Shown here in pieces: positions 1-60,751 of a DNA stretch of 60,751 nt. Source of the stretch: an uncultured Eubacteriales bacterium (GTDB lineage Bacteria; Bacillota; Clostridia; Oscillospirales; Oscillospiraceae); contig CASDSM010000012.1 of assembly GCA_949283375.1 (NCBI GenBank), forward strand, positions 108,827-169,577, in the 5' to 3' direction. The stretch's first letter is position 1, and every line of letters starts with the position of its first letter. The notes beneath the pieces are model-generated. The model saw only the letters and a list, made by a program, of their open reading frames with translations, was not told the origin of the DNA and ran no database searches. Position numbers and translations under genes: made by a program.

Positions 1-2
1 TG

Positions 3-1379
3 CCCGGGCACAAGCGCGGGCGCGGGAACCCGGAGCTGACCGAGTTCCTGGGGGAGCGCTGCGTCAGCATCGATGTCAACTCCATGAAGCCGCTGGACAA
101 CCTCTGCCATCCCATCTCCGTCATCCGGCAGTCGGAGAAGCTGGCGGCGGAGGCGTTCGGCGCGGCCCATGCCTTTTTGATGGTGGGGGGGACCACCTCC
201 GCCGTGCAGGCGATGGTGCTCTCCGCCGTCGGACGGGGAGACAAGATCATCCTCCCGCGCAACGTACACCGCAGTGTAGTGGGCGCGCTGGTGCTCTGCG
301 GGGCGGTCCCGGTCTATGTGGACCCGCTGTGTGACCGCCGCCTCGGCATCCCGCTCGGCATGCGCCTCCAGGATGTGCGCGAGGCGATGGACCGCCACCC
401 GGACGCCAGGGCCATTTTGGTGAATAACCCGACCTATTACGGCGTCTGCTCCGATCTGCGCGCCATCGTCCAGCTCGGACACGCGCGCGGGATGCTCTGC
501 CTGGCGGACGAGGCGCACGGGACCCACTTCTATTTTGGCGACAACCTCCCGGTCTCTGCCATGGCGGCGGGGGCGGACCTCGCGGCGGTCTCGATGCACA
601 AGTCGGGCGGCAGCCTGACGCAGAGCTCGCTCCTGCTGGCCGGTCCCGCCATGTCGCCCGGCCATATCCGCCAGATCATCAACCTGACCCAGACCACCAG
701 CGCGTCCTATCTGCTGCTCGCCAGTCTGGATATCTCCCGGCGCAACCTCGCCCTGCGTGGGCGGGAGGCGTTCCGCCGCGTCTCCGAGATGGCGGAGTAC
801 GCCCGCGCGGAGATCAACAGCATCGGCGGCTACTACGCATTCTCCCGCGAGCTGGTCAACGGGGAGAGCGTCTATGACTTTGATATCACCAAGCTCTCCA
901 TCAACACGCTGGACATCGGACTGGCTGGCATCGAGGTCTACGACCTGCTGCGGGACGAGTATGATATCCAGATCGAGTTTGGCGACCTCGGCAATATCCT
1001 AGCCTACCTCTCCATCGGCGACCGCCTGCGCGAGATCGAGCGGCTGGTGGGCGCCCTGGCGGAGATCCGCCGCCACTACCGCCGCAGCCGGGCCGGCCTG
1101 CTCTGCCAGGAGTATATCGAGCCCACCGTCATCGCCACCCCGCAGCAGGCGTTCTACGGCGAGAAGGAGTCCCTTCCGCTGGAGGAGACGCTGGGGCGGG
1201 TCTGCACCGAGTTTGTCATGTGCTACCCGCCTGGCATCCCGGTGCTCGCGCCGGGTGAGCTGATCACCGAGCCGATCCTGGAGTATATCCGCTACGCCAA
1301 AGAGAAGGGGTGCAGCATGACCGGCCCGGAGGACCCGGAGATCCTGCATCTGAACGTGCTCAGAAAAGGAGTGTGCTGA
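3..1379 (+). CDS. speA: Arginine decarboxylase (Orn/Lys/Arg decarboxylase family), 5' truncated
   Basis: PLP enzyme of the short bacterial Orn/Lys/Arg decarboxylase family; by context it decarboxylates arginine to agmatine, the first step of the polyamine pathway. The frame is open from the window edge, beginning with PGHKRGRG, which matches the family's N-terminal PGHK motif, so roughly 25-30 residues lie upstream. The PLP lysine is in SMHKSGGSLTQSS, and DEAHGTH carries the cofactor-binding aspartate. The C-terminal decarboxylase domain (YPPGIPVLAPGE) is complete. Downstream speE begins 3 nt after the stop. Lysine or ornithine as substrate cannot be excluded from sequence, but agmatinase in the same operon argues for arginine. 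Confidence 0.9.
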   Translation, partial: PGHKRGRGNPELTEFLGERCVSIDVNSMKPLDNLCHPISVIRQSEKLAAEAFGAAHAFLMVGGTTSAVQAMVLSAVGRGDKIILPRNVHRSVVGALVLCGAVPVYVDPLCDRRLGIPLGMRLQDVREAMDRHPDARAILVNNPTYYGVCSDLRAIVQLGHARGMLCLADEAHGTHFYFGDNLPVSAMAAGADLAAVSMHKSGGSLTQSSLLLAGPAMSPGHIRQIINLTQTTSASYLLLASLDISRRNLALRGREAFRRVSEMAEYARAEINSIGGYYAFSRELVNGESVYDFDITKLSINTLDIGLAGIEVYDLLRDEYDIQIEFGDLGNILAYLSIGDRLREIERLVGALAEIRRHYRRSRAGLLCQEYIEPTVIATPQQAFYGEKESLPLEETLGRVCTEFVMCYPPGIPVLAPGELITEPILEYIRYAKEKGCSMTGPEDPEILHLNVLRKGVC

Positions 1380-1382
1380 CCG

Positions 1383-2237
1383 ATGGAATTCTGGTTTTCT
1401 GAACATCATACCCCCAACGTCCGGATGTCCATCCGGGTGGACCGCCAGCTCTACAGCGGCAAGAGCGAGTTCCAGCGCATCGACGTCTTTGAGTCGCCGG
1501 AGTTCGGCCGCTTCCTCACGCTGGACGGCTATATGATGCTCACGGAGAAGGACGAGTTCATCTACCACGAGATGATCACCCACGTCCCCATGGCGGTCCA
1601 TCCCCATGTGCGCGACGTGCTGGTGATCGGCGCGGGGGACGGCGGCGTGATCCGGGAGCTGACGCGCTATCCTGACATCGAGCATATCGACATGGTGGAG
1701 ATCGACCCCCTGGTGGTCGAGGTCTGTAAGAAATACCTGCCCAAGACGGCCTGCCGCTTTGACGATCCGCGCGTGAGCCTCCACTTTGAGGACGGGCTGC
1801 GCTTTGTCCGCGCGCCGGAGGACGCCTACGACCTCATCATCGTGGACTCCACCGACCCCTTCGGGCCGGGGGAGGGGCTGTTCACCAAGGAGTTCTATGG
1901 GAACTGTTATAAGGCGCTGCGGGAGGACGGCATCCTGATCAACCAGCACGAGAGCCCCTTTTACCCGGAGGACGCGGCGGCCTGTCAGCGGGCGCACAAG
2001 AACATTGTCCAGTCCTTCCCGATCAGCCGGGTCTATCAGGCCCATATCCCGACCTATCCCTCGGGCCACTGGCTCTTCGGCTTTGCCTCCAAGCGGTATC
2101 ATCCGCTGAAAAACCTGGATGAGACGCGCTGGAACCTGCGCGGCCTCGCCTGTAAGTACTACACCACCACGCTGCACAAGGGGGCCTTCTATATCCCCGC
2201 CTATGTGGAGGAGCTGCTGCGCGATGTTGAGCCCTAA
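1383..2237 (+). CDS. speE: Polyamine aminopropyltransferase (spermidine synthase family)
   Basis: The family transfers an aminopropyl group from decarboxylated S-adenosylmethionine to putrescine in the cytoplasm. The 284-aa length is normal. The N-terminal region has the family's SEFQRIDVFES and LDGYMMLTEKDEF motifs. The Rossmann core has GAGDGG (usually GGGDGG), VEIDP, and the active-site IIVDSTDP. An AAGGAG Shine-Dalgarno lies at the end of speA. Oddity: no AdoMet decarboxylase (speD) is in the window, and the operon also encodes the alternative carboxyspermidine route, so the true donor or acceptor is uncertain. Confidence 0.9.
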   Translation: MEFWFSEHHTPNVRMSIRVDRQLYSGKSEFQRIDVFESPEFGRFLTLDGYMMLTEKDEFIYHEMITHVPMAVHPHVRDVLVIGAGDGGVIRELTRYPDIEHIDMVEIDPLVVEVCKKYLPKTACRFDDPRVSLHFEDGLRFVRAPEDAYDLIIVDSTDPFGPGEGLFTKEFYGNCYKALREDGILINQHESPFYPEDAAACQRAHKNIVQSFPISRVYQAHIPTYPSGHWLFGFASKRYHPLKNLDETRWNLRGLACKYYTTTLHKGAFYIPAYVEELLRDVEP

Positions 2238-3102
2238 TGTAGAGACTTTTATGGCCTGCGACGCCCCGTGGGCGCGCGCGCAGACCGTCCTGTTTGGCGC
2301 CCCGTTTGACTCCACCACCTCTTTCCGGCCCGGGACCCGGTTCGGCCCCGGCTCTATCCGACGGGAGTCCTACGGACTGGAGACCTACAGCCCCTATCAG
2401 GACCGCGACCTGCTGGACATCTCCGTGCTGGATACCGGCGACCTTGAGCTGCCGCTGGGAGACGCCTCCGCCGTCCTGGATGAGATCGAGGCCCGCGCCG
2501 GGGAGATTTTGGACGGGAGCAAGCGCCCCTTCCTGGTGGGCGGGGAGCATCTGGTCACGCTGGGCGCGGTGCGCGCGGCGGCCAGGCGTTATCCTGATCT
2601 CACCATTGTCCACTTTGACGCCCACGCCGACCTGCGCGAGGACTACCTCGGCGTCCGCCTCTCCCACGCCTGCGTGCTGCGCCGGTGCTGGGAGCTGGTG
2701 GGGGATGGGAGCATCTTCCAGTTCGGCATCCGCTCGGGCGACCGGGAGGAGTGGCGCTGGGGGGCGGAGCATGTCGCCACCCGCCGCTTTGACTTTGAGA
2801 GCTTGGAGGAGACGCTGCGGGCCCTCTCCGGCCGTCCGGTCTACTTCACGCTTGACCTGGACGTGCTCGACCCGTCCGTCTTCCCCGGCACCGGCACGCC
2901 GGAGCCGGGCGGCGTCAGCTTTGACGCGCTGCGCCGTGCGGCCACGGCGGTCTGCGCGCGCGCCAACGTCGTCGCCTGCGACGTGAATGAACTGAGCCCT
3001 CACTATGACCCGAGCGGAGTATCCACCGCCGTGGCCTGTAAAATCATCCGGGAGATGCTGCTGGCATTCCCCCAGACGGAGAAAGGGAGCGAGAGACTAT
3101 GA
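2224..3102 (+). CDS. speB: Agmatinase (ureohydrolase family)
   Basis: Manganese ureohydrolase of the arginase/agmatinase family; predicted to hydrolyse agmatine to putrescine and urea. Metal ligands are visible in GGEHLVTLG, FDAHADLRE and LDLDVLDPS. I chose ATG 2224 (292 aa), 9 nt after GGAGGAGC and overlapping the end of speE by 14 nt; ATG 2251 is an alternative. The open frame extends further upstream but that part lies inside speE and lacks family similarity. It follows an arginine decarboxylase, so agmatine is the natural substrate. The stop overlaps the next start as ATGA. Confidence 0.92.
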   Translation: MLSPNVETFMACDAPWARAQTVLFGAPFDSTTSFRPGTRFGPGSIRRESYGLETYSPYQDRDLLDISVLDTGDLELPLGDASAVLDEIEARAGEILDGSKRPFLVGGEHLVTLGAVRAAARRYPDLTIVHFDAHADLREDYLGVRLSHACVLRRCWELVGDGSIFQFGIRSGDREEWRWGAEHVATRRFDFESLEETLRALSGRPVYFTLDLDVLDPSVFPGTGTPEPGGVSFDALRRAATAVCARANVVACDVNELSPHYDPSGVSTAVACKIIREMLLAFPQTEKGSERL

Positions 3103-4358
3103 GCAAGGTATTGGTCATCGGCTGCGGCGGCGTCGCGAGCGTCGCGATCCAGAAGTGCTGCCAGAACAGCGAGGTCTTTGGAGAGATCTGCATCGCCAGC
3201 CGCACGAAATCCAAGTGCGACGACCTGAAGGCCAGGCTGGAGGGGAAGACCGCCACCAGGATCACCACCGCCCAGGTGGACGCGGACAATGTGGACGAGC
3301 TCATCGCCCTCATCCGCGCCGTCCAGCCCGACCTCGTGATGAACATCGCCCTGCCCTATCAGGACCTCACCATCATGGACGCCTGCCTCGCCTGCGGCGT
3401 GAACTATCTGGACACCGCCAACTATGAGCCGGAGGACATCACCGACCCCGCCTGGCGCGCGGTCTACGAGAAGCGCTGCAAAGAGGAGGGCTTCTCCGCC
3501 TATTTTGACTACTCCTGGCAGTGGGCCTACCGCAAGCGCTTTGAGGAGGCGGGTCTGACCGCCCTGCTGGGCACCGGCTTTGACCCAGGCGTGACACAGG
3601 CGTACTGTGCCTGGGCGCAGAAGCACCTCTTTGATCAGATTGACACGATCGACATCCTCGACTGCAACGGCGGCGATCACGGCTACCCCTTTGCCACCAA
3701 CTTTAACCCGGAGATCAACCTGCGGGAGGTCTCCGCCCCCGGCTCCTACTGGGAGGACGGCCGCTGGGTGGAGATCCCCGCGATGAGCATCAAGCGGGAG
3801 TACGACTTTGATCAGGTGGGCCGGAAGGACATGTATCTCCTCCACCACGAGGAGATCGAGTCGCTGGCAAAGAACATCCCCGGCGTCAAGCGCATCCGCT
3901 TCTTCATGACCTTTGGCCAGAGCTATCTGACCCACATGAAGTGTCTGGAGAACGTCGGCATGCTCTCCACCGAGCCGGTGGAGTTCGAGGGGCACGAGAT
4001 CGTCCCCATCCAGTTCCTCAAGCGCCTGCTGCCCGACCCCGCCACCCTCGGCCCGCGCACGGTGGGGAAGACCAACATCGGCTGCATCTTCACCGGCCGG
4101 AAGGACGGCGTGGAGAAGCGCGCCTACATCTACAACGTCTGCGACCATCAGGAGTGCTACCGCGAGGTGGGCTCTCAGGCGATCTCCTACACCACCGGCG
4201 TGCCCGCGATGATCGGCGCGATGATGCTGCTCACCGGAAAGTGGACCAGGACGGGCGTCTACACGGTGGAGGAGTTTGACCCCGATCCCTACATGGACGC
4301 CCTGAACCAGTGGGGCCTGCCCTGGCAGGTGGACGAGAACCCCGTGCTGGTGGACTGA
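3099..4358 (+). CDS. Carboxynorspermidine/carboxyspermidine dehydrogenase (saccharopine dehydrogenase family)
   Basis: NAD(P)H-dependent enzyme that reductively condenses putrescine (or diaminopropane) with aspartate semialdehyde to form carboxyspermidine (or carboxynorspermidine). The N-terminus MSKVLVIGCGGVASVAIQKC is the Rossmann dinucleotide-binding loop of this subfamily; GTGFDPGVTQAYC and NGGDHGYPFATNFNPEIN are typical central motifs. Length 419 aa is near the family norm. ATG overlaps the speB stop by 4 nt. With agmatinase upstream, putrescine, and hence carboxyspermidine, is the likely substrate and product. This is one half of the alternative spermidine pathway common in gut Firmicutes. 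Confidence 0.9.
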   Translation: MSKVLVIGCGGVASVAIQKCCQNSEVFGEICIASRTKSKCDDLKARLEGKTATRITTAQVDADNVDELIALIRAVQPDLVMNIALPYQDLTIMDACLACGVNYLDTANYEPEDITDPAWRAVYEKRCKEEGFSAYFDYSWQWAYRKRFEEAGLTALLGTGFDPGVTQAYCAWAQKHLFDQIDTIDILDCNGGDHGYPFATNFNPEINLREVSAPGSYWEDGRWVEIPAMSIKREYDFDQVGRKDMYLLHHEEIESLAKNIPGVKRIRFFMTFGQSYLTHMKCLENVGMLSTEPVEFEGHEIVPIQFLKRLLPDPATLGPRTVGKTNIGCIFTGRKDGVEKRAYIYNVCDHQECYREVGSQAISYTTGVPAMIGAMMLLTGKWTRTGVYTVEEFDPDPYMDALNQWGLPWQVDENPVLVD

Positions 4359-4362
4359 GCGG

Positions 4363-5475
4363 ATGCGCACCCCCTATTTCCTGGTGGATGAGGGCCTCAT
4401 CCGCCGGAATCTGGAGATCTTGCAGTCGGTTTCTCAGGAGACCGGCTGCAAGATCCTGTTGGCCCAAAAGGCGTTCTCCACCTATGCCTGCTACCCCCTC
4501 CTCCGCCGGTATCTCGCCGGGACCACCGCCAGCGGCCTGCATGAGGCGCGGCTGGGCGCAGAGGAGTTCGGCGGGGAGACCCACGTCTTTTCCCCCGCCT
4601 ACCGCCCGGACGAGTTTGACGAGCTGCTCGCCTATGCAGATCACCTGGTCTTCAACTCCCCGGCGCAGGTGCGCAAATTCGGCGCGCGGGCCAGAGCGCG
4701 CGGCAAATCCATCGGCCTGCGCGTGAATCCGGAGTGCTCCACGCAGGAGGGGCACGCGATCTACGACCCCTGCGCCCCCGGCTCCCGCCTGGGGACCACG
4801 CGCGCCAACTGGGATGATGAGATTCGATCCATGCTCGACGGCCTGCACTTTCACACCCTATGCGAGCAGGATTCGGACGATCTGGAGCGGACCGTCCTCG
4901 CCTTCGAGGAGAAGTTCGGCCATCTCCTCCACGGGATGAAATGGCTCAACCTCGGCGGGGGACACCACATCACCCGTCCGGGCTACGACCTGGCGCGGCT
5001 CAAGCGCCTGCTGTGCCGCCTGCGCGACCAGTATCAGGTCCAGCTCTATCTCGAGCCGGGAGAGGCGGTGGTCCTCAACGCCGGCTTCCTCGTCACCCGC
5101 GTGCTGGAGATCGTCCACAACGGGATGGACATCGCCATTCTGGACGCCTCCGCCGCCTGCCACATGCCGGACGTGATCGAGATGCCCTACCGCCCGCCGC
5201 TGCGCGGCGCGGGCGAGCCAGGGGAGCGGTACTATACCTACCGCCTCGCCGGCCCCACCTGCCTTGCGGGGGACGTGATCGGTGACTACTCCTTCGACCA
5301 CCCCCTGCGCGAGGGGGATGAGCTGGTCTTTGAGGATATGGCCCTCTATACCATCGTCAAGACCAACACCTTCAACGGCATCAACCTGCCGGACCTCTGG
5401 GTGCGCCGCACAGACGGCTCTCTGGAGCGCCTGCGCACCTTCGGCTACAGCGATTTCAAGGGGCGGCTGTCCTGA
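4363..5475 (+). CDS. nspC: Carboxynorspermidine/carboxyspermidine decarboxylase
   Basis: PLP fold-type III (alanine-racemase-like) decarboxylase; removes the carboxyl group from carboxyspermidine to give spermidine. The PLP lysine is in LLAQKAFS (about residue 36). LNLGGGHHITR is the glycine-rich phosphate-binding motif, and the GPTCLAGD segment supplies the conserved active-site Cys and Asp near the C-terminus. 370 aa is typical. It follows the dehydrogenase after 4 nt and ends the operon, 35 nt before a strong terminator. Family membership is clear; the exact substrate is inferred from context. Confidence 0.92.
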   Translation: MRTPYFLVDEGLIRRNLEILQSVSQETGCKILLAQKAFSTYACYPLLRRYLAGTTASGLHEARLGAEEFGGETHVFSPAYRPDEFDELLAYADHLVFNSPAQVRKFGARARARGKSIGLRVNPECSTQEGHAIYDPCAPGSRLGTTRANWDDEIRSMLDGLHFHTLCEQDSDDLERTVLAFEEKFGHLLHGMKWLNLGGGHHITRPGYDLARLKRLLCRLRDQYQVQLYLEPGEAVVLNAGFLVTRVLEIVHNGMDIAILDASAACHMPDVIEMPYRPPLRGAGEPGERYYTYRLAGPTCLAGDVIGDYSFDHPLREGDELVFEDMALYTIVKTNTFNGINLPDLWVRRTDGSLERLRTFGYSDFKGRLS

Positions 5476-5510
5476 CCACCATTGCCCGGGGAATCTCTAT
5501 ATGACACAAA

Positions 5511-5566
5511 AAACAGCTCTCTGTTCCCGAAAATACCGGAAAAGAGAGCTGTTTCTTTCTTTTTTG
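5511..5566. terminator. Bidirectional intrinsic terminator between nspC and the LacI-type gene
   Basis: A perfect 12-bp inverted repeat (AAACAGCTCTCT at 5511-5522, AGAGAGCTGTTT at 5543-5554) with a 20-nt loop. It is followed by a T-rich tract on the + strand (CTTTCTTTTTT) and preceded by A6, which is T6 on the minus strand. It can therefore end both the polyamine operon and the convergent regulator gene. Confidence 0.9.
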
Positions 5567-5615
5567 ATGTGTGTAAAGTAAAAACGCCTTCCGCTATTGG
5601 ATGGGATGGCGCACC

Positions 5616-6644
5616 TCAGGCAAGCCCCGCCGGCAGACCCGTCTCGGAGAGAGGCGCATCGGGCGCCGGGCCGATGGAGGCGCGCTCCACCAGCTCGGCA
5701 TGGAGGAGCAGAGTGCTGATCGGGATGCCGTCCATCAGGCTTGCCAGCGCGTAGTAGGCGCTGCGGCCGAGCTGCGGGCGGTTCTGGCGGATGCTGGCCA
5801 GCGGCGGCGCGGTGTAGGAGCAGAGCGGGATATCGTCAAAGCCGATGATGCTCAGCTGCTCCGGCACGCGGATACCGATCTCCATGCAGTGGATCAGCAC
5901 CGCGTGGGCGAGCAGGTCATGGCTGCATATGATCGCCGTCACCCCCTGCTTCAACAGGCGGGGCAGATGCCGCTCCAGGCACTCGGAGGAGTAGTAGGAG
6001 TTCCCGGCCAGCCCCGGATCGTCCGACAGGCCGCACTGGCGGAGGGAGCGGAAGAAGGAGCGGTAGCGGACCTGATGGATAAACGACCCCAGCGCCCCGC
6101 TCAGATAGCCGATCTTGCGGTGTCCCAGCTCGCGCAGACGGGTGACGGCAAGCTCCATCCCCTCCTCGTTGTCGATACCCAGATATGCTGTATAGGGATT
6201 TGCCCTCACATGGTTGTCGTAGAGGACGGCGGGCGTCTTGCAGCTGCGAAACTCCCGCATCCAGGGGTCGCTGAGCGTCATGCCGAGAAAGAGTGCGCCG
6301 GAGTAGCCGCCGGAGAGCATGTACTGGTCGTAGGGGATCTGCTTTTGGATCTGCGGGGTGAGCGGGACGATGTCCACGCCCGCGCCGGCCGGCTCGGCCA
6401 TCTTCCGAAAGCCCATGATGATGTCCCAGCCGAAGTCCTCCGGCGCCTGATAGGCCATGTTCTCAATGAAGATGCACAGCCTGCGCCCGCCCTGGCGCAC
6501 GGGCCGGGAGTAGCCCAGCTCAACGGCGGTCTCGAGCACCTGCCTGCGCATGGACTCGCTGACATCCGTCGCCCCGCTGAGCGCCTTGGAGACAGTCCCC
6601 TTGGAAATGCCAAGCCGTTTGGCAATGTCGTCCATTGTCGCCAT
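5616..6644 (-). CDS. LacI-family transcriptional regulator (probable maltodextrin regulator)
   Basis: DNA-binding repressor/activator of the LacI/GalR family, 342 aa. The N-terminal helix-turn-helix is clear (MDDIAKRLGISKGTVSKAL, then VLETAVELGYS hinge region), followed by a periplasmic-binding-protein-like sensor domain (YLGIDNEEGMELAVTRL, SIIGFDDIPL). ATG 6644 was chosen because AAAGGAGGA lies 6 nt upstream; the frame stays open further upstream without family similarity. It is divergent from a sugar ABC transporter and glycogen-degradation genes and has its own sigma-A promoter, so it probably controls maltodextrin uptake. The ligand is unknown; the MalR role is inference. Confidence 0.9.
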   Translation of the reverse strand: MATMDDIAKRLGISKGTVSKALSGATDVSESMRRQVLETAVELGYSRPVRQGGRRLCIFIENMAYQAPEDFGWDIIMGFRKMAEPAGAGVDIVPLTPQIQKQIPYDQYMLSGGYSGALFLGMTLSDPWMREFRSCKTPAVLYDNHVRANPYTAYLGIDNEEGMELAVTRLRELGHRKIGYLSGALGSFIHQVRYRSFFRSLRQCGLSDDPGLAGNSYYSSECLERHLPRLLKQGVTAIICSHDLLAHAVLIHCMEIGIRVPEQLSIIGFDDIPLCSYTAPPLASIRQNRPQLGRSAYYALASLMDGIPISTLLLHAELVERASIGPAPDAPLSETGLPAGLA

Positions 6645-6707
6645 GGCTGTCCTCCTTTCCTCTGGCCGTTTGCGGTCGATTTTGGCCCAAATTGCACGCT
6701 TTATCCC

Positions 6708-6736
6708 ATTATAGTGCCGAAGCGCTGCGGATGCAA
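6708..6736 (-). promoter_or_regulatory. Sigma-A promoter of the LacI-type gene
   Basis: On the minus strand TTGCAT (6731-6736) and a perfect TATAAT (6708-6713) are separated by 17 bp. The AAAACGTTT motif lies just upstream of the -35 box, a position suited to autoregulation. Confidence 0.75.
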
Positions 6737-6741
6737 GAGGG

Positions 6742-6750
6742 AAAACGTTT
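6742..6750. promoter_or_regulatory. Candidate LacI-type operator, AAAACGTTT copy 1
   Basis: The nonamer contains the palindrome AAACGTTT. The same nonamer recurs at 10474-10482, after the last permease gene and before pullulanase. Maltose-type LacI regulators of Firmicutes bind sites with an AAACGTTT core, so a shared operator is plausible but unproven. Confidence 0.4.
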
Positions 6751-6777
6751 AGGACGCAAATCTGCCTGTTACCGTAA

Positions 6778-6787
6778 GTTTCGAAAC
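6778..6787. promoter_or_regulatory. Candidate LacI-family operator GTTTCGAAAC
   Basis: A perfect 10-bp palindrome with the central CG step typical of LacI/GalR operators. It lies between the two divergent promoters. Assignment to the adjacent regulator is inferred from position only. Confidence 0.45.
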
Positions 6788-6860
6788 AAAGGACTTTGAC
6801 ATAATGGACAAAATGCATATATTCTCCTTGTGCACCCCTTACAAAATGGATGTTTTGTGA

Positions 6861-6881
6861 GGTTTAGCGCTTGACTAAACC
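6861..6881. promoter_or_regulatory. Palindrome overlapping the transporter -35 box
   Basis: Perfect 7-bp arms GGTTTAG and CTAAACC around a 7-nt centre. The -35 hexamer TTGACT (6871-6876) lies inside it, so protein binding here would block RNA polymerase. It is a strong candidate operator, for the LacI-type protein or another regulator. Confidence 0.5.
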
Positions 6882-6899
6882 GGGAAGATGGTTTATATT
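6871..6899 (+). promoter_or_regulatory. Sigma-A promoter of the ABC transporter operon
   Basis: TTGACT (6871-6876), 17-bp spacer, TATATT (6894-6899). This is one of the best promoter matches in the window. Transcription would start near 6906, giving a short leader that contains the CTTTGCG/CGCAAAG hairpin. Confidence 0.8.
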
Positions 6900-6951
6900 C
6901 TCAAGTAGCGAAACTTTGCGAAACCGCAAAGCGAGAACGGAGGAATGTGCA

Positions 6952-8187
6952 ATGCAAAAAAGGAGAATCCCCAAGTGGACAGCCGTCCTGCTCGCGCTGG
7001 CAATGCTCGCGGCGCTGCTGTGCGGCTGTTCCGGCTCAGACGGCACGGAGAGCGTCCGTCTGATGGTCTGGTCTCCCTCGGAGGACCAGTCCAAGGACAG
7101 CGGAGAGTGGCTCCAGACCTGCTGTGAGCGGTTTGCTGAGCTGCACCCGGAGTGGGACATCACGTTTGTCTACGGTGTGGCAGACGAGGCAACTGCGGCA
7201 GGTACCGTCTCCCAAGACGCGGAGGCGAGCGCGGATGTCTTTATGTTCGCCAACGACACCATCACAACCCTGACTGACGCCGGCGCGCTGGTGAAGTTCG
7301 GCGGTATCTACGCCGACGAGATCCGTGCGACCAACAGCGAGGCCCTTGTCGACTCCCTGACCCTGGACGGCGAGCTGTACGGCGTGCCGTTTACCACCAA
7401 CACCTGGTACATGTACTACGACAAGAGCGTCTTCTCGGAAGAGGACGTCAAGAGCCTGGACGCGATGCTGGAGAAGGGCGTTGTCTCCTTCCCGTTTACC
7501 AACTCCTGGTATCTGCCCGCCTTCTACCTCGGCAACGGCTGCACCCTGTTCGGCGACGGCACGCAGGAGGAGCTGGGCGTGGACTTCGGCGGCGAGAACG
7601 CGGTGGAGGTCACCAATTATCTCGTTGACCTTTACAGCAACCCCAACTTCGTTGTGGACGCCGACGGCTCCGGTATCGCCGGCCTGCGCGACGGCAGCAT
7701 CAACGCGATGTTCACCGGCTCCTGGGACTCGGCGAGCATCCAGGAGATCCTCGGCGACAACATGGGCGTCGCGGCTCTGCCGACCTACACCCTCAACGGC
7801 GAGGAAAAGCAGATGTATGCCTATGCCGGCTCCAAGGCGATCGGCGTCAACACTGAGTCGGAGTACATGGAGCAGGCGGTCGCCCTCGCGGTCTACCTCG
7901 GCTCCGCAGAGGCGCAGGCCCTGCACTATGAGCTGCGCAACGTGGTGCCCTGCAACACCGAGCTTCTGGAGGACGAATCCATCATGAGTGATCCGGTGGT
8001 CATGGCGCAGAACGACACCTTTGACCGCACCTCCATTCTCCAGCCGTTTGTCTCCCAGATGAGCAACTGCTGGACGCCGGTAGAGAACATGGGCAAGTCC
8101 ATCCGCAACGGAGACACAACGCATGACAATGCCGAGGCGCAGACGCAGGCTATGAACGACGCCATGAACAGCGACGGCATTTCATAA
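6952..8187 (+). CDS. Sugar ABC transporter solute-binding lipoprotein (maltodextrin-binding-like)
   Basis: Extracellular substrate-binding protein of the carbohydrate ABC transporter (CUT1) type, 411 aa. It has a lipoprotein signal: basic MQKRRIPK start, hydrophobic stretch, then the LCGC lipobox with the lipidated cysteine near residue 26. The mature part shows family-1 solute-binding features (LMVWSPSED, LYGVPFTTNTWYMYYDKSVF, MFTGSWD). ATG 6952 has GGAGG 7 nt upstream; in-frame sequence further upstream runs through the promoter. Permeases and glycogen-degrading enzymes downstream suggest maltodextrins as ligand; the exact sugar is inferred. Confidence 0.9.
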   Translation: MQKRRIPKWTAVLLALAMLAALLCGCSGSDGTESVRLMVWSPSEDQSKDSGEWLQTCCERFAELHPEWDITFVYGVADEATAAGTVSQDAEASADVFMFANDTITTLTDAGALVKFGGIYADEIRATNSEALVDSLTLDGELYGVPFTTNTWYMYYDKSVFSEEDVKSLDAMLEKGVVSFPFTNSWYLPAFYLGNGCTLFGDGTQEELGVDFGGENAVEVTNYLVDLYSNPNFVVDADGSGIAGLRDGSINAMFTGSWDSASIQEILGDNMGVAALPTYTLNGEEKQMYAYAGSKAIGVNTESEYMEQAVALAVYLGSAEAQALHYELRNVVPCNTELLEDESIMSDPVVMAQNDTFDRTSILQPFVSQMSNCWTPVENMGKSIRNGDTTHDNAEAQTQAMNDAMNSDGIS

Positions 8188-8203
8188 GAGAGGGGGAGAG
8201 AAG

Positions 8204-9601
8204 ATGACAACGAAATCTCTGAGCCAGCGCGCTCTCCTGGCACAGCAGGAGCTCCTGGAACCCTGCACCTGTCTGGGCGCTCTGCGCAACGGCGGGATGG
8301 AGACCAAGCTCTCCGCTGTGGTGATGGGCCTGGGCAACCTGGTCCACCGGCAGTACATCAAGGGACTGCTGTTCCTGGCCATCGAGGTCGCATATGTTCT
8401 GTTCATGATCTTCTTTGGCTTCCACAATCTCTATATGCTCGGCTCGCTGGGCACGGAGGTGCAGACCGAGGTCTGGAGCGAGGAGCTGCAGGTCTACCTG
8501 TATGAGGGCGGCGACCAGTCCATCCTCCTGCTCCTGTATGGCATTGCCACCATCCTGGTGACGCTGGTGATGTTCTGGATCTGGCGCGGCACTCTTAAGA
8601 GTGCCTACCGTGTGGAGTTACTCCACACGGCCGGAAAGAAGGTCAATACCTTTGTCGACGACCTGAAGGGACTGCTGGATGAGAACCTCTACCGTCTCCT
8701 GATGGCCCCTCCGATGTTCTTTATCACCGCCCTGACCATTTTGCCGCTGATCTTCATGATCTGCATGGCCTTCACCAACTACAGCAAGATTGACAACCAT
8801 CTCGTGCTCTTTGACTGGGTCGGCCTGGAGAACTTTGCCTCCCTGTTTGACAGCAGCAGTATTCTGGGCAGCACCTTCTGGTCCGTCCTGGTCTGGACGC
8901 TGATCTGGGCCTTTTTCGCCACCTTTACCAACTACTTCTTCGGCATGATTCTGGCCATCGTCATCAACCGCAAGGATACCAAGATCAAGGGCTTCTGGCG
9001 CTTCTGCTTTGTTATCTCCTGCGCGGTGCCGATGTTCGTCTCTCTGCTGATCATGCGCACCATGCTTCAGCCGGAGGGCGCGGTCAACGTGCTGCTGCGT
9101 AACCTTGGCCTGATCGAGCAGGGAGCCAGCCTTCCGTTCTTCACCGACCCGCTCTGGGCCAAGGTGACGGTCATCGTCATCAATATCTGGGTCGGCGTGC
9201 CGTACACCCTGCTGCAGCTCACCGGCGTGCTGCAGAACATCCCGGGCGAGCTCTATGAGGCGGCGATGGTGGACGGGGCCAACCCGGTGCAGAGCTTCAT
9301 CTACATCACCCTGCCCTACATGTTCTACGTCACCACCCCCTACCTGATTTCCACCTTCACCGGCAACGTGAACAACTTCAACGTGATCTACCTCCTCTCC
9401 GGCGGCGACCCGGTGACAGACCTCGCCTCCACCGCCGGCAGCACCGACCTGCTGGTCACCTGGCTCTACAAGCTGACCATCGACAAGCAGTATTACAACG
9501 TCGGCGCGGTCGTCGGCATCCTGACCTTTATCATCCTGGCGATCGGCTCGCTGATCACCTACCGCAACAGTAAGTCCTACAAAGAGGAAGGAGGGTTCTG
9601 A
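8204..9601 (+). CDS. Sugar ABC transporter permease (MalF-like)
   Basis: Membrane component of a CUT1 sugar importer, 465 aa, with about eight hydrophobic segments. It has the extended N-terminal region (two membrane spans with a soluble loop) typical of MalF/MdxF-type rather than short permeases. The EAA loop that contacts the ATPase is visible (ELYEAAMVDGANPVQSF). It follows the binding protein after 16 nt with an AGGGGGAG ribosome binding site. It should pair with the next permease. No ATP-binding subunit is encoded in the window, so a shared MsmK-type ATPase elsewhere is expected. Confidence 0.9.
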   Translation: MTTKSLSQRALLAQQELLEPCTCLGALRNGGMETKLSAVVMGLGNLVHRQYIKGLLFLAIEVAYVLFMIFFGFHNLYMLGSLGTEVQTEVWSEELQVYLYEGGDQSILLLLYGIATILVTLVMFWIWRGTLKSAYRVELLHTAGKKVNTFVDDLKGLLDENLYRLLMAPPMFFITALTILPLIFMICMAFTNYSKIDNHLVLFDWVGLENFASLFDSSSILGSTFWSVLVWTLIWAFFATFTNYFFGMILAIVINRKDTKIKGFWRFCFVISCAVPMFVSLLIMRTMLQPEGAVNVLLRNLGLIEQGASLPFFTDPLWAKVTVIVINIWVGVPYTLLQLTGVLQNIPGELYEAAMVDGANPVQSFIYITLPYMFYVTTPYLISTFTGNVNNFNVIYLLSGGDPVTDLASTAGSTDLLVTWLYKLTIDKQYYNVGAVVGILTFIILAIGSLITYRNSKSYKEEGGF

Positions 9602-9604
9602 GTC

Positions 9605-10468
9605 ATGAAGCATAAGAGTGCGAAAGCGGCCCGCCTGCGCAACAACATCATTGTCCACACCGTGCTGGCGATCCTGGCCTTTGTCTGGGTCTTCCCGGTG
9701 CTCTGGGTCATTATGACCAGCTTCCGCGGCGAGAAGGGTTCCTATATCTCCACGTTCTTCCCGGAGACCTACACGCTGGACAACTACATCAAGCTGTTCA
9801 CCGACACCACCGTTCTGAACTTCCCCAAGATGTTCATGAACACCCTGATTATCGCCATCTTCTCCTGCCTGCTCTCTGCGTTCTACGTCCTCTCGGCGGC
9901 CTACTGCCTGTCGCGGATGAAGTTCCGCATGAGAAAACCCTATATGAACATGGCGATGGTGCTCGGCCTGTTCCCCGGCTTCATGTCGATGGTCGCCGTC
10001 TACTTCATCCTCAAGGCAGTCGGCCTGAGCGAGGGCTCCCTGATCCGCGTGGCGCTCATCCTCTGCTATTCCGGCGGAGCGGCGCTCGGCTTCCAGATCT
10101 CCAAGGGCTTCTTTGACACGATACCCTACTCCATTGACGAGGCGGCCCTGATCGACGGCTGTACCCGCTGGCAGATCTTCACCCGCATCACCCTGCCGCT
10201 GTCCAAGCCCATCGTGATCTACACGGTGCTGACCGCCTTCATCGGCCCCTGGGTGGACTTCATCTTTGCCAAGGTGATCTGCCGCGCGAACGCCGACCAG
10301 TACACCGTGGCCATCGGCCTCTGGCGCATGCTGGAGAAGGAGTATATCGACAACTGGTACACCAGCTTCGCGGCGGGAGCGGTGCTGATCTCCATCCCGA
10401 TCGCGATCCTCTTCCTGAAACTGCAAAAGTACTATGTTGACGGCATGACCGGCGCTGTGAAGGGCTGA
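9605..10468 (+). CDS. Sugar ABC transporter permease (MalG-like)
   Basis: Second membrane component of the importer, 287 aa with six predicted spans, the usual MalG length. The EAA loop is present (DEAALIDGCTRWQIFTRI), as is an N-terminal span followed by the extracytoplasmic loop (SFRGEKGSY...). AAGGAGGG lies 10 nt before the ATG. It ends the transporter operon; the AAAACGTTT motif and a long inverted repeat follow immediately. Confidence 0.9.
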   Translation: MKHKSAKAARLRNNIIVHTVLAILAFVWVFPVLWVIMTSFRGEKGSYISTFFPETYTLDNYIKLFTDTTVLNFPKMFMNTLIIAIFSCLLSAFYVLSAAYCLSRMKFRMRKPYMNMAMVLGLFPGFMSMVAVYFILKAVGLSEGSLIRVALILCYSGGAALGFQISKGFFDTIPYSIDEAALIDGCTRWQIFTRITLPLSKPIVIYTVLTAFIGPWVDFIFAKVICRANADQYTVAIGLWRMLEKEYIDNWYTSFAAGAVLISIPIAILFLKLQKYYVDGMTGAVKG

Positions 10469-10473
10469 TCAAA

Positions 10474-10482
10474 AAAACGTTT
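10474..10482. promoter_or_regulatory. Candidate LacI-type operator, AAAACGTTT copy 2
   Basis: Identical to the nonamer at 6742-6750. It lies 32 nt upstream of the -10 box for pullulanase, suggesting that the transporter and the glycogen enzymes share a regulator. Short length makes chance recurrence possible. Confidence 0.35.
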
Positions 10483-10485
10483 CCT

Positions 10486-10545
10486 GGGTGTGGCCCTCGG
10501 TGCAATAAGAGCGTATAATCTTAGTGTGCAGGAGGGGCCACACCC
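10486..10545 (+). promoter_or_regulatory. Long inverted repeat enclosing a -10 box upstream of pullulanase
   Basis: Perfect 11-bp arms GGGTGTGGCCC (10486-10496) and GGGCCACACCC (10535-10545). Inside, TAAGA/TCTTA (10506-10510, 10519-10523) can pair, and TATAAT lies at 10514-10519. No good -35 hexamer sits 16-18 bp upstream. It could terminate the transporter transcript (only a CT-rich tail, no clean T run), be an operator, or be both promoter and attenuator. Confidence 0.5.
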
Positions 10546-10584
10546 TCTCTCTTTCCCCACAACAGTTCAGATTTGGTGATTCAC

Positions 10585-12561
10585 ATGACAGGATACAAAA
10601 CATTGCAGGATGAGGCGCGGACCGCCGTGCTCGACTTTGACTCCCTCGCCTTTCAGGAGCAGTATGACTGCCCGCTCTCCCTCGGCGCCTTCTGTGGAGA
10701 GAGCGGCACCGTCTTCCGTCTCTGGGCGCCCACGGCGCAGGAGGTGGTGCTCCGCCTCTACCGGGCGGGGATGGGGGATTGCCTGCTCCTCTCCCGGCAG
10801 ATGACGCCGGAGGAGCGCGGCCTCTGGACCTGGGAGACAGAGGAAAACCTCGACGGCATCTACTACGACTACCTCGTCACCGCCGGGGACCGGACGCGCC
10901 GCACCGCCGACCCCTACGCCCGCGCCTGCGGCCGGAACGGGGACCGGAGCATGGTGATCGACCTGCGCCGGACCGACCCCGCGGGCTGGGAGCAGGACGC
11001 GCCGCCCGCGCGGGGGCCGGAGACGGTGATCTACGAGGTCCATATGAAGGACTTCTCCTGGGACCCGCACTCCGGCGTCCGGCCGGAGTACCGCGGCAAG
11101 TACAAGGCCCTCTGCCAGAGCGAGACCACCCTCGACGGCGCGGGAGAGCGGCCGACCTGCCTCTCCTACCTGCGCGGCCTCGGCGTGACCCACGTCCAGC
11201 TCATGCCGGTCTTTGACTACGGCTCGGTGGACGAGGGGGGAGACCCGGACGCCTTCAACTGGGGCTATGACCCGGTGAACTACAACGTCCCGGAGGGCTC
11301 CTACGCCACCGACCCAGACCACGGAGAGGTGCGCATCCGCGAGCTGAAGGAGGCGGTCGCCTCACTGCACCGCAATGGCTTTCGCGTCATCATGGACGTG
11401 GTGTATAACCACACCTACCGCCTGGACTCCTGGCTGTTCCGGACCGTACCCTGGTACTACTACCGCCGGCAGGAGGACGGTTCGCCCTCCGACGGCTCCG
11501 GCTGCGGCAACGACCTGGCCTCCGAGCGGAGCATGTGCGCGCGCTATATCCTCGACTCCGTCCTCTACTGGGCGGAGGAGTACCACATGGACGGGTTCCG
11601 CTTTGACCTGATGGGCCTGCTGGATGTCCGGCTGATGAACGAGATCCAGCGCACCCTCGACCGGCGCTTCGGCGCGGGGGAGAAGCTGATCTTCGGCGAG
11701 CCCTGGCGGGCCTCCGCCAGCGCCTGCGCGCCGGGGACCCGGCTGGCGGATAAGGCCCATCTGCGCGCGCTGGACGGCGCGATCGGCGCGTTCTGCGACG
11801 CTACGCGCGACGCCGTCAAGGGCAGCGCCCTCAAGGCGGATGTGCTCGGCTTCGTGAACGGCGGCACGCTGGACGCACAGTACCTGGACTGCTGTCTCAA
11901 GGGCTGGGCGGGGCCATACAAGGCGTTCTCTGCCCGCTCCCCGGCGCAGACCATCACCTACCTCTCCTCCCACGACGACTGGACGCTCTGGGATAAGCTG
12001 GTGCTCACGATGGACCCCGAGCATCGCTTCCATACCCCGCAAGAGGACATCCTGCGCGCCAACCGCCTGGCGGCGATGATCTGCTTTTGCTGTCAGGGCC
12101 ATCTCTTCCTCCTCTCCGGCGAGGAGTTCGGCCGCTCCAAGGACGGCGTGCGCGACTCCTACGCCTCTCCCGTCCAGATCAACCGCCTGGACTGGCGCCG
12201 CGCTTGGGCGTGGAGCGGGCTGGTGTCGTATTACCGCGGCCTGATCGCCCTGCGCAAGCGCCTGCCCGGCCTGTGCGACAAGAGTGAGGCGGCCCCGGAC
12301 CGCATCCTGGAGACGGCGGACTGCGCAGAGAACTGCGTGACCGCCCGCATCGACAACCGCGGCCCCGGCAGCCGCTGGACGGAGCTCTTCCTCATCTGCA
12401 ACGCCGGGGAAAAGGCGGTCACGGTCTCCCTGCCGGAGGGAGAGTGGCAGGTCCTCGCGGACGGGGAGAGCAGCGAGTGCTGGCGCGCGGAGGAGCCGGT
12501 CTGCCTGCGGACGGAGGCAGCTGTCCCCGCCGGGAGCGCCCTGCTGCTCGGCGCGCGCTGA
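10585..12561 (+). CDS. pulA: Type I pullulanase (GH13_14)
   Basis: Hydrolyses alpha-1,6 branches of pullulan, glycogen and branched maltodextrins. There is an N-terminal CBM48-like domain (VFRLWAPTAQEVVLRLY) and then the GH13 barrel. The pullulanase-I signature YNVPEGSYATDP is present, with conserved regions VVYNHT, GFRFDLMG (nucleophile Asp, about residue 341), FGEPW (acid/base Glu, about 371) and SSHDD. No signal peptide, so intracellular. ATG 10585 (658 aa) has only a weak GGTG site 6 nt upstream; TTG 10573 and GTG 10576 are alternatives. It heads the glycogen/maltodextrin catabolic operon. Confidence 0.9.
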   Translation: MTGYKTLQDEARTAVLDFDSLAFQEQYDCPLSLGAFCGESGTVFRLWAPTAQEVVLRLYRAGMGDCLLLSRQMTPEERGLWTWETEENLDGIYYDYLVTAGDRTRRTADPYARACGRNGDRSMVIDLRRTDPAGWEQDAPPARGPETVIYEVHMKDFSWDPHSGVRPEYRGKYKALCQSETTLDGAGERPTCLSYLRGLGVTHVQLMPVFDYGSVDEGGDPDAFNWGYDPVNYNVPEGSYATDPDHGEVRIRELKEAVASLHRNGFRVIMDVVYNHTYRLDSWLFRTVPWYYYRRQEDGSPSDGSGCGNDLASERSMCARYILDSVLYWAEEYHMDGFRFDLMGLLDVRLMNEIQRTLDRRFGAGEKLIFGEPWRASASACAPGTRLADKAHLRALDGAIGAFCDATRDAVKGSALKADVLGFVNGGTLDAQYLDCCLKGWAGPYKAFSARSPAQTITYLSSHDDWTLWDKLVLTMDPEHRFHTPQEDILRANRLAAMICFCCQGHLFLLSGEEFGRSKDGVRDSYASPVQINRLDWRRAWAWSGLVSYYRGLIALRKRLPGLCDKSEAAPDRILETADCAENCVTARIDNRGPGSRWTELFLICNAGEKAVTVSLPEGEWQVLADGESSECWRAEEPVCLRTEAAVPAGSALLLGAR

Positions 12562-12573
12562 CGGAGGGATGAC

Positions 12574-14541
12574 ATGCATTTTCTCTACGGACATCAGGAT
12601 ATGCCCACCCTGGACCGGGCGCAGGAGAACTGCTACCTGCTCACCAACGGTCTGGGCGGCTACTCCTCCCTGACGGCTGCGTTCTCCGCCGCCCGGAACG
12701 ACCACAGCCTCTTCACCGCCGCCCTGCGCCCGCCCGGCGCGCGGGTGCAGATGGTCCAGCGCCTTTCCGAGGAGCTGGAGGTGGAGGGGGAGCGGCACTT
12801 TCTCTCCACCCAGGCGTTTGCCGGGGCGGATGCGCCCGAGGAGGGCTACCGCCTGCTCGACCTCTTTGCCGTCCGGGACGGCGCGCCTGTCTGGCGCTAT
12901 CAGGCGCTCGGGGTGCAGGTCACCCGCCGCGCCGGCATCGCCCATGAGAAAAACACCGTGGCGGTGACCTACGAGGTGGAAAATGCCAGCCGCGCGCCCT
13001 GTACCCTGCGCGTCCGCCCAGCCCTCCAGATGACGCCGAAGGGGGAGGACCTCCCGCCGGAGCAGGTCTTCTGGCCGGAGGAAGGGCGGGTTCTCTCCGG
13101 GCGCTATACCCTCTGTTTCACATCCAACGGCTCCGTCCGCCCCATCCCGCCGCGCAGGCGGCAGCTCGCCTATCCCCGCGACAGCTGGGACGGGCGGCGG
13201 GACACCGGCTGGACGGAGGAGTGCCTGGAATTTGCGTGGACCGCGCCACCCGGCGCGTCCGCCGTGTGGGAGATCGTCTTCTCCACGGAGCCCATCGCAG
13301 CCGCCGGAGGGGAGATCGTGCGGGAGACCGCCTCCCGCCTGCGCGCCTGGTCGGAGATGGGCGGATTTCGCGCCCCGGCGGCCCGGCAGCTCGCGCAGAG
13401 CGCGGCGGCGTTCCTTGCCCGGCGGACCTCCACCGGCGGCCTCACCATCCTTGCGGGCTACCCCTTCTTTGAGGACTGGGGGCGGGACACCATGATCGCC
13501 CTGCCGGGCTGCGTCCTCGCCACCGGCCGCTATGAGGAGGCCAGGAGCATCCTGCGCACCTTCCTCGCCTATGAGCGCGACGGGCTGGTGCCCAACCTCT
13601 TCCCGGACGGCGGGTCGGAGCCGCGCTACAACACGGCGGACGCCGCCCTGCTGCTCATCAACTGTATCTGGCTATACTATGAGAAGACGGGGGACGAGGC
13701 CTTCGTGCGCGAGGCGTACCCGGTCCTCGCGCGTATCGCCGAGGCCTACCGCCGGGGCACGCATTACGCCATCTCGATGGACGATGACGGCCTCATCCGC
13801 GCCGGGTCCGGTCTGGACCAGGTGACGTGGATGGATGTCTGTGTGGACGGCATCCTGCCCACCCCGCGCCACGGGAAGCCGGTGGAGGTCAACGCCTACT
13901 GGTATAACGCCCTGCGCATCCTCCAGCGCCTTGCCCCGCTCGCCGGGGCGGACGGGGAGGGGTACGGCCGCCTCGCCGGGCGGGTGCGCGCGTCCTTCTG
14001 TGCGCAGTTCTGGATGGGGGAGAGGGGCTACCTCAAGGACGTCCTCTCCGGCACGGCGGCGGACACCCAGCTGCGCTGCAACCAGATCTGGGCCGTCTCC
14101 CTTCCCTTTACCATGCTCCCGCCGGAGCAGGAGCGCTCGGTGGTGGACGCGGTCTTCCGCGCGCTCTACACTCCCTGCGGCCTGCGCACCCTCGATCCGG
14201 CGGACGGGGAGTTTCACCCCGTCTATCTGGGCCGGCAGAAGGAGCGCGACCTCGCCTATCATCAGGGGACGGTCTGGCCCTTCCCGCTCGGCGCGTTCTA
14301 CCTCGCCTGGCTCAAGACGCGGGGATATACCCCCGCCGCGGCCGCGCAGGTCCGCGACTGGCTGGAGGCGCTGGAGCCCGCCCTGCGCGAGGGCTGCGTG
14401 GGCCAGCTCCCTGAGATCTACGACGGCGCCTGTCCCGCCGCGTCCAAGGGCTGCTTTGCCCAGGCGTGGAGCGTGGGCGAGCTACTGCGCGTCTATGAGG
14501 CGCTGGAGAAACGAATTGAGATGGGTTGCGGCCCATCCTGA
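12574..14541 (+). CDS. Glycogen debranching enzyme (amylo-alpha-1,6-glucosidase, GH133-like)
   Basis: 655-aa protein of the archaeal/bacterial-type glycogen debranching family; removes alpha-1,6-linked glucose stubs. The N-terminal domain begins with the typical [17 protein letters not shown]. The C-terminal (alpha/alpha)6 catalytic domain shows [33 protein letters not shown] and [14 protein letters not shown] 12574 follows ACGGAGGG by 5 nt and starts 12 nt after pulA. A second debrancher next to pullulanase suggests the two act on different branch lengths. Confidence 0.88.
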
Positions 14542-14560
14542 CAGAGAAAGGACGATCACG

Positions 14561-16834
14561 ATGGAAGCAAAGCTGAATGAGATTTTGTACCAGAAGTTTG
14601 GCGTCTCCCTGGCCAAGGCGAGCCGGGAGGAGGTCTATGCCGCCCTGCTGGAGCTCACGCGCCGGGAGATGGCCGGACGGGAGAAGATCGGTGGGGAACG
14701 GAAGCTCTACTACGTCTCCGCGGAGTTTCTGATCGGAAAGCTGCTGTCGAACAATCTGCTCAACCTGGGCCTCTTTGCCGAGGCGCGGGAGGTGCTCTCC
14801 CGCTATGGCTTCACCTTGGAGGAGATCGAGGAGGCCGAGCCGGAGCCCTCCCTCGGAAACGGCGGTCTGGGCCGTCTGGCGGCCTGCTTCCTCGACTCCA
14901 TCGCCGCTCTCGGCCTCTGCGGCGACGGGGCGGGGCTGAACTATCACGAGGGATTGTTCTATCAGCGCCTCTCCGACCACCGCCAGTGCGAGGAGAAGAA
15001 TCCATGGATCACCCCGGAGAGCTGGCTGACGCGCACGGACGTCCATTTCCCCGTCCAGCTCGGGGAGAAGACGGTGCGCTCCACCATGTACGACATCGAC
15101 GTGCCCGGCTGGAGGGGCGGGCGCAATACCCTCCACCTCTTTGACCTGGACACGGTGGACGACAGCATCATCCGCGACGGCATCTCCTTTGACAAGGGGG
15201 ACATCGAGCGCTGCCTGACCCTCTTCCTCTATCCGGACGACAGCGACGAGGCCGGCCGCCTCCTGCGCGTCTATCAGCAGTATTTCATGGTCTCCAACAC
15301 CGCCCAGCTCATCCTGAAGGAGACGGAGGAGCGCGGCTATGACGTGCGCGACCTGCACCGCCATGTCGCCGTGCAGATCAACGACACCCACCCGACCATG
15401 ATCGTCCCCGAGCTGGTCCGCCTGCTCCTCGCGCGCGGCCTCACCATGGACGAGGCGATCGCCGAGGTGGAGCAGACCTGCGCCTACACGAATCACACCA
15501 TCCTCGCCGAGGCGCTGGAGAAGTGGCCCATCCATTATCTCGAGCAGGCCGCCCCGGCCATCGTCCCCATCATCCGCGAGCTGGACCGGCGGGTGCGGGC
15601 GAAATACGACGGGGAGAACGTGCAGATTATCGACCAGGACGACGTGGTCCACATGGCCCACATCGACATCCACTACGGCTACAGCGTCAATGGCGTGGCC
15701 GCCCTGCATACGGAGATCCTCAAGCGCTCCGAGCTGCGGCCGTTTTACGAGCTCTATCCGGAGAAGTTCAACAACAAGACCAATGGCATCACCTTCCGCC
15801 GCTGGCTGCTGGACTGCAACCCGCCCCTGGCGGACTACCTTTCCGGGCTGATCGGACCGGCTTTCCGGGACGACGCGTCCCGGCTGGAGGACCTGCTGGC
15901 CTATCAGGACGACGAGAAGGTGCTGCTCGACCTCAACTCCATCAAGCGCCAGGCCAAGCGTGCCCTGTCCGCCTACCTGCGCGAGACGCAGGGTATTGAG
16001 CTGGACGCGCACTCCATCTTTGACATCCAGGCCAAGCGCCTGCACGAGTACAAGCGTCAGCAGCTCAACCTGCTCTCCGCCATCTATTTCTACCTCGAGA
16101 TCAAGGAGGGGCGCCACCCGGTCCGCCCGATCACCATGATCTTCGGGGCAAAGGCGGCCCCGGCCTACGTCATCGCCAAGGACATCATTCACCTGATCCT
16201 CTGCCTGAGCGAGCTGATCGACGCCGACCCCGAGGTGCGCAAGTGGCTGCGGGTTGTCATGGTGGAAAATTACAACGTCACCAAGGCGGCCAAGCTCATC
16301 CCCGCCTGCGACATCTCCGAGCAGATCAGCCTGGCCTCCAAGGAGGCCTCCGGCACTGGCAACATGAAGTTCATGCTCAACGGCGCGGTCACCCTCGGCA
16401 CGCTGGACGGGGCGAATGTCGAGATCCGCGACCTGGTCGGGGAGGAGAATATCGCCATCTTCGGCAAGCATCCGGACGAGGTGATCCGCCTGTATGATGA
16501 GAAGGCAAAGGACCCCGCCGCCGGGTACAATCCCGCCGAGTACTATGCCGACCCGGAAATCGCCCGCCTGGTGGACTTCATCGTGGACGAGCGCCTGCTC
16601 ACCATCGGCCACCGCGAGCAGCTCGAGCGGCTGCACCATGAGCTGGTGAGCAAGGACTGGTTCATGACCCTGCTCGACCTGAAGGACTATCTGGTCACGA
16701 AGCAGCGCCTGATCGCCGCCTATGAGGACCGCAAGGCGTGGGCCAAGATGTCGCTGGTCAACATCGCCAAGGCCGGATTCTTCTCATCTGACCGCACGAT
16801 TGCCGAGTATAACCGCGACATCTGGCATCTGTAA
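14561..16834 (+). CDS. glgP: Glycogen/maltodextrin phosphorylase
   Basis: GT35 enzyme that phosphorolyses alpha-1,4-glucan chain ends to glucose 1-phosphate. ATG 14561 gives 757 aa, typical for the family; the open frame extends about 240 codons further upstream but only as an overlap with the debranching gene. Visible motifs are [15 protein letters not shown] near the N-terminus, [19 protein letters not shown] and INDTHPTM. The PLP-lysine region is [21 protein letters not shown] (Lys near residue 603). AAAGGA lies upstream of the start. It acts with the two debranchers upstream. Confidence 0.95.
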
Positions 16835-16848
16835 AAAACCTATTTTCC

Positions 16849-16878
16849 CGGCCGGCGGCGTCGACGGGCCGCCGGCCG
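16849..16878 (+). other. Strong intercistronic hairpin between glgP and the alpha-glucosidase
   Basis: Perfect 11-bp GC-only stem CGGCCGGCGGC (16849-16859) / GCCGCCGGCCG (16868-16878) with an 8-nt loop. No T tract follows; the ribosome binding site AGGAGG comes 4 nt later. It is more likely an mRNA stabiliser or partial attenuator that sets the ratio of upstream to downstream protein than a terminator. Confidence 0.7.
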
Positions 16879-16894
16879 AACAGGAGGAGCGCAT

Positions 16895-18526
16895 ATGCTG
16901 GACAAGACAAAACCGGACTGGTGGAAGTCCGCCGTCTTCTATCAGATCTATCCCAAGAGCTTTCAGGACACCAGCGGCAGCGGGACGGGGGACCTGCGCG
17001 GCATCCTCGCCCATCTGGACTACCTGGCCGAGCTCGGCGTGGACGGCATCTGGCTCTCGCCGGTCTACGCCTCCCCACAGGCGGACAACGGCTATGACAT
17101 CTCGGACTATCAGGCCATCCACCCCGCGCTCGGCACGATGGAGGACATGGAGGAGCTGATCGCCGAGGCGAAGGCGCGCGGCATCTCCATCATTATGGAC
17201 CTCGTGCTCAACCACACCTCGGACGAGCACCGCTGGTTCCGCGAGGCGCTCCGGAGCCGGGAAAATCCCTACCACGACTACTACGTCTGGCGGGACGGCA
17301 CGCCGGAGGCCCTGCCCAACGACATGAAGGCGTCCTTTGGCGGCCCGGCCTGGACCTATGTGCCCCATCTGGGACAGTATTACTTCCATCAGTTCGCCGT
17401 CAAGCAGCCCGACCTCAACTGGGAAAATCCCGCCGTCCGCGCTGAGCTCTACCGGATGATCCGCTTCTGGATGGACAAGGGGATCGAGGGCTTCCGCCTG
17501 GACGTGATCGACCAGATCGCCAAGGACCCGGACCGGAAGATCACCGCCAACGGCCCGCGCCTGCACGAGTTCCTGCGCGAGCTCTCCCGCGAGACCTTCC
17601 AGCGCCGCCCCGGACTGGTCACGGTGGGGGAGGCCTGGGGAGCCACCGTCGAGCGCGCGCGGCGCTACAGCGCGCCGGACGGGAGCGAGCTGTCCATGGT
17701 CTTCCAGTTTGAGCAGATGGGCCTCGACCAGCAGCCTGGCAGGGAGAAGTGGGACCTCGCCCCGCTCCCGGTCGTCCGCCTCAAGGAGAGCTTCGCGCGC
17801 TGGCAGCAGGGACTGCACGGGGAGGGGTGGAACAGCCTCTTTCTGGACAACCACGACCTGCCGCGCATCGTCTCCCGCTGGGGGGATGATGGCCGCTGGC
17901 GCGTCCGCTCGGCCAAGATGCTGGCGACCATGCTCCACGGGATGCAGGGCACGCCCTACATCTACCAGGGCGAGGAGCTGGGCATGACCAATATCCGCCT
18001 GCCCATTGAGCAGTATGTGGACATCGAGATCCACGGGATGTACGCCGAGCGCATCGCCCGGGGAGACGACCCCGCATCGGTGATGGCCTCCATCTACGCC
18101 AAGGGGCGGGACAATGCCCGCACGCCGATGCAGTGGACGGACGGGGAGAACGCCGGCTTTACCACAGGGACGCCGTGGCTCCCGGTCAATTCGAACTGCC
18201 GCGAGATCAACGCCGCGGCCGCCCTCGCCGACCCGGACTCCGTCTTCTACTACTATCAGAAGCTCATCCGCCTGCGCAAGGCGCACCCCGTCTTTGCCGA
18301 GGGAGACTTTGCACTGGTGGATGCCGGGAGCGAGCAGACCTTCGCCTACCTCCGCCGGACGGAGGGAGAGCGGCTGCTGGTGGCCTGCAACTTCACCGGA
18401 GAGCAGGTCCCGTTCCGCTGGCCGGAGGGTTTTTCCGGCGCGGAGCTGCTCCTCTCCAACTGCGGCGTGCCGGAGGACGGGACCCTGCGCCCCTATGAGG
18501 CGTTCATGCTGCTTGAGAGGCGGTGA
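16895..18526 (+). CDS. Alpha-glucosidase / oligo-1,6-glucosidase (GH13)
   Basis: Intracellular retaining glucosidase, 543 aa, of the oligo-1,6-glucosidase/trehalose-6-phosphate hydrolase/sucrose isomerase-type GH13 subfamilies. The N-terminus WWKSAVFYQIYPKSFQDTSG is diagnostic. Conserved regions are DLVLNHTSDEH, GFRLDVID (nucleophile about residue 202), VGEAWG (acid/base Glu; usually VGEM/VGET) and LDNHDLPR. AGGAGGAG precedes the ATG. It probably trims short maltodextrins or isomaltodextrins to glucose. The precise linkage preference cannot be read from sequence. Confidence 0.88.
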   Translation: MLDKTKPDWWKSAVFYQIYPKSFQDTSGSGTGDLRGILAHLDYLAELGVDGIWLSPVYASPQADNGYDISDYQAIHPALGTMEDMEELIAEAKARGISIIMDLVLNHTSDEHRWFREALRSRENPYHDYYVWRDGTPEALPNDMKASFGGPAWTYVPHLGQYYFHQFAVKQPDLNWENPAVRAELYRMIRFWMDKGIEGFRLDVIDQIAKDPDRKITANGPRLHEFLRELSRETFQRRPGLVTVGEAWGATVERARRYSAPDGSELSMVFQFEQMGLDQQPGREKWDLAPLPVVRLKESFARWQQGLHGEGWNSLFLDNHDLPRIVSRWGDDGRWRVRSAKMLATMLHGMQGTPYIYQGEELGMTNIRLPIEQYVDIEIHGMYAERIARGDDPASVMASIYAKGRDNARTPMQWTDGENAGFTTGTPWLPVNSNCREINAAAALADPDSVFYYYQKLIRLRKAHPVFAEGDFALVDAGSEQTFAYLRRTEGERLLVACNFTGEQVPFRWPEGFSGAELLLSNCGVPEDGTLRPYEAFMLLERR

Positions 18527-19272
18527 GCGGCTTGCGGTTTCAGAACTGTATCTTCGACCTCTACGGCACCCTGGTGGACATCCACACCGACGAGGGGGAC
18601 CCGCGCCTCTGGGAGAAGCTGGCCCTCTTCTACGGCTACTACAACGCATCCTATACCCCGGACGAGCTGCGCGATGCCTTTCACCGCGCCGTCGCCGCGC
18701 TGGAGGCGGGGCAGACCCGCCTGCGGCAGGACGCGCACGAGTGCTTCCCTGAGATCCCAATCGAGGAGGCCTTCGCCCGCCTCTACCGGGAGAAGGGGGT
18801 GGAGGCGGACCGGGCGCTCGCCGTCCACACCGGTCAGTTTTTCCGCGTCCTCTCGACGGAGTATATCCGCCTCTATGACGGGGCGCTTGAGCTGCTGCGC
18901 CGCCTGAGGGCGGCTGGGAGGGGCGTCTACCTGCTCTCCAACGCGCAGCAGATCTTCACGGAGTATGAGGTGCGCGCCCTCGGCCTCTTCCCGCTCTTTG
19001 ACGCGATCTATCTCTCCTCCGCCTGCGGCTGCCGCAAGCCGGACGCCGCCTTCTTCCGCCTCCTGCTCGAGGAGCAGCGCATCGACCCGGAGACGGCGGT
19101 GATGATCGGCAACGACGGCGTCACCGACATCGGCGGGGCGCACTCGGCGGGACTTGATACGATCTATATCCGCTCCAATATCTCCCCCCGGGAGCCGCTG
19201 CCCGCGGCGGACTATGTGCTCGAACGGATGGACCTCGCGCGGGTGGGGGATATCCTGCTTGACGTCCCGTAA
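18523..19272 (+). CDS. HAD-superfamily hydrolase (phosphatase)
   Basis: 249-aa haloacid dehalogenase-type phosphatase. Motif I is FDLYGTLVD (nucleophile Asp), motif II LLSNAQ, motif III CRKPDAAFF, motif IV GNDGVTDIGGA, with a helical cap between I and II. GTG start overlaps the glucosidase stop as GTGA, so translation is probably coupled; TTG 18532 is an alternative. Being last in the glycogen operon, it may act on a sugar phosphate, but the substrate is unknown. It is not clearly beta-phosphoglucomutase, since the DLYGT motif replaces the usual DxDGV. Confidence 0.8.
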   Translation: MSGLRFQNCIFDLYGTLVDIHTDEGDPRLWEKLALFYGYYNASYTPDELRDAFHRAVAALEAGQTRLRQDAHECFPEIPIEEAFARLYREKGVEADRALAVHTGQFFRVLSTEYIRLYDGALELLRRLRAAGRGVYLLSNAQQIFTEYEVRALGLFPLFDAIYLSSACGCRKPDAAFFRLLLEEQRIDPETAVMIGNDGVTDIGGAHSAGLDTIYIRSNISPREPLPAADYVLERMDLARVGDILLDVP

Positions 19273-19297
19273 ACTGGACAGCAGATGAAAAAAACGC

Positions 19298-19321
19298 TTG
19301 CAATTTCCGATATGGTATGAT
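19298..19321 (+). promoter_or_regulatory. Probable promoter of rplS
   Basis: An extended -10 element TG-G-TATGAT (19313-19321). A TTGCAA lies at 19298-19303 but only 12 bp away, so recognition would rest on the extended -10. Start would be near 19328. Confidence 0.45.
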
Positions 19322-19329
19322 ATCCTTGA

Positions 19330-19432
19330 ACAGTCTGAAAAAGGGTGGTCCTCTGGGCCGCGCGCGGTGGAGACTGTGAAATCCGCGCGGTGGAACGGCG
19401 CCAAGAACACCTATAATTACAGGAGGCAAAAC
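19330..19432 (+). promoter_or_regulatory. rplS 5' leader, candidate ribosomal-protein autoregulatory element
   Basis: A roughly 100-nt leader closed by ACAGTCT (19330-19336) pairing with AGACTGT (19371-19377). The enclosed segment is GC-rich, and a near repeat (CCGCGCGCGGTGGA, then CCGCGCGGTGGA) lies across the right arm. L19 leaders are known in Firmicutes; I cannot verify a match to that family without a covariance search. Ends with AGGAGG 6 nt before the ATG. Confidence 0.4.
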
Positions 19433-19774
19433 ATGGATCTGATCAAAATGCTTGACCAGCAGAACGTCAAGGCCGAGGCCCCGCAGATTCGCGTGGGCGA
19501 CACCGTCCGCGTGCACATCAAGGTGACCGAGGGCGCGAAGGAGCGTATCCAGGTCTTCGAGGGCACTGTGATCGCCAAGAAGCACGGCGGCGTCAATGAG
19601 ACCTTCACCGTCCGCCGCATCTCCTACGGCGTGGGCGTGGAGAAGGTGTTCCCGGTCCACTCTCCCAACGTGGTGAAGGTGGAGACCGTCCGCAAGGGCA
19701 AGGTGCGCCGCGCCAAGCTGTATTATCTGCGTGACCGCGTGGGTAAGGCTGCGAAGGTCAAGGAGAAACTCTAA
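19433..19774 (+). CDS. rplS: 50S ribosomal protein L19
   Basis: Large-subunit protein at the 30S-50S interface, 113 aa, normal length. Recognised from [46 protein letters not shown] and the C-terminal [23 protein letters not shown] 19433 has AGGAGG 6 nt upstream; the same frame is open upstream through the leader but is not coding. It is monocistronic or nearly so, because an intrinsic terminator follows within 20 nt. Confidence 0.97.
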
Positions 19775-19789
19775 TCCGGTATTTGCAGG

Positions 19790-19818
19790 AAAAGGGGCGG
19801 GAGACCGTCCCTTTTTTT
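19790..19818 (+). terminator. Intrinsic terminator after rplS
   Basis: Stem AAAAGGGGCGG (19790-19800) with CCGTCCCTTTT (19805-19815), one G-T wobble, GAGA tetraloop, followed by a T run to 19818. Confidence 0.85.
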
Positions 19819-19878
19819 GCACCTTACGGCACAGTATGCCGCCTGCCCCGGCGGGCGGAGCAGATCGGAGGGAGCGAG

Positions 19879-20748
19879 ATGAATATTCAGTGGTATCCCG
19901 GCCATATGACCAAGACGCGCCGGATGATGCTCGAGCAGATGAAGCTGATCGACCTTGCGGTGGAGATCATAGACGCCCGCATCCCGGTCTCCAGCCGCAA
20001 CCCCGACCTGGACGGACTTCTGGGGGACAAGCCGCGCCTGATCGTCCTCAACCGCTGCGACCAGGCGGACGAGCAGATGAACCGCCGCTGGGCGGACTGG
20101 TTTCGGCGGCAGGGCTATCAGGTCCTGCCTGCCGACTCCCGCTCCGGCGCGGGGGTGAATCAGTTTGCCCCCACCGTCCGGGCCGCGCTGCGCGAGCAGA
20201 TCGCCCGCTGGACGGAGAAGGGGCAGGTGGGCCGCCCGATCCGCGTGATGGTGGCGGGCGTGCCGAACGTGGGCAAGTCCACCTTCATCAACCAGGTCGC
20301 CCGGCGCAAGTCCGCCAAGGCGCAGAACCGCCCCGGCGTCACCCGGGGCAAGCAGTGGATCACGGTGGACAGCGGCCTGGAGCTGCTGGACACGCCGGGC
20401 ATCCTCTGGCCGAAATTTGACGACCCCACGGTGGGTCTGCACCTGGCCTACACCGGCGCGGTGAAGGATGAGATCCTGGACCTGGAGACCCTCGCCTCCG
20501 GCCTGATGGGCCTGCTCGCCCGGCGCTATCCGCAGACGATCGAGGGGCGCTACAAGATCAAGGCTGACCCGGACGCCCAGGACTGGGAGCTGCTGGAGGC
20601 GGCGGGGCGCAAGCGGGGCTTTCTCATCTCCGGCGGCGAGGTGGACACGGAACGGATGAGCCGCGTCCTGCTGGAGGAGTTCCGCTCCGGCAAGCTGGGC
20701 CGATTCACCCTGGAGAGCCCGCCGGACGGGCCGGAGGCGGACGGATGA
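19879..20748 (+). CDS. rbgA: Ribosome biogenesis GTPase RbgA (YlqF)
   Basis: Circularly permuted GTPase needed for a late step of 50S assembly. The permuted motif order is visible: G4 as NRCD (about residue 56), then G1 GVPNVGKS, G2 region GVTRGKQW and G3 DTPGILWP, followed by the C-terminal RNA-binding domain. N-terminus MNIQWYPGHMTKTRR is typical. ATG 19879 (289 aa) follows GGAGGGAG; upstream in-frame sequence runs through the terminator and is excluded. Stop overlaps rnhB as ATGA. Confidence 0.95.
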   Translation: MNIQWYPGHMTKTRRMMLEQMKLIDLAVEIIDARIPVSSRNPDLDGLLGDKPRLIVLNRCDQADEQMNRRWADWFRRQGYQVLPADSRSGAGVNQFAPTVRAALREQIARWTEKGQVGRPIRVMVAGVPNVGKSTFINQVARRKSAKAQNRPGVTRGKQWITVDSGLELLDTPGILWPKFDDPTVGLHLAYTGAVKDEILDLETLASGLMGLLARRYPQTIEGRYKIKADPDAQDWELLEAAGRKRGFLISGGEVDTERMSRVLLEEFRSGKLGRFTLESPPDGPEADG

Positions 20749-21380
20749 GCCGCCGCCCCCGGCCGGAGCGCGACCTCTGGGTGGAGGAGGAGCGCGTTTT
20801 TGCCGAGCGCGGATTTCTGCGCCTGTGCGGCGTGGACGAGGCGGGCGCCGGACCGCTGGCCGGACCGGTGTATGCCGCGGCGGTCATCCTGCCGCGCGGG
20901 CTGATCATCCCGGTGCTGGACGACTCCAAGCGCCTGACCGAGCGCCGCCGCGAGGCGCTCTTTCCGCAGATCCAGGAGCAGGCGGTCGCCTGGGCGGTCG
21001 CCTGGGCGGATGAGCGGGAGATCGAGGCGCTGAATATCCTCAACGCCAGAATGCTCGCCATGGACCGCGCGATTTCCAGACTGGACCCGGGCGCGGAGTA
21101 CGCCCTCATCGACGGCAGCTACAATCACGGCATCCGCTGCCCGAATGAGACGCTGGTGAAGGGAGACAGCCGCAGCGCCAACATCGCCGCCGCCTCCATC
21201 CTCGCCAAGGTCAGCCGGGACCGCTATATGTGCCAGATGGCCGAGCGCTATCCGGAGTACCATTTTGAACAGCACAAGGGCTATCCGACCAAGCTGCACT
21301 ATGAGATGCTCGAGCGCTACGGGCCCTGCCCCATCCACCGGCAAAATTTCCTGCGCAAGTTCTATGAGCAGAGACGCTGA
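20745..21380 (+). CDS. rnhB: Ribonuclease HII
   Basis: Cleaves RNA in RNA-DNA hybrids and at misincorporated ribonucleotides. 211 aa. Signature CGVDEAGAGPLAGPV carries the catalytic Asp-Glu pair; further acidic residues lie in ALIDGSYN and VKGDSRSANIAAASILAKV. The end (YPEYHFEQHKGYPTKLHYE) is typical of RNase HII. It is translationally coupled to rbgA (4-nt overlap) and overlaps yraN by 17 nt. rplS-rbgA-rnhB-yraN is a widely conserved gene order. Confidence 0.95.
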   Translation: MSRRPRPERDLWVEEERVFAERGFLRLCGVDEAGAGPLAGPVYAAAVILPRGLIIPVLDDSKRLTERRREALFPQIQEQAVAWAVAWADEREIEALNILNARMLAMDRAISRLDPGAEYALIDGSYNHGIRCPNETLVKGDSRSANIAAASILAKVSRDRYMCQMAERYPEYHFEQHKGYPTKLHYEMLERYGPCPIHRQNFLRKFYEQRR

Positions 21381-21738
21381 GTATTACCTGGGACAGTGGG
21401 GGGAGGCGCTGGCCGCCCGCCTGCTCTACCGGCAGGGCTTTCACATCCTCGCCCACCGCTACACCTGCCGGGAGGGGGAACTGGACCTGGTCGCCCGCAG
21501 GGGAGAGACCCTCGCTGTGGTGGAGGTCAAGCTCCGCTCCGGGCGGCATGACGCGGGGGCGGCGGCGGTGACCGCCCGGAAGCAGGGGCGCATCCGCACG
21601 GCGGCGGCGCGCTACCTGACGGAGCATCCCGGGCTGGGCGAGCTGACCGTCCGCTTCGACGTCTGCCAGATCACTGCGCCGCAGGGGACGGCAACGGCGG
21701 AGCCAGGAATGGACTACTTTGAAAACGCCTTTTATTGA
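21364..21738 (+). CDS. yraN: YraN/UPF0102 family protein (nuclease-fold)
   Basis: 124-aa protein of UPF0102, a Holliday-junction-resolvase/endonuclease-like fold of unsettled role. Family motifs: LGQWGEALAARLLYRQGFHIL, REGELDLVARRGETLAVVEVKLR, which contains the E..D...E-K nuclease-like core, then a basic helix (TARKQGRIRTAAARYL). ATG 21364 lies inside the rnhB end; the ribosome binding site is poor, consistent with coupling. Function in DNA processing is inferred from fold only. Confidence 0.88.
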   Translation: MSRDAEYYLGQWGEALAARLLYRQGFHILAHRYTCREGELDLVARRGETLAVVEVKLRSGRHDAGAAAVTARKQGRIRTAAARYLTEHPGLGELTVRFDVCQITAPQGTATAEPGMDYFENAFY

Positions 21739-21942
21739 GGGGGAGGCCGCCGCTTCGACAGATTCCGGCCCCCTGCGGCCGCTATAATGAAAAAAGAACG
21801 GTGGACGGCGCTCTTTTCCGGGCAGAAAACTTGACCGCAGCGCCGATTGATGCAATAATAAATCGGTGTGGGCGCACGGCGCCCCGCCGCGGATGGCGGC
21901 GCGCCTGCGATCCAATCCTGACATGTGAGGACAGTGAAGCGT
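21739..21942 (+). other. Intergenic region and leader before thrC
   Basis: 204 bp. It contains a TATAAT at 21783-21788 without a matching -35, the thrC promoter (21831-21859), and a GC-rich leader with self-complementary stretches (CGCCGC and GGCGGCG near 21886-21902). I see no T-box specifier or AGGGTGGNACCGCG motif. Confidence 0.6.
21831..21859 (+). promoter_or_regulatory. Promoter of thrC
   Basis: TTGACC (21831-21836), 17-bp spacer, extended -10 TG-C-AATAAT (21851-21859). Transcript start would be near 21866, leaving about 75 nt of leader. Confidence 0.7.
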
Positions 21943-23430
21943 ATGTACTATGTAAGCACGAGAAATAAGCAGCTGGAATTTACGCCGGCCCAGGCGATCT
22001 CTCAGGGCCTTTCCCGGGAGGGAGGACTGTTTCTCCCCGCCGCGCTGCCCCGCCTGCCGGGACATGCGCTGGAGAATCTGAAAAATATGTCCTACCAGCA
22101 GCGGGCGGTCTACATCATGGGCCTGTATCTGACCCACTTCACCACCTCGGAGCTGACGGCCTACACGGCCAAGGCCTACGGCCCGGAGAAATTTGACACC
22201 CGCGCGGTCGCCCCGGTCCACAAGGTGGACGGCAAGACCTACTGCCTGGAGCTCTGGCACGGCCCGACCTGCGCGTTCAAGGACATGGCGCTTCAGATGC
22301 TGCCCTATCTTCTGACTGCCTCCATGCGGAAAAACTATGACAATCGCACCGTCTGCGTCCTTGTGGCCACCTCCGGCGACACCGGTAAGGCGGCGATGGA
22401 GGGCTTCCGCGATGTGGACCAGACGAAGATCCTGACCTTCTACCCCAAGGACGGCGTGTCCGAGGTGCAGGCCCTCCAGATGAAGACGCAGGAGGGGGAG
22501 AACGTCGGCGTCTGCTCCGTCGTGGGCAATTTCGACGACGTGCAGACCGGCGTGAAGCAGCTCTTCTCCGATGAGGCGCTGCGCGCGCAGCTGGAGGAAA
22601 ACCACATCTTCCTCTCCTCGGCCAACTCCATCAACTGGGGCCGCGTCCTGCCGCAGATCGTCTACTATGTCTCCGCCTACTGCGACCTGCTGCGCGATGG
22701 CGAGATCGCCAACGGCGATGCGATCAACGTCTGCGTGCCCACGGGGAACTTCGGCAATATCCTCGCCGCCTACTATGCCCGCGAGATGGGGGTGCCCATC
22801 GCAAAGCTGATCTGCGCCTCCAATAGCAACAATGTCCTCACCGACTTCCTGCGGACGGGTACCTATGACAAGAACCGTACCTTCTTCCATACCGTCTCCC
22901 CGTCGATGGATATCCTCATCTCCAGCAACCTCGAGCGCCTGCTCTACGCCCTCTCCGGCGGCGACGACCGCTGCGTGGCGGGATATATGGAGCAGCTCGC
23001 CGGCACCGGCTCCTACACGGTGGACGAGGACATCCGGAAGAAGCTCACCGCCCTCTTTGACGCCGGCTATGCCGACGAGGAGGCGACCAAGTCGGCCATC
23101 GGCCGTCTCTGGACGGAGCACCGCTATCTGATCGACACCCATACGGCGGTGGCTTTCCATGTGCTTGAGGAGTACCGCGCGCGCACGGGGGACGAGACCC
23201 CCACCGTGGTGGCCTCCACCGCCAGCCCCTTCAAATTCTGCGACGCGGTGCTCGACGCCATCGGCGTGGAGGAGCGCGCCCAGGGCGCGGCGCTGCTTGA
23301 CCAGCTCGCGGAGGCGACCGGCGTCGCCGTGCCCCGTCCGCTCGCCGGCCTGCGGGAGAAGACGGTCCGCTTTGACGGCTGGGTGCAGAAGGAGCAGATG
23401 AAGGCGGTCGTGACCGGCTTTCTGAAGTAA
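21943..23430 (+). CDS. thrC: Threonine synthase
   Basis: PLP enzyme converting O-phosphohomoserine to threonine. 495 aa, the longer fungal/bacterial-type threonine synthase. N-terminus MYYVSTRNKQLEFTPAQAI and SREGGLFLP are diagnostic; the PLP lysine is in GPTCAFKDMALQMLP; phosphate-binding residues are in VCVPTGNFGNILAAYYA. ATG 21943 follows GAGG by 12 nt; GTG 21925 and GTG 21934 are possible earlier starts. The stop shares a base with the next start (TAATG). Confidence 0.95.
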   Translation: MYYVSTRNKQLEFTPAQAISQGLSREGGLFLPAALPRLPGHALENLKNMSYQQRAVYIMGLYLTHFTTSELTAYTAKAYGPEKFDTRAVAPVHKVDGKTYCLELWHGPTCAFKDMALQMLPYLLTASMRKNYDNRTVCVLVATSGDTGKAAMEGFRDVDQTKILTFYPKDGVSEVQALQMKTQEGENVGVCSVVGNFDDVQTGVKQLFSDEALRAQLEENHIFLSSANSINWGRVLPQIVYYVSAYCDLLRDGEIANGDAINVCVPTGNFGNILAAYYAREMGVPIAKLICASNSNNVLTDFLRTGTYDKNRTFFHTVSPSMDILISSNLERLLYALSGGDDRCVAGYMEQLAGTGSYTVDEDIRKKLTALFDAGYADEEATKSAIGRLWTEHRYLIDTHTAVAFHVLEEYRARTGDETPTVVASTASPFKFCDAVLDAIGVEERAQGAALLDQLAEATGVAVPRPLAGLREKTVRFDGWVQKEQMKAVVTGFLK

Positions 23431-24122
23431 TGGCACTCTTTGCCATCGGGGACACACACCTGTCCTTCTCCGCCGGAAAACCGATGGACGTCTTCGGCCC
23501 GGCGTGGAGGGACCACGCCGAACGGCTCCGCGCGGGCTTTGCCGCCCATGTGGGCGCAGAGGACACCGTCCTCCTGCTGGGAGATCTCAGCTGGGGGATG
23601 CGCCTGGAGGACTGTGCGGAGGACTTTCGCTTCCTCAACGCCCTCCCGGGCGCGGTCAAGCTGATCGTGAAGGGCAACCACGACTACTGGTGGACGACAG
23701 GTCAGAAGATGGAGCGCTTTTTTCAGGCGCAGGGCCTGCACACCCTCCGCCTGCTGCACAACAGCTGCTGGCTGTACGGCGATGTGGCCCTGTGCGGCAC
23801 GCGCGGCTGGTTTCTCGACCAGGACCAGCAGCCGCAGAATGAAAAGCTGCTCCGGCGCGAGTGCATCCGGCTGGAGACGTCGCTGCGCGCGGCGGGGGAG
23901 CGGGAGAAGATCGTCTTCCTCCACTATCCGCCGCTCTACCACGGCTACCGCTGCGAGCCCATTCTGGATCTGCTCGAGCGGTACGGCGTCAGACGGTGCT
24001 GCTATGCCCACCTTCATGGCCGCGCCTGCCAGCTTGCCCTGCAGGGGAGGCGGGGGCAGACGGACTTTTCGCTGCTTTCCGCCGACTATTTGGGGTTTGC
24101 ACCAAAAAAAATTTTAGATTGA
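23430..24122 (+). CDS. Metallophosphoesterase
   Basis: 230-aa calcineurin-like phosphoesterase. Metal-binding motifs occur in order: IGDTHLS, LLGDLSWGM, VKGNHDYWW, FLHYPPLY and YAHLHGRA. No signal peptide or membrane segment. It overlaps thrC by one base (TAATG), so is probably co-translated, though a functional link to threonine synthesis is not apparent. The substrate is unknown; related proteins are annotated only as metallophosphatases. Confidence 0.85.
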   Translation: MALFAIGDTHLSFSAGKPMDVFGPAWRDHAERLRAGFAAHVGAEDTVLLLGDLSWGMRLEDCAEDFRFLNALPGAVKLIVKGNHDYWWTTGQKMERFFQAQGLHTLRLLHNSCWLYGDVALCGTRGWFLDQDQQPQNEKLLRRECIRLETSLRAAGEREKIVFLHYPPLYHGYRCEPILDLLERYGVRRCCYAHLHGRACQLALQGRRGQTDFSLLSADYLGFAPKKILD

Positions 24123-24145
24123 CCCGGTCTTTTCACAAAAAAGAG

Positions 24146-24174
24146 TGGAAATCTATGCGTAAGTCTGATACAAT
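24146..24174 (+). promoter_or_regulatory. Promoter of tig
   Basis: TGGAAA (24146-24151), 17-bp spacer, extended -10 TG-A-TACAAT (24166-24174) in an AT-richer 110-bp gap. No CIRCE or other heat-shock operator was seen. Confidence 0.65.
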
Positions 24175-24235
24175 AACACACTGATGATTTTGTCAAGTCA
24201 GAGCGGCAGCCCGCTCAAAGAGGAGGAACATCCCC

Positions 24236-25633
24236 ATGAATCTGAAGAATGTAGAGAAAAAAGAACATAACACCGCTGAGCTGACCATTGAGATCTCCGG
24301 CGCGGAGTTTCAGGCCGCCGTTGAGAAGGTCTACCGCAAGGTGAAGAGCCAGATCACTCTGCCCGGCTTCCGCAAGGGCAAGGCCCCGCGCAAGCTGGTG
24401 GAGAAGATGTACGGCTCGGACGTGTTCTATGAGGATGCGCTTGATGAGCTCTCCCCGGCGATCATGGAGGAGATCGGCAAGCAGGAGGACCTGGAGCTGG
24501 TCGGCTATCCCAAGACGGACGTCAAGTCCATGGGCCCGGAGGGCGTGGAGCTGGTGATCACCGTCGGCCTGATGCCGGTGGCCACCCTGGGCCAGTACAA
24601 GGAGATCCCCGCCCCGAAGGAGGAGGTCTCCGTCTCTGAGGAGGAGGTCGAGACCGCCCTGCGCCCCTATATCAGCCGCGCGACCACTCAGGTCACGGTG
24701 GACCGCCCGGTGCAGGAGGGCGACACCGCCGTCATCGACTTTGAGGGCTTTGTGGACGGCGTCCCCTTCGAGGGCGGCAAGGGGGAGAACCATGAGCTGA
24801 AAATCGGCTCCGGCACCTTTATCCCCGGCTTTGAGGAGCAGCTCATCGGCGTCTCCGCCGGCGAGGAGAAGGATGTCGAGGTCACCTTCCCCGAGCAGTA
24901 TCACGCCGCCGAGCTGGCGGGCAAGGCCGCTGTCTTCCACTGCAAGGTCCATGAGGTCCATGAGGAGCAGGTCCCCGTTCTGGACGACGAGTTTGCCAAG
25001 GACGTCTCTGAGTTTGAGACCATCGAGGCGCTCAGAGCCGACCTGAGAGCCAAGGCCCTCGAGCGCAAGCAGAAGGACGCGGAGAACGCCTTCCAGCAGT
25101 CCGTTCTCGCCGCTGCGGTCAGCAACGCGCAGATGGATATTCCGGACACGATGGTGGAGTACGAGACCGACCGGACGATGGAGAACTACGAGTCCCGGAT
25201 GCAGGGCAGCGGTATCTCCTTCGACCAGTATCTGAACATGATGGGCACCAACCGCACCGAGTTCCGCCGGAACGTCCGCGCTGACGCCCTGCGCCAGATC
25301 CAGAACGACCTGCTCCTGCGCGCCGTTGCCGACGCGGAGGACATCCAGGTCACCGGGGACGAGGTGGAGGAGCACGTCAAGAGCCTGAGCGAGCAGTACG
25401 GCATGGAGGCGGACAAGATCAAGGCCGCCATCCCGCAGGAGAACCTGGAGCGCGATGTCCGCATGGAGAAAGCCGCGCAGGTGATCTACAGCAGCGCCGT
25501 GGTGGTCGCCGCGGCGGACATGAGCAAGGAAGAGGAGAAGGCGGCGAAGAAGGCTGCCAAGGCTGAGGAGAAGGCTGCCAAGAAGGAGGCCAAGGCCGAG
25601 GCCAAAGCGGAGAAGAAGGCAGACGAGGAGTAA
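24236..25633 (+). CDS. tig: Trigger factor (ribosome-associated chaperone, peptidyl-prolyl isomerase)
   Basis: Binds at the ribosome exit tunnel and folds nascent chains. 465 aa. The N-terminal ribosome-binding domain has the signature GFRKGKAPRKLVEKMYG; the FKBP domain follows (GDTAVIDFEGFVDGVPFEGG, FIPGFEEQLIG), then the helical C-terminal domain. Oddity: the last ~35 residues are a Lys/Ala/Glu low-complexity tail (repeated EEKAAKK, AKAEAKAEKK), longer than in most trigger factors. GAGGAGGAA precedes ATG 24236. It heads the protein quality-control cluster. Confidence 0.95.
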   Translation: MNLKNVEKKEHNTAELTIEISGAEFQAAVEKVYRKVKSQITLPGFRKGKAPRKLVEKMYGSDVFYEDALDELSPAIMEEIGKQEDLELVGYPKTDVKSMGPEGVELVITVGLMPVATLGQYKEIPAPKEEVSVSEEEVETALRPYISRATTQVTVDRPVQEGDTAVIDFEGFVDGVPFEGGKGENHELKIGSGTFIPGFEEQLIGVSAGEEKDVEVTFPEQYHAAELAGKAAVFHCKVHEVHEEQVPVLDDEFAKDVSEFETIEALRADLRAKALERKQKDAENAFQQSVLAAAVSNAQMDIPDTMVEYETDRTMENYESRMQGSGISFDQYLNMMGTNRTEFRRNVRADALRQIQNDLLLRAVADAEDIQVTGDEVEEHVKSLSEQYGMEADKIKAAIPQENLERDVRMEKAAQVIYSSAVVVAAADMSKEEEKAAKKAAKAEEKAAKKEAKAEAKAEKKADEE

Positions 25634-25652
25634 TGTCGTCCTCTGGTCCCGT

Positions 25653-25676
25653 CGGCGGGTATATCTGTGCCCGCCG
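25653..25676 (+). other. Hairpin in the tig-clpP gap
   Basis: CGGCGGG (25653-25659) pairs with CCCGCCG (25670-25676). The downstream CGGCGGGTATC nearly repeats the upstream arm, so the two copies could compete for pairing. There is no T tract directly after, so a terminator role is doubtful. Confidence 0.4.
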
Positions 25677-25723
25677 GCGGGTATCCTGTAAGCACTTTTC
25701 TGTTTTTCTAAGGAGTAATCACT

Positions 25724-26305
25724 ATGAGCTTAGTACCCTATGTAGTGGAGCAGACCAACCGCGGAGAGCGCAGCTATGACATTTTCTCCCGCCTGCTCAA
25801 CGACCGCATTATCTTCCTGTCCGAAGAGGTCAATGATACCACCGCGTCTCTGGTCGTGGCGCAGCTGCTCTATCTGGAGGCCCAGGACCCGGAGAAGGAT
25901 ATTCAGTTCTACATTAACAGCCCCGGCGGCAGCGTGACGGCAGGGATGGCGATCTATGACACGATGCAGTATATCAAGTGCGACGTGTCCACCATCTGCA
26001 TCGGCATGGCTGCCAGCATGGGCGCTTTCCTGCTCTCCAGCGGAACCAAGGGCAAGCGGATCGCCCTGCCCAACGCGGAGATCATGATCCACCAGCCCTC
26101 TGCCGGCACGCAGGGCAAGGTGACCGACATGGAGATCGACGTGGAGCACTTCCTGAAGATCAAGAAGCGCATCAATGAGATCCTGGCGGCCAACACCGGC
26201 AAGGACCCGGAGCAGGTGAAGGCGGACTCCGAGCGCGACCACTGGCTGACTGCGGAGGAGGCCAGGGAGTACGGCCTGATCGATCAGATCTTTTACAACC
26301 GCTGA
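25724..26305 (+). CDS. clpP: ATP-dependent Clp protease proteolytic subunit
   Basis: Serine peptidase that forms the tetradecameric ClpP barrel. 193 aa, standard length. Catalytic Ser in [14 protein letters not shown], His in [10 protein letters not shown], Asp in the [19 protein letters not shown] segment region; N-terminus [22 protein letters not shown] is canonical. AAGGAG precedes ATG 25724. It works with ClpX encoded directly downstream. Confidence 0.97.
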
Positions 26306-26346
26306 GTCTGCCCCGGCGCTCATGCGGCTCAGGGAGGAACGCAGCG

Positions 26347-27675
26347 ATGGCAAAGAATGACGATAGAAGAATGACAGTCCACTGCTCTTTCTGCGGGAAG
26401 AGCCAGGACAAGGTGGAGCGGATCATCGCCGGTCCGAACGCCTATATCTGCAACGAGTGCATTCAGCTCTGCAATGAGATCCTCAGCGACAGTGAGGACT
26501 ACGGACCGGAGAGCGTAGAGCTGGAGGTTCCGGATGAGATCCCCACCCCGCGGGAGATCCGGGCGGTGCTCGACCGCTATATCATCGGCCAGGAGGCGGC
26601 GAAGGTCTCCCTGTCCGTCGCGGTCTACAACCACTATAAGCGCATCTACTTCGGCGGAGACGACGATGTGGAGCTGCAAAAGTCCAACATTCTCCTCCTC
26701 GGGCCGACGGGCTGCGGCAAGACGCTCTTTGCCCAGACGCTGGCGCGCATCCTGAATGTGCCGTTTGCCATCGCCGATGCGACCACGCTCACCGAGGCGG
26801 GCTATGTCGGCGACGACGTGGAGAACATTCTCCTGCGTCTGGTCCAGGCGGCGGACTATGATGTGGAGCGCGCCCAGCGGGGCATCATCTATATCGACGA
26901 GATGGATAAGATCGCTCGCAAGAGCGAGAATACCTCCATCACCCGCGATGTCTCCGGCGAAGGGGTGCAGCAGGCGCTGCTGAAGATCTTGGAGGGCACT
27001 GTGGCCAATGTGCCTCCCCAGGGCGGGCGCAAGCACCCGCATCAGGAGTTCATCCAGGTGGACACGACGAATATCCTCTTCATCTGCGGCGGCGCGTTTG
27101 ACGGCATCGAGAAGATCATCGAGCGCCGTCAGGATAAGAAGGGGATCGGCTTCGGCGGCTCTGTGCAGACGCGCCGGGAGCGCGAGCAGACGGATATCCT
27201 CGCCTCGGTGCAGCCGCATGACCTGCTGAAATTCGGCATCATCCCCGAGCTGATCGGCCGTCTCCCGGTGATCACCACGCTCAGCGCCCTTGACCGCGAT
27301 CAGCTCGTGCAGATCCTCACCGAGCCCAAGAACGCCCTGGTCAAGCAGTATCAGAAGTTGCTGGAATACGACCGGGTCCGTCTGGAGTTCCAGCCGGAGG
27401 CGCTGCAGGCCGCCGCCGACCTGGCGCTCGAGCGCGGCATCGGCGCGCGCGGCCTCCGCGCCGTCCTGGAGGGCTCGATGAACAAGCTGATGTATGATAT
27501 CCCGTCCGACCCCACCATTGACGCGGTGACGCTCACGCCGGAGAGCATCCGCGGCGAGGACAGCCCAATCATCCATCGGGACCCGGAGCGGTTGAAGCGC
27601 CCGGTCCCCCGGCTCGGCGCCAGTACGCTTCAGTCGATGAAGGACCATGCCCGGGGACACGGCAACGCGTCCTGA
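26347..27675 (+). CDS. clpX: ATP-dependent Clp protease ATP-binding subunit ClpX
   Basis: AAA+ unfoldase that feeds substrates to ClpP. 442 aa. The N-terminal zinc-binding domain has Cys pairs in HCSFCGKSQ and CNECIQLC. Walker A is [12 protein letters not shown], Walker [12 protein letters not shown]; pore loop [11 protein letters not shown], and the sensor/arginine region [13 protein letters not shown] are present. GGGAGGAAC lies before ATG 26347, 41 nt after clpP, so co-transcription is likely. Confidence 0.97.
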
Positions 27676-27690
27676 ATGCCTATCAGCGAT

Positions 27691-27740
27691 TTGATTGGCC
27701 GCAAGACCGCCTGCCTCAGGCGGCCTTACGGTCAATTTTT
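27691..27740 (+). terminator. Probable terminator or attenuator between clpX and lon
   Basis: Core stem CCGCCTG (27707-27713) / CAGGCGG (27717-27723), extended by AAG/CTT and by TTGA (27691-27694) / TCAA (27732-27735), and followed by T5. No promoter was found between it and lon, so it may be leaky. Confidence 0.5.
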
Positions 27741-27757
27741 CTCAGGGAGGTGACAGC

Positions 27758-30193
27758 ATGAGCGAAAGTGAAGAGAAAATGGAGCTCCGGGAGGAGACGC
27801 TGCGCGTTCTGCCCACCCTGGCGCTGCGCGGCCTGACGGTCTTTCCCAATATGCTGATCCATTTTGACGTGGGGCGCGAGTCCTCGCTCAAGGCGCTGGA
27901 GCACGCGATGGACCACGGGGACGATCTGTTTCTCGTGACGCAGAGATCCATCCTGGTGGAGCAGCCCGATCTGGACGACCTCTATCAGGTGGGCACCATC
28001 TGCTCCATCCGCCAGCTCCTCCGCCTGCCGGACAACAACATCCGCATCATGGTGGAGGGGCAGATGCGCGCCAGCCTGGTCAGTCTGGAGCAGGAGCGCC
28101 CCTATCTCCTCGCGCAGGTGGACCCCATCCCCGCTGTCTCCCAGCCCGAGCGGGTCACACCGCACACCGAGGCGGTGGTCCGCAAGGCCTATGAGCTCTT
28201 TGAGCGCTATGGCGAGCTGTCGGAGAAGCTGCCTGCGGAGCTGATCCTCAACGTGTTCGGCAGCCGGGACCCCGGCTATATCGCCGACTATATCGCCCAG
28301 AATATCCCCATCCGCGGCGAGGACAAGCAGACCGCCCTGGAGGAGCTCCACCCGGTCCGCCGGCTGGAGAAGGTGAACCGCATTCTGGCCCGGGAGCTCC
28401 AGGTGCTCACCGCCGAGCATGAGCTGGAGGGCAAGATCCGCGACCACATGAGCCAGGCCCAGCGGGACTACTACCTGCGCGAGCAGCTTAAGGTGATCCA
28501 GTCCGAGCTGGGGGAAGAGGGCGGCGACGAGGAGACCGCCGAGTACCGCAAACGCATCAAAAAGGCGAAACTCCCCAAAGAGGTGGAGGAAAAGCTAAAC
28601 AAGGAGCTCAAGCGGCTGGAGAAGCAGCCTTTCGGCTCGGCGGAGGGCGCCGTGCTGCGCAACTATCTGGACACCTGTCTGGAGCTGCCGTGGAATAAGC
28701 GCAGCCGGGAGCGCCTGAATGTGGAGGCGGCCCGGAAGATCCTGGATGCCGACCACTTTGGCATGGAGAAGGTGAAGGAGCGCATTCTGGAGTTCCTCGC
28801 CGTCAAGCAGCTCGCCCCGCAGCTCCGGGGGCAGATCCTCTGCCTCTACGGCCCGCCGGGCGTCGGCAAGACCTCCATCGCCGGGTCGATCGCGCGGGCG
28901 ATGAACCGCAAGATGGCCCGCGTCTCTCTGGGCGGCATCCACGACGAGGCGGAGATCCGCGGCCACCGCAAGACCTATATCGGCGCGATGCCGGGGCGCA
29001 TCATCGCGGCGGTCTCCAAGGCGGGGACCTCCAATCCCCTCATCCTGCTCGACGAGATCGACAAGCTGGGGCAGGACCACAGGGGAGACCCCGCGTCCGC
29101 CCTGCTGGAGGTGCTGGACGCCGAGCAGAACAGCACCTTCCGCGACCATTTCCTCGAGCTGCCCTTTGACCTCTCCGATGTGCTCTTTATCACCACCGCA
29201 AACGATCTCTCCACCGTCCCGCGCCCGCTGCTGGACCGGATGGAGGTGATCGAGCTGGGCAGCTACACCGATGAGGAGAAGCTGCAGATCGCCCGCCGCC
29301 ACCTCCTGCCACGCGAGATGAAGCGCCACGGCCTCAAGGCCAGCCAGCTCCGTGTGACGGACGACGCCATCCGCGAGCTGATCGCCGGCTATACGAGAGA
29401 GTCGGGCGTCCGCCTGCTTGAGCGCAAGCTGGCCTCGCTCTGCCGCAAGGCGGCGATGGAGCTGGTCAGCGGTGAGGATGTCCGCCGGGTGAACGTGACC
29501 GGCGACAGCCTGGAGGCCCTTCTGGGGCCGCGGCAGTACCACCCCGAGCGCCTGGCGCGCGTCCCGCAGGTGGGCCTGGTCAACGGGCTGGCCTGGACCG
29601 CCGCCGGCGGCGAGCTGCTGGAGGTGGAGGTCAACGTGGTGCCCGGCTCGGGCAAGGTGGAGCCGACCGGCAACCTCGGCAAGGTGATGCAGGAGTCCTG
29701 CCACTCGGCGATCTCCTATATCCGCAGCCGTACCACCCAGCTCGGCATCGACCCCGATTTCCACAAAAATCAGGATATCCACATCCACTTCCCCGAGGCG
29801 GCCACCCCGAAGGACGGCCCCTCTGCCGGTATCGCCATCACCACGGCGATCGTTTCCGCCCTCACCGGGGCCAAGGTCAAGTGCGGCCTGGCGATGACGG
29901 GGGAGGTGACGCTGCGCGGCCGGGTCCTTCCCATCGGCGGCCTGAAGGAGAAGACAATGGCGGCCCACCGGAACGGGATCCAGACCGTCATTATCCCGCA
30001 GGACAACGAGAAGGATCTGGAGAAGATCGACCAGACGGTGCGCTCGGCCCTGCGCTTTGTCACCGTCACCCAGGTGGACCAGGTGCTGGGCGAGGCGCTG
30101 GACTTTTCAGGCACGGAGATCCACCCGGACTTCTATCACGGCTTTGAGCTGGGACAGACGCCGGTGACCCGCTCCAACGCCATCAGACAGTAG
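27758..30193 (+). CDS. lon: ATP-dependent protease Lon
   Basis: Homohexameric AAA+ serine protease for misfolded and regulatory proteins. 811 aa. It has the N-terminal substrate domain ([16 protein letters not shown]), AAA+ module (Walker [10 protein letters not shown], Walker [11 protein letters not shown]) and C-terminal proteolytic domain with the Ser-Lys dyad ([10 protein letters not shown] and [12 protein letters not shown]). ATG 27758 was chosen for AGGGAGGTGA 4 nt upstream; the open frame extends 21 codons further but without a better start. The clpX-lon-ysxC order is conserved in Firmicutes. Confidence 0.97.
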
Positions 30194-30201
30194 GTGAACG
30201 C

Positions 30202-30792
30202 ATGAACCTGAACCAAGCGGCCTTTACCATCGGGGCGACCGCGCCCAAGGCGTTCGTCCGGGACGGACTGGCGCAGATCGCCTTTGCCGGGCGGTCCAAC
30301 GTGGGCAAGAGCTCGGTCATCAACTGCTTGCTCAACCGGAAGAACTTCGCCCGCGTCGGCAGCGCGCCGGGGAAGACCAGCCAGATCAACTATTTTCTCA
30401 TCGACAGCCAGCTCTACCTCGTCGACCTGCCGGGCTACGGCTATGCCAAGGTCTCCAAGGCGGAGCGGGAGCGCTGGGGCAGGCTGATGGAGGCGTATTT
30501 CGCCTCCGGCCTGATCACGCGGGGCGTCCAGATCGTGGACGCCCGCCACAAGCCCACGGCGGACGACCAGACGATGATGCGCTGGTTTCGAGAGAGCGGC
30601 TGCCCGGTGACCGTGGTGGCCAACAAGCTCGACAAGCTGAAAAAGAGCGAGATCGAGCCCAATCTGCTGCGCGTCCGCGAGGTACTGGAGCTGGGGGAGG
30701 AGATGGAGCTGCTGCCCTTCTCCGCCGAGCGCCGGACCGGCGTGGAATCGCTCCGGCAGATATTGTTCGGACAGAGCGGCGTGAACGGCTGA
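30202..30792 (+). CDS. ysxC: Ribosome biogenesis GTP-binding protein YsxC/EngB
   Basis: Essential TrmE-Era-EngA-like GTPase for 50S assembly, 196 aa. G1 GRSNVGKSS, G2 SAPGKTSQINY, G3 DLPGYGYA, G4 NKLD, G5 region LPFSAERRTG are all present. Starts 8 nt after lon with a TAGGTGA site and is the last gene of the quality-control cluster; a strong terminator follows. Confidence 0.96.
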   Translation: MNLNQAAFTIGATAPKAFVRDGLAQIAFAGRSNVGKSSVINCLLNRKNFARVGSAPGKTSQINYFLIDSQLYLVDLPGYGYAKVSKAERERWGRLMEAYFASGLITRGVQIVDARHKPTADDQTMMRWFRESGCPVTVVANKLDKLKKSEIEPNLLRVREVLELGEEMELLPFSAERRTGVESLRQILFGQSGVNG

Positions 30793-30820
30793 GACTGCCT
30801 GCCGGAACACAACCAGACTG

Positions 30821-30859
30821 GCCGCAGAGAAACTTTCGTTCTCTGCGGCTTGTCTTTTT
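30821..30859 (+). terminator. Intrinsic terminator after ysxC
   Basis: Perfect 11-bp stem GCCGCAGAGAA (30821-30831) / TTCTCTGCGGC (30839-30849), 7-nt loop, then a T-rich tail (TTGTCTTTTT). Confidence 0.9.
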
Positions 30860-30878
30860 GCAGTGGATTTTGTATAAT
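30850..30878 (+). promoter_or_regulatory. Promoter upstream of the M50 protease gene
   Basis: TTGTCT (30850-30855), 17-bp spacer, TATAAT (30873-30878). The -35 hexamer coincides with the T tract of the preceding terminator, an economical arrangement. Confidence 0.75.
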
Positions 30879-30923
30879 ACCAGTATCACTGTTTATCTGT
30901 ATGAAGCAGGGAGGCGGCCCGGT

Positions 30924-31625
30924 TTGTCATTTCTCGATTCCCTGGGGACCATGTTCGATTTGGAGCTGGCCCTGTCGCTGCTGGTCCGGGCCCTGGCCGC
31001 CCTGCTCTGCCTGACGGTGCATGAGCTCTGCCACGGTCTGGCCGCCCGTTATCTGGGGGACCCGACGGCGGAGTATATGGGGCGCATCTCGCTCAATCCG
31101 CTGCACCACATCGACCTGTTCGGCCTGATCCTGCTGCTCACGGCGGGCTTTGGCTGGGCAAAGCCGGTGCCGGTGGACCCGAGATATTTCAAAAACCCCA
31201 AGCGCGGTATGGCGGTCACGGCGCTGGCCGGCCCGACGTCCAACTTTGTCCTGGCGATCCTCTCGGCGTTCCTGCTGCAGGCGATGGTCCGGGCGGAGCT
31301 GTGGCGCTCGATGCCGGGCACTTGGGGCATGGCCTTTGCCGCGGCCATGCTCTGGCTCAATTTGGGTCTTGGGATCTTTAATCTGTTTCCCATTCCGCCG
31401 CTGGACGGGTCCAAGGTGCTCTTTTCCTTCCTGCCGGACAGGGTGTATTTCTGGATTTTGCGGCATGAGCGCTATATCATGCTGGTGCTCTTCGCGCTCG
31501 TCTTCTTCGGCGCGCTCGATGGCCCGCTCAACGCCCTGCTCCGTCTGGCACTCGACGGCGTCTGCCGCCTCACGGGCCTCGCCCCCGACGTGTTCTGGAC
31601 GCTGATCATCGGCCTGTACGCCTGA
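30924..31625 (+). CDS. Site-2-protease family membrane zinc metalloprotease (M50, YwhC-like)
   Basis: Integral membrane protease, 233 aa if started at TTG 30924 (AGGGAGG 9 nt upstream); ATG 30951 is a plausible alternative whose product aligns well with relatives. The zinc site is HELCH in the first membrane helix (LCLTVHELCHGLAARYLGD), with the third ligand Asp in FPIPPLDGSK. There are about five hydrophobic segments, and GAGFGWAKPVPVDPRYF-like sequence is typical of the YwhC group. The frame is open upstream, but that overlaps the promoter. Substrate unknown. It precedes scpA by 13 nt. Confidence 0.88.
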   Translation: MSFLDSLGTMFDLELALSLLVRALAALLCLTVHELCHGLAARYLGDPTAEYMGRISLNPLHHIDLFGLILLLTAGFGWAKPVPVDPRYFKNPKRGMAVTALAGPTSNFVLAILSAFLLQAMVRAELWRSMPGTWGMAFAAAMLWLNLGLGIFNLFPIPPLDGSKVLFSFLPDRVYFWILRHERYIMLVLFALVFFGALDGPLNALLRLALDGVCRLTGLAPDVFWTLIIGLYA

Positions 31626-31638
31626 AGGAGGCGCTTGT

Positions 31639-32424
31639 TTGGAAGCTCCGGTATACCACCTGGACAGCGTCGTGAAGACCAGGACGCAGCCGGCGGACTT
31701 TGACGGACCGCTCGACCTGATCCTGGCGCTGCTGAGCAAGAATAAGATGGAGATCCAGGACATCCAGATCTCCCTCATCCTGGACCAGTACCTCGCCTGG
31801 ATGGACCGGCGCAAGGAGCTTGATCTGGAGGTGGCCAGCGAGTTTGTGACGATGGCCGCCCAGCTGGTCTACATCAAGACGAGAATGCTGCTGAGCATCC
31901 ACGATGAGGAGGCCCTCTCCGAGATGGAGGAGCTCATCGCCTCACTGGAGGAGCGCCAGCGGCACGAGAACTATAAAAAGATCAAGCAGATCATTCCCCG
32001 TATGCTACAGCGCTATGAGGTGGGGCGGGACTGCCTCACCCGGATGCAGGAGCCAGTCACCCCGGACCGCACCTATCGCTATGTGCATCAGCCGGACGAC
32101 CTGCTGCGCGCCCTCAGCGGCGTGCTGGAGCGGGGAGGGGAGCAGCTCCCTCCGCCGGAGCGGGCCTTTCGCGGCATCGTCGGGCGCGAGCCCTATCCGG
32201 TGGGGAATAAGGCGTCGGAGATCCTGCGGCGTCTGCTCCACGAGGGCGTCATGCGCTTTCGCGCCCTGTTTCAAAACAGCAGGAGCCGGTCTGAGATCGT
32301 CGCCACCTTCCTGGCGGTGCTCGAGCTGTGCAAGGCGAGCCGGGTCCGTCTGGCGGGGACGGAGCAGGAGTGCACCGTCACCCGGACCGGCGCGCAGGCA
32401 GAGGAAGGGGAGACCTCCGAATAG
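31639..32424 (+). CDS. scpA: Segregation and condensation protein A
   Basis: Kleisin subunit of the SMC-ScpAB condensin, 261 aa. Kleisin motifs: QPADFDGPLDLILALLSKNKMEIQDI at the N-terminus and the C-terminal winged-helix segment (SRSEIVATFLAVLELCKASRVRL). Starts with TTG 31639, supported by AAGGAGG 7 nt upstream; no better ATG exists before the conserved region. It is followed 12 nt later by its partner scpB. Confidence 0.95.
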   Translation: MEAPVYHLDSVVKTRTQPADFDGPLDLILALLSKNKMEIQDIQISLILDQYLAWMDRRKELDLEVASEFVTMAAQLVYIKTRMLLSIHDEEALSEMEELIASLEERQRHENYKKIKQIIPRMLQRYEVGRDCLTRMQEPVTPDRTYRYVHQPDDLLRALSGVLERGGEQLPPPERAFRGIVGREPYPVGNKASEILRRLLHEGVMRFRALFQNSRSRSEIVATFLAVLELCKASRVRLAGTEQECTVTRTGAQAEEGETSE

Positions 32425-32436
32425 TCAGGTGAGCAC

Positions 32437-33063
32437 ATGGAAAAACTGGAACAGAAAGAGATGATCGCCGCGCTGGAGGGCATTCTGTTCGCCGCAGGAG
32501 AGCCGATCGGCGTGGAGCGCCTCTGCCTCGCGCTGGAGCTGAGCCGGGACGAGGTGGACGCTCTGTGCAAGCAGCTTGCAGATCACTACAGCTATGAGCG
32601 CCGCGGCATCCGTCTCCTGCGCCTGCAGGACAGCTATCAGCTCTGCTCATCGCCGGAATATGCCGGTCGGATCCGCAAGGCGTTTGAGCGCCGCAAGCCG
32701 CCGCAGCTCTCCCAGCCGGCGCTGGAGGTGCTCTCCATCATCGCCTATTACCAGCCCACCACGCGGGCCTATGTCGAGCAGGTGCGCGGGGTGGACTCCT
32801 CCTATACCATCAATCTGCTCCTCGAGCGCGGCCTGATCGAAGAGGCGGGGCGCCTCTCCGTTCCGGGGCGGCCCACGCTGTTTCGGACCACGGCGCATTT
32901 TCTCCGCTGCTTCAGCCTCTCCAGCCTGGAGGAGCTGCCCCCTCTGCCGCAGACCGGCGAGGAGGAGCAGCTCGCCCGGCAGCTCGGCGCGGCAAAGGCG
33001 GAGCAGGGTGCATCGGATGAGTCTCAGACGCCGGAGGACGGCGGGAAAGCGGGCGCCACATGA
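32437..33063 (+). CDS. scpB: Segregation and condensation protein B
   Basis: Tandem winged-helix protein that dimerises and binds ScpA. 208 aa. EGILFAAGEPIGVERLC, QLSQPALEVLSIIAYYQP and RGLIEEAGRLSVPGRPTLFRTT are family signatures. The C-terminal ~35 residues are acidic and variable. Preceded by an AGGTGAG site; its stop overlaps the next start as ATGA. Confidence 0.95.
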   Translation: MEKLEQKEMIAALEGILFAAGEPIGVERLCLALELSRDEVDALCKQLADHYSYERRGIRLLRLQDSYQLCSSPEYAGRIRKAFERRKPPQLSQPALEVLSIIAYYQPTTRAYVEQVRGVDSSYTINLLLERGLIEEAGRLSVPGRPTLFRTTAHFLRCFSLSSLEELPPLPQTGEEEQLARQLGAAKAEQGASDESQTPEDGGKAGAT

Positions 33064-33917
33064 CGGGATGGATCGTTTTTGCAGCTGTGCTGGCGGCGCT
33101 CGCCCTCCTGTCACTGGTACGGCTGGGGGCCCAGTTGACCTACGGGAAGGACGGCCTGATCATAAAGGTCCGGGTGGGACTGCTGCGCGTCACCGTCTTT
33201 CGCACCCAAAAGAAGCCAAAGCGCAGCCGCCGCAGGAGAGCACCGGAGGGCAGGCGGGTCGCGCCCCGGCAGGGGAAGAGCCGGCCGGCCGGCCGGAGGC
33301 TGGCGGGCCAGACGGAGGCCGCCGGTCCGTCCGCAGCACCGAAACAGCCGCAGGAGAAGGCGGAGGCCGCTCCTCCCTCTGCACAGAAGACGGAGAACCG
33401 CCCTCCTTCCACGCATACACAGAAGCCCGGGAAACATCCCCCCGCCGCAGCGGAGGCGCAGGGAAATGCGCCGGACGGCGCGGAAAAGCGGGAGGACGTG
33501 ACGGAGGAGAAAAAGGGCGGACTTCCCCTTCCGCTGCTGGAGCTGATCGACTTTGCCCTGGACGCGGTGGGTGCGCTGATCTCCCGATTGCAGATCGACA
33601 CGCTGGAGGTGGACTACACCATCGCCGGAAAGTGCGACCCCGCCTCGGCGGCCATCCAGTACGGCATGATCTGTGCCGGCGGGGGGACGCTGGTGGCGGT
33701 GCTGGAGAACAGCTTTTACCGTATCCGCCGCAGGGAAATTCGCGCGCAGGTGGACTTTGAGGCGACAGAGCCGCTGATCTGGCTCTCCCTCTCCCTCTCC
33801 CTGCGATTGGGACAGATCGTTGCACTTGCCTGCCGTCTCGGGCTGGCATTCTATCGAAAACTGAAAAATCAGCGACAGGAGGAAGAAAAAGATGGAACAG
33901 AAGCATCCGATCAATGA
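33060..33917 (+). CDS. DUF2953 domain protein (YtfI-like), membrane-anchored
   Basis: 285 aa. An N-terminal transmembrane helix (about residues 3-25) is followed by a short conserved segment, a long Pro/Ala/Lys/Glu-rich linker (about 45-155), and a conserved C-terminal domain (DALEVDYTIAGKCDPASAA-like core and a hydrophobic C-terminal helix). Its position immediately before ytfJ matches the ytfI-ytfJ pair of Bacillus, where these genes are associated with sporulation. Overlaps scpB by 4 nt and ytfJ by 26 nt. Biochemical function is unknown. Confidence 0.78.
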   Translation: MTGWIVFAAVLAALALLSLVRLGAQLTYGKDGLIIKVRVGLLRVTVFRTQKKPKRSRRRRAPEGRRVAPRQGKSRPAGRRLAGQTEAAGPSAAPKQPQEKAEAAPPSAQKTENRPPSTHTQKPGKHPPAAAEAQGNAPDGAEKREDVTEEKKGGLPLPLLELIDFALDAVGALISRLQIDTLEVDYTIAGKCDPASAAIQYGMICAGGGTLVAVLENSFYRIRRREIRAQVDFEATEPLIWLSLSLSLRLGQIVALACRLGLAFYRKLKNQRQEEEKDGTEASDQ

Positions 33918-34320
33918 GGTACTGAATCTCACAATGGAGCGGCTGAAGGAGATGGTGGATGTCAACACCGTAGTCGGCACGCCGATCACCACCCCGGACG
34001 GGGTGACGGTGATCCCGATCTCCCGGGTCAGCATGGGCTTTGCCTCGGGCGGGTCCGACTTCTCCCCCAAGAGCCTGCCGGCCAACAAGAACAACTGCTT
34101 CGGCGGCGGCTCGGGCGCGGGCGTGACGGTGACGCCGGTCTCCTTCCTGATCATCCGCGGCGACAACGTCAAGATGATGCCGGTGGAGCCGGTGCTGGGC
34201 GGTCCGGTGGAGCGGGCGATCGACATGGTGCCCGAGCTGGTGGAGAAGGTCTCCGCCCTCCTGGCCAAGAAGGGGGAGGAAGCCGCCGCGCCGGGCGCTG
34301 ACAAGGCGGCGAAAAAGTAA
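33892..34320 (+). CDS. ytfJ: GerW/YtfJ family sporulation protein
   Basis: 142-aa protein of the GerW family, made in the forespore in Bacillus and needed for normal germination of some spores. Family motifs: HPINEVLNLTMERLKEMVDVNTVVG, the Gly/Ser-rich GFASGGSDF and FGGGSGAGVTVTPVSFLII. GGAGGAAGAAAAAG precedes ATG 33892, which lies 26 nt inside the DUF2953 gene. A good marker that the organism descends from spore formers. Confidence 0.92.
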   Translation: MEQKHPINEVLNLTMERLKEMVDVNTVVGTPITTPDGVTVIPISRVSMGFASGGSDFSPKSLPANKNNCFGGGSGAGVTVTPVSFLIIRGDNVKMMPVEPVLGGPVERAIDMVPELVEKVSALLAKKGEEAAAPGADKAAKK

Positions 34321-34342
34321 TTTCTTGAGGTGAACCTTTGCA

Positions 34343-35440
34343 ATGAAGCAGAACAGATGGATTGCGCTGTCAATGGCGGTCCTGCTGGCGGCCGGACTGT
34401 CCCTGCATGCCCTGGCGGCGGAGGCGGGGACCTCCACTCCGCCGGAGAGCTCCGCGACCTCCACCATTGTGGTGGATGCCTGGTCCGGCCGCGTCATCTA
34501 TGAGGACAACGCGGACGAGCAGCGGCCCATCGCCAGCGTGACCAAGATCATGACCGGCTATCTGGCGGCGGAGGGGCTGACGGAGGAGGATCTGGACGAG
34601 ATCTACACCGTCTCCGCCCACGCCGCGGCCTCGGACGAGGGCGGTACCTCGATGTACTTCGAGGCGGGGGACGAGGTCTCGATGGAGGTGCTCCTCTACG
34701 GCACCATGCTGCGCTCCGGTAACGACGCCGCCGTCGCCCTGGCAGAGGCCTGTGCAGACGGGGACGAGCAGGCGTTTATCGACCGGATGAACGCCAAGGC
34801 GGAGGAGCTGGGGATGACGAGCACCCATTTCAGCAACGTCAACGGCCTGGTGGACGAGGACAACTATTCCACCGCCCGCGATTTGGCCATCCTCGGCCGG
34901 GCGGCCATGGAAAACGAGCTGTTTGCCCGCATTGTGGCGACCTGGTACATCGAGATCGACGGCTACCAGATCGAGAACCACAACATGCTCCTGAGCGACG
35001 AGTATATGGGCCGCGAGGAGTGCCTGGGCATCAAGACCGGCTTTACCACGGCGGCAGGGCGCACCCTGGTCTCCTGCGCGCAGCGGGACGGCTCCCGCTT
35101 CATTGTGGTCACGCTCAACGACGCCAACGACTATGAGGATCATATGGCGTTCTACGAGTGGGCGTTTGCCAACTATCCCGCCTACGTCCTCTGCGAGGAG
35201 GGGGAGGCGCTGGCCACGCTGCACGTCGGCAATCAGGATGTTCCCCTGATCGCCTCGGAGACGCTGGTCTCATCGGTCGAGCCGTCGGACGAGGCGGACC
35301 TCCGCAGCGCCCTCACCCTGCCCGGCAGGATCAGCGGCACCGTCTCGCAGGGCTCGGTCGCGGGGACCGCGACCTTCACGCTCAACGGGGAGCCGCTCGG
35401 CACCGTTGAGCTGCTCTACGGCTCCCTCGTGGTCAGTTGA
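34343..35440 (+). CDS. D-alanyl-D-alanine carboxypeptidase (serine-type, DacF-like, S11)
   Basis: Low-molecular-weight penicillin-binding protein that trims peptidoglycan pentapeptides. A signal peptide is clear (MKQNRWIALSMAVLLAAGL, cleavage after ALAAEA). Catalytic motifs are SVTK (Ser-Lys), SGN and KTG in LGIKTGFTTAAG. A C-terminal beta-rich PBP5-type domain follows. No convincing C-terminal amphipathic anchor helix is present, unlike many DacA/DacF proteins. 365 aa. GAGGTGA precedes ATG 34343. Neighbouring ytfJ suggests but does not prove a sporulation role. Confidence 0.92.
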   Translation: MKQNRWIALSMAVLLAAGLSLHALAAEAGTSTPPESSATSTIVVDAWSGRVIYEDNADEQRPIASVTKIMTGYLAAEGLTEEDLDEIYTVSAHAAASDEGGTSMYFEAGDEVSMEVLLYGTMLRSGNDAAVALAEACADGDEQAFIDRMNAKAEELGMTSTHFSNVNGLVDEDNYSTARDLAILGRAAMENELFARIVATWYIEIDGYQIENHNMLLSDEYMGREECLGIKTGFTTAAGRTLVSCAQRDGSRFIVVTLNDANDYEDHMAFYEWAFANYPAYVLCEEGEALATLHVGNQDVPLIASETLVSSVEPSDEADLRSALTLPGRISGTVSQGSVAGTATFTLNGEPLGTVELLYGSLVVS

Positions 35441-36159
35441 TGGAAGAGCGGCTCAGCAAGCTCCTCTCCGCCTGGGGCGTCTGTTCGCGCCGCCAGGCGG
35501 AGCGCTATTTGACGCAGGGGCGCGTCACGGTCAACGGCGAGACGGCCGGCCTGGGGCAAAAGGCGGACGGCGGACGGGACACCATCTGCCTGGACGGCGT
35601 CCCGCTCTCCCCGGCCGGTGGAGAGGCGGCGGAAAAGGTCTGCCTGATGCTCCATAAACCGCGCGGCTATGTGACCACGCTCTCAGACGAACAGGGCAGG
35701 CCGGCGGTGGCGGACCTGACCGCCGGCTGCGGTCTCCGCCTCTATCCGGTCGGGCGGCTCGACCTGAACTCGGAGGGACTGCTGCTGATGACCAACGACG
35801 GGGCGCTGACCTACCGCCTCACCCATCCCAGCCATCAGGTGGAGAAGGAGTATCAGGTCCGGGTGACCGGCCCACTCTGGGCGGGGATCGCCGCCCTGCG
35901 CAGGCCGATGACGGTGGATGGGGAACAGATGGAGGCGGTGCGGGTCCAGCTCCTGTCCCGGGGAGAGGGGAGCGCCCTGCTCTCCATCACCATCTGCCAG
36001 GGGAAGAACCGGCAGATCCGCCGGATGTGCCGGGCAGCCGGCCTGACCGTCCACCGGCTGCGCCGCGTCCGGGAGGGGTCGCTCTGCCTGGGAGACCTGA
36101 AGGCCGGACAGTGGCGCTGGCTGACCGCCGAAGAGCTGCGGACCCTGCGGGAGGATTGA
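35440..36159 (+). CDS. rRNA pseudouridine synthase (RluB/RsuA family)
   Basis: Modifies a uridine in ribosomal RNA. 239 aa. N-terminal S4 RNA-binding domain (RLSKLLSAWGVCSRRQAERYL) and catalytic domain with the essential Asp in GRLDLNSEGLLLMTNDG; KNRQIRRMCRAAGL is the C-terminal signature. Start ATG 35440 shares one base with the dac stop (TGATG); TTG 35437 is possible. Likely coupled to the upstream gene. The RluB versus RsuA subtype cannot be fixed by eye. Confidence 0.92.
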   Translation: MEERLSKLLSAWGVCSRRQAERYLTQGRVTVNGETAGLGQKADGGRDTICLDGVPLSPAGGEAAEKVCLMLHKPRGYVTTLSDEQGRPAVADLTAGCGLRLYPVGRLDLNSEGLLLMTNDGALTYRLTHPSHQVEKEYQVRVTGPLWAGIAALRRPMTVDGEQMEAVRVQLLSRGEGSALLSITICQGKNRQIRRMCRAAGLTVHRLRRVREGSLCLGDLKAGQWRWLTAEELRTLRED

Positions 36160-36163
36160 GAGA

Positions 36164-36192
36164 TTTGCAAGTTTCAGAATGTGACTTGCAAA
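36164..36192. promoter_or_regulatory. Inverted repeat upstream of the RpiR-type gene
   Basis: TTTGCAAG (36164-36171) and CTTGCAAA (36185-36192), perfect 8-bp arms with 13 nt between, and a third copy of CTTGCA at 36198-36203 over the -35 box. Candidate autoregulatory operator; no T tract, so unlikely a terminator. Confidence 0.45.
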
Positions 36193-36198
36193 AATTGC

Positions 36199-36227
36199 TT
36201 GCATTTTCCCGAAATTTTCGCTATGAT
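36199..36227 (+). promoter_or_regulatory. Promoter of the RpiR-type regulator operon
   Basis: TTGCAT (36199-36204), 17-bp spacer, TATGAT (36222-36227). The transcript would carry about 115 nt of leader before GTG 36352. Confidence 0.75.
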
Positions 36228-36351
36228 AGTGTCTGTCAGAATGACGCGCCGCAGATTCATGCATGTTTTCCGGAAGAAAACGGTATGAACGCGCGGTAGT
36301 ACGCGAGCGCCGGAGGCAGAGCGTCCGGCGCGGGGGAAGGGTGCAGACACA

Positions 36352-37218
36352 GTGCCGAACGATATTTTGACGACAATCCAGGAGAATATGTCCGGCTTTT
36401 CCAAGGGACAGAAGCTGATTGGCAATTATATCCTCAACTACTATGACAAGGCCGCCTTCATGACGGCCAGCAAGCTGGGCAAGACGGTCCACGTCAGCGA
36501 GTCCACCGTGGTCCGCTTTGCCGCCGAACTCGGATTTGACGGATATCCCAGCATGCAGAAGGCGCTTCAGGAGATGATCCGCAACAAGCTCACCTCCATC
36601 CAGCGCATCGAGGTCTCCAATGACCGCATCGGCAATCAGGACGTGCTGTCCATGGTGATGCAGGCGGACGTGGAGAAGATCCGCATGACGCTGGAGGAGA
36701 CCGACCGGGAGAGCTTTGCCCACGCGGTGGACGCCATCTGCCGGGCCAAGACGATCTACATCTTGGGCGTGCGCTCCGCCAGCGTGCTGGCCAATTTCCT
36801 GGCCTTCTACTTCCACTACATCTTTGACCACGTCATCAACATCGCCACTGTCTCCATCAGCGAGGTCTTTGAGCAGGCGATCCACGTCGGCCCGGAGGAT
36901 GTGTTCATCGGCCTGTCCTTCCCGCGCTACTCCAAGCGGACGGTGACGGCGATGGGCTATGCCAAGAGCCAGGGCGCGCAGGTGATCGCCATCACGGACA
37001 GCAAGACCTCGCCGTTGCTCCCGCTGGCGGACGTCTCCCTGATCGCCAAGAGCGATATGGCCTCCTTTGTCGACTCTCTGGTGGCCCCGCTCAGCCTGGT
37101 CAACGCGCTGATCGTGGCTGTCAGCCGGAAAAAGGAGCAGGAGCTCCAGATCACCTTGGGCAAGCTGGAGGAGATCTGGGCGAAGTATGACGTCTACGAC
37201 AAGCCCGCCGGCAACTGA
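36352..37218 (+). CDS. MurR/RpiR family transcriptional regulator
   Basis: 288 aa. N-terminal RpiR helix-turn-helix (MTASKLGKTVHVSESTVVRFAAELGF-type, residues ~35-65) and a C-terminal SIS sugar-phosphate-binding domain (about 125-260; IYILGVRSASVLANFLAFYF, PEDVFIGLSFPRYSKRT). Members sense sugar phosphates. Start is GTG 36352 with AAGGGTG 8 nt upstream. Its own promoter and a nearby inverted repeat suggest autoregulation. It is followed by a flavoprotein and cmk, none an obvious sugar target, so its regulon probably lies elsewhere. Confidence 0.9.
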   Translation: MPNDILTTIQENMSGFSKGQKLIGNYILNYYDKAAFMTASKLGKTVHVSESTVVRFAAELGFDGYPSMQKALQEMIRNKLTSIQRIEVSNDRIGNQDVLSMVMQADVEKIRMTLEETDRESFAHAVDAICRAKTIYILGVRSASVLANFLAFYFHYIFDHVINIATVSISEVFEQAIHVGPEDVFIGLSFPRYSKRTVTAMGYAKSQGAQVIAITDSKTSPLLPLADVSLIAKSDMASFVDSLVAPLSLVNALIVAVSRKKEQELQITLGKLEEIWAKYDVYDKPAGN

Positions 37219-37231
37219 GGGGGCGTTTCAT

Positions 37232-38488
37232 TTGCAGGAAAAGCAGATCGCCGTCATCGGCGGCGGACCGGCCGGGATGATGGCGGCGCTCGCGGCGGCG
37301 CGTCAGGGCGCGCAGGTGACACTGATCGACCGCAACCGCACCCTGGGGCGCAAGCTGCGCATCACCGGCAAGGGCCGGTGCAACGTGGCCAACGACTGCA
37401 CAGCGGAGGAGGTCCTGCGCCACATCCCGCGCAACAGCCGCTTCCTCTACAGCGCGCTCAGCCAGTTCTCGCCGGAGGATGTCAGACAGTTTTTTGAACA
37501 GCTCGGTGTCCCGCTCAAGACAGAGCGGGGCAATCGCATGTTTCCGGTCTCCGACCACGCGCACGATGTGGCGGACGCCCTCGTCAAGGCCCTCCGGGAG
37601 GAGGGGGTGACGGTCCGCACCGGCCGTGTCGCGGCCCTGCTCACGGCGCACGGGGCGGTCTCCGGCCTCAAGCTGGAGAGCGGGGAGCGGCTCCGGGCGC
37701 AGGCGGCTGTGATCGCCACCGGCGGTCTCTCCTATCCGGCAACCGGCTCGACGGGGGACGGCTACCGCTTGGCGAAGATGGCGGGGCATACCATCGCAGA
37801 GCCGCGGGCCTCGCTGGTGCCGCTGGAGGCGGAGCACTGCTGCGCGGCCCTGCAGGGCCTGAGCCTGCGCAATGTCGCCATCTGCGTGCGCAATCAGGAG
37901 GGAAAGCCGCTCTACCGCGATTTCGGAGAGCTGCTGTTCACCCACTTCGGCCTCTCAGGCCCGCTGGTGCTCAGCGCGAGCGCCCATATGCGGGACTTTT
38001 CGCGGGAGCACTACCGGATCGAGATCGACCTTAAGCCTGCGCTGGATGAGAAGACGCTGGACGCCCGCCTGTTGCGCGACTTTCAGCAGAACAACAACCG
38101 CGGCTTCCAGAACAGCCTGCACGGCCTGCTGCCGCGCCTGCTGATTCCGGAGGTGGTGCGCCGCTCCGGCATCCCGCCGGAGACCAGAATTCACGACATC
38201 ACCCGCCAGCAGCGCCAGCAGCTCCTGCGGGTGCTCAAGTGTTTTACGGTGGAGATCACCGGGCCGCGCCCGGTGCGCGATGCCATTATCACCTCCGGCG
38301 GTGTGACCGTCTCCGAGGTGAATCCGGCCACGATGGCCTCCAAACGCCTGCCCGGCCTCTATTTTGCCGGCGAGGTGCTGGATGTGGACGGCTATACGGG
38401 CGGATTTAATCTACAGATCGCCTGGTCCACCGGCTATGCCGCCGGATGCTGGGCGGCCTGGGACCCTGTCCCGGGCCAGGAGGGATGA
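37232..38488 (+). CDS. HI0933-family NAD(P)/FAD-dependent oxidoreductase (BaiN-like)
   Basis: Flavoprotein, 418 aa. The FAD-binding Rossmann motif begins at once (IAVIGGGPAGMMAALAAAR), followed by the family motif GKGRCNVAND and VIATGGLSYPATGSTGDGY; the C-terminal ends with LPGLYFAGEVLDVDGYTGGFNLQ, characteristic of HI0933-type proteins. Start is TTG 37232 with GAGGGGG 8 nt upstream; earlier in-frame codons lie within the preceding gene. The cellular substrate is unknown; a bile-acid reductase role (BaiN) has been proposed for a relative but is not shown by this context. Confidence 0.88.
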   Translation: MQEKQIAVIGGGPAGMMAALAAARQGAQVTLIDRNRTLGRKLRITGKGRCNVANDCTAEEVLRHIPRNSRFLYSALSQFSPEDVRQFFEQLGVPLKTERGNRMFPVSDHAHDVADALVKALREEGVTVRTGRVAALLTAHGAVSGLKLESGERLRAQAAVIATGGLSYPATGSTGDGYRLAKMAGHTIAEPRASLVPLEAEHCCAALQGLSLRNVAICVRNQEGKPLYRDFGELLFTHFGLSGPLVLSASAHMRDFSREHYRIEIDLKPALDEKTLDARLLRDFQQNNNRGFQNSLHGLLPRLLIPEVVRRSGIPPETRIHDITRQQRQQLLRVLKCFTVEITGPRPVRDAIITSGGVTVSEVNPATMASKRLPGLYFAGEVLDVDGYTGGFNLQIAWSTGYAAGCWAAWDPVPGQEG

Positions 38489-38493
38489 ATCGA

Positions 38494-39168
38494 ATGTCAT
38501 TTGTCAGCATTGCCCTGGATGGTCCGTCCGGCGCGGGAAAGAGCACTCTGGCGCGCCGGCTGGCGGAGACGCTGGGCTATCTCTATGTCGATACCGGCGC
38601 GATCTACCGGACGGTGGGCCTCTGGGTGCGCCGGCAGAGCTGCGATCCGGGGGAGGAGGCGGCGGTCTCCGCACTGCTCGGACGACTTGAGATCCGGATG
38701 CAGGTGGAGCAGGACGGAGTGCAGCACATGTACCTGAATGGGGAAGATGTGACCGGCCAGATTCGGGAGCCGGAGATCTCCATGTATGCCTCGGCCGTCT
38801 CCGCGCTGCCGCCTGTGCGCGCCTTTCTGCTGGAGATGCAGCGCCAGCTCGCGCGCACCCACAGCGTTGTGATGGACGGTCGGGACATCGGCACGGTGGT
38901 CCTGCCGGACGCAACGGTGAAGATTTTCCTCACCGCTGTCCCGGAGGTGCGCGCCCGGCGCCGCTGGCTGGAGCTGCGTGAGCGGGGCAATACGGACTCC
39001 TATGAGCAGGTCCTGCAGGATGTCATCCGCCGCGACGAGCAGGACAGGAACCGGGCGATCGCCCCGCTGCGTCAGGCGGAGGACGCCGTACTGCTGGACA
39101 CCTCCGGGCTGGATCTGGAGGAGAGCAGCCGGGCGCTGCTGGAAATTGTGAAGGAGAAGATCGGATGA
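38494..39168 (+). CDS. cmk: Cytidylate kinase
   Basis: Phosphorylates CMP/dCMP. 224 aa. Walker [10 protein letters not shown], then YVDTGAIYRTV and the family's DGRDIGTVVLPDA. I chose ATG 38494, 9 nt after AGGAGGG; ATG 38485 directly abuts that site and is too close. Stop overlaps plsC as ATGA. cmk-plsC-ispH-rpsA is a conserved Clostridia arrangement. Confidence 0.96.
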   Translation: MSFVSIALDGPSGAGKSTLARRLAETLGYLYVDTGAIYRTVGLWVRRQSCDPGEEAAVSALLGRLEIRMQVEQDGVQHMYLNGEDVTGQIREPEISMYASAVSALPPVRAFLLEMQRQLARTHSVVMDGRDIGTVVLPDATVKIFLTAVPEVRARRRWLELRERGNTDSYEQVLQDVIRRDEQDRNRAIAPLRQAEDAVLLDTSGLDLEESSRALLEIVKEKIG

Positions 39169-39809
39169 GCACAGAAACGGGAGAGAAGAAGCAAAAATAT
39201 CCCTACCGGACGGCAAAACAGTGCCGTCCCTGGTATATCCTGATCTACAGCGTGATCTGGCTCTTCTACCGGGCCATCTTCTGGCTGCGCATCAAGGGGC
39301 GGGAGAACATTCCGGACGGCCCGGCAGTGATCTGTCCGCGGCACTGCACGGCTGCCGATCCCCCTATTGCCTGCTTTGGCCTGACGAAGAAGCACTCCGC
39401 CCGCATGATGGCAAAGCAGGAGCTGCTGGAGGTCCCGGTCATCGGCCAGGCGCTCTACCTGCTCGGCGCGTTCCCGGTCAACCGGGGCGCGAATGATATG
39501 GCCGCCATCAAGAGCGCGCTGCGCTGCCTGAAGGAGGGCAGCAAACTCCTCATGTTCCCGGAGGGGACCCGCGTCCGCGAGGGAGAGACGCCGGAGGCCA
39601 AGACGGGCGCCATCATGTTCGCCCTGCGCTCTGGTGCGCCCATCGTGCCGGTCTATCTGACCCGCGCCAAGCCCTTTCGCCCGATGACGATGGTCTTCGG
39701 CGAGCCGTACCACCCGCAGATCGCCGGCCGCCGCGCCACGCCGGAGGAATACCAGCGCCTGGCCGACGAGCTGCTGCAGAAGATCTACGCGCTGGAGGAC
39801 CGGGTATGA
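39165..39809 (+). CDS. plsC: 1-acyl-sn-glycerol-3-phosphate acyltransferase
   Basis: Makes phosphatidic acid from lysophosphatidic acid at the membrane. 214 aa. One N-terminal hydrophobic segment (WYILIYSVIWLFYRAIFW). Acyltransferase motifs: HCTAAD (the HX4D catalytic motif), FPVNRG and FPEGTRVREG. Overlaps cmk by 4 nt and the next gene by 4 nt, so it is tightly coupled. Confidence 0.94.
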   Translation: MSTETGEKKQKYPYRTAKQCRPWYILIYSVIWLFYRAIFWLRIKGRENIPDGPAVICPRHCTAADPPIACFGLTKKHSARMMAKQELLEVPVIGQALYLLGAFPVNRGANDMAAIKSALRCLKEGSKLLMFPEGTRVREGETPEAKTGAIMFALRSGAPIVPVYLTRAKPFRPMTMVFGEPYHPQIAGRRATPEEYQRLADELLQKIYALEDRV

Positions 39810-41740
39810 AGGTGACGCTGGCCAAGACGGCGGGCTTCTGCTACGGTGTCCGCCGCGCGGTGGAGCTCGCCGAGCAGACCGCCCAGTCCGGCCGCGCCTG
39901 CGTGATGCTCGGCTCGATCATCCACAACGACCATGTAGTTGAGCATCTGGCCCGCCAGGGGATGGGCCGCGTGGACCGGGTGGAGGACGTGCCGGAGGGC
40001 GCTGCGGTGCTGATCCGCTCCCACGGCGAGGCGAAGGAGGTCTATGACCAGCTCCAGGCGCGCGGAATTGAGATCATCGACGCCACCTGTCCCAGCGTGG
40101 CGCGCATTCACCATCTGGTGCAGGACGCTGAGGCGCGGGGCCGCCAGCCGGTCATCATCGGACTGCCCACCCACCCGGAGGTGATGGCGATCGCCGGGTG
40201 GTGCCGGTCCCCTGTGGTGCTCAGAGACTGCGATGCGCTGGCCGCATGGCTCGCGGAAGACGCCAAACGGTACTCTCTGCCGCTGACATTTGTCTTTCAG
40301 ACAACGTCAACGCGGGAGACGTGGAAAAATTGTGAAAAATTTGCAAAAAAAGAATGTACAAACGCAGAATTATTTGATACAATATGTAATGCTACCGCCC
40401 GCAGGCAGTCGGAAGCCCAGGAGTTGGCTGCCCAAAGCGACGTGATGGTTGTCATCGGTGACCACCAGAGTTCCAATACGCGCCATCTGGCAGAGCTGTG
40501 CCAGGCGTGCTGTGGCCAGGTTTACTGGATCGAGCAGGCCGATGAGCTTGAGCTGGAGCGGTGGGGGGAAGCGTCTTGTGTTGGAATCACCGCGGGGGCA
40601 TCTACGCCCGGGTGGATAATAAAGGAGGTAAAAACCAAAATGTCTAACGAAACCAAAATGGAGATCGAGGAGTCCTTCGCCGAGCTGCTGGAGAAGTCGA
40701 TCAAAACTTTAAATACAGGAGATAAGGTTGTTGGTACCGTAGTGCAGATCACGCCGACCGATATCCAGGTCGACCTGGGCACCAAGCATGCCGGCTATAT
40801 CTCCATGTCTGAGTTTTCCGACGACCCCAGCGTGAAGGCCGATGAGGTCCTGAAGCCCGGCGATCAGATCGAGGTCCTCGTCCTGCGCGTCAACGACGGT
40901 GAGGGTGTTGTCTCCCTGTCCAAGAAGCGCCTGGACGCCAACAAGAACTGGGAGGAGATCGAGGACGCCAAGGAGAACAAGACCGTCATCGAGGCGACCA
41001 TCCGCGAGGAGAACAAGGGCGGCGTCGTGGCCAACTACAAGGGCGTGCGCGTCTTTATCCCCGCCTCTCAGACCGGCCTGCGCCGCAACGAGCCGATGAC
41101 CGGCCTGGTGGGCGAGACGGTGAAGATGCACATCACCGAGGTCAACCGCAGCCGCCGCCGCGTGGTGGGCTCCATCCGCAGCGTCGCCAGCGAGGAGCGC
41201 GCGGCCCGCAGCAAGGCGATTTGGGACACCATCGAGGTGGGCAAGCACTATTCCGGCACCGTCAAGAGCCTGACCTCTTACGGCGCGTTCGTCGATATCG
41301 GCGGCGTGGACGGCATGGTGCATATCTCTGAGCTCTCCTGGAGCCGCATCAAGCATCCCTCTGAGGTCGTCTCCGTGGGCGATCCGGTGGATGTGTATGT
41401 CATCAAGTATGACCCGGAGAAGAAGAAGATCTCTCTGGGCATGAAGGACCCCAACGAGAATCCGTGGGAGACCTTCCTGAACCGTTACTCCGTCGGCGAT
41501 GTGGCGACCGTCAAGGTGGTCAAGCTGATGAGCTTCGGCGCCTTTGCCGAGGTCGTGCCTGGCGTGGACGGCCTGATCCACATCTCCCAGATCGCGGACC
41601 ACCGCGTGGAGAAGCCGGAGGACGAGCTGAAGGAAGGCGATATCGTCGATGTCAAGATCACCGACGTGAACCTGGAGACCCGCAAGGTGTCCCTCTCCCG
41701 CCGCGCTGCCATGCAGGGCGCTGCCGAGGACGAGGAGTAA
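39806..41740 (+). CDS. ispH-rpsA: Fusion of HMB-PP reductase IspH (LytB) and ribosomal protein S1
   Basis: 644 aa in one frame. Residues 1-~275 are IspH, the last enzyme of the MEP isoprenoid pathway: three Fe-S cysteines in AGFCYGVRRAV, DATCPSVA and DTICNATARRQ, plus a GASTPGWII end. Residues ~279-644 are S1 with four S1 RNA-binding repeats (GDKVVGTVVQI, TVIEATIREEN, HYSGTVKSLTSYGAF, ATVKVVKLMSFGAF). Such fusions are known in Clostridia. There is no stop at the junction (WIIKEVKTKMSNE), yet a full ribosome binding site and ATG are retained there, so S1 may also be made alone. A terminator follows. Confidence 0.95.
   Translation: MKVTLAKTAGFCYGVRRAVELAEQTAQSGRACVMLGSIIHNDHVVEHLARQGMGRVDRVEDVPEGAAVLIRSHGEAKEVYDQLQARGIEIIDATCPSVARIHHLVQDAEARGRQPVIIGLPTHPEVMAIAGWCRSPVVLRDCDALAAWLAEDAKRYSLPLTFVFQTTSTRETWKNCEKFAKKECTNAELFDTICNATARRQSEAQELAAQSDVMVVIGDHQSSNTRHLAELCQACCGQVYWIEQADELELERWGEASCVGITAGASTPGWIIKEVKTKMSNETKMEIEESFAELLEKSIKTLNTGDKVVGTVVQITPTDIQVDLGTKHAGYISMSEFSDDPSVKADEVLKPGDQIEVLVLRVNDGEGVVSLSKKRLDANKNWEEIEDAKENKTVIEATIREENKGGVVANYKGVRVFIPASQTGLRRNEPMTGLVGETVKMHITEVNRSRRRVVGSIRSVASEERAARSKAIWDTIEVGKHYSGTVKSLTSYGAFVDIGGVDGMVHISELSWSRIKHPSEVVSVGDPVDVYVIKYDPEKKKISLGMKDPNENPWETFLNRYSVGDVATVKVVKLMSFGAFAEVVPGVDGLIHISQIADHRVEKPEDELKEGDIVDVKITDVNLETRKVSLSRRAAMQGAAEDEE
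40355..40383 (+). promoter_or_regulatory. Candidate internal promoter within the IspH part
   Basis: TGTACA (40355-40360), 17-bp spacer, extended -10 TG-A-TACAAT (40375-40383), in a stretch (about 40318-40395) whose codons switch to AT-rich choices (AAA, TTT, TTA, ATA, GAT). It would yield an S1-only mRNA starting near 40390. Confidence 0.5.
40621..40629 (+). promoter_or_regulatory. Internal consensus ribosome binding site for S1
   Basis: AAAGGAGGT, complementary to the 16S rRNA 3' end, 10 nt before an in-frame ATG at 40640. It is read as Lys-Glu-Val in the fusion frame. Confidence 0.7.
40640..41740 (+). CDS. rpsA: Internally initiated 30S ribosomal protein S1 (same frame as the fusion)
   Basis: ATG 40640 would give a 366-aa four-repeat S1, the length of free-standing Clostridia S1, beginning MSNETKMEIEESF. 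It is supported by AAAGGAGGT at 40621-40629 and a candidate promoter 260 nt upstream. This entry is an alternative product of the ispH-rpsA gene and not a separate locus. Independent expression would make sense because S1 is needed in far larger amounts than IspH. It rests on sequence signals only. Confidence 0.5.
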   Translation: MSNETKMEIEESFAELLEKSIKTLNTGDKVVGTVVQITPTDIQVDLGTKHAGYISMSEFSDDPSVKADEVLKPGDQIEVLVLRVNDGEGVVSLSKKRLDANKNWEEIEDAKENKTVIEATIREENKGGVVANYKGVRVFIPASQTGLRRNEPMTGLVGETVKMHITEVNRSRRRVVGSIRSVASEERAARSKAIWDTIEVGKHYSGTVKSLTSYGAFVDIGGVDGMVHISELSWSRIKHPSEVVSVGDPVDVYVIKYDPEKKKISLGMKDPNENPWETFLNRYSVGDVATVKVVKLMSFGAFAEVVPGVDGLIHISQIADHRVEKPEDELKEGDIVDVKITDVNLETRKVSLSRRAAMQGAAEDEE

Positions 41741-41780
41741 TCCGGTATTACGAACAAACCCCTGCGCAAAGCAGGGCGGC

Positions 41781-41815
41781 AGGGGCGGTATAGCGGTGTC
41801 TATGCCGCCCCTTTT
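41781..41815 (+). terminator. Intrinsic terminator after ispH-rpsA
   Basis: A 13-bp stem from 41781-41793 (AGGGGCGGTATAG) with 41800-41812 (CTATGCCGCCCCT), one wobble, 6-nt loop, followed by TTTT. Only 26 nt separate it from the next ATG. Confidence 0.85.
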
Positions 41816-41841
41816 CGCGTTCTGAAAGGAAGGCCCATTCT

Positions 41842-42150
41842 ATGAAGATGGACAAACGGACCATGTGGCTCTGGCGTGGTATCTCCCTTTTCTGCATTTT
41901 GATGGCGATTGGGGCGTATCAGACTTCGGTGCTCTCCTGCATCCTGATGCTTGTGGTCGGCGTTTGCTGCCTGCCCGGCACACAGTTTATTCTCTCTCGC
42001 CACATGAGCACGAAATTCCGCATCATCGTGCTGGTGGTGCTGACGGTGCTGGCACTCACCATCAGCAATGCCGAACTGCAGGTGCAGGCGGAGGCAGAGG
42101 CCGGCGCGGGAGCATCTTCCGTGTCTGACCCGGCAGAAGAGAGCGCATAA
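41842..42150 (+). CDS. Small membrane protein of unknown function
   Basis: 102 aa, not recognised. It has about three hydrophobic segments (WLWRGISLFCILMAIGAY, LSCILMLVVGVCCLPG, FRIIVLVVLTVLALTI) and then a Glu/Ala-rich soluble tail of ~30 residues. AAAGGAAGG lies 8 nt before ATG 41842, and terminators flank it on both sides. There is no room for a promoter between the upstream terminator and the start, so expression seems to need read-through from ispH-rpsA. Coding is supported by a good ribosome binding site and membrane-protein composition. Confidence 0.7.
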   Translation: MKMDKRTMWLWRGISLFCILMAIGAYQTSVLSCILMLVVGVCCLPGTQFILSRHMSTKFRIIVLVVLTVLALTISNAELQVQAEAEAGAGASSVSDPAEESA

Positions 42151-42162
42151 CGCATCACTTGA

Positions 42163-42200
42163 GAGGGGAGAGGTTCCAGCCTCTCCCTTTCTTTTTTTTC
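42163..42200 (+). terminator. Intrinsic terminator before ispD
   Basis: Stem GGGGAGAGG (42165-42173) with CCTCTCCCT (42180-42188), including one G-T wobble, TTCCAG loop, followed by a long T-rich run (TTCTTTTTTTT). Confidence 0.85.
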
Positions 42201-42207
42201 GCTTCTG

Positions 42208-42216
42208 TGGTACACT
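42208..42216 (+). promoter_or_regulatory. Possible extended -10 promoter for ispD
   Basis: TG-G-TACACT at 42208-42216, just after the terminator T run; the -35 position (TTTCTT) is poor. A promoter is needed here because terminators precede the operon. Confidence 0.4.
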
Positions 42217-42243
42217 GGAAAAAACATTGTGAGGTGATGCGCG

Positions 42244-42978
42244 GTGAAACTGACCTTTTCCTGGAACCGGCCCAGGGCGGAGACGCAGCGCCCCTGGTGC
42301 TCCGTCATCGTTCCCGCCGCCGGTTCGGCGAGCCGTATGGAGGGAACGGACAAGATTCTGGCCCCGCTGGGGGACCGGCCCGTGCTGATGCACACGCTCC
42401 GGCGGCTGCAGGAATGCCCCTATGTGGATGAGATCGTGGTGGTCACCCGGGAGGACCTGATGGCGCCCATCGGCCGTGAGGTCCGCGCCTGGAAATGCAC
42501 CAAGGTCAGCCGCATCGTCCGGGGCGGCAGGAGCCGGGCAGAGTCGGTCTGGATCGGCCTCGGCAGGGTGGACGAGCGCGCCCGGCTCATCGGCATCCAC
42601 GACGGGGCGCGGCCTCTCGTAAGCCGGCAGGTCCTCGAGGAGGTGTTCCGCGCTGCGGCGAAGACGGGCGCGGCTGCCCCGGCGGTGCCGGTGAAGGACA
42701 CGATCAAGCGGGTGGACGGCCGCGGCTGCGTGGCGGAGACGGTGGAGCGCAGTGAGCTGCGCGCCGTGCAGACGCCGCAGGTGTTCGAGGCGGACCTGAT
42801 CCGCGCGGCGCTCCAGCAGGCGCGGGAGAATGAGCTGGAGATCACGGACGACTGCTCTGCCGTGGAGGCCCTCGGGATGAAGGTGCTCCTGACGAGTGGG
42901 TCGTATGAGAACATCAAGATCACCACGCCGGTCGATCTGATTTTGGGGGAGGCGATTTTGCGGTGTCAGTCGGAATAA
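42244..42978 (+). CDS. ispD: 2-C-methyl-D-erythritol 4-phosphate cytidylyltransferase
   Basis: Third step of the MEP isoprenoid pathway: CTP plus MEP gives CDP-ME. 244 aa, with an N-terminal extension of ~18 residues before the nucleotide-binding signature VIVPAAGSASRMEGTDKIL; IHDGARPLVS, PVKDTIKRVDGRG and AVQTPQVFEADLI are diagnostic. Start GTG 42244 follows GAGGTGA by 7 nt. It overlaps ispF by 16 nt; the two act on successive intermediates. Confidence 0.95.
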   Translation: MKLTFSWNRPRAETQRPWCSVIVPAAGSASRMEGTDKILAPLGDRPVLMHTLRRLQECPYVDEIVVVTREDLMAPIGREVRAWKCTKVSRIVRGGRSRAESVWIGLGRVDERARLIGIHDGARPLVSRQVLEEVFRAAAKTGAAAPAVPVKDTIKRVDGRGCVAETVERSELRAVQTPQVFEADLIRAALQQARENELEITDDCSAVEALGMKVLLTSGSYENIKITTPVDLILGEAILRCQSE

Positions 42979-43454
42979 GAGTGGGGCACGGCTATGACGT
43001 GCATCGCCTCGTCGAGGGGCGCAGGCTGGTCCTCGGCGGGGTGGAGATCGCTTGGGAGCGAGGCCTGCTCGGCCATTCGGATGCAGATGTGCTCACTCAC
43101 GCCATTATGGACGCCCTGCTCGGCGCGGCAGGACTGTGGGACATCGGCCACGCCTTCCCGGACAACGACCCGGCCTATCTGAATATCTCCAGCCTGATCC
43201 TGCTCGAGCGCACGGTCGCCCTCGTGCGGGAGCAGGGCTATCGCGTGGTGAATGTGGACGCGACGGTGCTCGCCCAGCGGCCCAAGCTGGCGCCCTATAT
43301 CCCACAGATGCGCGAGACCATCGCCCGCTATCTCGACCTCGGCGCGCAGGATGTGAACATCAAGGCGACGACGGAGGAGGGGCTCGGCTTCACCGGCGCG
43401 GGAGAGGGGATGGCCGCCCACGCGGTCGCCTTGCTGGAGAAGATCGCAGTGTGA
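42963..43454 (+). CDS. ispF: 2-C-methyl-D-erythritol 2,4-cyclodiphosphate synthase
   Basis: MEP pathway cyclase, 163 aa, normally a homotrimer with a metal at each interface. Metal ligands in GHGYDVHRL and LLGHSDADVLTHAIMDALL; NIKATTEEGLGFTGAGEGMAA is the C-terminal signature. Start GTG 42963 lies inside the ispD end with GGGGAGG about 10 nt upstream. The intermediate kinase (ispE) is not in the window. Confidence 0.95.
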   Translation: MSVGIRVGHGYDVHRLVEGRRLVLGGVEIAWERGLLGHSDADVLTHAIMDALLGAAGLWDIGHAFPDNDPAYLNISSLILLERTVALVREQGYRVVNVDATVLAQRPKLAPYIPQMRETIARYLDLGAQDVNIKATTEEGLGFTGAGEGMAAHAVALLEKIAV

Positions 43455-43514
43455 ATATCGGTGGTACGCTCCGCCATGGGCAGGCATAGACTGCGGTGAG
43501 AGGAGCGAATCACC

Positions 43515-43769
43515 ATGGTATATTATCTCATTGTCTGTCGTTCTCTGACGTATGCGCAGAGAACGGCGGCAATTTTGGAACGGGCCGGTATTACGGCCCA
43601 TATCCTCCGCTCGCCCAGGGCAATCTCCGCCACCGGGTGCAGCCACAGCGTCAAGATCTCGCAGCGCCGTCTGGCACAGGCGCTCGTCGCGCTCAGAAGG
43701 GCGGAGCTGACGCCGCAGCAGATCTATATCACCGAGGCGGACGGCAGCTATCGTGAGGTGCGGCTGTGA
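43515..43769 (+). CDS. DUF3343 protein (putative Se/S carrier-like)
   Basis: 84 aa. It matches my recollection of DUF3343, a family described as Se/S-carrier-like: begins YYLIVCRSLTYAQRTAAILERAGI and has a conserved cysteine in ATGCSHSVKIS. AGAGGAGCG lies upstream of ATG 43515. It overlaps the start of a cysteine-desulfurase-like gene by 4 nt (GTGA), a pairing that suggests transfer of sulfur or selenium from that enzyme to this protein. The chemical role is inference. Confidence 0.72.
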   Translation: MVYYLIVCRSLTYAQRTAAILERAGITAHILRSPRAISATGCSHSVKISQRRLAQALVALRRAELTPQQIYITEADGSYREVRL

Positions 43770-44896
43770 TCTATCTGGACAACGCCGCCACCACCCTGCA
43801 AAAGCCGCCGGAGGTGGCCCGGGCGATGATCTGGGCCCTGCGCCGCTGTGCCAGCCCCGGGCGGGGCAGCCACCGCCCGGCGGAGCTGGCGGCCCGGACG
43901 GCGTTTCGCTGCCGGGAGTTTCTGGCGGACTGGTTTGACTGCGCCGGCCCGGAGCGGGTGGTGTTCACCTCCAGCGCGACCCACAGCCTGAATCTGGCCA
44001 TCCGTTCCCTCGTTCCGCCGGGCGGACGGGCGGTCATCTCCGGCTATGAGCACAACGCAGTCACCCGCACGCTCAGCAGCATCCCGGACGCCGCCATCGA
44101 GGTCGCGCGCGGCGGCCTGTTTGACCCGCAGGCGGACTTGGACGCCTTCGCGCGCGCCCTGGAGCAGCGGCCGGATGCGGCAATCTGCACCCACGTCTCC
44201 AACGTCTTCGGCTACTGCCTGCCGCTCGAGGAGATTGCGCACGTCTGCCGGGAGGCCGGGGTCCCCCTCGTGGTCGATGCCAGCCAGTCCGCCGGGGTAG
44301 TGCCGCTCTCTGTCCGGGCACTCGGCGCGGCCTATGTGGCCTTCCCGGGCCATAAGGGCCTGATGGGGCCGCAGGGCGTTGGCGTCCTGCTCTGCGGGGA
44401 GGGCGCGCCGGTCCGGCCCCTGCTCACCGGAGGGACTGGCAGCGAGTCGCTCCTGCAGTCCATGCCGGATTTCCTGCCGGACCGTCTGGAGGCGGGGACG
44501 CACAACCTCCCCGGCATTGCCGGGCTGCTCGCCGGCGCCCGCGTGGTCAGAGGCCTGGGGACCATTCGGATCCGGCGATGGGAGCAGGCGCTCGCCTCAG
44601 AGCTGGCGCGCCGCCTGCGGCAGATCCCGGGCGCGGAGGTCTTCTGTCCCGGACGGCCGGAGTGCGGCGCAGGGGTGGTCTCCTTCCGGCTTGCGGGGAT
44701 GGACTGTGAGGCGGTGTGCGCCCGCCTGGGTGCGCGTGGCTTTGCCCTGCGCGGCGGACTGCACTGCGCTCCACTGGCCCACGAGACGGCCGGTACGCTG
44801 GATACCGGCACGGTGCGCGCCAGCTTTTCCCCTTTCAGCCGTCTGGAGGAGGTGGACGCACTGGCGCGGGCGCTCGGGAGGGTGAAGGAAAAATAG
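43766..44896 (+). CDS. Class V aminotransferase, cysteine desulfurase-like
   Basis: PLP fold-type I enzyme, 376 aa. N-terminus MIYLDNAATTLQKPPEV is diagnostic of NifS/SufS/CsdA-like proteins; PLP lysine in FPGHKGLMGPQG (usual spacing HK); DASQSAG holds the cofactor Asp. A cysteine in RGGLHCAPLAHE occupies the position of the catalytic Cys in group II desulfurases. Start GTG 43766 overlaps the DUF3343 stop. It probably mobilises sulfur (or selenium) from cysteine to the small neighbour. No suf/isc scaffold genes are present, so a housekeeping Fe-S role is not indicated. Confidence 0.88.
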   Translation: MIYLDNAATTLQKPPEVARAMIWALRRCASPGRGSHRPAELAARTAFRCREFLADWFDCAGPERVVFTSSATHSLNLAIRSLVPPGGRAVISGYEHNAVTRTLSSIPDAAIEVARGGLFDPQADLDAFARALEQRPDAAICTHVSNVFGYCLPLEEIAHVCREAGVPLVVDASQSAGVVPLSVRALGAAYVAFPGHKGLMGPQGVGVLLCGEGAPVRPLLTGGTGSESLLQSMPDFLPDRLEAGTHNLPGIAGLLAGARVVRGLGTIRIRRWEQALASELARRLRQIPGAEVFCPGRPECGAGVVSFRLAGMDCEAVCARLGARGFALRGGLHCAPLAHETAGTLDTGTVRASFSPFSRLEEVDALARALGRVKEK

Positions 44897-44908
44897 GCCT
44901 GGTTTCCC

Positions 44909-44937
44909 TTGCCATTTGGAGGGGTTGGGAGTATACT
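44909..44937 (+). promoter_or_regulatory. Promoter upstream of cdaA leader
   Basis: TTGCCA (44909-44914), 17-bp spacer, TATACT (44932-44937). Transcription would start near 44944, about 150 nt before cdaA. Confidence 0.75.
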
Positions 44938-44943
44938 AAACGG

Positions 44944-45048
44944 AGAGTACGAGGGGCAGGCCGCCCCGGCATGTCCGGGACGGAGGCGGAGAATTCCGCT
45001 GCGCATCGGTCTGGAAGTGGCCGCTTTGCCGCTTTCAGACCGTTTTTT
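44944..45048 (+). ncRNA. Putative ~105-nt structured leader RNA or small RNA upstream of cdaA
   Basis: Bounded by a good promoter and a strong terminator. Internal hairpins: GGGGC-AGGCC-GCCCC (44953-44967) and GCGGA-GAAT-TCCGC (44986-44999), then the terminator stem. I do not recognise it: it lacks the SRP RNA tetraloop motif and does not look like the ydaO c-di-AMP riboswitch. It may be an attenuator for cdaA or a free small RNA. Confidence 0.4.
45007..45048 (+). terminator. Intrinsic terminator/attenuator before cdaA
   Basis: A 15-bp stem, 45007-45021 with 45028-45042 (base CGGTCTGG / TCAGACCG), two wobbles, 6-nt loop, followed by T6 (45043-45048). It lies between the promoter at 44909-44937 and the cdaA start at 45096, with no second promoter visible after it. 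Confidence 0.85.
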
Positions 45049-45095
45049 GCAGAGATGGGAAAGAGAGAGCGCCGTTTTGCGCTGAGGTGAGCGAA

Positions 45096-46031
45096 ATGGA
45101 TACTTTTTATCAGTTATTTGAACAGATTGCCGCCTTTGACGGCATTCAGCAGGCGGTCCGCTATTTCCAGACCATCGCTCTGTCCGACCTGGTGGATGTG
45201 GCCATCATCGCCTTTATCTTCTACCGTCTGATCATTCTCATCCGCAATACGCAGGCGGGACAGGTCTTCAAGGGCGTCTTTCTGGTGATCGCGCTGCTCT
45301 GGCTGTCCGACCTGTTCAACCTCCATGTGCTGAATTTCATCCTGGAAAACCTGGTACAGGTCGGCTTCCTGGCCCTGATCATTGTATTTCAGCCGGAGAT
45401 TCGCCACTTCCTGGGGCAGGTCGGCAGCGGCAACCTGAAGCGTTACCTCAAGAATCCCGGCGAGCAGAACGAGCTGGAGGCGGCGATCGGCCAGATCGTG
45501 CAGGCCTACCGCGACATGTCCCGCAGCAAGACGGGGGCGCTGACGGTCTTTGAGCGCAACAGCATCCTGAACGATTTCATCCGCAGCGGCACGGCCCTGG
45601 ATGCCGCGGTCTCCAGCGAATTGCTCAAGAATATTTTCTGGAATAAGGCCCCGCTGCACGATGGAGCGGTCATCATCCGCGCGGGGCGGATCGTCGGGGC
45701 CGGCTGTGTGCTTCCGCTCTCCGGCAACCAGAACATCAGCCGCGAGCTGGGCACGAGGCATCGCGCGGGGATCGGCCTCACGGAGCACACCGATGCCGTC
45801 GTCGTCATCTGCTCGGAGGAGACGGGTTCCATCTCGGTCGCGGTGGAGGGGACGCTCAAGCGCCATCTCGCGCCGGAGACGCTTGAGCGCCTGCTGCGCA
45901 ACGAGCTGCTCACACAGGAAGAGGAGAAAAAGAATGGCGGTCTGATCCCGCTGAACAATCTGCTGCCGCTGAGCAATCTGCTGTCGCTGTTCAAGGTGAA
46001 AAAGGAGGACGGGGATGAGCATGTGGAGTAA
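45096..46031 (+). CDS. cdaA: Diadenylate cyclase CdaA (c-di-AMP synthase)
   Basis: Membrane-bound enzyme making cyclic di-AMP from two ATP. Three N-terminal transmembrane helices (about residues 30-105) precede the DAC domain with the essential DGA (LHDGAVIIR) and RHR (GTRHRAGIGL) motifs. ATG 45096 (311 aa) was chosen with GAGG 7 nt upstream; GTG 45087 is an alternative. A short hydrophobic Leu/Asn-rich tail follows. It overlaps cdaR by 17 nt. c-di-AMP controls potassium and osmolyte balance in Firmicutes. Confidence 0.96.
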   Translation: MDTFYQLFEQIAAFDGIQQAVRYFQTIALSDLVDVAIIAFIFYRLIILIRNTQAGQVFKGVFLVIALLWLSDLFNLHVLNFILENLVQVGFLALIIVFQPEIRHFLGQVGSGNLKRYLKNPGEQNELEAAIGQIVQAYRDMSRSKTGALTVFERNSILNDFIRSGTALDAAVSSELLKNIFWNKAPLHDGAVIIRAGRIVGAGCVLPLSGNQNISRELGTRHRAGIGLTEHTDAVVVICSEETGSISVAVEGTLKRHLAPETLERLLRNELLTQEEEKKNGGLIPLNNLLPLSNLLSLFKVKKEDGDEHVE

Positions 46032-47319
46032 ATTTCGGGGCAGCCGCCTGTCCTATCTGGTGCTGGCGATTTTTGCGGCGGTGATCTGCTGGCTCTATGT
46101 CGATCTCGCGCGCCAGCCGGACGCTCGTGTGTCCATCAACAACATCCCGGTCTCCTTTGTGGGCGAGGATCTGCTCAATGATATGGGACTGCTGATCCTG
46201 GACGACAGCCCGACCATCTCCATCCGGGTCTCCGGACCGAGAAGCGTGATCACCCAGCTCAACCGGGAGAACGTCACCATCACAGCCTCCACCATAGGCA
46301 TCTCCGAGGCGGGGGTGTACAGCCTGGAATGTGAGATCAATCTCCCCGGCTCTGTCACCAGCGGGTCGGGCAATCCGGTGGCCATCACCTCCCGCAGCGC
46401 CACGGCGGTGGATGTGACGGTGGTGGAGATGGAGAGCAATACCGTACCCGTCCGCGCGGAATTCACCGGCACGCTGGCGGACAACCGCTTTTACGATGAA
46501 GACAGCTTCGTGCTGGAGCTGACAGAGCTGGAGATCCGCGGAGAGGAGAGCGAGGTCAATCTGGTCAGTTATGCCAAGGTGGTCCTCAGCGAGACCAATC
46601 TCGCCGACACATGGACAGGCCGGCTCCCGGTGATCCTCTGTGATGCCCAGGGCAATGAACTGAGCACGGACAACCTCCTGCTGGAGACGGATATGATCTC
46701 CGTGGCGTTCTATGTGGAGTGCTATAAGGAGGTGCCGCTGACGGTCACGATGATCTCCGGCGGCGGGGCCACCAGTGAGGACGCGAGCTATACGGTCAAT
46801 CCCGAGACCATCATCGTCACCGGACAGGAGGGGGTCCTGGAGGACCTGACGGAGATTTCGCTCGGTACGGTGGACCTGAGCCAGGTCATCACATCGGAGC
46901 AGTTTGAGTTCGATATCGTCCTGCCGGACCAGGTGAGCAGCCGGGATGGCGTGACGGGCGCTACGGTGACGGTGACCATGTCCGACCGGCTGGAGACCCG
47001 CATGATCGAGACGAGCAATATCCGCCTGGAAAATGCCCCGGACGGCTATGAGTATCAGTACGGGAGCCTGACCGTCCGCGTACGCGGCCGCTCGAACAAT
47101 TTCTCCCTGCTGCTGGCGGACGATATCCAGGTCACGGCCGATCTGAGCGGCGTCAGCGTGGCAAACGGCGCGACGCTCACCGTCCCGGTGGAGGTGGAGC
47201 TCACCGGCATCACAGAACTGGGCGTCCTTGGGAACTATACCCTGACTGTCACCGTCACAGATCCGGGGCATGCGGCGGACACGACGGAGCCGGACGCGGA
47301 GACGGCGGATGCCGCCTGA
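46015..47319 (+). CDS. cdaR: CdaR/YbbR-domain regulator of CdaA
   Basis: Extracytoplasmic protein that modulates CdaA in Firmicutes. 434 aa: one N-terminal transmembrane helix (LSYLVLAIFAAVICWLYV) followed by about four beta-rich YbbR repeats (recurring V-x-V-x-G motifs such as ISIRVSGPRSVI and IIVTGQEGVL), ending in an Ala/Asp/Glu/Thr tail. AAAGGAGG lies 6 nt before ATG 46015. In many Firmicutes glmM follows; here it does not. Confidence 0.92.
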   Translation: MSMWSKFRGSRLSYLVLAIFAAVICWLYVDLARQPDARVSINNIPVSFVGEDLLNDMGLLILDDSPTISIRVSGPRSVITQLNRENVTITASTIGISEAGVYSLECEINLPGSVTSGSGNPVAITSRSATAVDVTVVEMESNTVPVRAEFTGTLADNRFYDEDSFVLELTELEIRGEESEVNLVSYAKVVLSETNLADTWTGRLPVILCDAQGNELSTDNLLLETDMISVAFYVECYKEVPLTVTMISGGGATSEDASYTVNPETIIVTGQEGVLEDLTEISLGTVDLSQVITSEQFEFDIVLPDQVSSRDGVTGATVTVTMSDRLETRMIETSNIRLENAPDGYEYQYGSLTVRVRGRSNNFSLLLADDIQVTADLSGVSVANGATLTVPVEVELTGITELGVLGNYTLTVTVTDPGHAADTTEPDAETADAA

Positions 47320-47337
47320 GCGCCGCTGGAAATCCGC

Positions 47338-47366
47338 TTTACAGAATGGCCTGCATTTGCTATAAT
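47338..47366 (+). promoter_or_regulatory. Strong promoter of the yicC-remA-gmk operon
   Basis: TTTACA (47338-47343), 17-bp spacer, extended -10 TG-C-TATAAT (47358-47366). Start near 47373, leaving a ~95-nt leader in which CAGAGC (47380-47385) can pair with GCTCTG (47422-47427). Confidence 0.85.
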
Positions 47367-47466
47367 AATGGGTACTGAACAGAGCTGAAAGCGCCGAAAG
47401 AGGGACTTTCCGGGCCGGTTGGCTCTGCTTCACAGATCAACATGATTGGACGGAGGAAGGTAGCCC

Positions 47467-48348
47467 ATGCTCAGGAGTATGACCGGCTATGGCCGGGCAG
47501 AGGCGTCACTTCACCAGCGCACCATTGTCGTGGAGCTGCGCAGCGTCAATAACCGCTATTTAGACTGCAATGTCCGTCTGCCACGCGTCTATGCGTGTGC
47601 GGAGGAGGCCGTGGTATCCGCGGTGAAGGCCGGCGTCTCGCGCGGCAAAGTGGACGTCTCGGTCACGGTGGATTCCTCCGGGGCGGATGCAGTCACTGTC
47701 ACGCTGAACCGCCCGGTCGCGCTGGGCTATTATCGCGCGCTGTGCGAGCTGCGCGAGCTGATCCCAGACTGTGCCGACGATGTGAGCCTCTCGCATCTCT
47801 CCCGTTTTCCCGACGTGTTCCAGGTGGAAAAGACGCCGGAGAATCTGGAGGAGCTGACAGAGGACATCCGAACGGTCACGCAGATGGCGGTGGAGGACTA
47901 CAACGCCATGCGCGCGCGCGAGGGCGAGCGCCTGGCCGAGGACCTGCTCGGGCGTCTGGACACGCTGGAGGCGTATACCGGCCAGGTGGAGGCGCGCTCT
48001 CCGGAGACGGTGGCCGCCTATCGCCAGCGCCTGACCGAGCGCATCCGCGAGGTGCTGGAGGACAAGCAGATCGACGAGAGCCGGATCCTGACCGAGGCGG
48101 CCATCTTTGCCGACAAGGTCGCAGTGGCGGAGGAGACCGTCCGCCTGCGCAGCCATATCGGGCAGTTTCGTGATATGGTGCGCCAGGGCGGCGTGATCGG
48201 TCGCAAGCTGGATTTCCTGATCCAGGAGATGAACCGAGAGACCAACACGACCGGCTCCAAATGCAACGACCTGGCGCTCTCCACCATTGTGGTGGATATG
48301 AAGGCGGAGCTGGAGAAGATTCGGGAGCAGGTCCAGAATGTGGAGTGA
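47467..48348 (+). CDS. yicC: YicC family endoribonuclease
   Basis: 293 aa. N-terminus MLRSMTGYGRAE and VELRSVNNRYLD are the family signature; the C-terminal DUF1732 region is intact (GRKLDFLIQEMNRETNTTGSKCND). E. coli YicC is described as an endoribonuclease acting on small RNA; the role in Firmicutes is less known. GGAGGAAGG lies 6 nt before ATG 47467. yicC-remA-gmk-rpoZ-priA is a conserved Firmicutes cluster. Confidence 0.93.
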   Translation: MLRSMTGYGRAEASLHQRTIVVELRSVNNRYLDCNVRLPRVYACAEEAVVSAVKAGVSRGKVDVSVTVDSSGADAVTVTLNRPVALGYYRALCELRELIPDCADDVSLSHLSRFPDVFQVEKTPENLEELTEDIRTVTQMAVEDYNAMRAREGERLAEDLLGRLDTLEAYTGQVEARSPETVAAYRQRLTERIREVLEDKQIDESRILTEAAIFADKVAVAEETVRLRSHIGQFRDMVRQGGVIGRKLDFLIQEMNRETNTTGSKCNDLALSTIVVDMKAELEKIREQVQNVE

Positions 48349-48366
48349 ACCGGAGGAGTGCGGACG

Positions 48367-48642
48367 ATGTGGATGCTGAATATCGGGTACGGCAACATGG
48401 TGTCGGCCGACCGGATCATTGCGGTCGTCAGCCCGGACTCCGCCCCTATCAAGCGCATCATACAGGAGGGGCGTGATCGCGGCATGCTGATCGACGCGAC
48501 CTATGGCCGCAGGACCCGCTCCGTCATCATTGCCGATACCGATCATGTGATTCTCTCTGCCCTGCTGCCGGAGACGATCTCTGGCCGTCTGGAGGGCCGG
48601 GAGAGCGCGGATAAGGAGGAGACCGATGCGGAAGATCGCTAA
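48367..48642 (+). CDS. remA: RemA family extracellular matrix regulatory protein (DUF370)
   Basis: 91-aa DNA-binding protein; in Bacillus subtilis RemA activates biofilm matrix and osmoprotection genes. Family core [27 protein letters not shown] and [17 protein letters not shown] is intact. ATG 48367 lies 8 nt after GGAGGAG; GTG 48358 inside the site is excluded. The C-terminus is charged and overlaps gmk by 17 nt. Whether it governs matrix genes here is unknown. Confidence 0.93.
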
Positions 48643-49243
48643 AAGGGGACAGATCGTTGTCATTTCCGGGCCGTCCGGAGCGGGGAAGAGCACGGTGATC
48701 GCCGAGGTGCGCAACCGGCGGGAGAACCTCACCTTTTCCATCTCCTATACCACCCGCAGCCCCCGGCAGGGGGAGGAAAACCACGTCCATTACCACTTTG
48801 TTGACCGCGAGACCTTCCTTCGCATGATCGAGGAGGGGGCGTTTCTGGAATACGCCTCCTATCAGGGGAACTACTACGGCACGGCAAAGGCGGATGTCGA
48901 AGCTCTGGTCCGGGACGGCTATGACGTCCTGCTGGACATCGAGGTGCAGGGCGGCGCCATTGTCCGCCGGCTCTGCCCGGATGCAACGCTGATCTTTGTG
49001 GTCCCGCCCTCGTTTGGAGAGCTCTCCCGCCGCCTGCACGGACGGCAGAGCGAGAGCGAGGAAGTGATCCAGGGCCGCCTGAACCGCGCGCGTGAGGAAT
49101 ACCGGGAGATTCCCAACTACGACTACCTTGTGATCAACGACAAGGTGCCGGCGGCGGCGGACGAGGTGTTGTCCATACTCAAGGCGCAGGACTGCCGGGT
49201 TTCCGCCCGGTTTGACATGATTAAGGGGGATATCAGTCTATGA
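48626..49243 (+). CDS. gmk: Guanylate kinase
   Basis: Phosphorylates GMP to GDP. 205 aa. P-loop [14 protein letters not shown]-binding [19 protein letters not shown] and the lid-region basic motif are present. AAGGAGG precedes ATG 48626, inside the remA end; the stop overlaps rpoZ as ATGA. Confidence 0.97.
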
Positions 49244-49443
49244 TTCTTTATCCGATGAACGAGCTGCTGCACAATGAGATCACCAGCCGGTACGAGCTGG
49301 TCAATCTGGTGGCGCACCGCGCGCGAGAGATCGCCGGTGCGGAGACCAATGACGATCCGCTCGAGGAGAAGCCGGTTACCATGGCGCTCAACGAGGCGCG
49401 GGCCGGCCTGCTGGTCCGTCCGGAGGGTGCGGCAGAAAATTAA
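49240..49443 (+). CDS. rpoZ: DNA-directed RNA polymerase omega subunit
   Basis: 67 aa. Recognised by SRYELVNLVAHRAREIA and PVTMALNEARAGLL, the conserved omega motifs that latch the beta' subunit. ATG 49240 is coupled to gmk by a 4-nt overlap; GGGGGA lies upstream. Confidence 0.92.
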   Translation: MILYPMNELLHNEITSRYELVNLVAHRAREIAGAETNDDPLEEKPVTMALNEARAGLLVRPEGAAEN

Positions 49444-49561
49444 ACAGATGTTTTCCTTCCGTGGACCGGGAGGAGCGGACAGGCAAGGGGCGAAGAGGAC
49501 GCAATCCCTCCGGACGTCTCTTGCCTTTGCGCGTCTTTGGTGCCGGGAGAGGAGAGTGTGA
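49444..49561 (+). other. Gap between rpoZ and priA
   Basis: 118 bp with imperfect self-complementary arms (AGAGGACG near 49492 and CGTCTCT near 49515; GGCAAG near 49482 and CTTGCC near 49521), enough for a long imperfect hairpin. It has no T tract and no convincing promoter, so rpoZ-priA are probably co-transcribed. Confidence 0.4.
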
Positions 49562-52021
49562 GTGGAGACCGTATTGTGCTGTAAGGTCGCCGTATCTGCG
49601 GCCGCCTATGCCTTTGACCGTCCCTATACCTATCAGGTTCCGTCCGACTTTGCCGGTGCGCTGCAGCCCGGCATGCGGGTGATGGTCCCGTTTGGCCAGG
49701 GCAACCGCCGGACCGAGGGGATCGTTTTGGAAATCGGTCAGCAGACGTGTGAGCGGCGGCTGAAATATCTGGCGGCCATTCTGGACGAGAACCCCGTCCT
49801 GGATGAGGAGGGGATCCGTCTGTCTGTCTGGATGCGGGAGCGCTGCTTCTGCACGGTGTATGACGCCGTCAAGACGATGCTGCCGGCAGGCCTGTACTAC
49901 AATTTGCAGGACCTCTATCTGTTGGCGGAAGGGGCCGGCCAGATACAGGAAGGATATACGGAGGTAGAGCGGCGCATTCTGGACCTCCTCCGCGCCGCCG
50001 GCGGCAAGATCCAGCGCAAGGCGCTGTGGGAGGCATTTGGGCAGGTCAATCCCGCCAGAGGTTTGAAACATCTGCTCGAGTCCGGCGTCCTGGTGCAGCA
50101 GACCAGCGCGCAGCGCGGCGTGGGGGAGAAGCATGAGGAGATCGCCATGCTCGCCCTGCCGGACGAGGAGGCGCGCGATGCAGTGGCACATGGCCGGTCC
50201 AAACTGCGCCGGGCGGTCGTGGAGCTGCTCATCTCCTCCGGCTCCGCCTCGGCGAAGGACATCGCCTATTTCACCGGCGCGCGCCGTAAGACCCTGCATG
50301 AGCTGGAAACGCTGGGGGTCGTCACCCTCTTCCAGCGCGAGGTCTTTCGCCGCCCGGAGCTCGACCGGGTCTCGCCACAGCCACGGCCAGTGCTGAGTGA
50401 AGAGCAGCGCGGCGTCTATGAGGGCCTGCGTGCCCTGCTGGAGAGCGGCAGGCCGGAATGCGCCCTCCTCTATGGCGTGACCGGCTCGGGCAAGACGTCA
50501 GTCTACCTCTCGCTCATCCACCGGACCCTGGAGCGCGGGCAGACTGCGCTGATCCTAGTCCCGGAGATCGGCCTGACTCCTCAGCTCCTGCGCCAGTTGG
50601 CCGGGCAGTTTGGAGACCAGGTGGCCGTGCTCCACAGCTCGCTCTCCGCCGGAGAGCGGTATGACGAGTGGCGGCGCGCCCGCTCCGGACAGGCCCGCGT
50701 GGTGGTGGGGACCAGATCCGCCGTCTTTGCCCCCCTGCCGGAGCTGGGACTGGTGATTCTGGACGAGGAGCAGGAGTCGAGCTATAAGTCGGAGAACGCG
50801 CCGCGCTATCACGCGCGGGATGTGGCGAAATACCGCTGTGTCCGCGCGAGCGCATTGCTGGTCCTGGGGTCCGCGACCCCCTCGGTGGAGAGCATGTACG
50901 CCGCCCGGGAGGGGAGATATCACCTTTTCACCCTGAAAAACCGCTTCAATCAGCGCGCCATGCCCCAGGTGGTGATCGCGGACCTGAAGCAGGGGCTGCG
51001 CGAGGGCAGCGGGAGCTGTATCAGCCCTACCCTCCGCGGGGAGCTGGAGGCCAACCTCCGGCGTGGAGAGCAGTCGATCCTCTTTTTGAACCGGCGCGGC
51101 AGCAGCCGCATGGTGATCTGCTCTCAGTGCGGGGAGGTGCCGGAGTGCCCGCGTTGCTCGGTCAAACTGACCTATCACCGGGTCAACCGCCGCCTCATGT
51201 GCCACTACTGCGGGCACAGCGAGCCTCTGCCGGACGCCTGCCCGCAGTGCGGCGGGACGCTGAGCTACGCCGGCGTGGGGACGCAGAAGGTGGAGGAGGA
51301 GCTGCGCGAGCAGTTCCCCGGCACGGACATCCTGCGGATGGACGCAGACACCATCTCGGCGACCAATACCCACCGGCAGATGCTCGAACGGTTTGAGCGG
51401 GAGAAAATTCCCATCCTGCTCGGCACGCAGATGGTGGCCAAAGGGCTGGACTTTTCCAACGTGACCCTGGTCGGTGTGATCGATGCGGACATGACCCTCT
51501 ATGTGGACGATTTCCGGGCGGGGGAGAGGACCTTTTCCCTGCTCACACAGGTCGTGGGGCGCGCCGGCCGCGGAGAGCGCGCCGGCCGCGCAGTGATCCA
51601 GACCTTTACCCCGAAGAATGAGACCATCCTGACTGCGGCGCGGCAGGATTATGACCGATTTTATGAAAATGAGATCGTCCTGCGCGCGCTGCGGCGGTTC
51701 CCGCCGTTTGTGGACCTCTTTGTCCTCACGGTCTCCGGGCCGGAGGAGGGGGCGGTGCTGCGCGCCAGCCTGCGCCTGCGCGAGGGGCTGGAGGCGTGGC
51801 AGGGGAGCGGTGCGATGGCGGGCACATCGTTTGCCGTCCTGGGTCCCGCGCCCGCCAGCGTGGTCAAGGTAAACGGCCGTTACCGCTACCGCTTGACGGT
51901 GAGCGGAGAGAATAACCGGCAGATGCGCGGCATGATCGCCCAGCTTCTCTGCCGGGCGAGCGAGGACCGACAGAATCGAGGCGTGAGCGTCTGTGCGGAT
52001 GTCAATCCGCTCGACGGATAA
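49562..52021 (+). CDS. priA: Primosomal protein N' (replication restart helicase PriA)
   Basis: Superfamily 2 helicase that reloads the replisome at stalled forks. 819 aa. N-terminal DNA-binding domain (YTYQVPSDFAGALQPGMRV), Walker A GVTGSGKTSVY, DEEQ box (LDEEQESSYKSE), and the zinc-binding cysteine cluster between helicase lobes (CSQCGEVPECPRC, CHYCGHSEPLPDACPQCGG); GTQMVAKGLDF and VVGRAGRGERAG are helicase motifs V-VI. Start GTG 49562 after GAGAGGAGAG. Confidence 0.96.
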   Translation: METVLCCKVAVSAAAYAFDRPYTYQVPSDFAGALQPGMRVMVPFGQGNRRTEGIVLEIGQQTCERRLKYLAAILDENPVLDEEGIRLSVWMRERCFCTVYDAVKTMLPAGLYYNLQDLYLLAEGAGQIQEGYTEVERRILDLLRAAGGKIQRKALWEAFGQVNPARGLKHLLESGVLVQQTSAQRGVGEKHEEIAMLALPDEEARDAVAHGRSKLRRAVVELLISSGSASAKDIAYFTGARRKTLHELETLGVVTLFQREVFRRPELDRVSPQPRPVLSEEQRGVYEGLRALLESGRPECALLYGVTGSGKTSVYLSLIHRTLERGQTALILVPEIGLTPQLLRQLAGQFGDQVAVLHSSLSAGERYDEWRRARSGQARVVVGTRSAVFAPLPELGLVILDEEQESSYKSENAPRYHARDVAKYRCVRASALLVLGSATPSVESMYAAREGRYHLFTLKNRFNQRAMPQVVIADLKQGLREGSGSCISPTLRGELEANLRRGEQSILFLNRRGSSRMVICSQCGEVPECPRCSVKLTYHRVNRRLMCHYCGHSEPLPDACPQCGGTLSYAGVGTQKVEEELREQFPGTDILRMDADTISATNTHRQMLERFEREKIPILLGTQMVAKGLDFSNVTLVGVIDADMTLYVDDFRAGERTFSLLTQVVGRAGRGERAGRAVIQTFTPKNETILTAARQDYDRFYENEIVLRALRRFPPFVDLFVLTVSGPEEGAVLRASLRLREGLEAWQGSGAMAGTSFAVLGPAPASVVKVNGRYRYRLTVSGENNRQMRGMIAQLLCRASEDRQNRGVSVCADVNPLDG

Positions 52022-52050
52022 GCGTGACAGAAAGAACGGAGGATACTGCA

Positions 52051-52554
52051 ATGATTCGTGAGATTATCCACAAGGGAGACCCTGCCCTGAATAAAAAGTG
52101 CCATCCTGTGACCAAATTTGACCAGAAGCTCAGCCGTCTGATCGATGACCTGCGCGAGACGCTGATCGACTCCGGCGGGGCGGGTCTCGCCGCGCCGCAG
52201 ATCGGTATCCTGCGCCGCGTGGTGGTCGTGCTCAACGAGAAGGAGGAGATCTATGAGCTGGTGAATCCCTCCATCGTCTCCTCCTCCGGCGAGCAGACCG
52301 GCTTTGAGGGCTGCCTCTCTCTGCCGGGCCGCTGGGGGGTGGTCACCCGGCCGATGACGGTCCGGGTTCGCGCCCAGGACAGGCACGGCAACTGGTTTGA
52401 GGTGGAGGATCAGGAGCTGACCGCCCGCTGCTTCTGCCATGAGCTGGACCATCTGGACGGGCACCTGTTTGACGAGCTGTGCGATCGCACCTATACCAGT
52501 GAGGAGCTGGAGGAGATGGAGCGCGAGCAGGCCCGGGAGGAACAGGGCAAATGA
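52051..52554 (+). CDS. def: Peptide deformylase
   Basis: Removes the N-formyl group from nascent proteins. 167 aa. Motif 1 GAGLAAPQIG, motif 2 EGCLSLPG (metal Cys), motif 3 CHELDHLDG (HEXDH). ATG 52051 lies 8 nt after GGAGG; GTG 52024 is possible but unsupported. Overlaps fmt by 4 nt, the classical def-fmt pair. Confidence 0.97.
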   Translation: MIREIIHKGDPALNKKCHPVTKFDQKLSRLIDDLRETLIDSGGAGLAAPQIGILRRVVVVLNEKEEIYELVNPSIVSSSGEQTGFEGCLSLPGRWGVVTRPMTVRVRAQDRHGNWFEVEDQELTARCFCHELDHLDGHLFDELCDRTYTSEELEEMEREQAREEQGK

Positions 52555-53471
52555 GAATCGTCTTTATGGGCACGCCGGACTTCGCCGTGCCCTCCCTGCG
52601 CCGTCTGATCGAGGACGGGCACGAGATCGCGGCGGTCTATACGCAGCCGGACAAGCCCAGGAACCGCGGGATGCGCCTGACGCCGCCGCCGGTCAAGGTG
52701 GTGGCGCAGGAGCACGGCATCCCGGTCTGCCAGCCGCAGCGCGTGCGGGAGCCGGAGGTGATCGAGGCGCTCGCCGCCTGCCGTCCGGAGCTCATCGTGG
52801 TGGCGGCCTATGGCAAGATCCTCCCCCGGGAGATCATCGACCTGCCGCCGCTCGGCTGCATCAACGTACACTCCTCCCTGCTGCCGAAGTACCGCGGCGC
52901 GGCCCCGATCAATTGGGCCGTCCTCAACGGAGAGGAGGAGACCGGCGTCACCATCATGGAGATCGCAGAGGCGCTGGACGCGGGGGATATGCTCTCCCAG
53001 CAGAGCACCCCGATCAACCCGGATGAGTCGGTGGAGACGCTGCACGACCGCCTGGCAGAGCTGGGCGCAGAGCTGCTCAGTGGCACCATTCGTGAGATAG
53101 AGACGGGCACGGCAGTGCGTACGCCGCAGGAGGAGAGCCAGTCCACCTATGCCCCCATGCTGAGCCGGGCGCTCTCGCCGGTTGACTGGAGCCGGAGCGC
53201 CCGGGAGATCCACAATCAGGTACGCGGCCTGCTCCCCTGGCCGGCGGCGACGATGGAGCTCTCCGGTTGCACGATGAAGCTCTACCGGACAGAGGTGACC
53301 GGCGAACGGACCGGCGCCGCGCCGGGAACGCCGGTGGGCGCGGATGCGGGAGGACTGCTGATGGCCTGCGGAGACGGGACGCTGCTGCGCGTCACAGAGC
53401 TGCAGGCCCCCGGCAAAAAGCGGATGGCGGCAGTCGACTATCTGCGCGGACACCCGCTGACAGGCCGCTGA
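52551..53471 (+). CDS. fmt: Methionyl-tRNA formyltransferase
   Basis: Formylates initiator Met-tRNA with 10-formyltetrahydrofolate. 306 aa. N-terminus MRIVFMGTPDFAVPSLRRL; catalytic/folate region INVHSSLLPKYRGAAPINWA, with Asn and His of the SLLPKYRG motif; then the C-terminal OB-fold domain (LLRVTELQAPGKKRM). Coupled to def. Confidence 0.97.
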   Translation: MRIVFMGTPDFAVPSLRRLIEDGHEIAAVYTQPDKPRNRGMRLTPPPVKVVAQEHGIPVCQPQRVREPEVIEALAACRPELIVVAAYGKILPREIIDLPPLGCINVHSSLLPKYRGAAPINWAVLNGEEETGVTIMEIAEALDAGDMLSQQSTPINPDESVETLHDRLAELGAELLSGTIREIETGTAVRTPQEESQSTYAPMLSRALSPVDWSRSAREIHNQVRGLLPWPAATMELSGCTMKLYRTEVTGERTGAAPGTPVGADAGGLLMACGDGTLLRVTELQAPGKKRMAAVDYLRGHPLTGR

Positions 53472-53499
53472 AACGAAACGGATGAGGAGCAAGAGGAAG

Positions 53500-54864
53500 A
53501 TGGAACGACGAGCGGGCGCAGCGGGCGCGCAAAACAGAAAACGAACCGCCTCCTCCGCCCGGGAGGCGGCCCTGATGGTCCTGCTACGCTGGGAGCGCGG
53601 CGGCGCGTGGCCGGACAGCGCGCTCTCCGGCATCATCCGAAGTGCGGGACTCTCCGCGCGCGATGCGGCGCTGGCCAGCCGCCTGTGCTACGGGGTGCAG
53701 CAAAACCTGCTGCTGCTGGAGCACTGGCTGGAATTTCTCAGCAGCGTGCCGCTGGACAAGCTGGAGCCCGCCGTCCGCCTCTCCCTCCTCCTCGGGATGT
53801 ATCAGATGGCGTTTCTGGACCGGGTCCCGGACCGGGCGGCGGTGGACGAGAGCGTCCGCCTCGCGCGGCGGTGGAGCCGCAATCCGCGCTCTCCCGGCCT
53901 TGTGAACGCCATCCTGCGCGCCTTTGCGCGCAAAAAAGACGATCTGCCGCAGCCGGACGCCCTCAGCGTGCGCTACAGCCACCCGCAATGGCTGGTGGAC
54001 CTGCTGGGCGAGGAGCTGGGCGGAGACCCCTCAGAGCTGGAGGCCCTGCTGGCGGCGGACAACAGCCAGCCGCCCACCACCATTCAGCTCAACCCGCTAC
54101 GGACGACGGCAGAGGCGCTCTGCGACCGTCTGCGCGCCGGGGGCGTTGAGGCGGTCAGACACCCCTGGCTGCCCGGCTGCCTGACCGTGACCGGAACTGG
54201 GGACCTGGAATGTCTGGAGAGCTTTCAGGAGGGCCTGTTTCAGGTCCAGGACGCCGCGGCCCGGCTGGCAGTGCTCGCCGCCGGAGCGCGGCCTGGTATG
54301 GAGGTGCTCGACTGCTGCGCCGCCCCGGGCGGCAAGAGCTTCCAGCTCGCTCTGGAGATGGGCGGCGGGGGCAGCGTCCTCGCCTGCGATCTGCACGAGA
54401 ACAAGCTGGGCCGTCTGGAGCGCGGGGCGGCCCGGCTGGGGCTGGAAAACATCACGGTCCGCGCGATGGACGCCCGGCAGTTTGACCCCGCGCTGGAGGG
54501 CCGCTTTGATCTGGTCCTGGCGGACGTCCCCTGCTCCGGGCTGGGGATCATCCGAAAGAAGCCGGATATCCGCTATAAGGATCCCAAGCTGCTCGGGGCG
54601 CTCCCGGCCATCCAGCTGGAGATCCTCTCCAACGTCGCCCGCTATGTGCGCCCCGGCGGATGCCTGCTCTATGCGACCTGTACCGTCCTGCGCCGGGAGA
54701 ACGGCGATGTGATCGAAGCCTTCCTGCGCCGGTTCCCGCAGTTCCGGCCCGAGCGGTTCACCCTGCCGGGGCTGGGCGAGTGCCCGGGGGAGCTGACGCT
54801 CTGGCCGCACCGGCATGGGACGGACGGATTTTTTATGGCAAAGCTGAGGAAATGCGATGATTGA
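53500..54864 (+). CDS. rsmB: 16S rRNA (cytosine-C5)-methyltransferase RsmB
   Basis: Methylates C967 of 16S rRNA. 454 aa from ATG 53500; ATG 53482 would add six residues but lacks a ribosome binding site, whereas GGAG/AGAGGA lies before 53500. N-terminal NusB-like domain (SAREAALMVLLRWE), then SAM-dependent core LDCCAAPGGKSFQLALEM, DVPCSGLGIIRKKPDIRY (Cys) and LLYATCTV (second catalytic Cys). Overlaps rlmN by 8 nt. Confidence 0.95.
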   Translation: MERRAGAAGAQNRKRTASSAREAALMVLLRWERGGAWPDSALSGIIRSAGLSARDAALASRLCYGVQQNLLLLEHWLEFLSSVPLDKLEPAVRLSLLLGMYQMAFLDRVPDRAAVDESVRLARRWSRNPRSPGLVNAILRAFARKKDDLPQPDALSVRYSHPQWLVDLLGEELGGDPSELEALLAADNSQPPTTIQLNPLRTTAEALCDRLRAGGVEAVRHPWLPGCLTVTGTGDLECLESFQEGLFQVQDAAARLAVLAAGARPGMEVLDCCAAPGGKSFQLALEMGGGGSVLACDLHENKLGRLERGAARLGLENITVRAMDARQFDPALEGRFDLVLADVPCSGLGIIRKKPDIRYKDPKLLGALPAIQLEILSNVARYVRPGGCLLYATCTVLRRENGDVIEAFLRRFPQFRPERFTLPGLGECPGELTLWPHRHGTDGFFMAKLRKCDD

Positions 54865-55888
54865 TATCAAATCTCTCTCCCGGCAGGAGCTGGAGGAGCT
54901 TCTGGCCTCGATGGGCCAGCCCAAATTTCGCGCCGGTCAGGTCTTTCGCTGGCTGCACGGCGGCGCGGAGTCCTTTGACGAGATGACCAACCTTCCCCAG
55001 GCCCTGCGCGCGCAGTTGAAGGAGCGGGCGGCGCTCACCGCACCTCAGGTGGAGCGCAAGCAGGTCTCCCGCCTGGACGGGACGACAAAGTATCTCTGGC
55101 GGCTGGCGGACGGCAACTGCGTGGAGTCCGTGCTCATGTCCTACCAGCACGGCAACAGCATTTGCGTCTCCTCCGAGGTGGGCTGCCTGATGGGGTGCGC
55201 CTTCTGCGCCTCCACGCTGGGCGGACTGGTCCGCCGCCTCTCGGCGGGGGAGATATTGGACCAGATCATCTTCGCACAGAAGGAATCCGGTCGAAAAATA
55301 TCCAATATTGTGCTGATGGGCATCGGCGAGCCGCTGGACAATTTTGACGCGGTCATGCGCTTTTTGGAGCTGGTGAACGATCCGGACGGGCTGGGCATCG
55401 GTATGCGCCACATCTCTCTTTCTACCTGCGGACTTGCAGATAAAATTGACAAACTGGCCTCCTATCGGTTACAATTAACTCTGTCGGTATCCCTGCATGC
55501 CCCGGATGACGAATCCCGCTCCAGACTGATGCCGGTCAACCGTGCCGTCGGCGTGGACCGTCTGATGGAGAGCTGCAAAAACTACTTTGCCGTCACCGGG
55601 CGTCGCATCTCCTACGAGTATGCTCTGGTGGACGGCGTGAACGACCGGGACTGGCAGGCGGACCTGCTGGCCCGGCGGCTGCGGGACATTCCGAGCCACG
55701 TCAACCTGATCGGACTCAATGAGGTCCGGGAGAGCCCGCTCAAGCCCAGCCGCAGAATGCGCGCGTTCCAGCAGCGGCTGGAGCAGCAGGGGATCACTGT
55801 CACTGTCCGCCGCCGTCTGGGGCGGGACATTGACGCCTCCTGCGGGCAGCTGCGCAGAAAGACGCTTGGCATCGGAGAAAAAGAATGA
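54857..55888 (+). CDS. rlmN: Dual-specificity 23S rRNA/tRNA adenine-C2 methyltransferase RlmN
   Basis: Radical-SAM enzyme methylating A2503 of 23S rRNA and A37 of tRNA. 343 aa. The 4Fe-4S motif is CX3CX2C in EVGCLMGCAFCAS. The C-terminal methyl-carrying Cys is in DIDASCGQLRRK, and the second catalytic Cys in LSTCGLADKI. GAGGAA lies 5 nt before ATG 54857. A Cfr-like resistance enzyme is unlikely because context and length match housekeeping RlmN. Confidence 0.96.
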   Translation: MIDIKSLSRQELEELLASMGQPKFRAGQVFRWLHGGAESFDEMTNLPQALRAQLKERAALTAPQVERKQVSRLDGTTKYLWRLADGNCVESVLMSYQHGNSICVSSEVGCLMGCAFCASTLGGLVRRLSAGEILDQIIFAQKESGRKISNIVLMGIGEPLDNFDAVMRFLELVNDPDGLGIGMRHISLSTCGLADKIDKLASYRLQLTLSVSLHAPDDESRSRLMPVNRAVGVDRLMESCKNYFAVTGRRISYEYALVDGVNDRDWQADLLARRLRDIPSHVNLIGLNEVRESPLKPSRRMRAFQQRLEQQGITVTVRRRLGRDIDASCGQLRRKTLGIGEKE

Positions 55889-55932
55889 CATCCTCCGGAC
55901 AGAAGGTCTGGCAATGGAAGTAAGGCGATAAA

Positions 55933-56676
55933 ATGCAGATCAGAGCTTGGAATATCTCAGATGTGGGCTGTGTGCGCCGGCAGAACGAGGATGCCTGCTG
56001 TGTCCGGACAACGCCGGAGCTTGCCCTGGGCATCGTCTGCGACGGTATGGGCGGCGCGAACGCCGGTGAGGTGGCAAGCCGCCTGGCGGTGGAGGCGTTT
56101 GCCCGCGTTGTGGAGGACGGCGCTGAGCCGCCGGAGGAGCGGATGCGCCTCGGACTGGAGCAGGCCAACCGGGAGGTTTACTGCTATGGCTGGGAGCACC
56201 CGGAGTGCCGCGGAATGGGGACTACGCTTGCCGCAGCTCTGGTGCTGGGAGAGACGGCTTATCTCCTCAATGTGGGCGACAGCCGCATCTACTGCCTGGG
56301 CGCTCAGGGTATCCGTCAAATCAGCAGAGACCACTCTCTGGTGGAGGAGCTGGTCCAGGCCGGGCAGATCACCCGGGAGCAGGCGCGGACACACCCGCGC
56401 AAGAACATCATCACCCGTGCGCTTGGGACAGAGCGCCATGTGGTCGGCGATCTGTTCCTGCACCGGGTCGTGCCCGGAGAGGTACTGCTGCTGTGCTCCG
56501 ACGGCCTCTGCAATGAGCTGACGGACAGTGAAATGCTCGGGCTGGTACAGAAGGGACCGCTGGAGGGCGGATGCCAGCGGCTGCTGGAGGCCGCTCTGCT
56601 GCGCGGCGCGCATGACAATGTCACGGCGGTACTCATGCAGCTGGGAGACGCGGACGGCAACCCCGCTTTCGAATGA
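55933..56676 (+). CDS. prpC: PP2C-type serine/threonine phosphatase (PrpC/Stp)
   Basis: Metal-dependent phosphatase that reverses PASTA-kinase phosphorylation. 247 aa. PP2C motifs: DVGCVRRQNEDAC, VCDGMGGANAGEVAS, NVGDSRIYCLG, DHSLVEELVQAGQIT, LLCSDGLCNELTD and HDNVTAVL. A TAAGGCGA site lies before ATG 55933. It is encoded immediately before its kinase, as in most Firmicutes. Confidence 0.95.
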   Translation: MQIRAWNISDVGCVRRQNEDACCVRTTPELALGIVCDGMGGANAGEVASRLAVEAFARVVEDGAEPPEERMRLGLEQANREVYCYGWEHPECRGMGTTLAAALVLGETAYLLNVGDSRIYCLGAQGIRQISRDHSLVEELVQAGQITREQARTHPRKNIITRALGTERHVVGDLFLHRVVPGEVLLLCSDGLCNELTDSEMLGLVQKGPLEGGCQRLLEAALLRGAHDNVTAVLMQLGDADGNPAFE

Positions 56677-56737
56677 CTTTGCCGCCGCATCCGTGCGGAA
56701 AAGATAGTTTCAGTGCATGCGCACATGGGAGGATACC

Positions 56738-58939
56738 ATGGATCAGTACATCGGCAAATTTCTGGATGACCGCTACGAAATTCTGGAGATCATCGGCACC
56801 GGGGGTATGGCGGTGGTCTACAAGGCGAAATGCCACCGGCTCAACCGCCTGGTCGCCATCAAGATTCTGCGGCCGGATCTGATGCTCGACGACGATATCC
56901 GCCGCCGCTTCCACGACGAGGCGCAGGCGGTCGCCATGCTGTCGAGCCCCAACATCGTGAGCGTATACGATGTCGGGCAGTATGACGGGGCGGACTACAT
57001 TGTCATGGAGCTCATTGACGGCATCACCCTCAAAGAGTATATGGATAAGCGGGGGGACTGCCTGAACTGGCGCGAGGCGCTCCACTTTATGAGCCAGATC
57101 ATGCAGGCCCTTCGCCATGCCCACAGCCGCGGGATCGTCCACCGGGACATCAAGCCGCAGAATATCATGGTGCTGCGCGACGGCAGCGTAAAAGTGGCCG
57201 ACTTTGGGATCGCGCGCATCATGGACAGCCAGAAGACCCTGACGCAGGAGGCGTTCGGCAGCGTTCACTATGTCTCGCCGGAGCAGGCCAAGGGCAACCA
57301 TGTGGATGCCCGCAGCGATATCTACTCCGCAGGCGTGGTGCTCTATGAGATGCTGACCGGCACCCTGCCCTTTGACGGAGATACGGCGGTCTCCATCGCC
57401 ATCCAGCATATCAACTCCGTGCCCGAGGAGCCGCGCAGGCGCAACCCGGAGATTCCGGTGGGGATGGAGCAGATCTGCATGAAGATGATGTGCGCCAAGC
57501 TGGAGCTCCGCTATCAGGATGCGCAGAGCGCGATCAAGGACTTGGAGGAGTTCCGCCGCAACCCGAACGTGGTCTTCTCCTATCCGAATCCCTGGGGCGG
57601 TACGCGGACGGATACGGCGTATCTGCGTGGCAGCGCGACGCCAAAGCCTGCGCCCCATGTGGAGCGCGCCCCTGCGGCGGAAGCGGAACCGGTCGACCCC
57701 TATCCCAACCGGGAGGAGGAGTTGCCGGAGGAAGAGGTGGATGAGGACGAGGAGGACCGCCGCCAGCGGAAAAAGGTCCGCAATGTCTTTATCGGTGCAG
57801 TGGTGGCCATTGTCGGCGTGATCGTCGTCATTTTCTTCGTGCTCTGGAATAATTTCCTCTCTACGCTGTTCGACGGGGGAGAGGTCTACCAGGTCCCGCG
57901 TCTGGCGGGTATGACCATCGAGGAGGCTAAGGAGCTGATTGCGACCGAGTACGGAGGCCGTTTTGAGGTGATCTGCATCGCCGCCCAGTTTGATGAGACG
58001 GTGGAGGCGGGAGACATCATCTCGCAGACGCCGACCGGCGGCTCGAGCACCAAGAGCGAGCTGACGACCATCGAAGTGGTGGTCAGCTCCGGCATCCAGC
58101 AGGAGAATACGGTCTACATGCCCAGCGTGGTGGGGGAGGACTACCGCAACGTGCAGAGCGAGCTGGAGAACGAGTACAACGTCACCGTACAGCTCGGTGA
58201 GCGGCAGTCTTCCGACTCGATCGCTGTGGACTGTGTGATTTCTACCGACCCGGTGGCCGGTACGCCGCTGGAAGAGGGGCAGACAGTCACCCTCTACGTC
58301 AGCAACGGCCCGGAGATCACCACGGTGAAGATGCCGCAGCTGATCGGCATGACGGAGGAAGAGGCCAGAAGCGCGATCGCGGAGGCGGGCCTGGAGGTCG
58401 GCGGCGTCACCACGGTGGCCAGCAGCGAGGTGAGCGGCGAGGTCATCTATCAGAGCGTGAGCGCCTACATGGATGTGGACCCGGGCACAGTGGTGTATAT
58501 CCATATCAGCGATGGCTCCCTCTCCGGCGCAGGAAATGATTCTGGTGAAACACAGCAGCCGTCGGATATCCCCTCGGATGATACCGGCACGCAGGATGAG
58601 CCCTCTGTCTCCACACCGGTCTACCTGATCACGGTCCAGCTTCCGGATCACACCGCGTCCGCCAGCGGGGAGACCGATGCGGCAGATACGGGAGAGACGG
58701 ATGCGGAAGAGGCAGAGGAAGGCGAAACGGGGAATGACAACGCCGCCGGGGAGACGCTCCCGGAGAACGTGACGCTGACAATCACGGTCAATGGTGAGGT
58801 CTACCTCAACGGCTCTTACCCGGCAGATGGCAGCAATGTCTCCACCGTCTACACCGGTGAGATCGACTCGATCTCGGTCCAGATCGACGGGACAGAGACG
58901 GAGAACTTCACCTATGTCCAGACAGGGAGCAATTCATGA
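56738..58939 (+). CDS. prkC: PASTA-domain serine/threonine protein kinase (PrkC/Stk)
   Basis: Membrane eukaryote-like kinase that senses peptidoglycan fragments or lipid II. 733 aa from ATG 56738 (GGGAGG 5 nt upstream). Cytoplasmic kinase: GTGGMAVVYKAK, VAIKIL (Lys), IVHRDIKPQNIMV (Asp), DFGIAR, HYVSPEQAKG. An acidic juxtamembrane linker, one transmembrane helix (~349-371), three PASTA repeats (~383-590), and then an unusual ~140-residue Ser/Thr/Glu/Asp-rich C-terminal extension ending in a beta-type segment. Overlaps rsgA as ATGA. Confidence 0.96.
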   Translation: MDQYIGKFLDDRYEILEIIGTGGMAVVYKAKCHRLNRLVAIKILRPDLMLDDDIRRRFHDEAQAVAMLSSPNIVSVYDVGQYDGADYIVMELIDGITLKEYMDKRGDCLNWREALHFMSQIMQALRHAHSRGIVHRDIKPQNIMVLRDGSVKVADFGIARIMDSQKTLTQEAFGSVHYVSPEQAKGNHVDARSDIYSAGVVLYEMLTGTLPFDGDTAVSIAIQHINSVPEEPRRRNPEIPVGMEQICMKMMCAKLELRYQDAQSAIKDLEEFRRNPNVVFSYPNPWGGTRTDTAYLRGSATPKPAPHVERAPAAEAEPVDPYPNREEELPEEEVDEDEEDRRQRKKVRNVFIGAVVAIVGVIVVIFFVLWNNFLSTLFDGGEVYQVPRLAGMTIEEAKELIATEYGGRFEVICIAAQFDETVEAGDIISQTPTGGSSTKSELTTIEVVVSSGIQQENTVYMPSVVGEDYRNVQSELENEYNVTVQLGERQSSDSIAVDCVISTDPVAGTPLEEGQTVTLYVSNGPEITTVKMPQLIGMTEEEARSAIAEAGLEVGGVTTVASSEVSGEVIYQSVSAYMDVDPGTVVYIHISDGSLSGAGNDSGETQQPSDIPSDDTGTQDEPSVSTPVYLITVQLPDHTASASGETDAADTGETDAEEAEEGETGNDNAAGETLPENVTLTITVNGEVYLNGSYPADGSNVSTVYTGEIDSISVQIDGTETENFTYVQTGSNS

Positions 58940-59814
58940 CGGGAGTTGTGGTGCGTTCTCTGAGCGGATTTTATGACATCGACTCAGATGGGCGGCTGTA
59001 CCGCTGCCGTGCGCGCGGCAAATTCCGCTATCAGAACGTCAAGCCGCTGGTGGGAGACTGGGCACAGTTTCTGCCGTTGAGCGAGACGGAGGGGGTGCTG
59101 GAAGCCATCCTCCCACGGCGCAACGCGATGGAGCGGCCTGCGGTGGCCAATGTGGACCAGATGGTCATCATTGCCTCCGGGGCCATTCCGGTCACGGACC
59201 CCTTTCTGATCGACCGCATGACGGTCATCGCGGAGGCAAAGCACTGCGAGCCGGTGATCGTCTTCAACAAATGGGACCTCTCCGCCGTCTCCGGACTGCT
59301 GGAGACCTACCAGAGAGCCGGTTTCACGGCGATTTCCTGCAGTGCGGTGACGGGAGAGGGTGTTGAGCGGCTCAGAGAGCTGGTCTCCGGAAAGGTCTCC
59401 GTCTTCACCGGCAATTCCGGCGTTGGAAAGTCCAGCCTGCTCAATGCGCTGGATGCCGGCTGCGCCATTCCGACGGGAGAAGTGAGTGAGCGTCTGGGAC
59501 GCGGAAGACACACGACGCGCCATGTGGAGCTCTTTCGGCTGCCGGGGAACGCGCTCATCGCGGACACGCCGGGATTTGCCGCGTTTGATACGCAGTATCC
59601 GGAACTGCTGGATGCGCGGGGACTTGCCGCGCTGTTTCGTGAGTTTCGCCCCTATCTGGATGAGTGCGCGTTTGTGGACTGCGCGCATGTCCGGGAAAAG
59701 GGCTGCCAGATCCTGGAGGCGCTGCGGTCGGGCGAGATCGCCGCGAGCCGCCACAGCAGCTATGTCAGGCTTTATGAACAGGCAAAGGAGCACCGTGAAT
59801 GGATGGACAGATGA
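58936..59814 (+). CDS. rsgA: Small ribosomal subunit biogenesis GTPase RsgA (YloQ)
   Basis: Circularly permuted GTPase for late 30S maturation. 292 aa. N-terminal OB fold (GVVVRSLSGFYDIDSDGRLYRC), then permuted motifs: NKWD (G4), GNSGVGKSSLLNAL (G1), RHTTRH (G2), DTPGF (G3), and the C-terminal zinc site with Cys/His in DECAFVDCAHVREKGCQ. The prpC-prkC-rsgA order is conserved in Firmicutes. Confidence 0.96.
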   Translation: MTGVVVRSLSGFYDIDSDGRLYRCRARGKFRYQNVKPLVGDWAQFLPLSETEGVLEAILPRRNAMERPAVANVDQMVIIASGAIPVTDPFLIDRMTVIAEAKHCEPVIVFNKWDLSAVSGLLETYQRAGFTAISCSAVTGEGVERLRELVSGKVSVFTGNSGVGKSSLLNALDAGCAIPTGEVSERLGRGRHTTRHVELFRLPGNALIADTPGFAAFDTQYPELLDARGLAALFREFRPYLDECAFVDCAHVREKGCQILEALRSGEIAASRHSSYVRLYEQAKEHREWMDR

Positions 59815-60461
59815 AGGGCCGCGCAGTTCTGATCGGGGCCGCAGATGACGGGACACGATTGGAATATCTGAAGCGGCAGCTCCGTCCGGGAGATTTTTTG
59901 ATATGTGCCGATGGAGGCCGGAAGCTTGCGGAGAGGTCAGGCCTCCATCCGGACTGGTATGTAGGGGACAATGACTCCGGCGGCTGGCCGGATCAGTTGC
60001 CATCTACTTTGCTGCCTCCGGAAAAGGATGTGACCGATCTGGAGATGGCGGTCCAGCAGGCGCTCGCGCTGGGTTACCGGGAGCTGCTGCTGGCCGGCTG
60101 TACCGGCGGGAGGGCAGACCACCATCTGGCAAACCTCGGCCTGCTGGAGGAGCTGCATCGCATGGGAGCGCACGGGGTGGTGCTGGATGCCTGCAACGAG
60201 ATCCAGTTCCTGCCGCCGGGCCGGTATGACGTGCCGGAGCATCCGGATTACCACTATTTCAGCCTGATCCCTCTGGATGCTGAGGTGACGGGCGTGACCA
60301 TCCACGGAGCGAAATATTGCCTGGAGGATGCGGTGCTGCACCGCGGCTCCACATTGTCGGTCAGCAATGAGATATGTGAGGGCGGATGCGCACAGATTTC
60401 CATCGCGTCCGGCTGTGTCTATTTGATCCGGTCTGCCCCGGCCAGAATACGGGAAAGGTGA
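59799..60461 (+). CDS. thiN: Thiamine pyrophosphokinase
   Basis: Transfers pyrophosphate from ATP to thiamine to form the cofactor TPP. 220 aa. Motifs CADGGRKLA, VGDNDSGG (usual GDFDS, one change), PPEKDVTDLEMA and GGRADHHLANL are visible. ATG 59799 has AAGGAG 8 nt upstream and overlaps rsgA by 16 nt; ATG 59811 is an alternative. rsgA, rpe and thiN are commonly adjacent in Firmicutes; rpe is absent here. Confidence 0.93.
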   Translation: MDGQMKGRAVLIGAADDGTRLEYLKRQLRPGDFLICADGGRKLAERSGLHPDWYVGDNDSGGWPDQLPSTLLPPEKDVTDLEMAVQQALALGYRELLLAGCTGGRADHHLANLGLLEELHRMGAHGVVLDACNEIQFLPPGRYDVPEHPDYHYFSLIPLDAEVTGVTIHGAKYCLEDAVLHRGSTLSVSNEICEGGCAQISIASGCVYLIRSAPARIRER

Positions 60462-60466
60462 GAGAG

Positions 60467-60751
60467 ATGAGAAAAGGAATGATTTGGCTGCTGTTGCTGG
60501 CAATTCTGGCGCAGCTTGCGCTGCCGGCAATGGCGGTGGAGACACCGCCTGAGGCCTTGGCAGAAGACGCAGCCTCTGCCGGCGTGTCTTCTGACGAGAC
60601 AGAGGTTGAGACTACTCCCGCGGAGGAGACTGCCCCTGCGGAGGAGACTGCCCCTGCGGAGGAGACTGCCCCTGCGGAGGAGACTGCCCCTGCGGAGGAG
60701 ACTGCCCCTGCGGAGGAGACTGCCCCTGCGGAGGAGACTGCCCCTGCGGAG
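60467..60751 (+). CDS. Secreted protein with Thr-Ala-Pro-Ala-Glu-Glu repeats, 3' truncated
   Basis: First 95 codons of a gene running off the window. A signal peptide is clear: MRKGMIWLLLLAILAQLA, cleavage probably after PAMA. A ~25-residue acidic stretch follows, and then perfect hexapeptide repeats from about residue 49 to the edge. AAAGGTGA lies before ATG 60467, 5 nt after thiN. The low-complexity region is probably a cell-wall-spanning or linker segment with a functional domain beyond the window. Function unknown. Confidence 0.8.
   Translation, partial: MRKGMIWLLLLAILAQLALPAMAVETPPEALAEDAASAGVSSDETEVETTPAEETAPAEETAPAEETAPAEETAPAEETAPAEETAPAEETAPAE
60611..60751 (+). repeat. 18-bp coding tandem repeat (TAPAEE)
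   Basis: One variant unit (60611-60628), then six identical units ACTGCCCCTGCGGAGGAG (60629-60736) and a partial seventh reaching the window end. Units are nucleotide-identical, so the array probably expands and contracts by slippage or recombination; its true length is unknown. Confidence 0.95.

Follow-up and report, generated by a model that had tools for sequence, protein, structure and literature searches.

The open reading frame at 39806-41740 (+ strand) of the window, by which the whole analysed stretch of 60,751 nucleotides is meant, encodes an IspH-S1 fusion of 644 aa. Based on comparative sequence data, the gene very probably gives rise to a free S1 as well as to the fusion, and we assign a probability of roughly 0.87 to the reading that ispH harbours a nested S1 gene with a promoter and a start of its own, which would give free S1 in addition to the fusion. 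The preliminary description had proposed such a pair of products from one gene, and the proposal is supported by conservation, by overlapping relatives and by codon usage.

According to the proposed mechanism, the open reading frame would comprise two genes in one frame, the S1 gene having its own 5' signals nested in ispH (Table 1). An extended -10 promoter of the sigma-A type, together with the A-rich tract before it (40322-40383), would give rise to a short RNA from about 40390, on which ribosomes would initiate at AAAGGAGGT-ATG 40640, between two hairpins, to produce a free S1 of 366 aa. Initiation at 40640 would take place on the short RNA and also on the long operon RNA, and ribosomes starting at 39806 would read through to the 644-aa fusion. 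We infer that the promoter is active and that free S1 is produced in larger amounts than the fusion. The hairpins and an AU-rich block (block 3) would presumably tune the translation of S1, and stoichiometry may be the motive for a separate S1.

Table 1. Positions of observed and predicted features of the IspH-S1 locus within the window.
Feature	Position	Strand	Remark
IspH (LytB) part	39806..40639	+	codons 1-278; Pfam LYTB 3-279, NF000907
A-rich tract upstream of -35	40322..40352	+	codon conservation in the order
-35-like TGTACA	40355..40360	+	TGT184 69/69 vs 27.5 expected, ACA185 75/75 vs 11.8 (order)
Extended -10 TGATACAAT	40375..40383	+	over Phe-Asp-Thr-Ile codons
Predicted RNA start	40390	+	about 7 nt after -10; inferred from promoter position
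Hairpin H1 (predicted)	40588..40614	+	just upstream of the ribosome-binding site
Ribosome-binding site AAAGGAGGT	40621..40629	+	within Lys-Glu-Val codons of IspH
ATG, proposed start of free S1	40640..40642	+	same place in ten overlapping out-of-frame relatives
S1 part, proposed free S1	40640..41740	+	366 codons + stop; four S1 stretches
Hairpin H2 (predicted)	40663..40702	+	within the first S1 codons
Block 3, AU-rich codons under synonymous constraint	40697..40720	+	overlaps the 3' arm of H2

The fusion gene and the sample of relatives

The fusion protein matched the bifunctional IspH/S1 model NF000907 of NCBIfam over residues 1-638 with 708.3 bits (cut-off 624), and a check of the sequence showed no stop between ispH and S1, as had been described before. 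Its nearest named relative is that of Candidatus Onthomonas avicola (94%, L010). The pathway of IspH is essential. Upstream on the same strand lie two open reading frames, 38446-39168 and 39165-39809, which, judged by their motifs, are probably a cytidylate kinase and an acyltransferase.

Related genes were collected from overlapping sets of genomes of the genus (31), family (150), class (291) and phylum (299), together with 40 and 44 genomes chosen for IspH and a number of named loci. Each genome search comprised the best matches only, at most 30 loci, and the sample is biased towards relatives of the window; manual selection of further stretches widened the coverage of families. To the codon alignment, 204 genomes contributed one fusion each (28 from the genus, 39 from the family, 10 from the order, 80 from the class and 47 from the phylum). 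Together with four fusions missed by the motif filter and added by hand (L185, L193, L243 and L250), this amounts to 208 fusions, all of which (208/208) showed the S1 match in the same frame.

A duplicate genome (L267) and L204 were left out of the counts. In L204 (G445, family f77), IspH is joined in-frame to another domain, the tail has no S1 match, and S1 follows downstream in a separate frame; the joined IspH of L204 lacks the Shine-Dalgarno sequence. Judged by a motif, the tail presumably resembles a cytidylate kinase. L204 is still contained in the class rows of the codon-expectation and re-coding tests, while the counts for codon E274 exclude it. Two matches of the family, in G145 (L083) and in G097, showed one internal stop each (TAG and TGA), and L083 also has unread bases; these stops may be assembly faults.

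Ribosome-binding site and start of S1

The ribosome-binding site AAAGGAGGT and the in-frame ATG at 40640 were found as noted in the preliminary description, and their conservation in related fusions goes beyond the needs of residues and codon usage. GGAGG, followed 8-11 nt on by an in-frame ATG (GTG three times), was present within the last conserved codons of IspH in 206 of the 208 sampled fusions of the phylum. A script found 202 of these, and the sites of L046, L053, L061 and L070 were identified separately. The two exceptions comprise GAGAGG (L252) and GAGGGGG (L185), both with ATG. Codon E274 was GAG in all 80 class genes outside the order, where about 28 were expected from the usage of each gene, and in 47/47 of the remaining phylum genes, with an expectation of 16.8.

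This conservation could be attributed to the needs of the protein alone, the codons serving the structure of IspH, its co-translational folding or codon bias, with an accidental Shine-Dalgarno sequence and the fusion as the sole product. Lys-Glu-Val is easily coded as AAGGAGGT in GC-rich genes, and the FDTIC motif covered by the -10 region is conserved protein. Such an accident is seen in L216, an ispH gene with no nearby S1, which comprises GGAGG with TTG (Leu) 11 nt on; hence GC-rich genes can acquire the motif by chance. However, AAG GAG was retained in AT-rich genes, even where the gene otherwise favours GAA. Furthermore, the Shine-Dalgarno core stayed unchanged where AAG was replaced, be it by AGG (L142, L158), by GGG (L146) or, with Gln instead of Lys, by CAG (L103, L107, L109), in which AGGAGG can still be read. 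Among 17 ispH genes without an S1 hit in the fetched stretch, 16 have no GGAGG at the place of the fusion start, and all 17 encode Leu or Ile at the start position, compared to Met, or Val by GTG, in the fusions. Finally, relatives with out-of-frame overlaps need the start. An explanation by the protein alone is therefore regarded as very improbable.

Overlapping and unfused relatives

In ten genomes, ispH and S1 overlap in different frames, namely in eight of family f31 (L145, L151, L153, L155, L159, L161, L166 and L170) and in L175 and L182. In each of them, the ATG of S1 (GTG in L175 and L182) lies 9-10 nt after a GGAGG inside ispH. Since read-through from ispH into S1 is impossible in these genes, the ATG or GTG after GGAGG is the real start of S1. 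Another member of f31, L138, is fused, so that the frame differs within one family. L194 overlaps as well, with GTG 8 nt after GGAGG. In L177, S1 follows close behind ispH without GGAGG, and in L169 a separate S1 with its own site starts with ATG 32 nt after the stop of ispH.

Among the linked but unfused ispH and S1 genes, none has S1 in the frame of ispH. The codons 276-278 directly before the ATG of S1 are variable, with 15-16 different residues each, and in 167/204 genes a codon one base from a stop was present there. Given these near-stop codons, it is suggested, though only suggested since the fusions were collected as open frames, that the fusion itself is also kept.

The putative promoter within ispH

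The region 40324-40396 comprises 26% GC, compared to 62% for ispH and 61% for S1, which agrees with the AT-rich island described before. The 60-mer at 40325 (22% GC) ties for the lowest value in the window, since only two of 60,691 60-mers are that low. TGTACA and, after a spacer of 17 nt, TACAAT (40378-40383) are present exactly as noted, and a TG at 40375-40376 extends the -10 region. The A-rich tract may be called UP-element-like by analogy. A generic promoter scan of 39000-42500 found one site compared to 0.8 expected in shuffles and was not significant. Compared to 200 synonymous re-codings with its own codon usage, the promoter of the window's own copy (L001) reached p = 0.005; the re-codings cover the 138 codons that precede the start of S1, scored with an unfitted matrix. 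The putative promoter is strongly supported by its conservation, rather than by the match in a single sequence.

In the alignment, TGnTACAAT at the FDTIC codons, whose Cys we take to be a cluster ligand, was found in all genus (28) and family (39) genes, in 9 of the 10 order genes, in 43/80 class genes and in 1/47 phylum genes. The whole order thus amounts to 76/77, and with the four added fusions the rest of the class amounts to 45/82 and the other phylum genes to 1/49. A lack of conservation of the island among related fusions had been named as a result that would refute the proposal; it was not observed, as the extended -10 is present in 76 of the 77 order genes and the ribosome-binding site in 206 of the 208 fusions. 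The codons in the order were conserved more strongly than the residues and the usage of each gene would demand, in accordance with the earlier claim that conserved IspH residues explain the AT bias only in part: observed and expected counts were 70/70 and 7.1 for ATA193, 76/77 and 12.2 for ACA192, and 77/77 and 28.4 for GAT191. In the A-rich tract, the values were 73/73 and 21.1 for AAA181, 67/71 and 21.0 for AAA182, and 51/54 and 6.7 for GCA180. The codons GAY ACN ATH (Asp-Thr-Ile) offer no better -10 than TACAAT.

At 69 order, family and genus sites, TGTACA lies 17 nt upstream of the -10. Other hexamers occupy this place in the class, for example TGCAAA and TTTGAC, so that the -10 is constant while the hexamer varies by clade. 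In a FastTree phylogeny of 135 fusions, from which the signal columns had been removed, 65 of 68 promoter bearers fell into one clade of 73 rows with a support of 99, and the promoter label required 12 changes compared to 45 in shuffles. The candidate ribosome-binding site is thus phylum-wide, and the putative promoter is mainly that of one clade. The promoter surpassed the re-codings (p <= 0.05) in 55/67 genus and family, 6/10 order, 27/81 class and 5/47 phylum genes, a test that is weak per gene where the genes are AT-rich. Since such a promoter is missing from roughly half of the class and from almost all other phylum genes, it is not required wherever the fusion exists. For one relative in the Clostridia, extended -10 sites upstream of 245 mapped starts are described in the parts of PMC7438776 used here.

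Promoter-like sites elsewhere in late ispH were observed in families f54 (L164, L168) and f33 (L255), with p values of 0.000-0.01, and in f74 (L158) with p = 0.095. In some clades, such a site may have taken the place of the internal promoter.

Internal translation alone would be another explanation, in which free S1 comes from the long operon RNA and the island is kept for a different purpose, such as RNA stability, pausing or another DNA-binding protein. The differing spread of ribosome-binding site and promoter, the result of the generic scan and the small excess over re-codings in AT-rich genes are in line with it. On the other hand, the conserved bases match promoter elements (TG and TACAAT, the hexamer 17 nt further upstream, the A-rich tract), and a -35-like hexamer that changes between clades next to a constant -10 also argues against it, which makes this explanation unlikely. 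Alternatively, the promoter could drive an RNA that is not the messenger of S1, such as a small regulatory RNA derived from the 3' portion of ispH. No Rfam family matched 39000-42500 at E <= 1, which leaves room for an undescribed RNA. Against such an RNA, a terminator-like scan of 39000-42500 revealed no + strand site from the -10 to 42163, and the S1 start region and block 3 are under constraint in this clade as well; this alternative is considered extremely doubtful.

Synonymous constraint

For the fusion gene, a map of synonymous constraint was calculated, in which relatedness inflates all columns alike, so that the ranks and not the z values are the evidence. The two serine classes (AGY and TCN) were handled separately, and an apparent codon conservation at the serine columns 222, 629 and 631 is explained by their inheritance. 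The top windows of seven codons in the order were 40697-40717 (mean z of 14.9), 40373-40393 (14.2), 40340-40360 (13.7) and 40604-40624 (12.0), compared to a median of 3.4; the peaks correspond to the promoter, the ribosome-binding site and block 3. In the class genes with TACAAT (n=51), the ranking was 40373-40393, 40613-40633, 40340-40360 and 40319-40339, followed by block 3. In the class genes without TACAAT (n=29) and in the rest of the phylum (n=47), 40622-40642 ranked first, and the promoter block was absent from the top eight windows.

Block 3 thus shows the strongest synonymous constraint of the gene within the order. Its codon TTA302 was found in 51/67 order genes (3.1 expected), and TTTAAATACAGG in block 3 occurs once in its own genome. 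The heptamer T TTA AAT is present in the right frame in 47/77 order genes, 13/51 class genes with TACAAT, 2/29 class genes without it and 1/47 phylum genes. A programmed -1 frameshift at this position was rejected, since the heptamer is less common outside the order and lies at varying distances from the -1 stop; TTG at the TTA codon of the heptamer in 11/77 order genes also argues against it. The predicted pairs with a mean probability >0.35 included none between block 3 and the Shine-Dalgarno region. The promoter is present in 22 of the 24 rows with block 3, and tree-independent pairs gave no support for a link between the two.

Predicted RNA structure

The hairpins H1 and H2 are predicted to flank the start of S1. 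For H1, 96% of the cells were paired in 49 distinct family sequences, compared to a maximum of 93% in 500 within-column shuffles of synonymous codons. The pair 40591-40611 comprised C-G 21, U-G 19, G-C 4 and U-A 2 times, the rest being unpaired, and the pair 40597-40606 comprised C-G 20, U-A 12 and U-G 5 times with at least 11 unpaired. H2 paired in 96% (shuffle maximum 95.5%) with few pair changes and consequently little covariation. Compared to synonymous re-codings, the energy z was -2.0 for H1, +1.4 for the start region, -1.7 for H2 and +1.45 for block 3, while two control stretches showed -0.05 and -0.79 and the whole region +0.24. The z of the H1 region was -1.9 in the family, -1.5 in the order, -1.0 and -0.9 in the class and -0.45 in the phylum; the ten overlapping genes showed -2.0 and 16 other unfused ispH genes 0.0. 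The exact H1 pairs of the family are mostly lost outside of it, 40591-40611 being found in 1/10 order and 13/51 class genes.

A more far-reaching reading is possible, and we put it forward tentatively, as we incline slightly against it: the 'fusion' would mainly be a nested S1 gene with promoter and A-rich tract, 5' leader, a module of hairpin, Shine-Dalgarno sequence and hairpin, and an AU-rich block written in synonymous positions of IspH and of the early S1 codons. S1 would be tuned there, perhaps by S1 itself, and the full-length fusion would be a minor product that is kept separately.

Codon usage of the two halves

With the genes surrounding ribosomal protein L4 as the reference, codon adaptation was calculated for 18 genomes, of which four were dropped because the L4 motif was not found. 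In 14/14 usable genomes the S1 half showed a higher value than the IspH half, with a mean difference of 0.19 (Wilcoxon p 0.00012) and values of 0.81 and 0.56 in the window's own genome. A higher codon bias of the S1 half is not predicted by one product at one level. It fits a higher expression of S1, although regional codon bias may have other causes.

Relation to known systems

The same IspH-RPS1 fusion protein was reported from many Firmicutes (Rao et al. 2015, PMC4746011). As far as the main text of that paper goes, the product is treated as a fusion, and the terms Shine, promoter, internal and start codon do not appear. Among the open-licence papers searched, the fusion was treated in PMC4746011 only, and no earlier description of a nested S1 gene was found. 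The sections of PMC6203783 and PMC7438776 considered here do not mention an internal start at the fusion gene, and those of PMC10663253 do not mention the IspH-S1 fusion. Genes within genes are known as a kind, and so is the fusion protein.

In the rpn genes-within-genes, as outlined in the consulted parts of PMC10327210, an internal promoter and an in-frame start give a separate, more abundant C-terminal protein. The present locus resembles them by its conserved internal start with a Shine-Dalgarno sequence and, as far as the sequence can tell, by a conserved internal promoter. In contrast, the short rpn protein is an antitoxin of the long one, while here it would be S1, with signals lying within an enzyme and a start kept phylum-wide.

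For the start of enterobacterial rpsA, the relevant passages of PMC10931766 describe a conserved fold with AU-rich single-stranded stretches and no canonical Shine-Dalgarno sequence. At the S1 start described here, hairpins and AU-rich stretches are predicted for the family, the exact H1 pairs being lost beyond it, and the strong, conserved and canonical AAAGGAGGT differs from the enterobacterial start. According to the same passages, a canonical Shine-Dalgarno sequence abolishes the autogenous repression by S1 in enterobacteria, and S1 is absent from Bacillus ribosomes; both argue against a simple autoregulation here.

Significance

So far, IspH-S1 has been taken to connect isoprenoid synthesis physically with the ribosome. 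Should S1 also, or perhaps mostly, be made from a nested promoter and start, conclusions based on the fusion and annotations as one protein would need revising in a large part of the Clostridia. The locus would then be a clear natural example of an enzyme gene whose synonymous codons contain promoter and ribosome-binding signals, here over a conserved Cys motif, and the overlapping out-of-frame relatives provide built-in controls.
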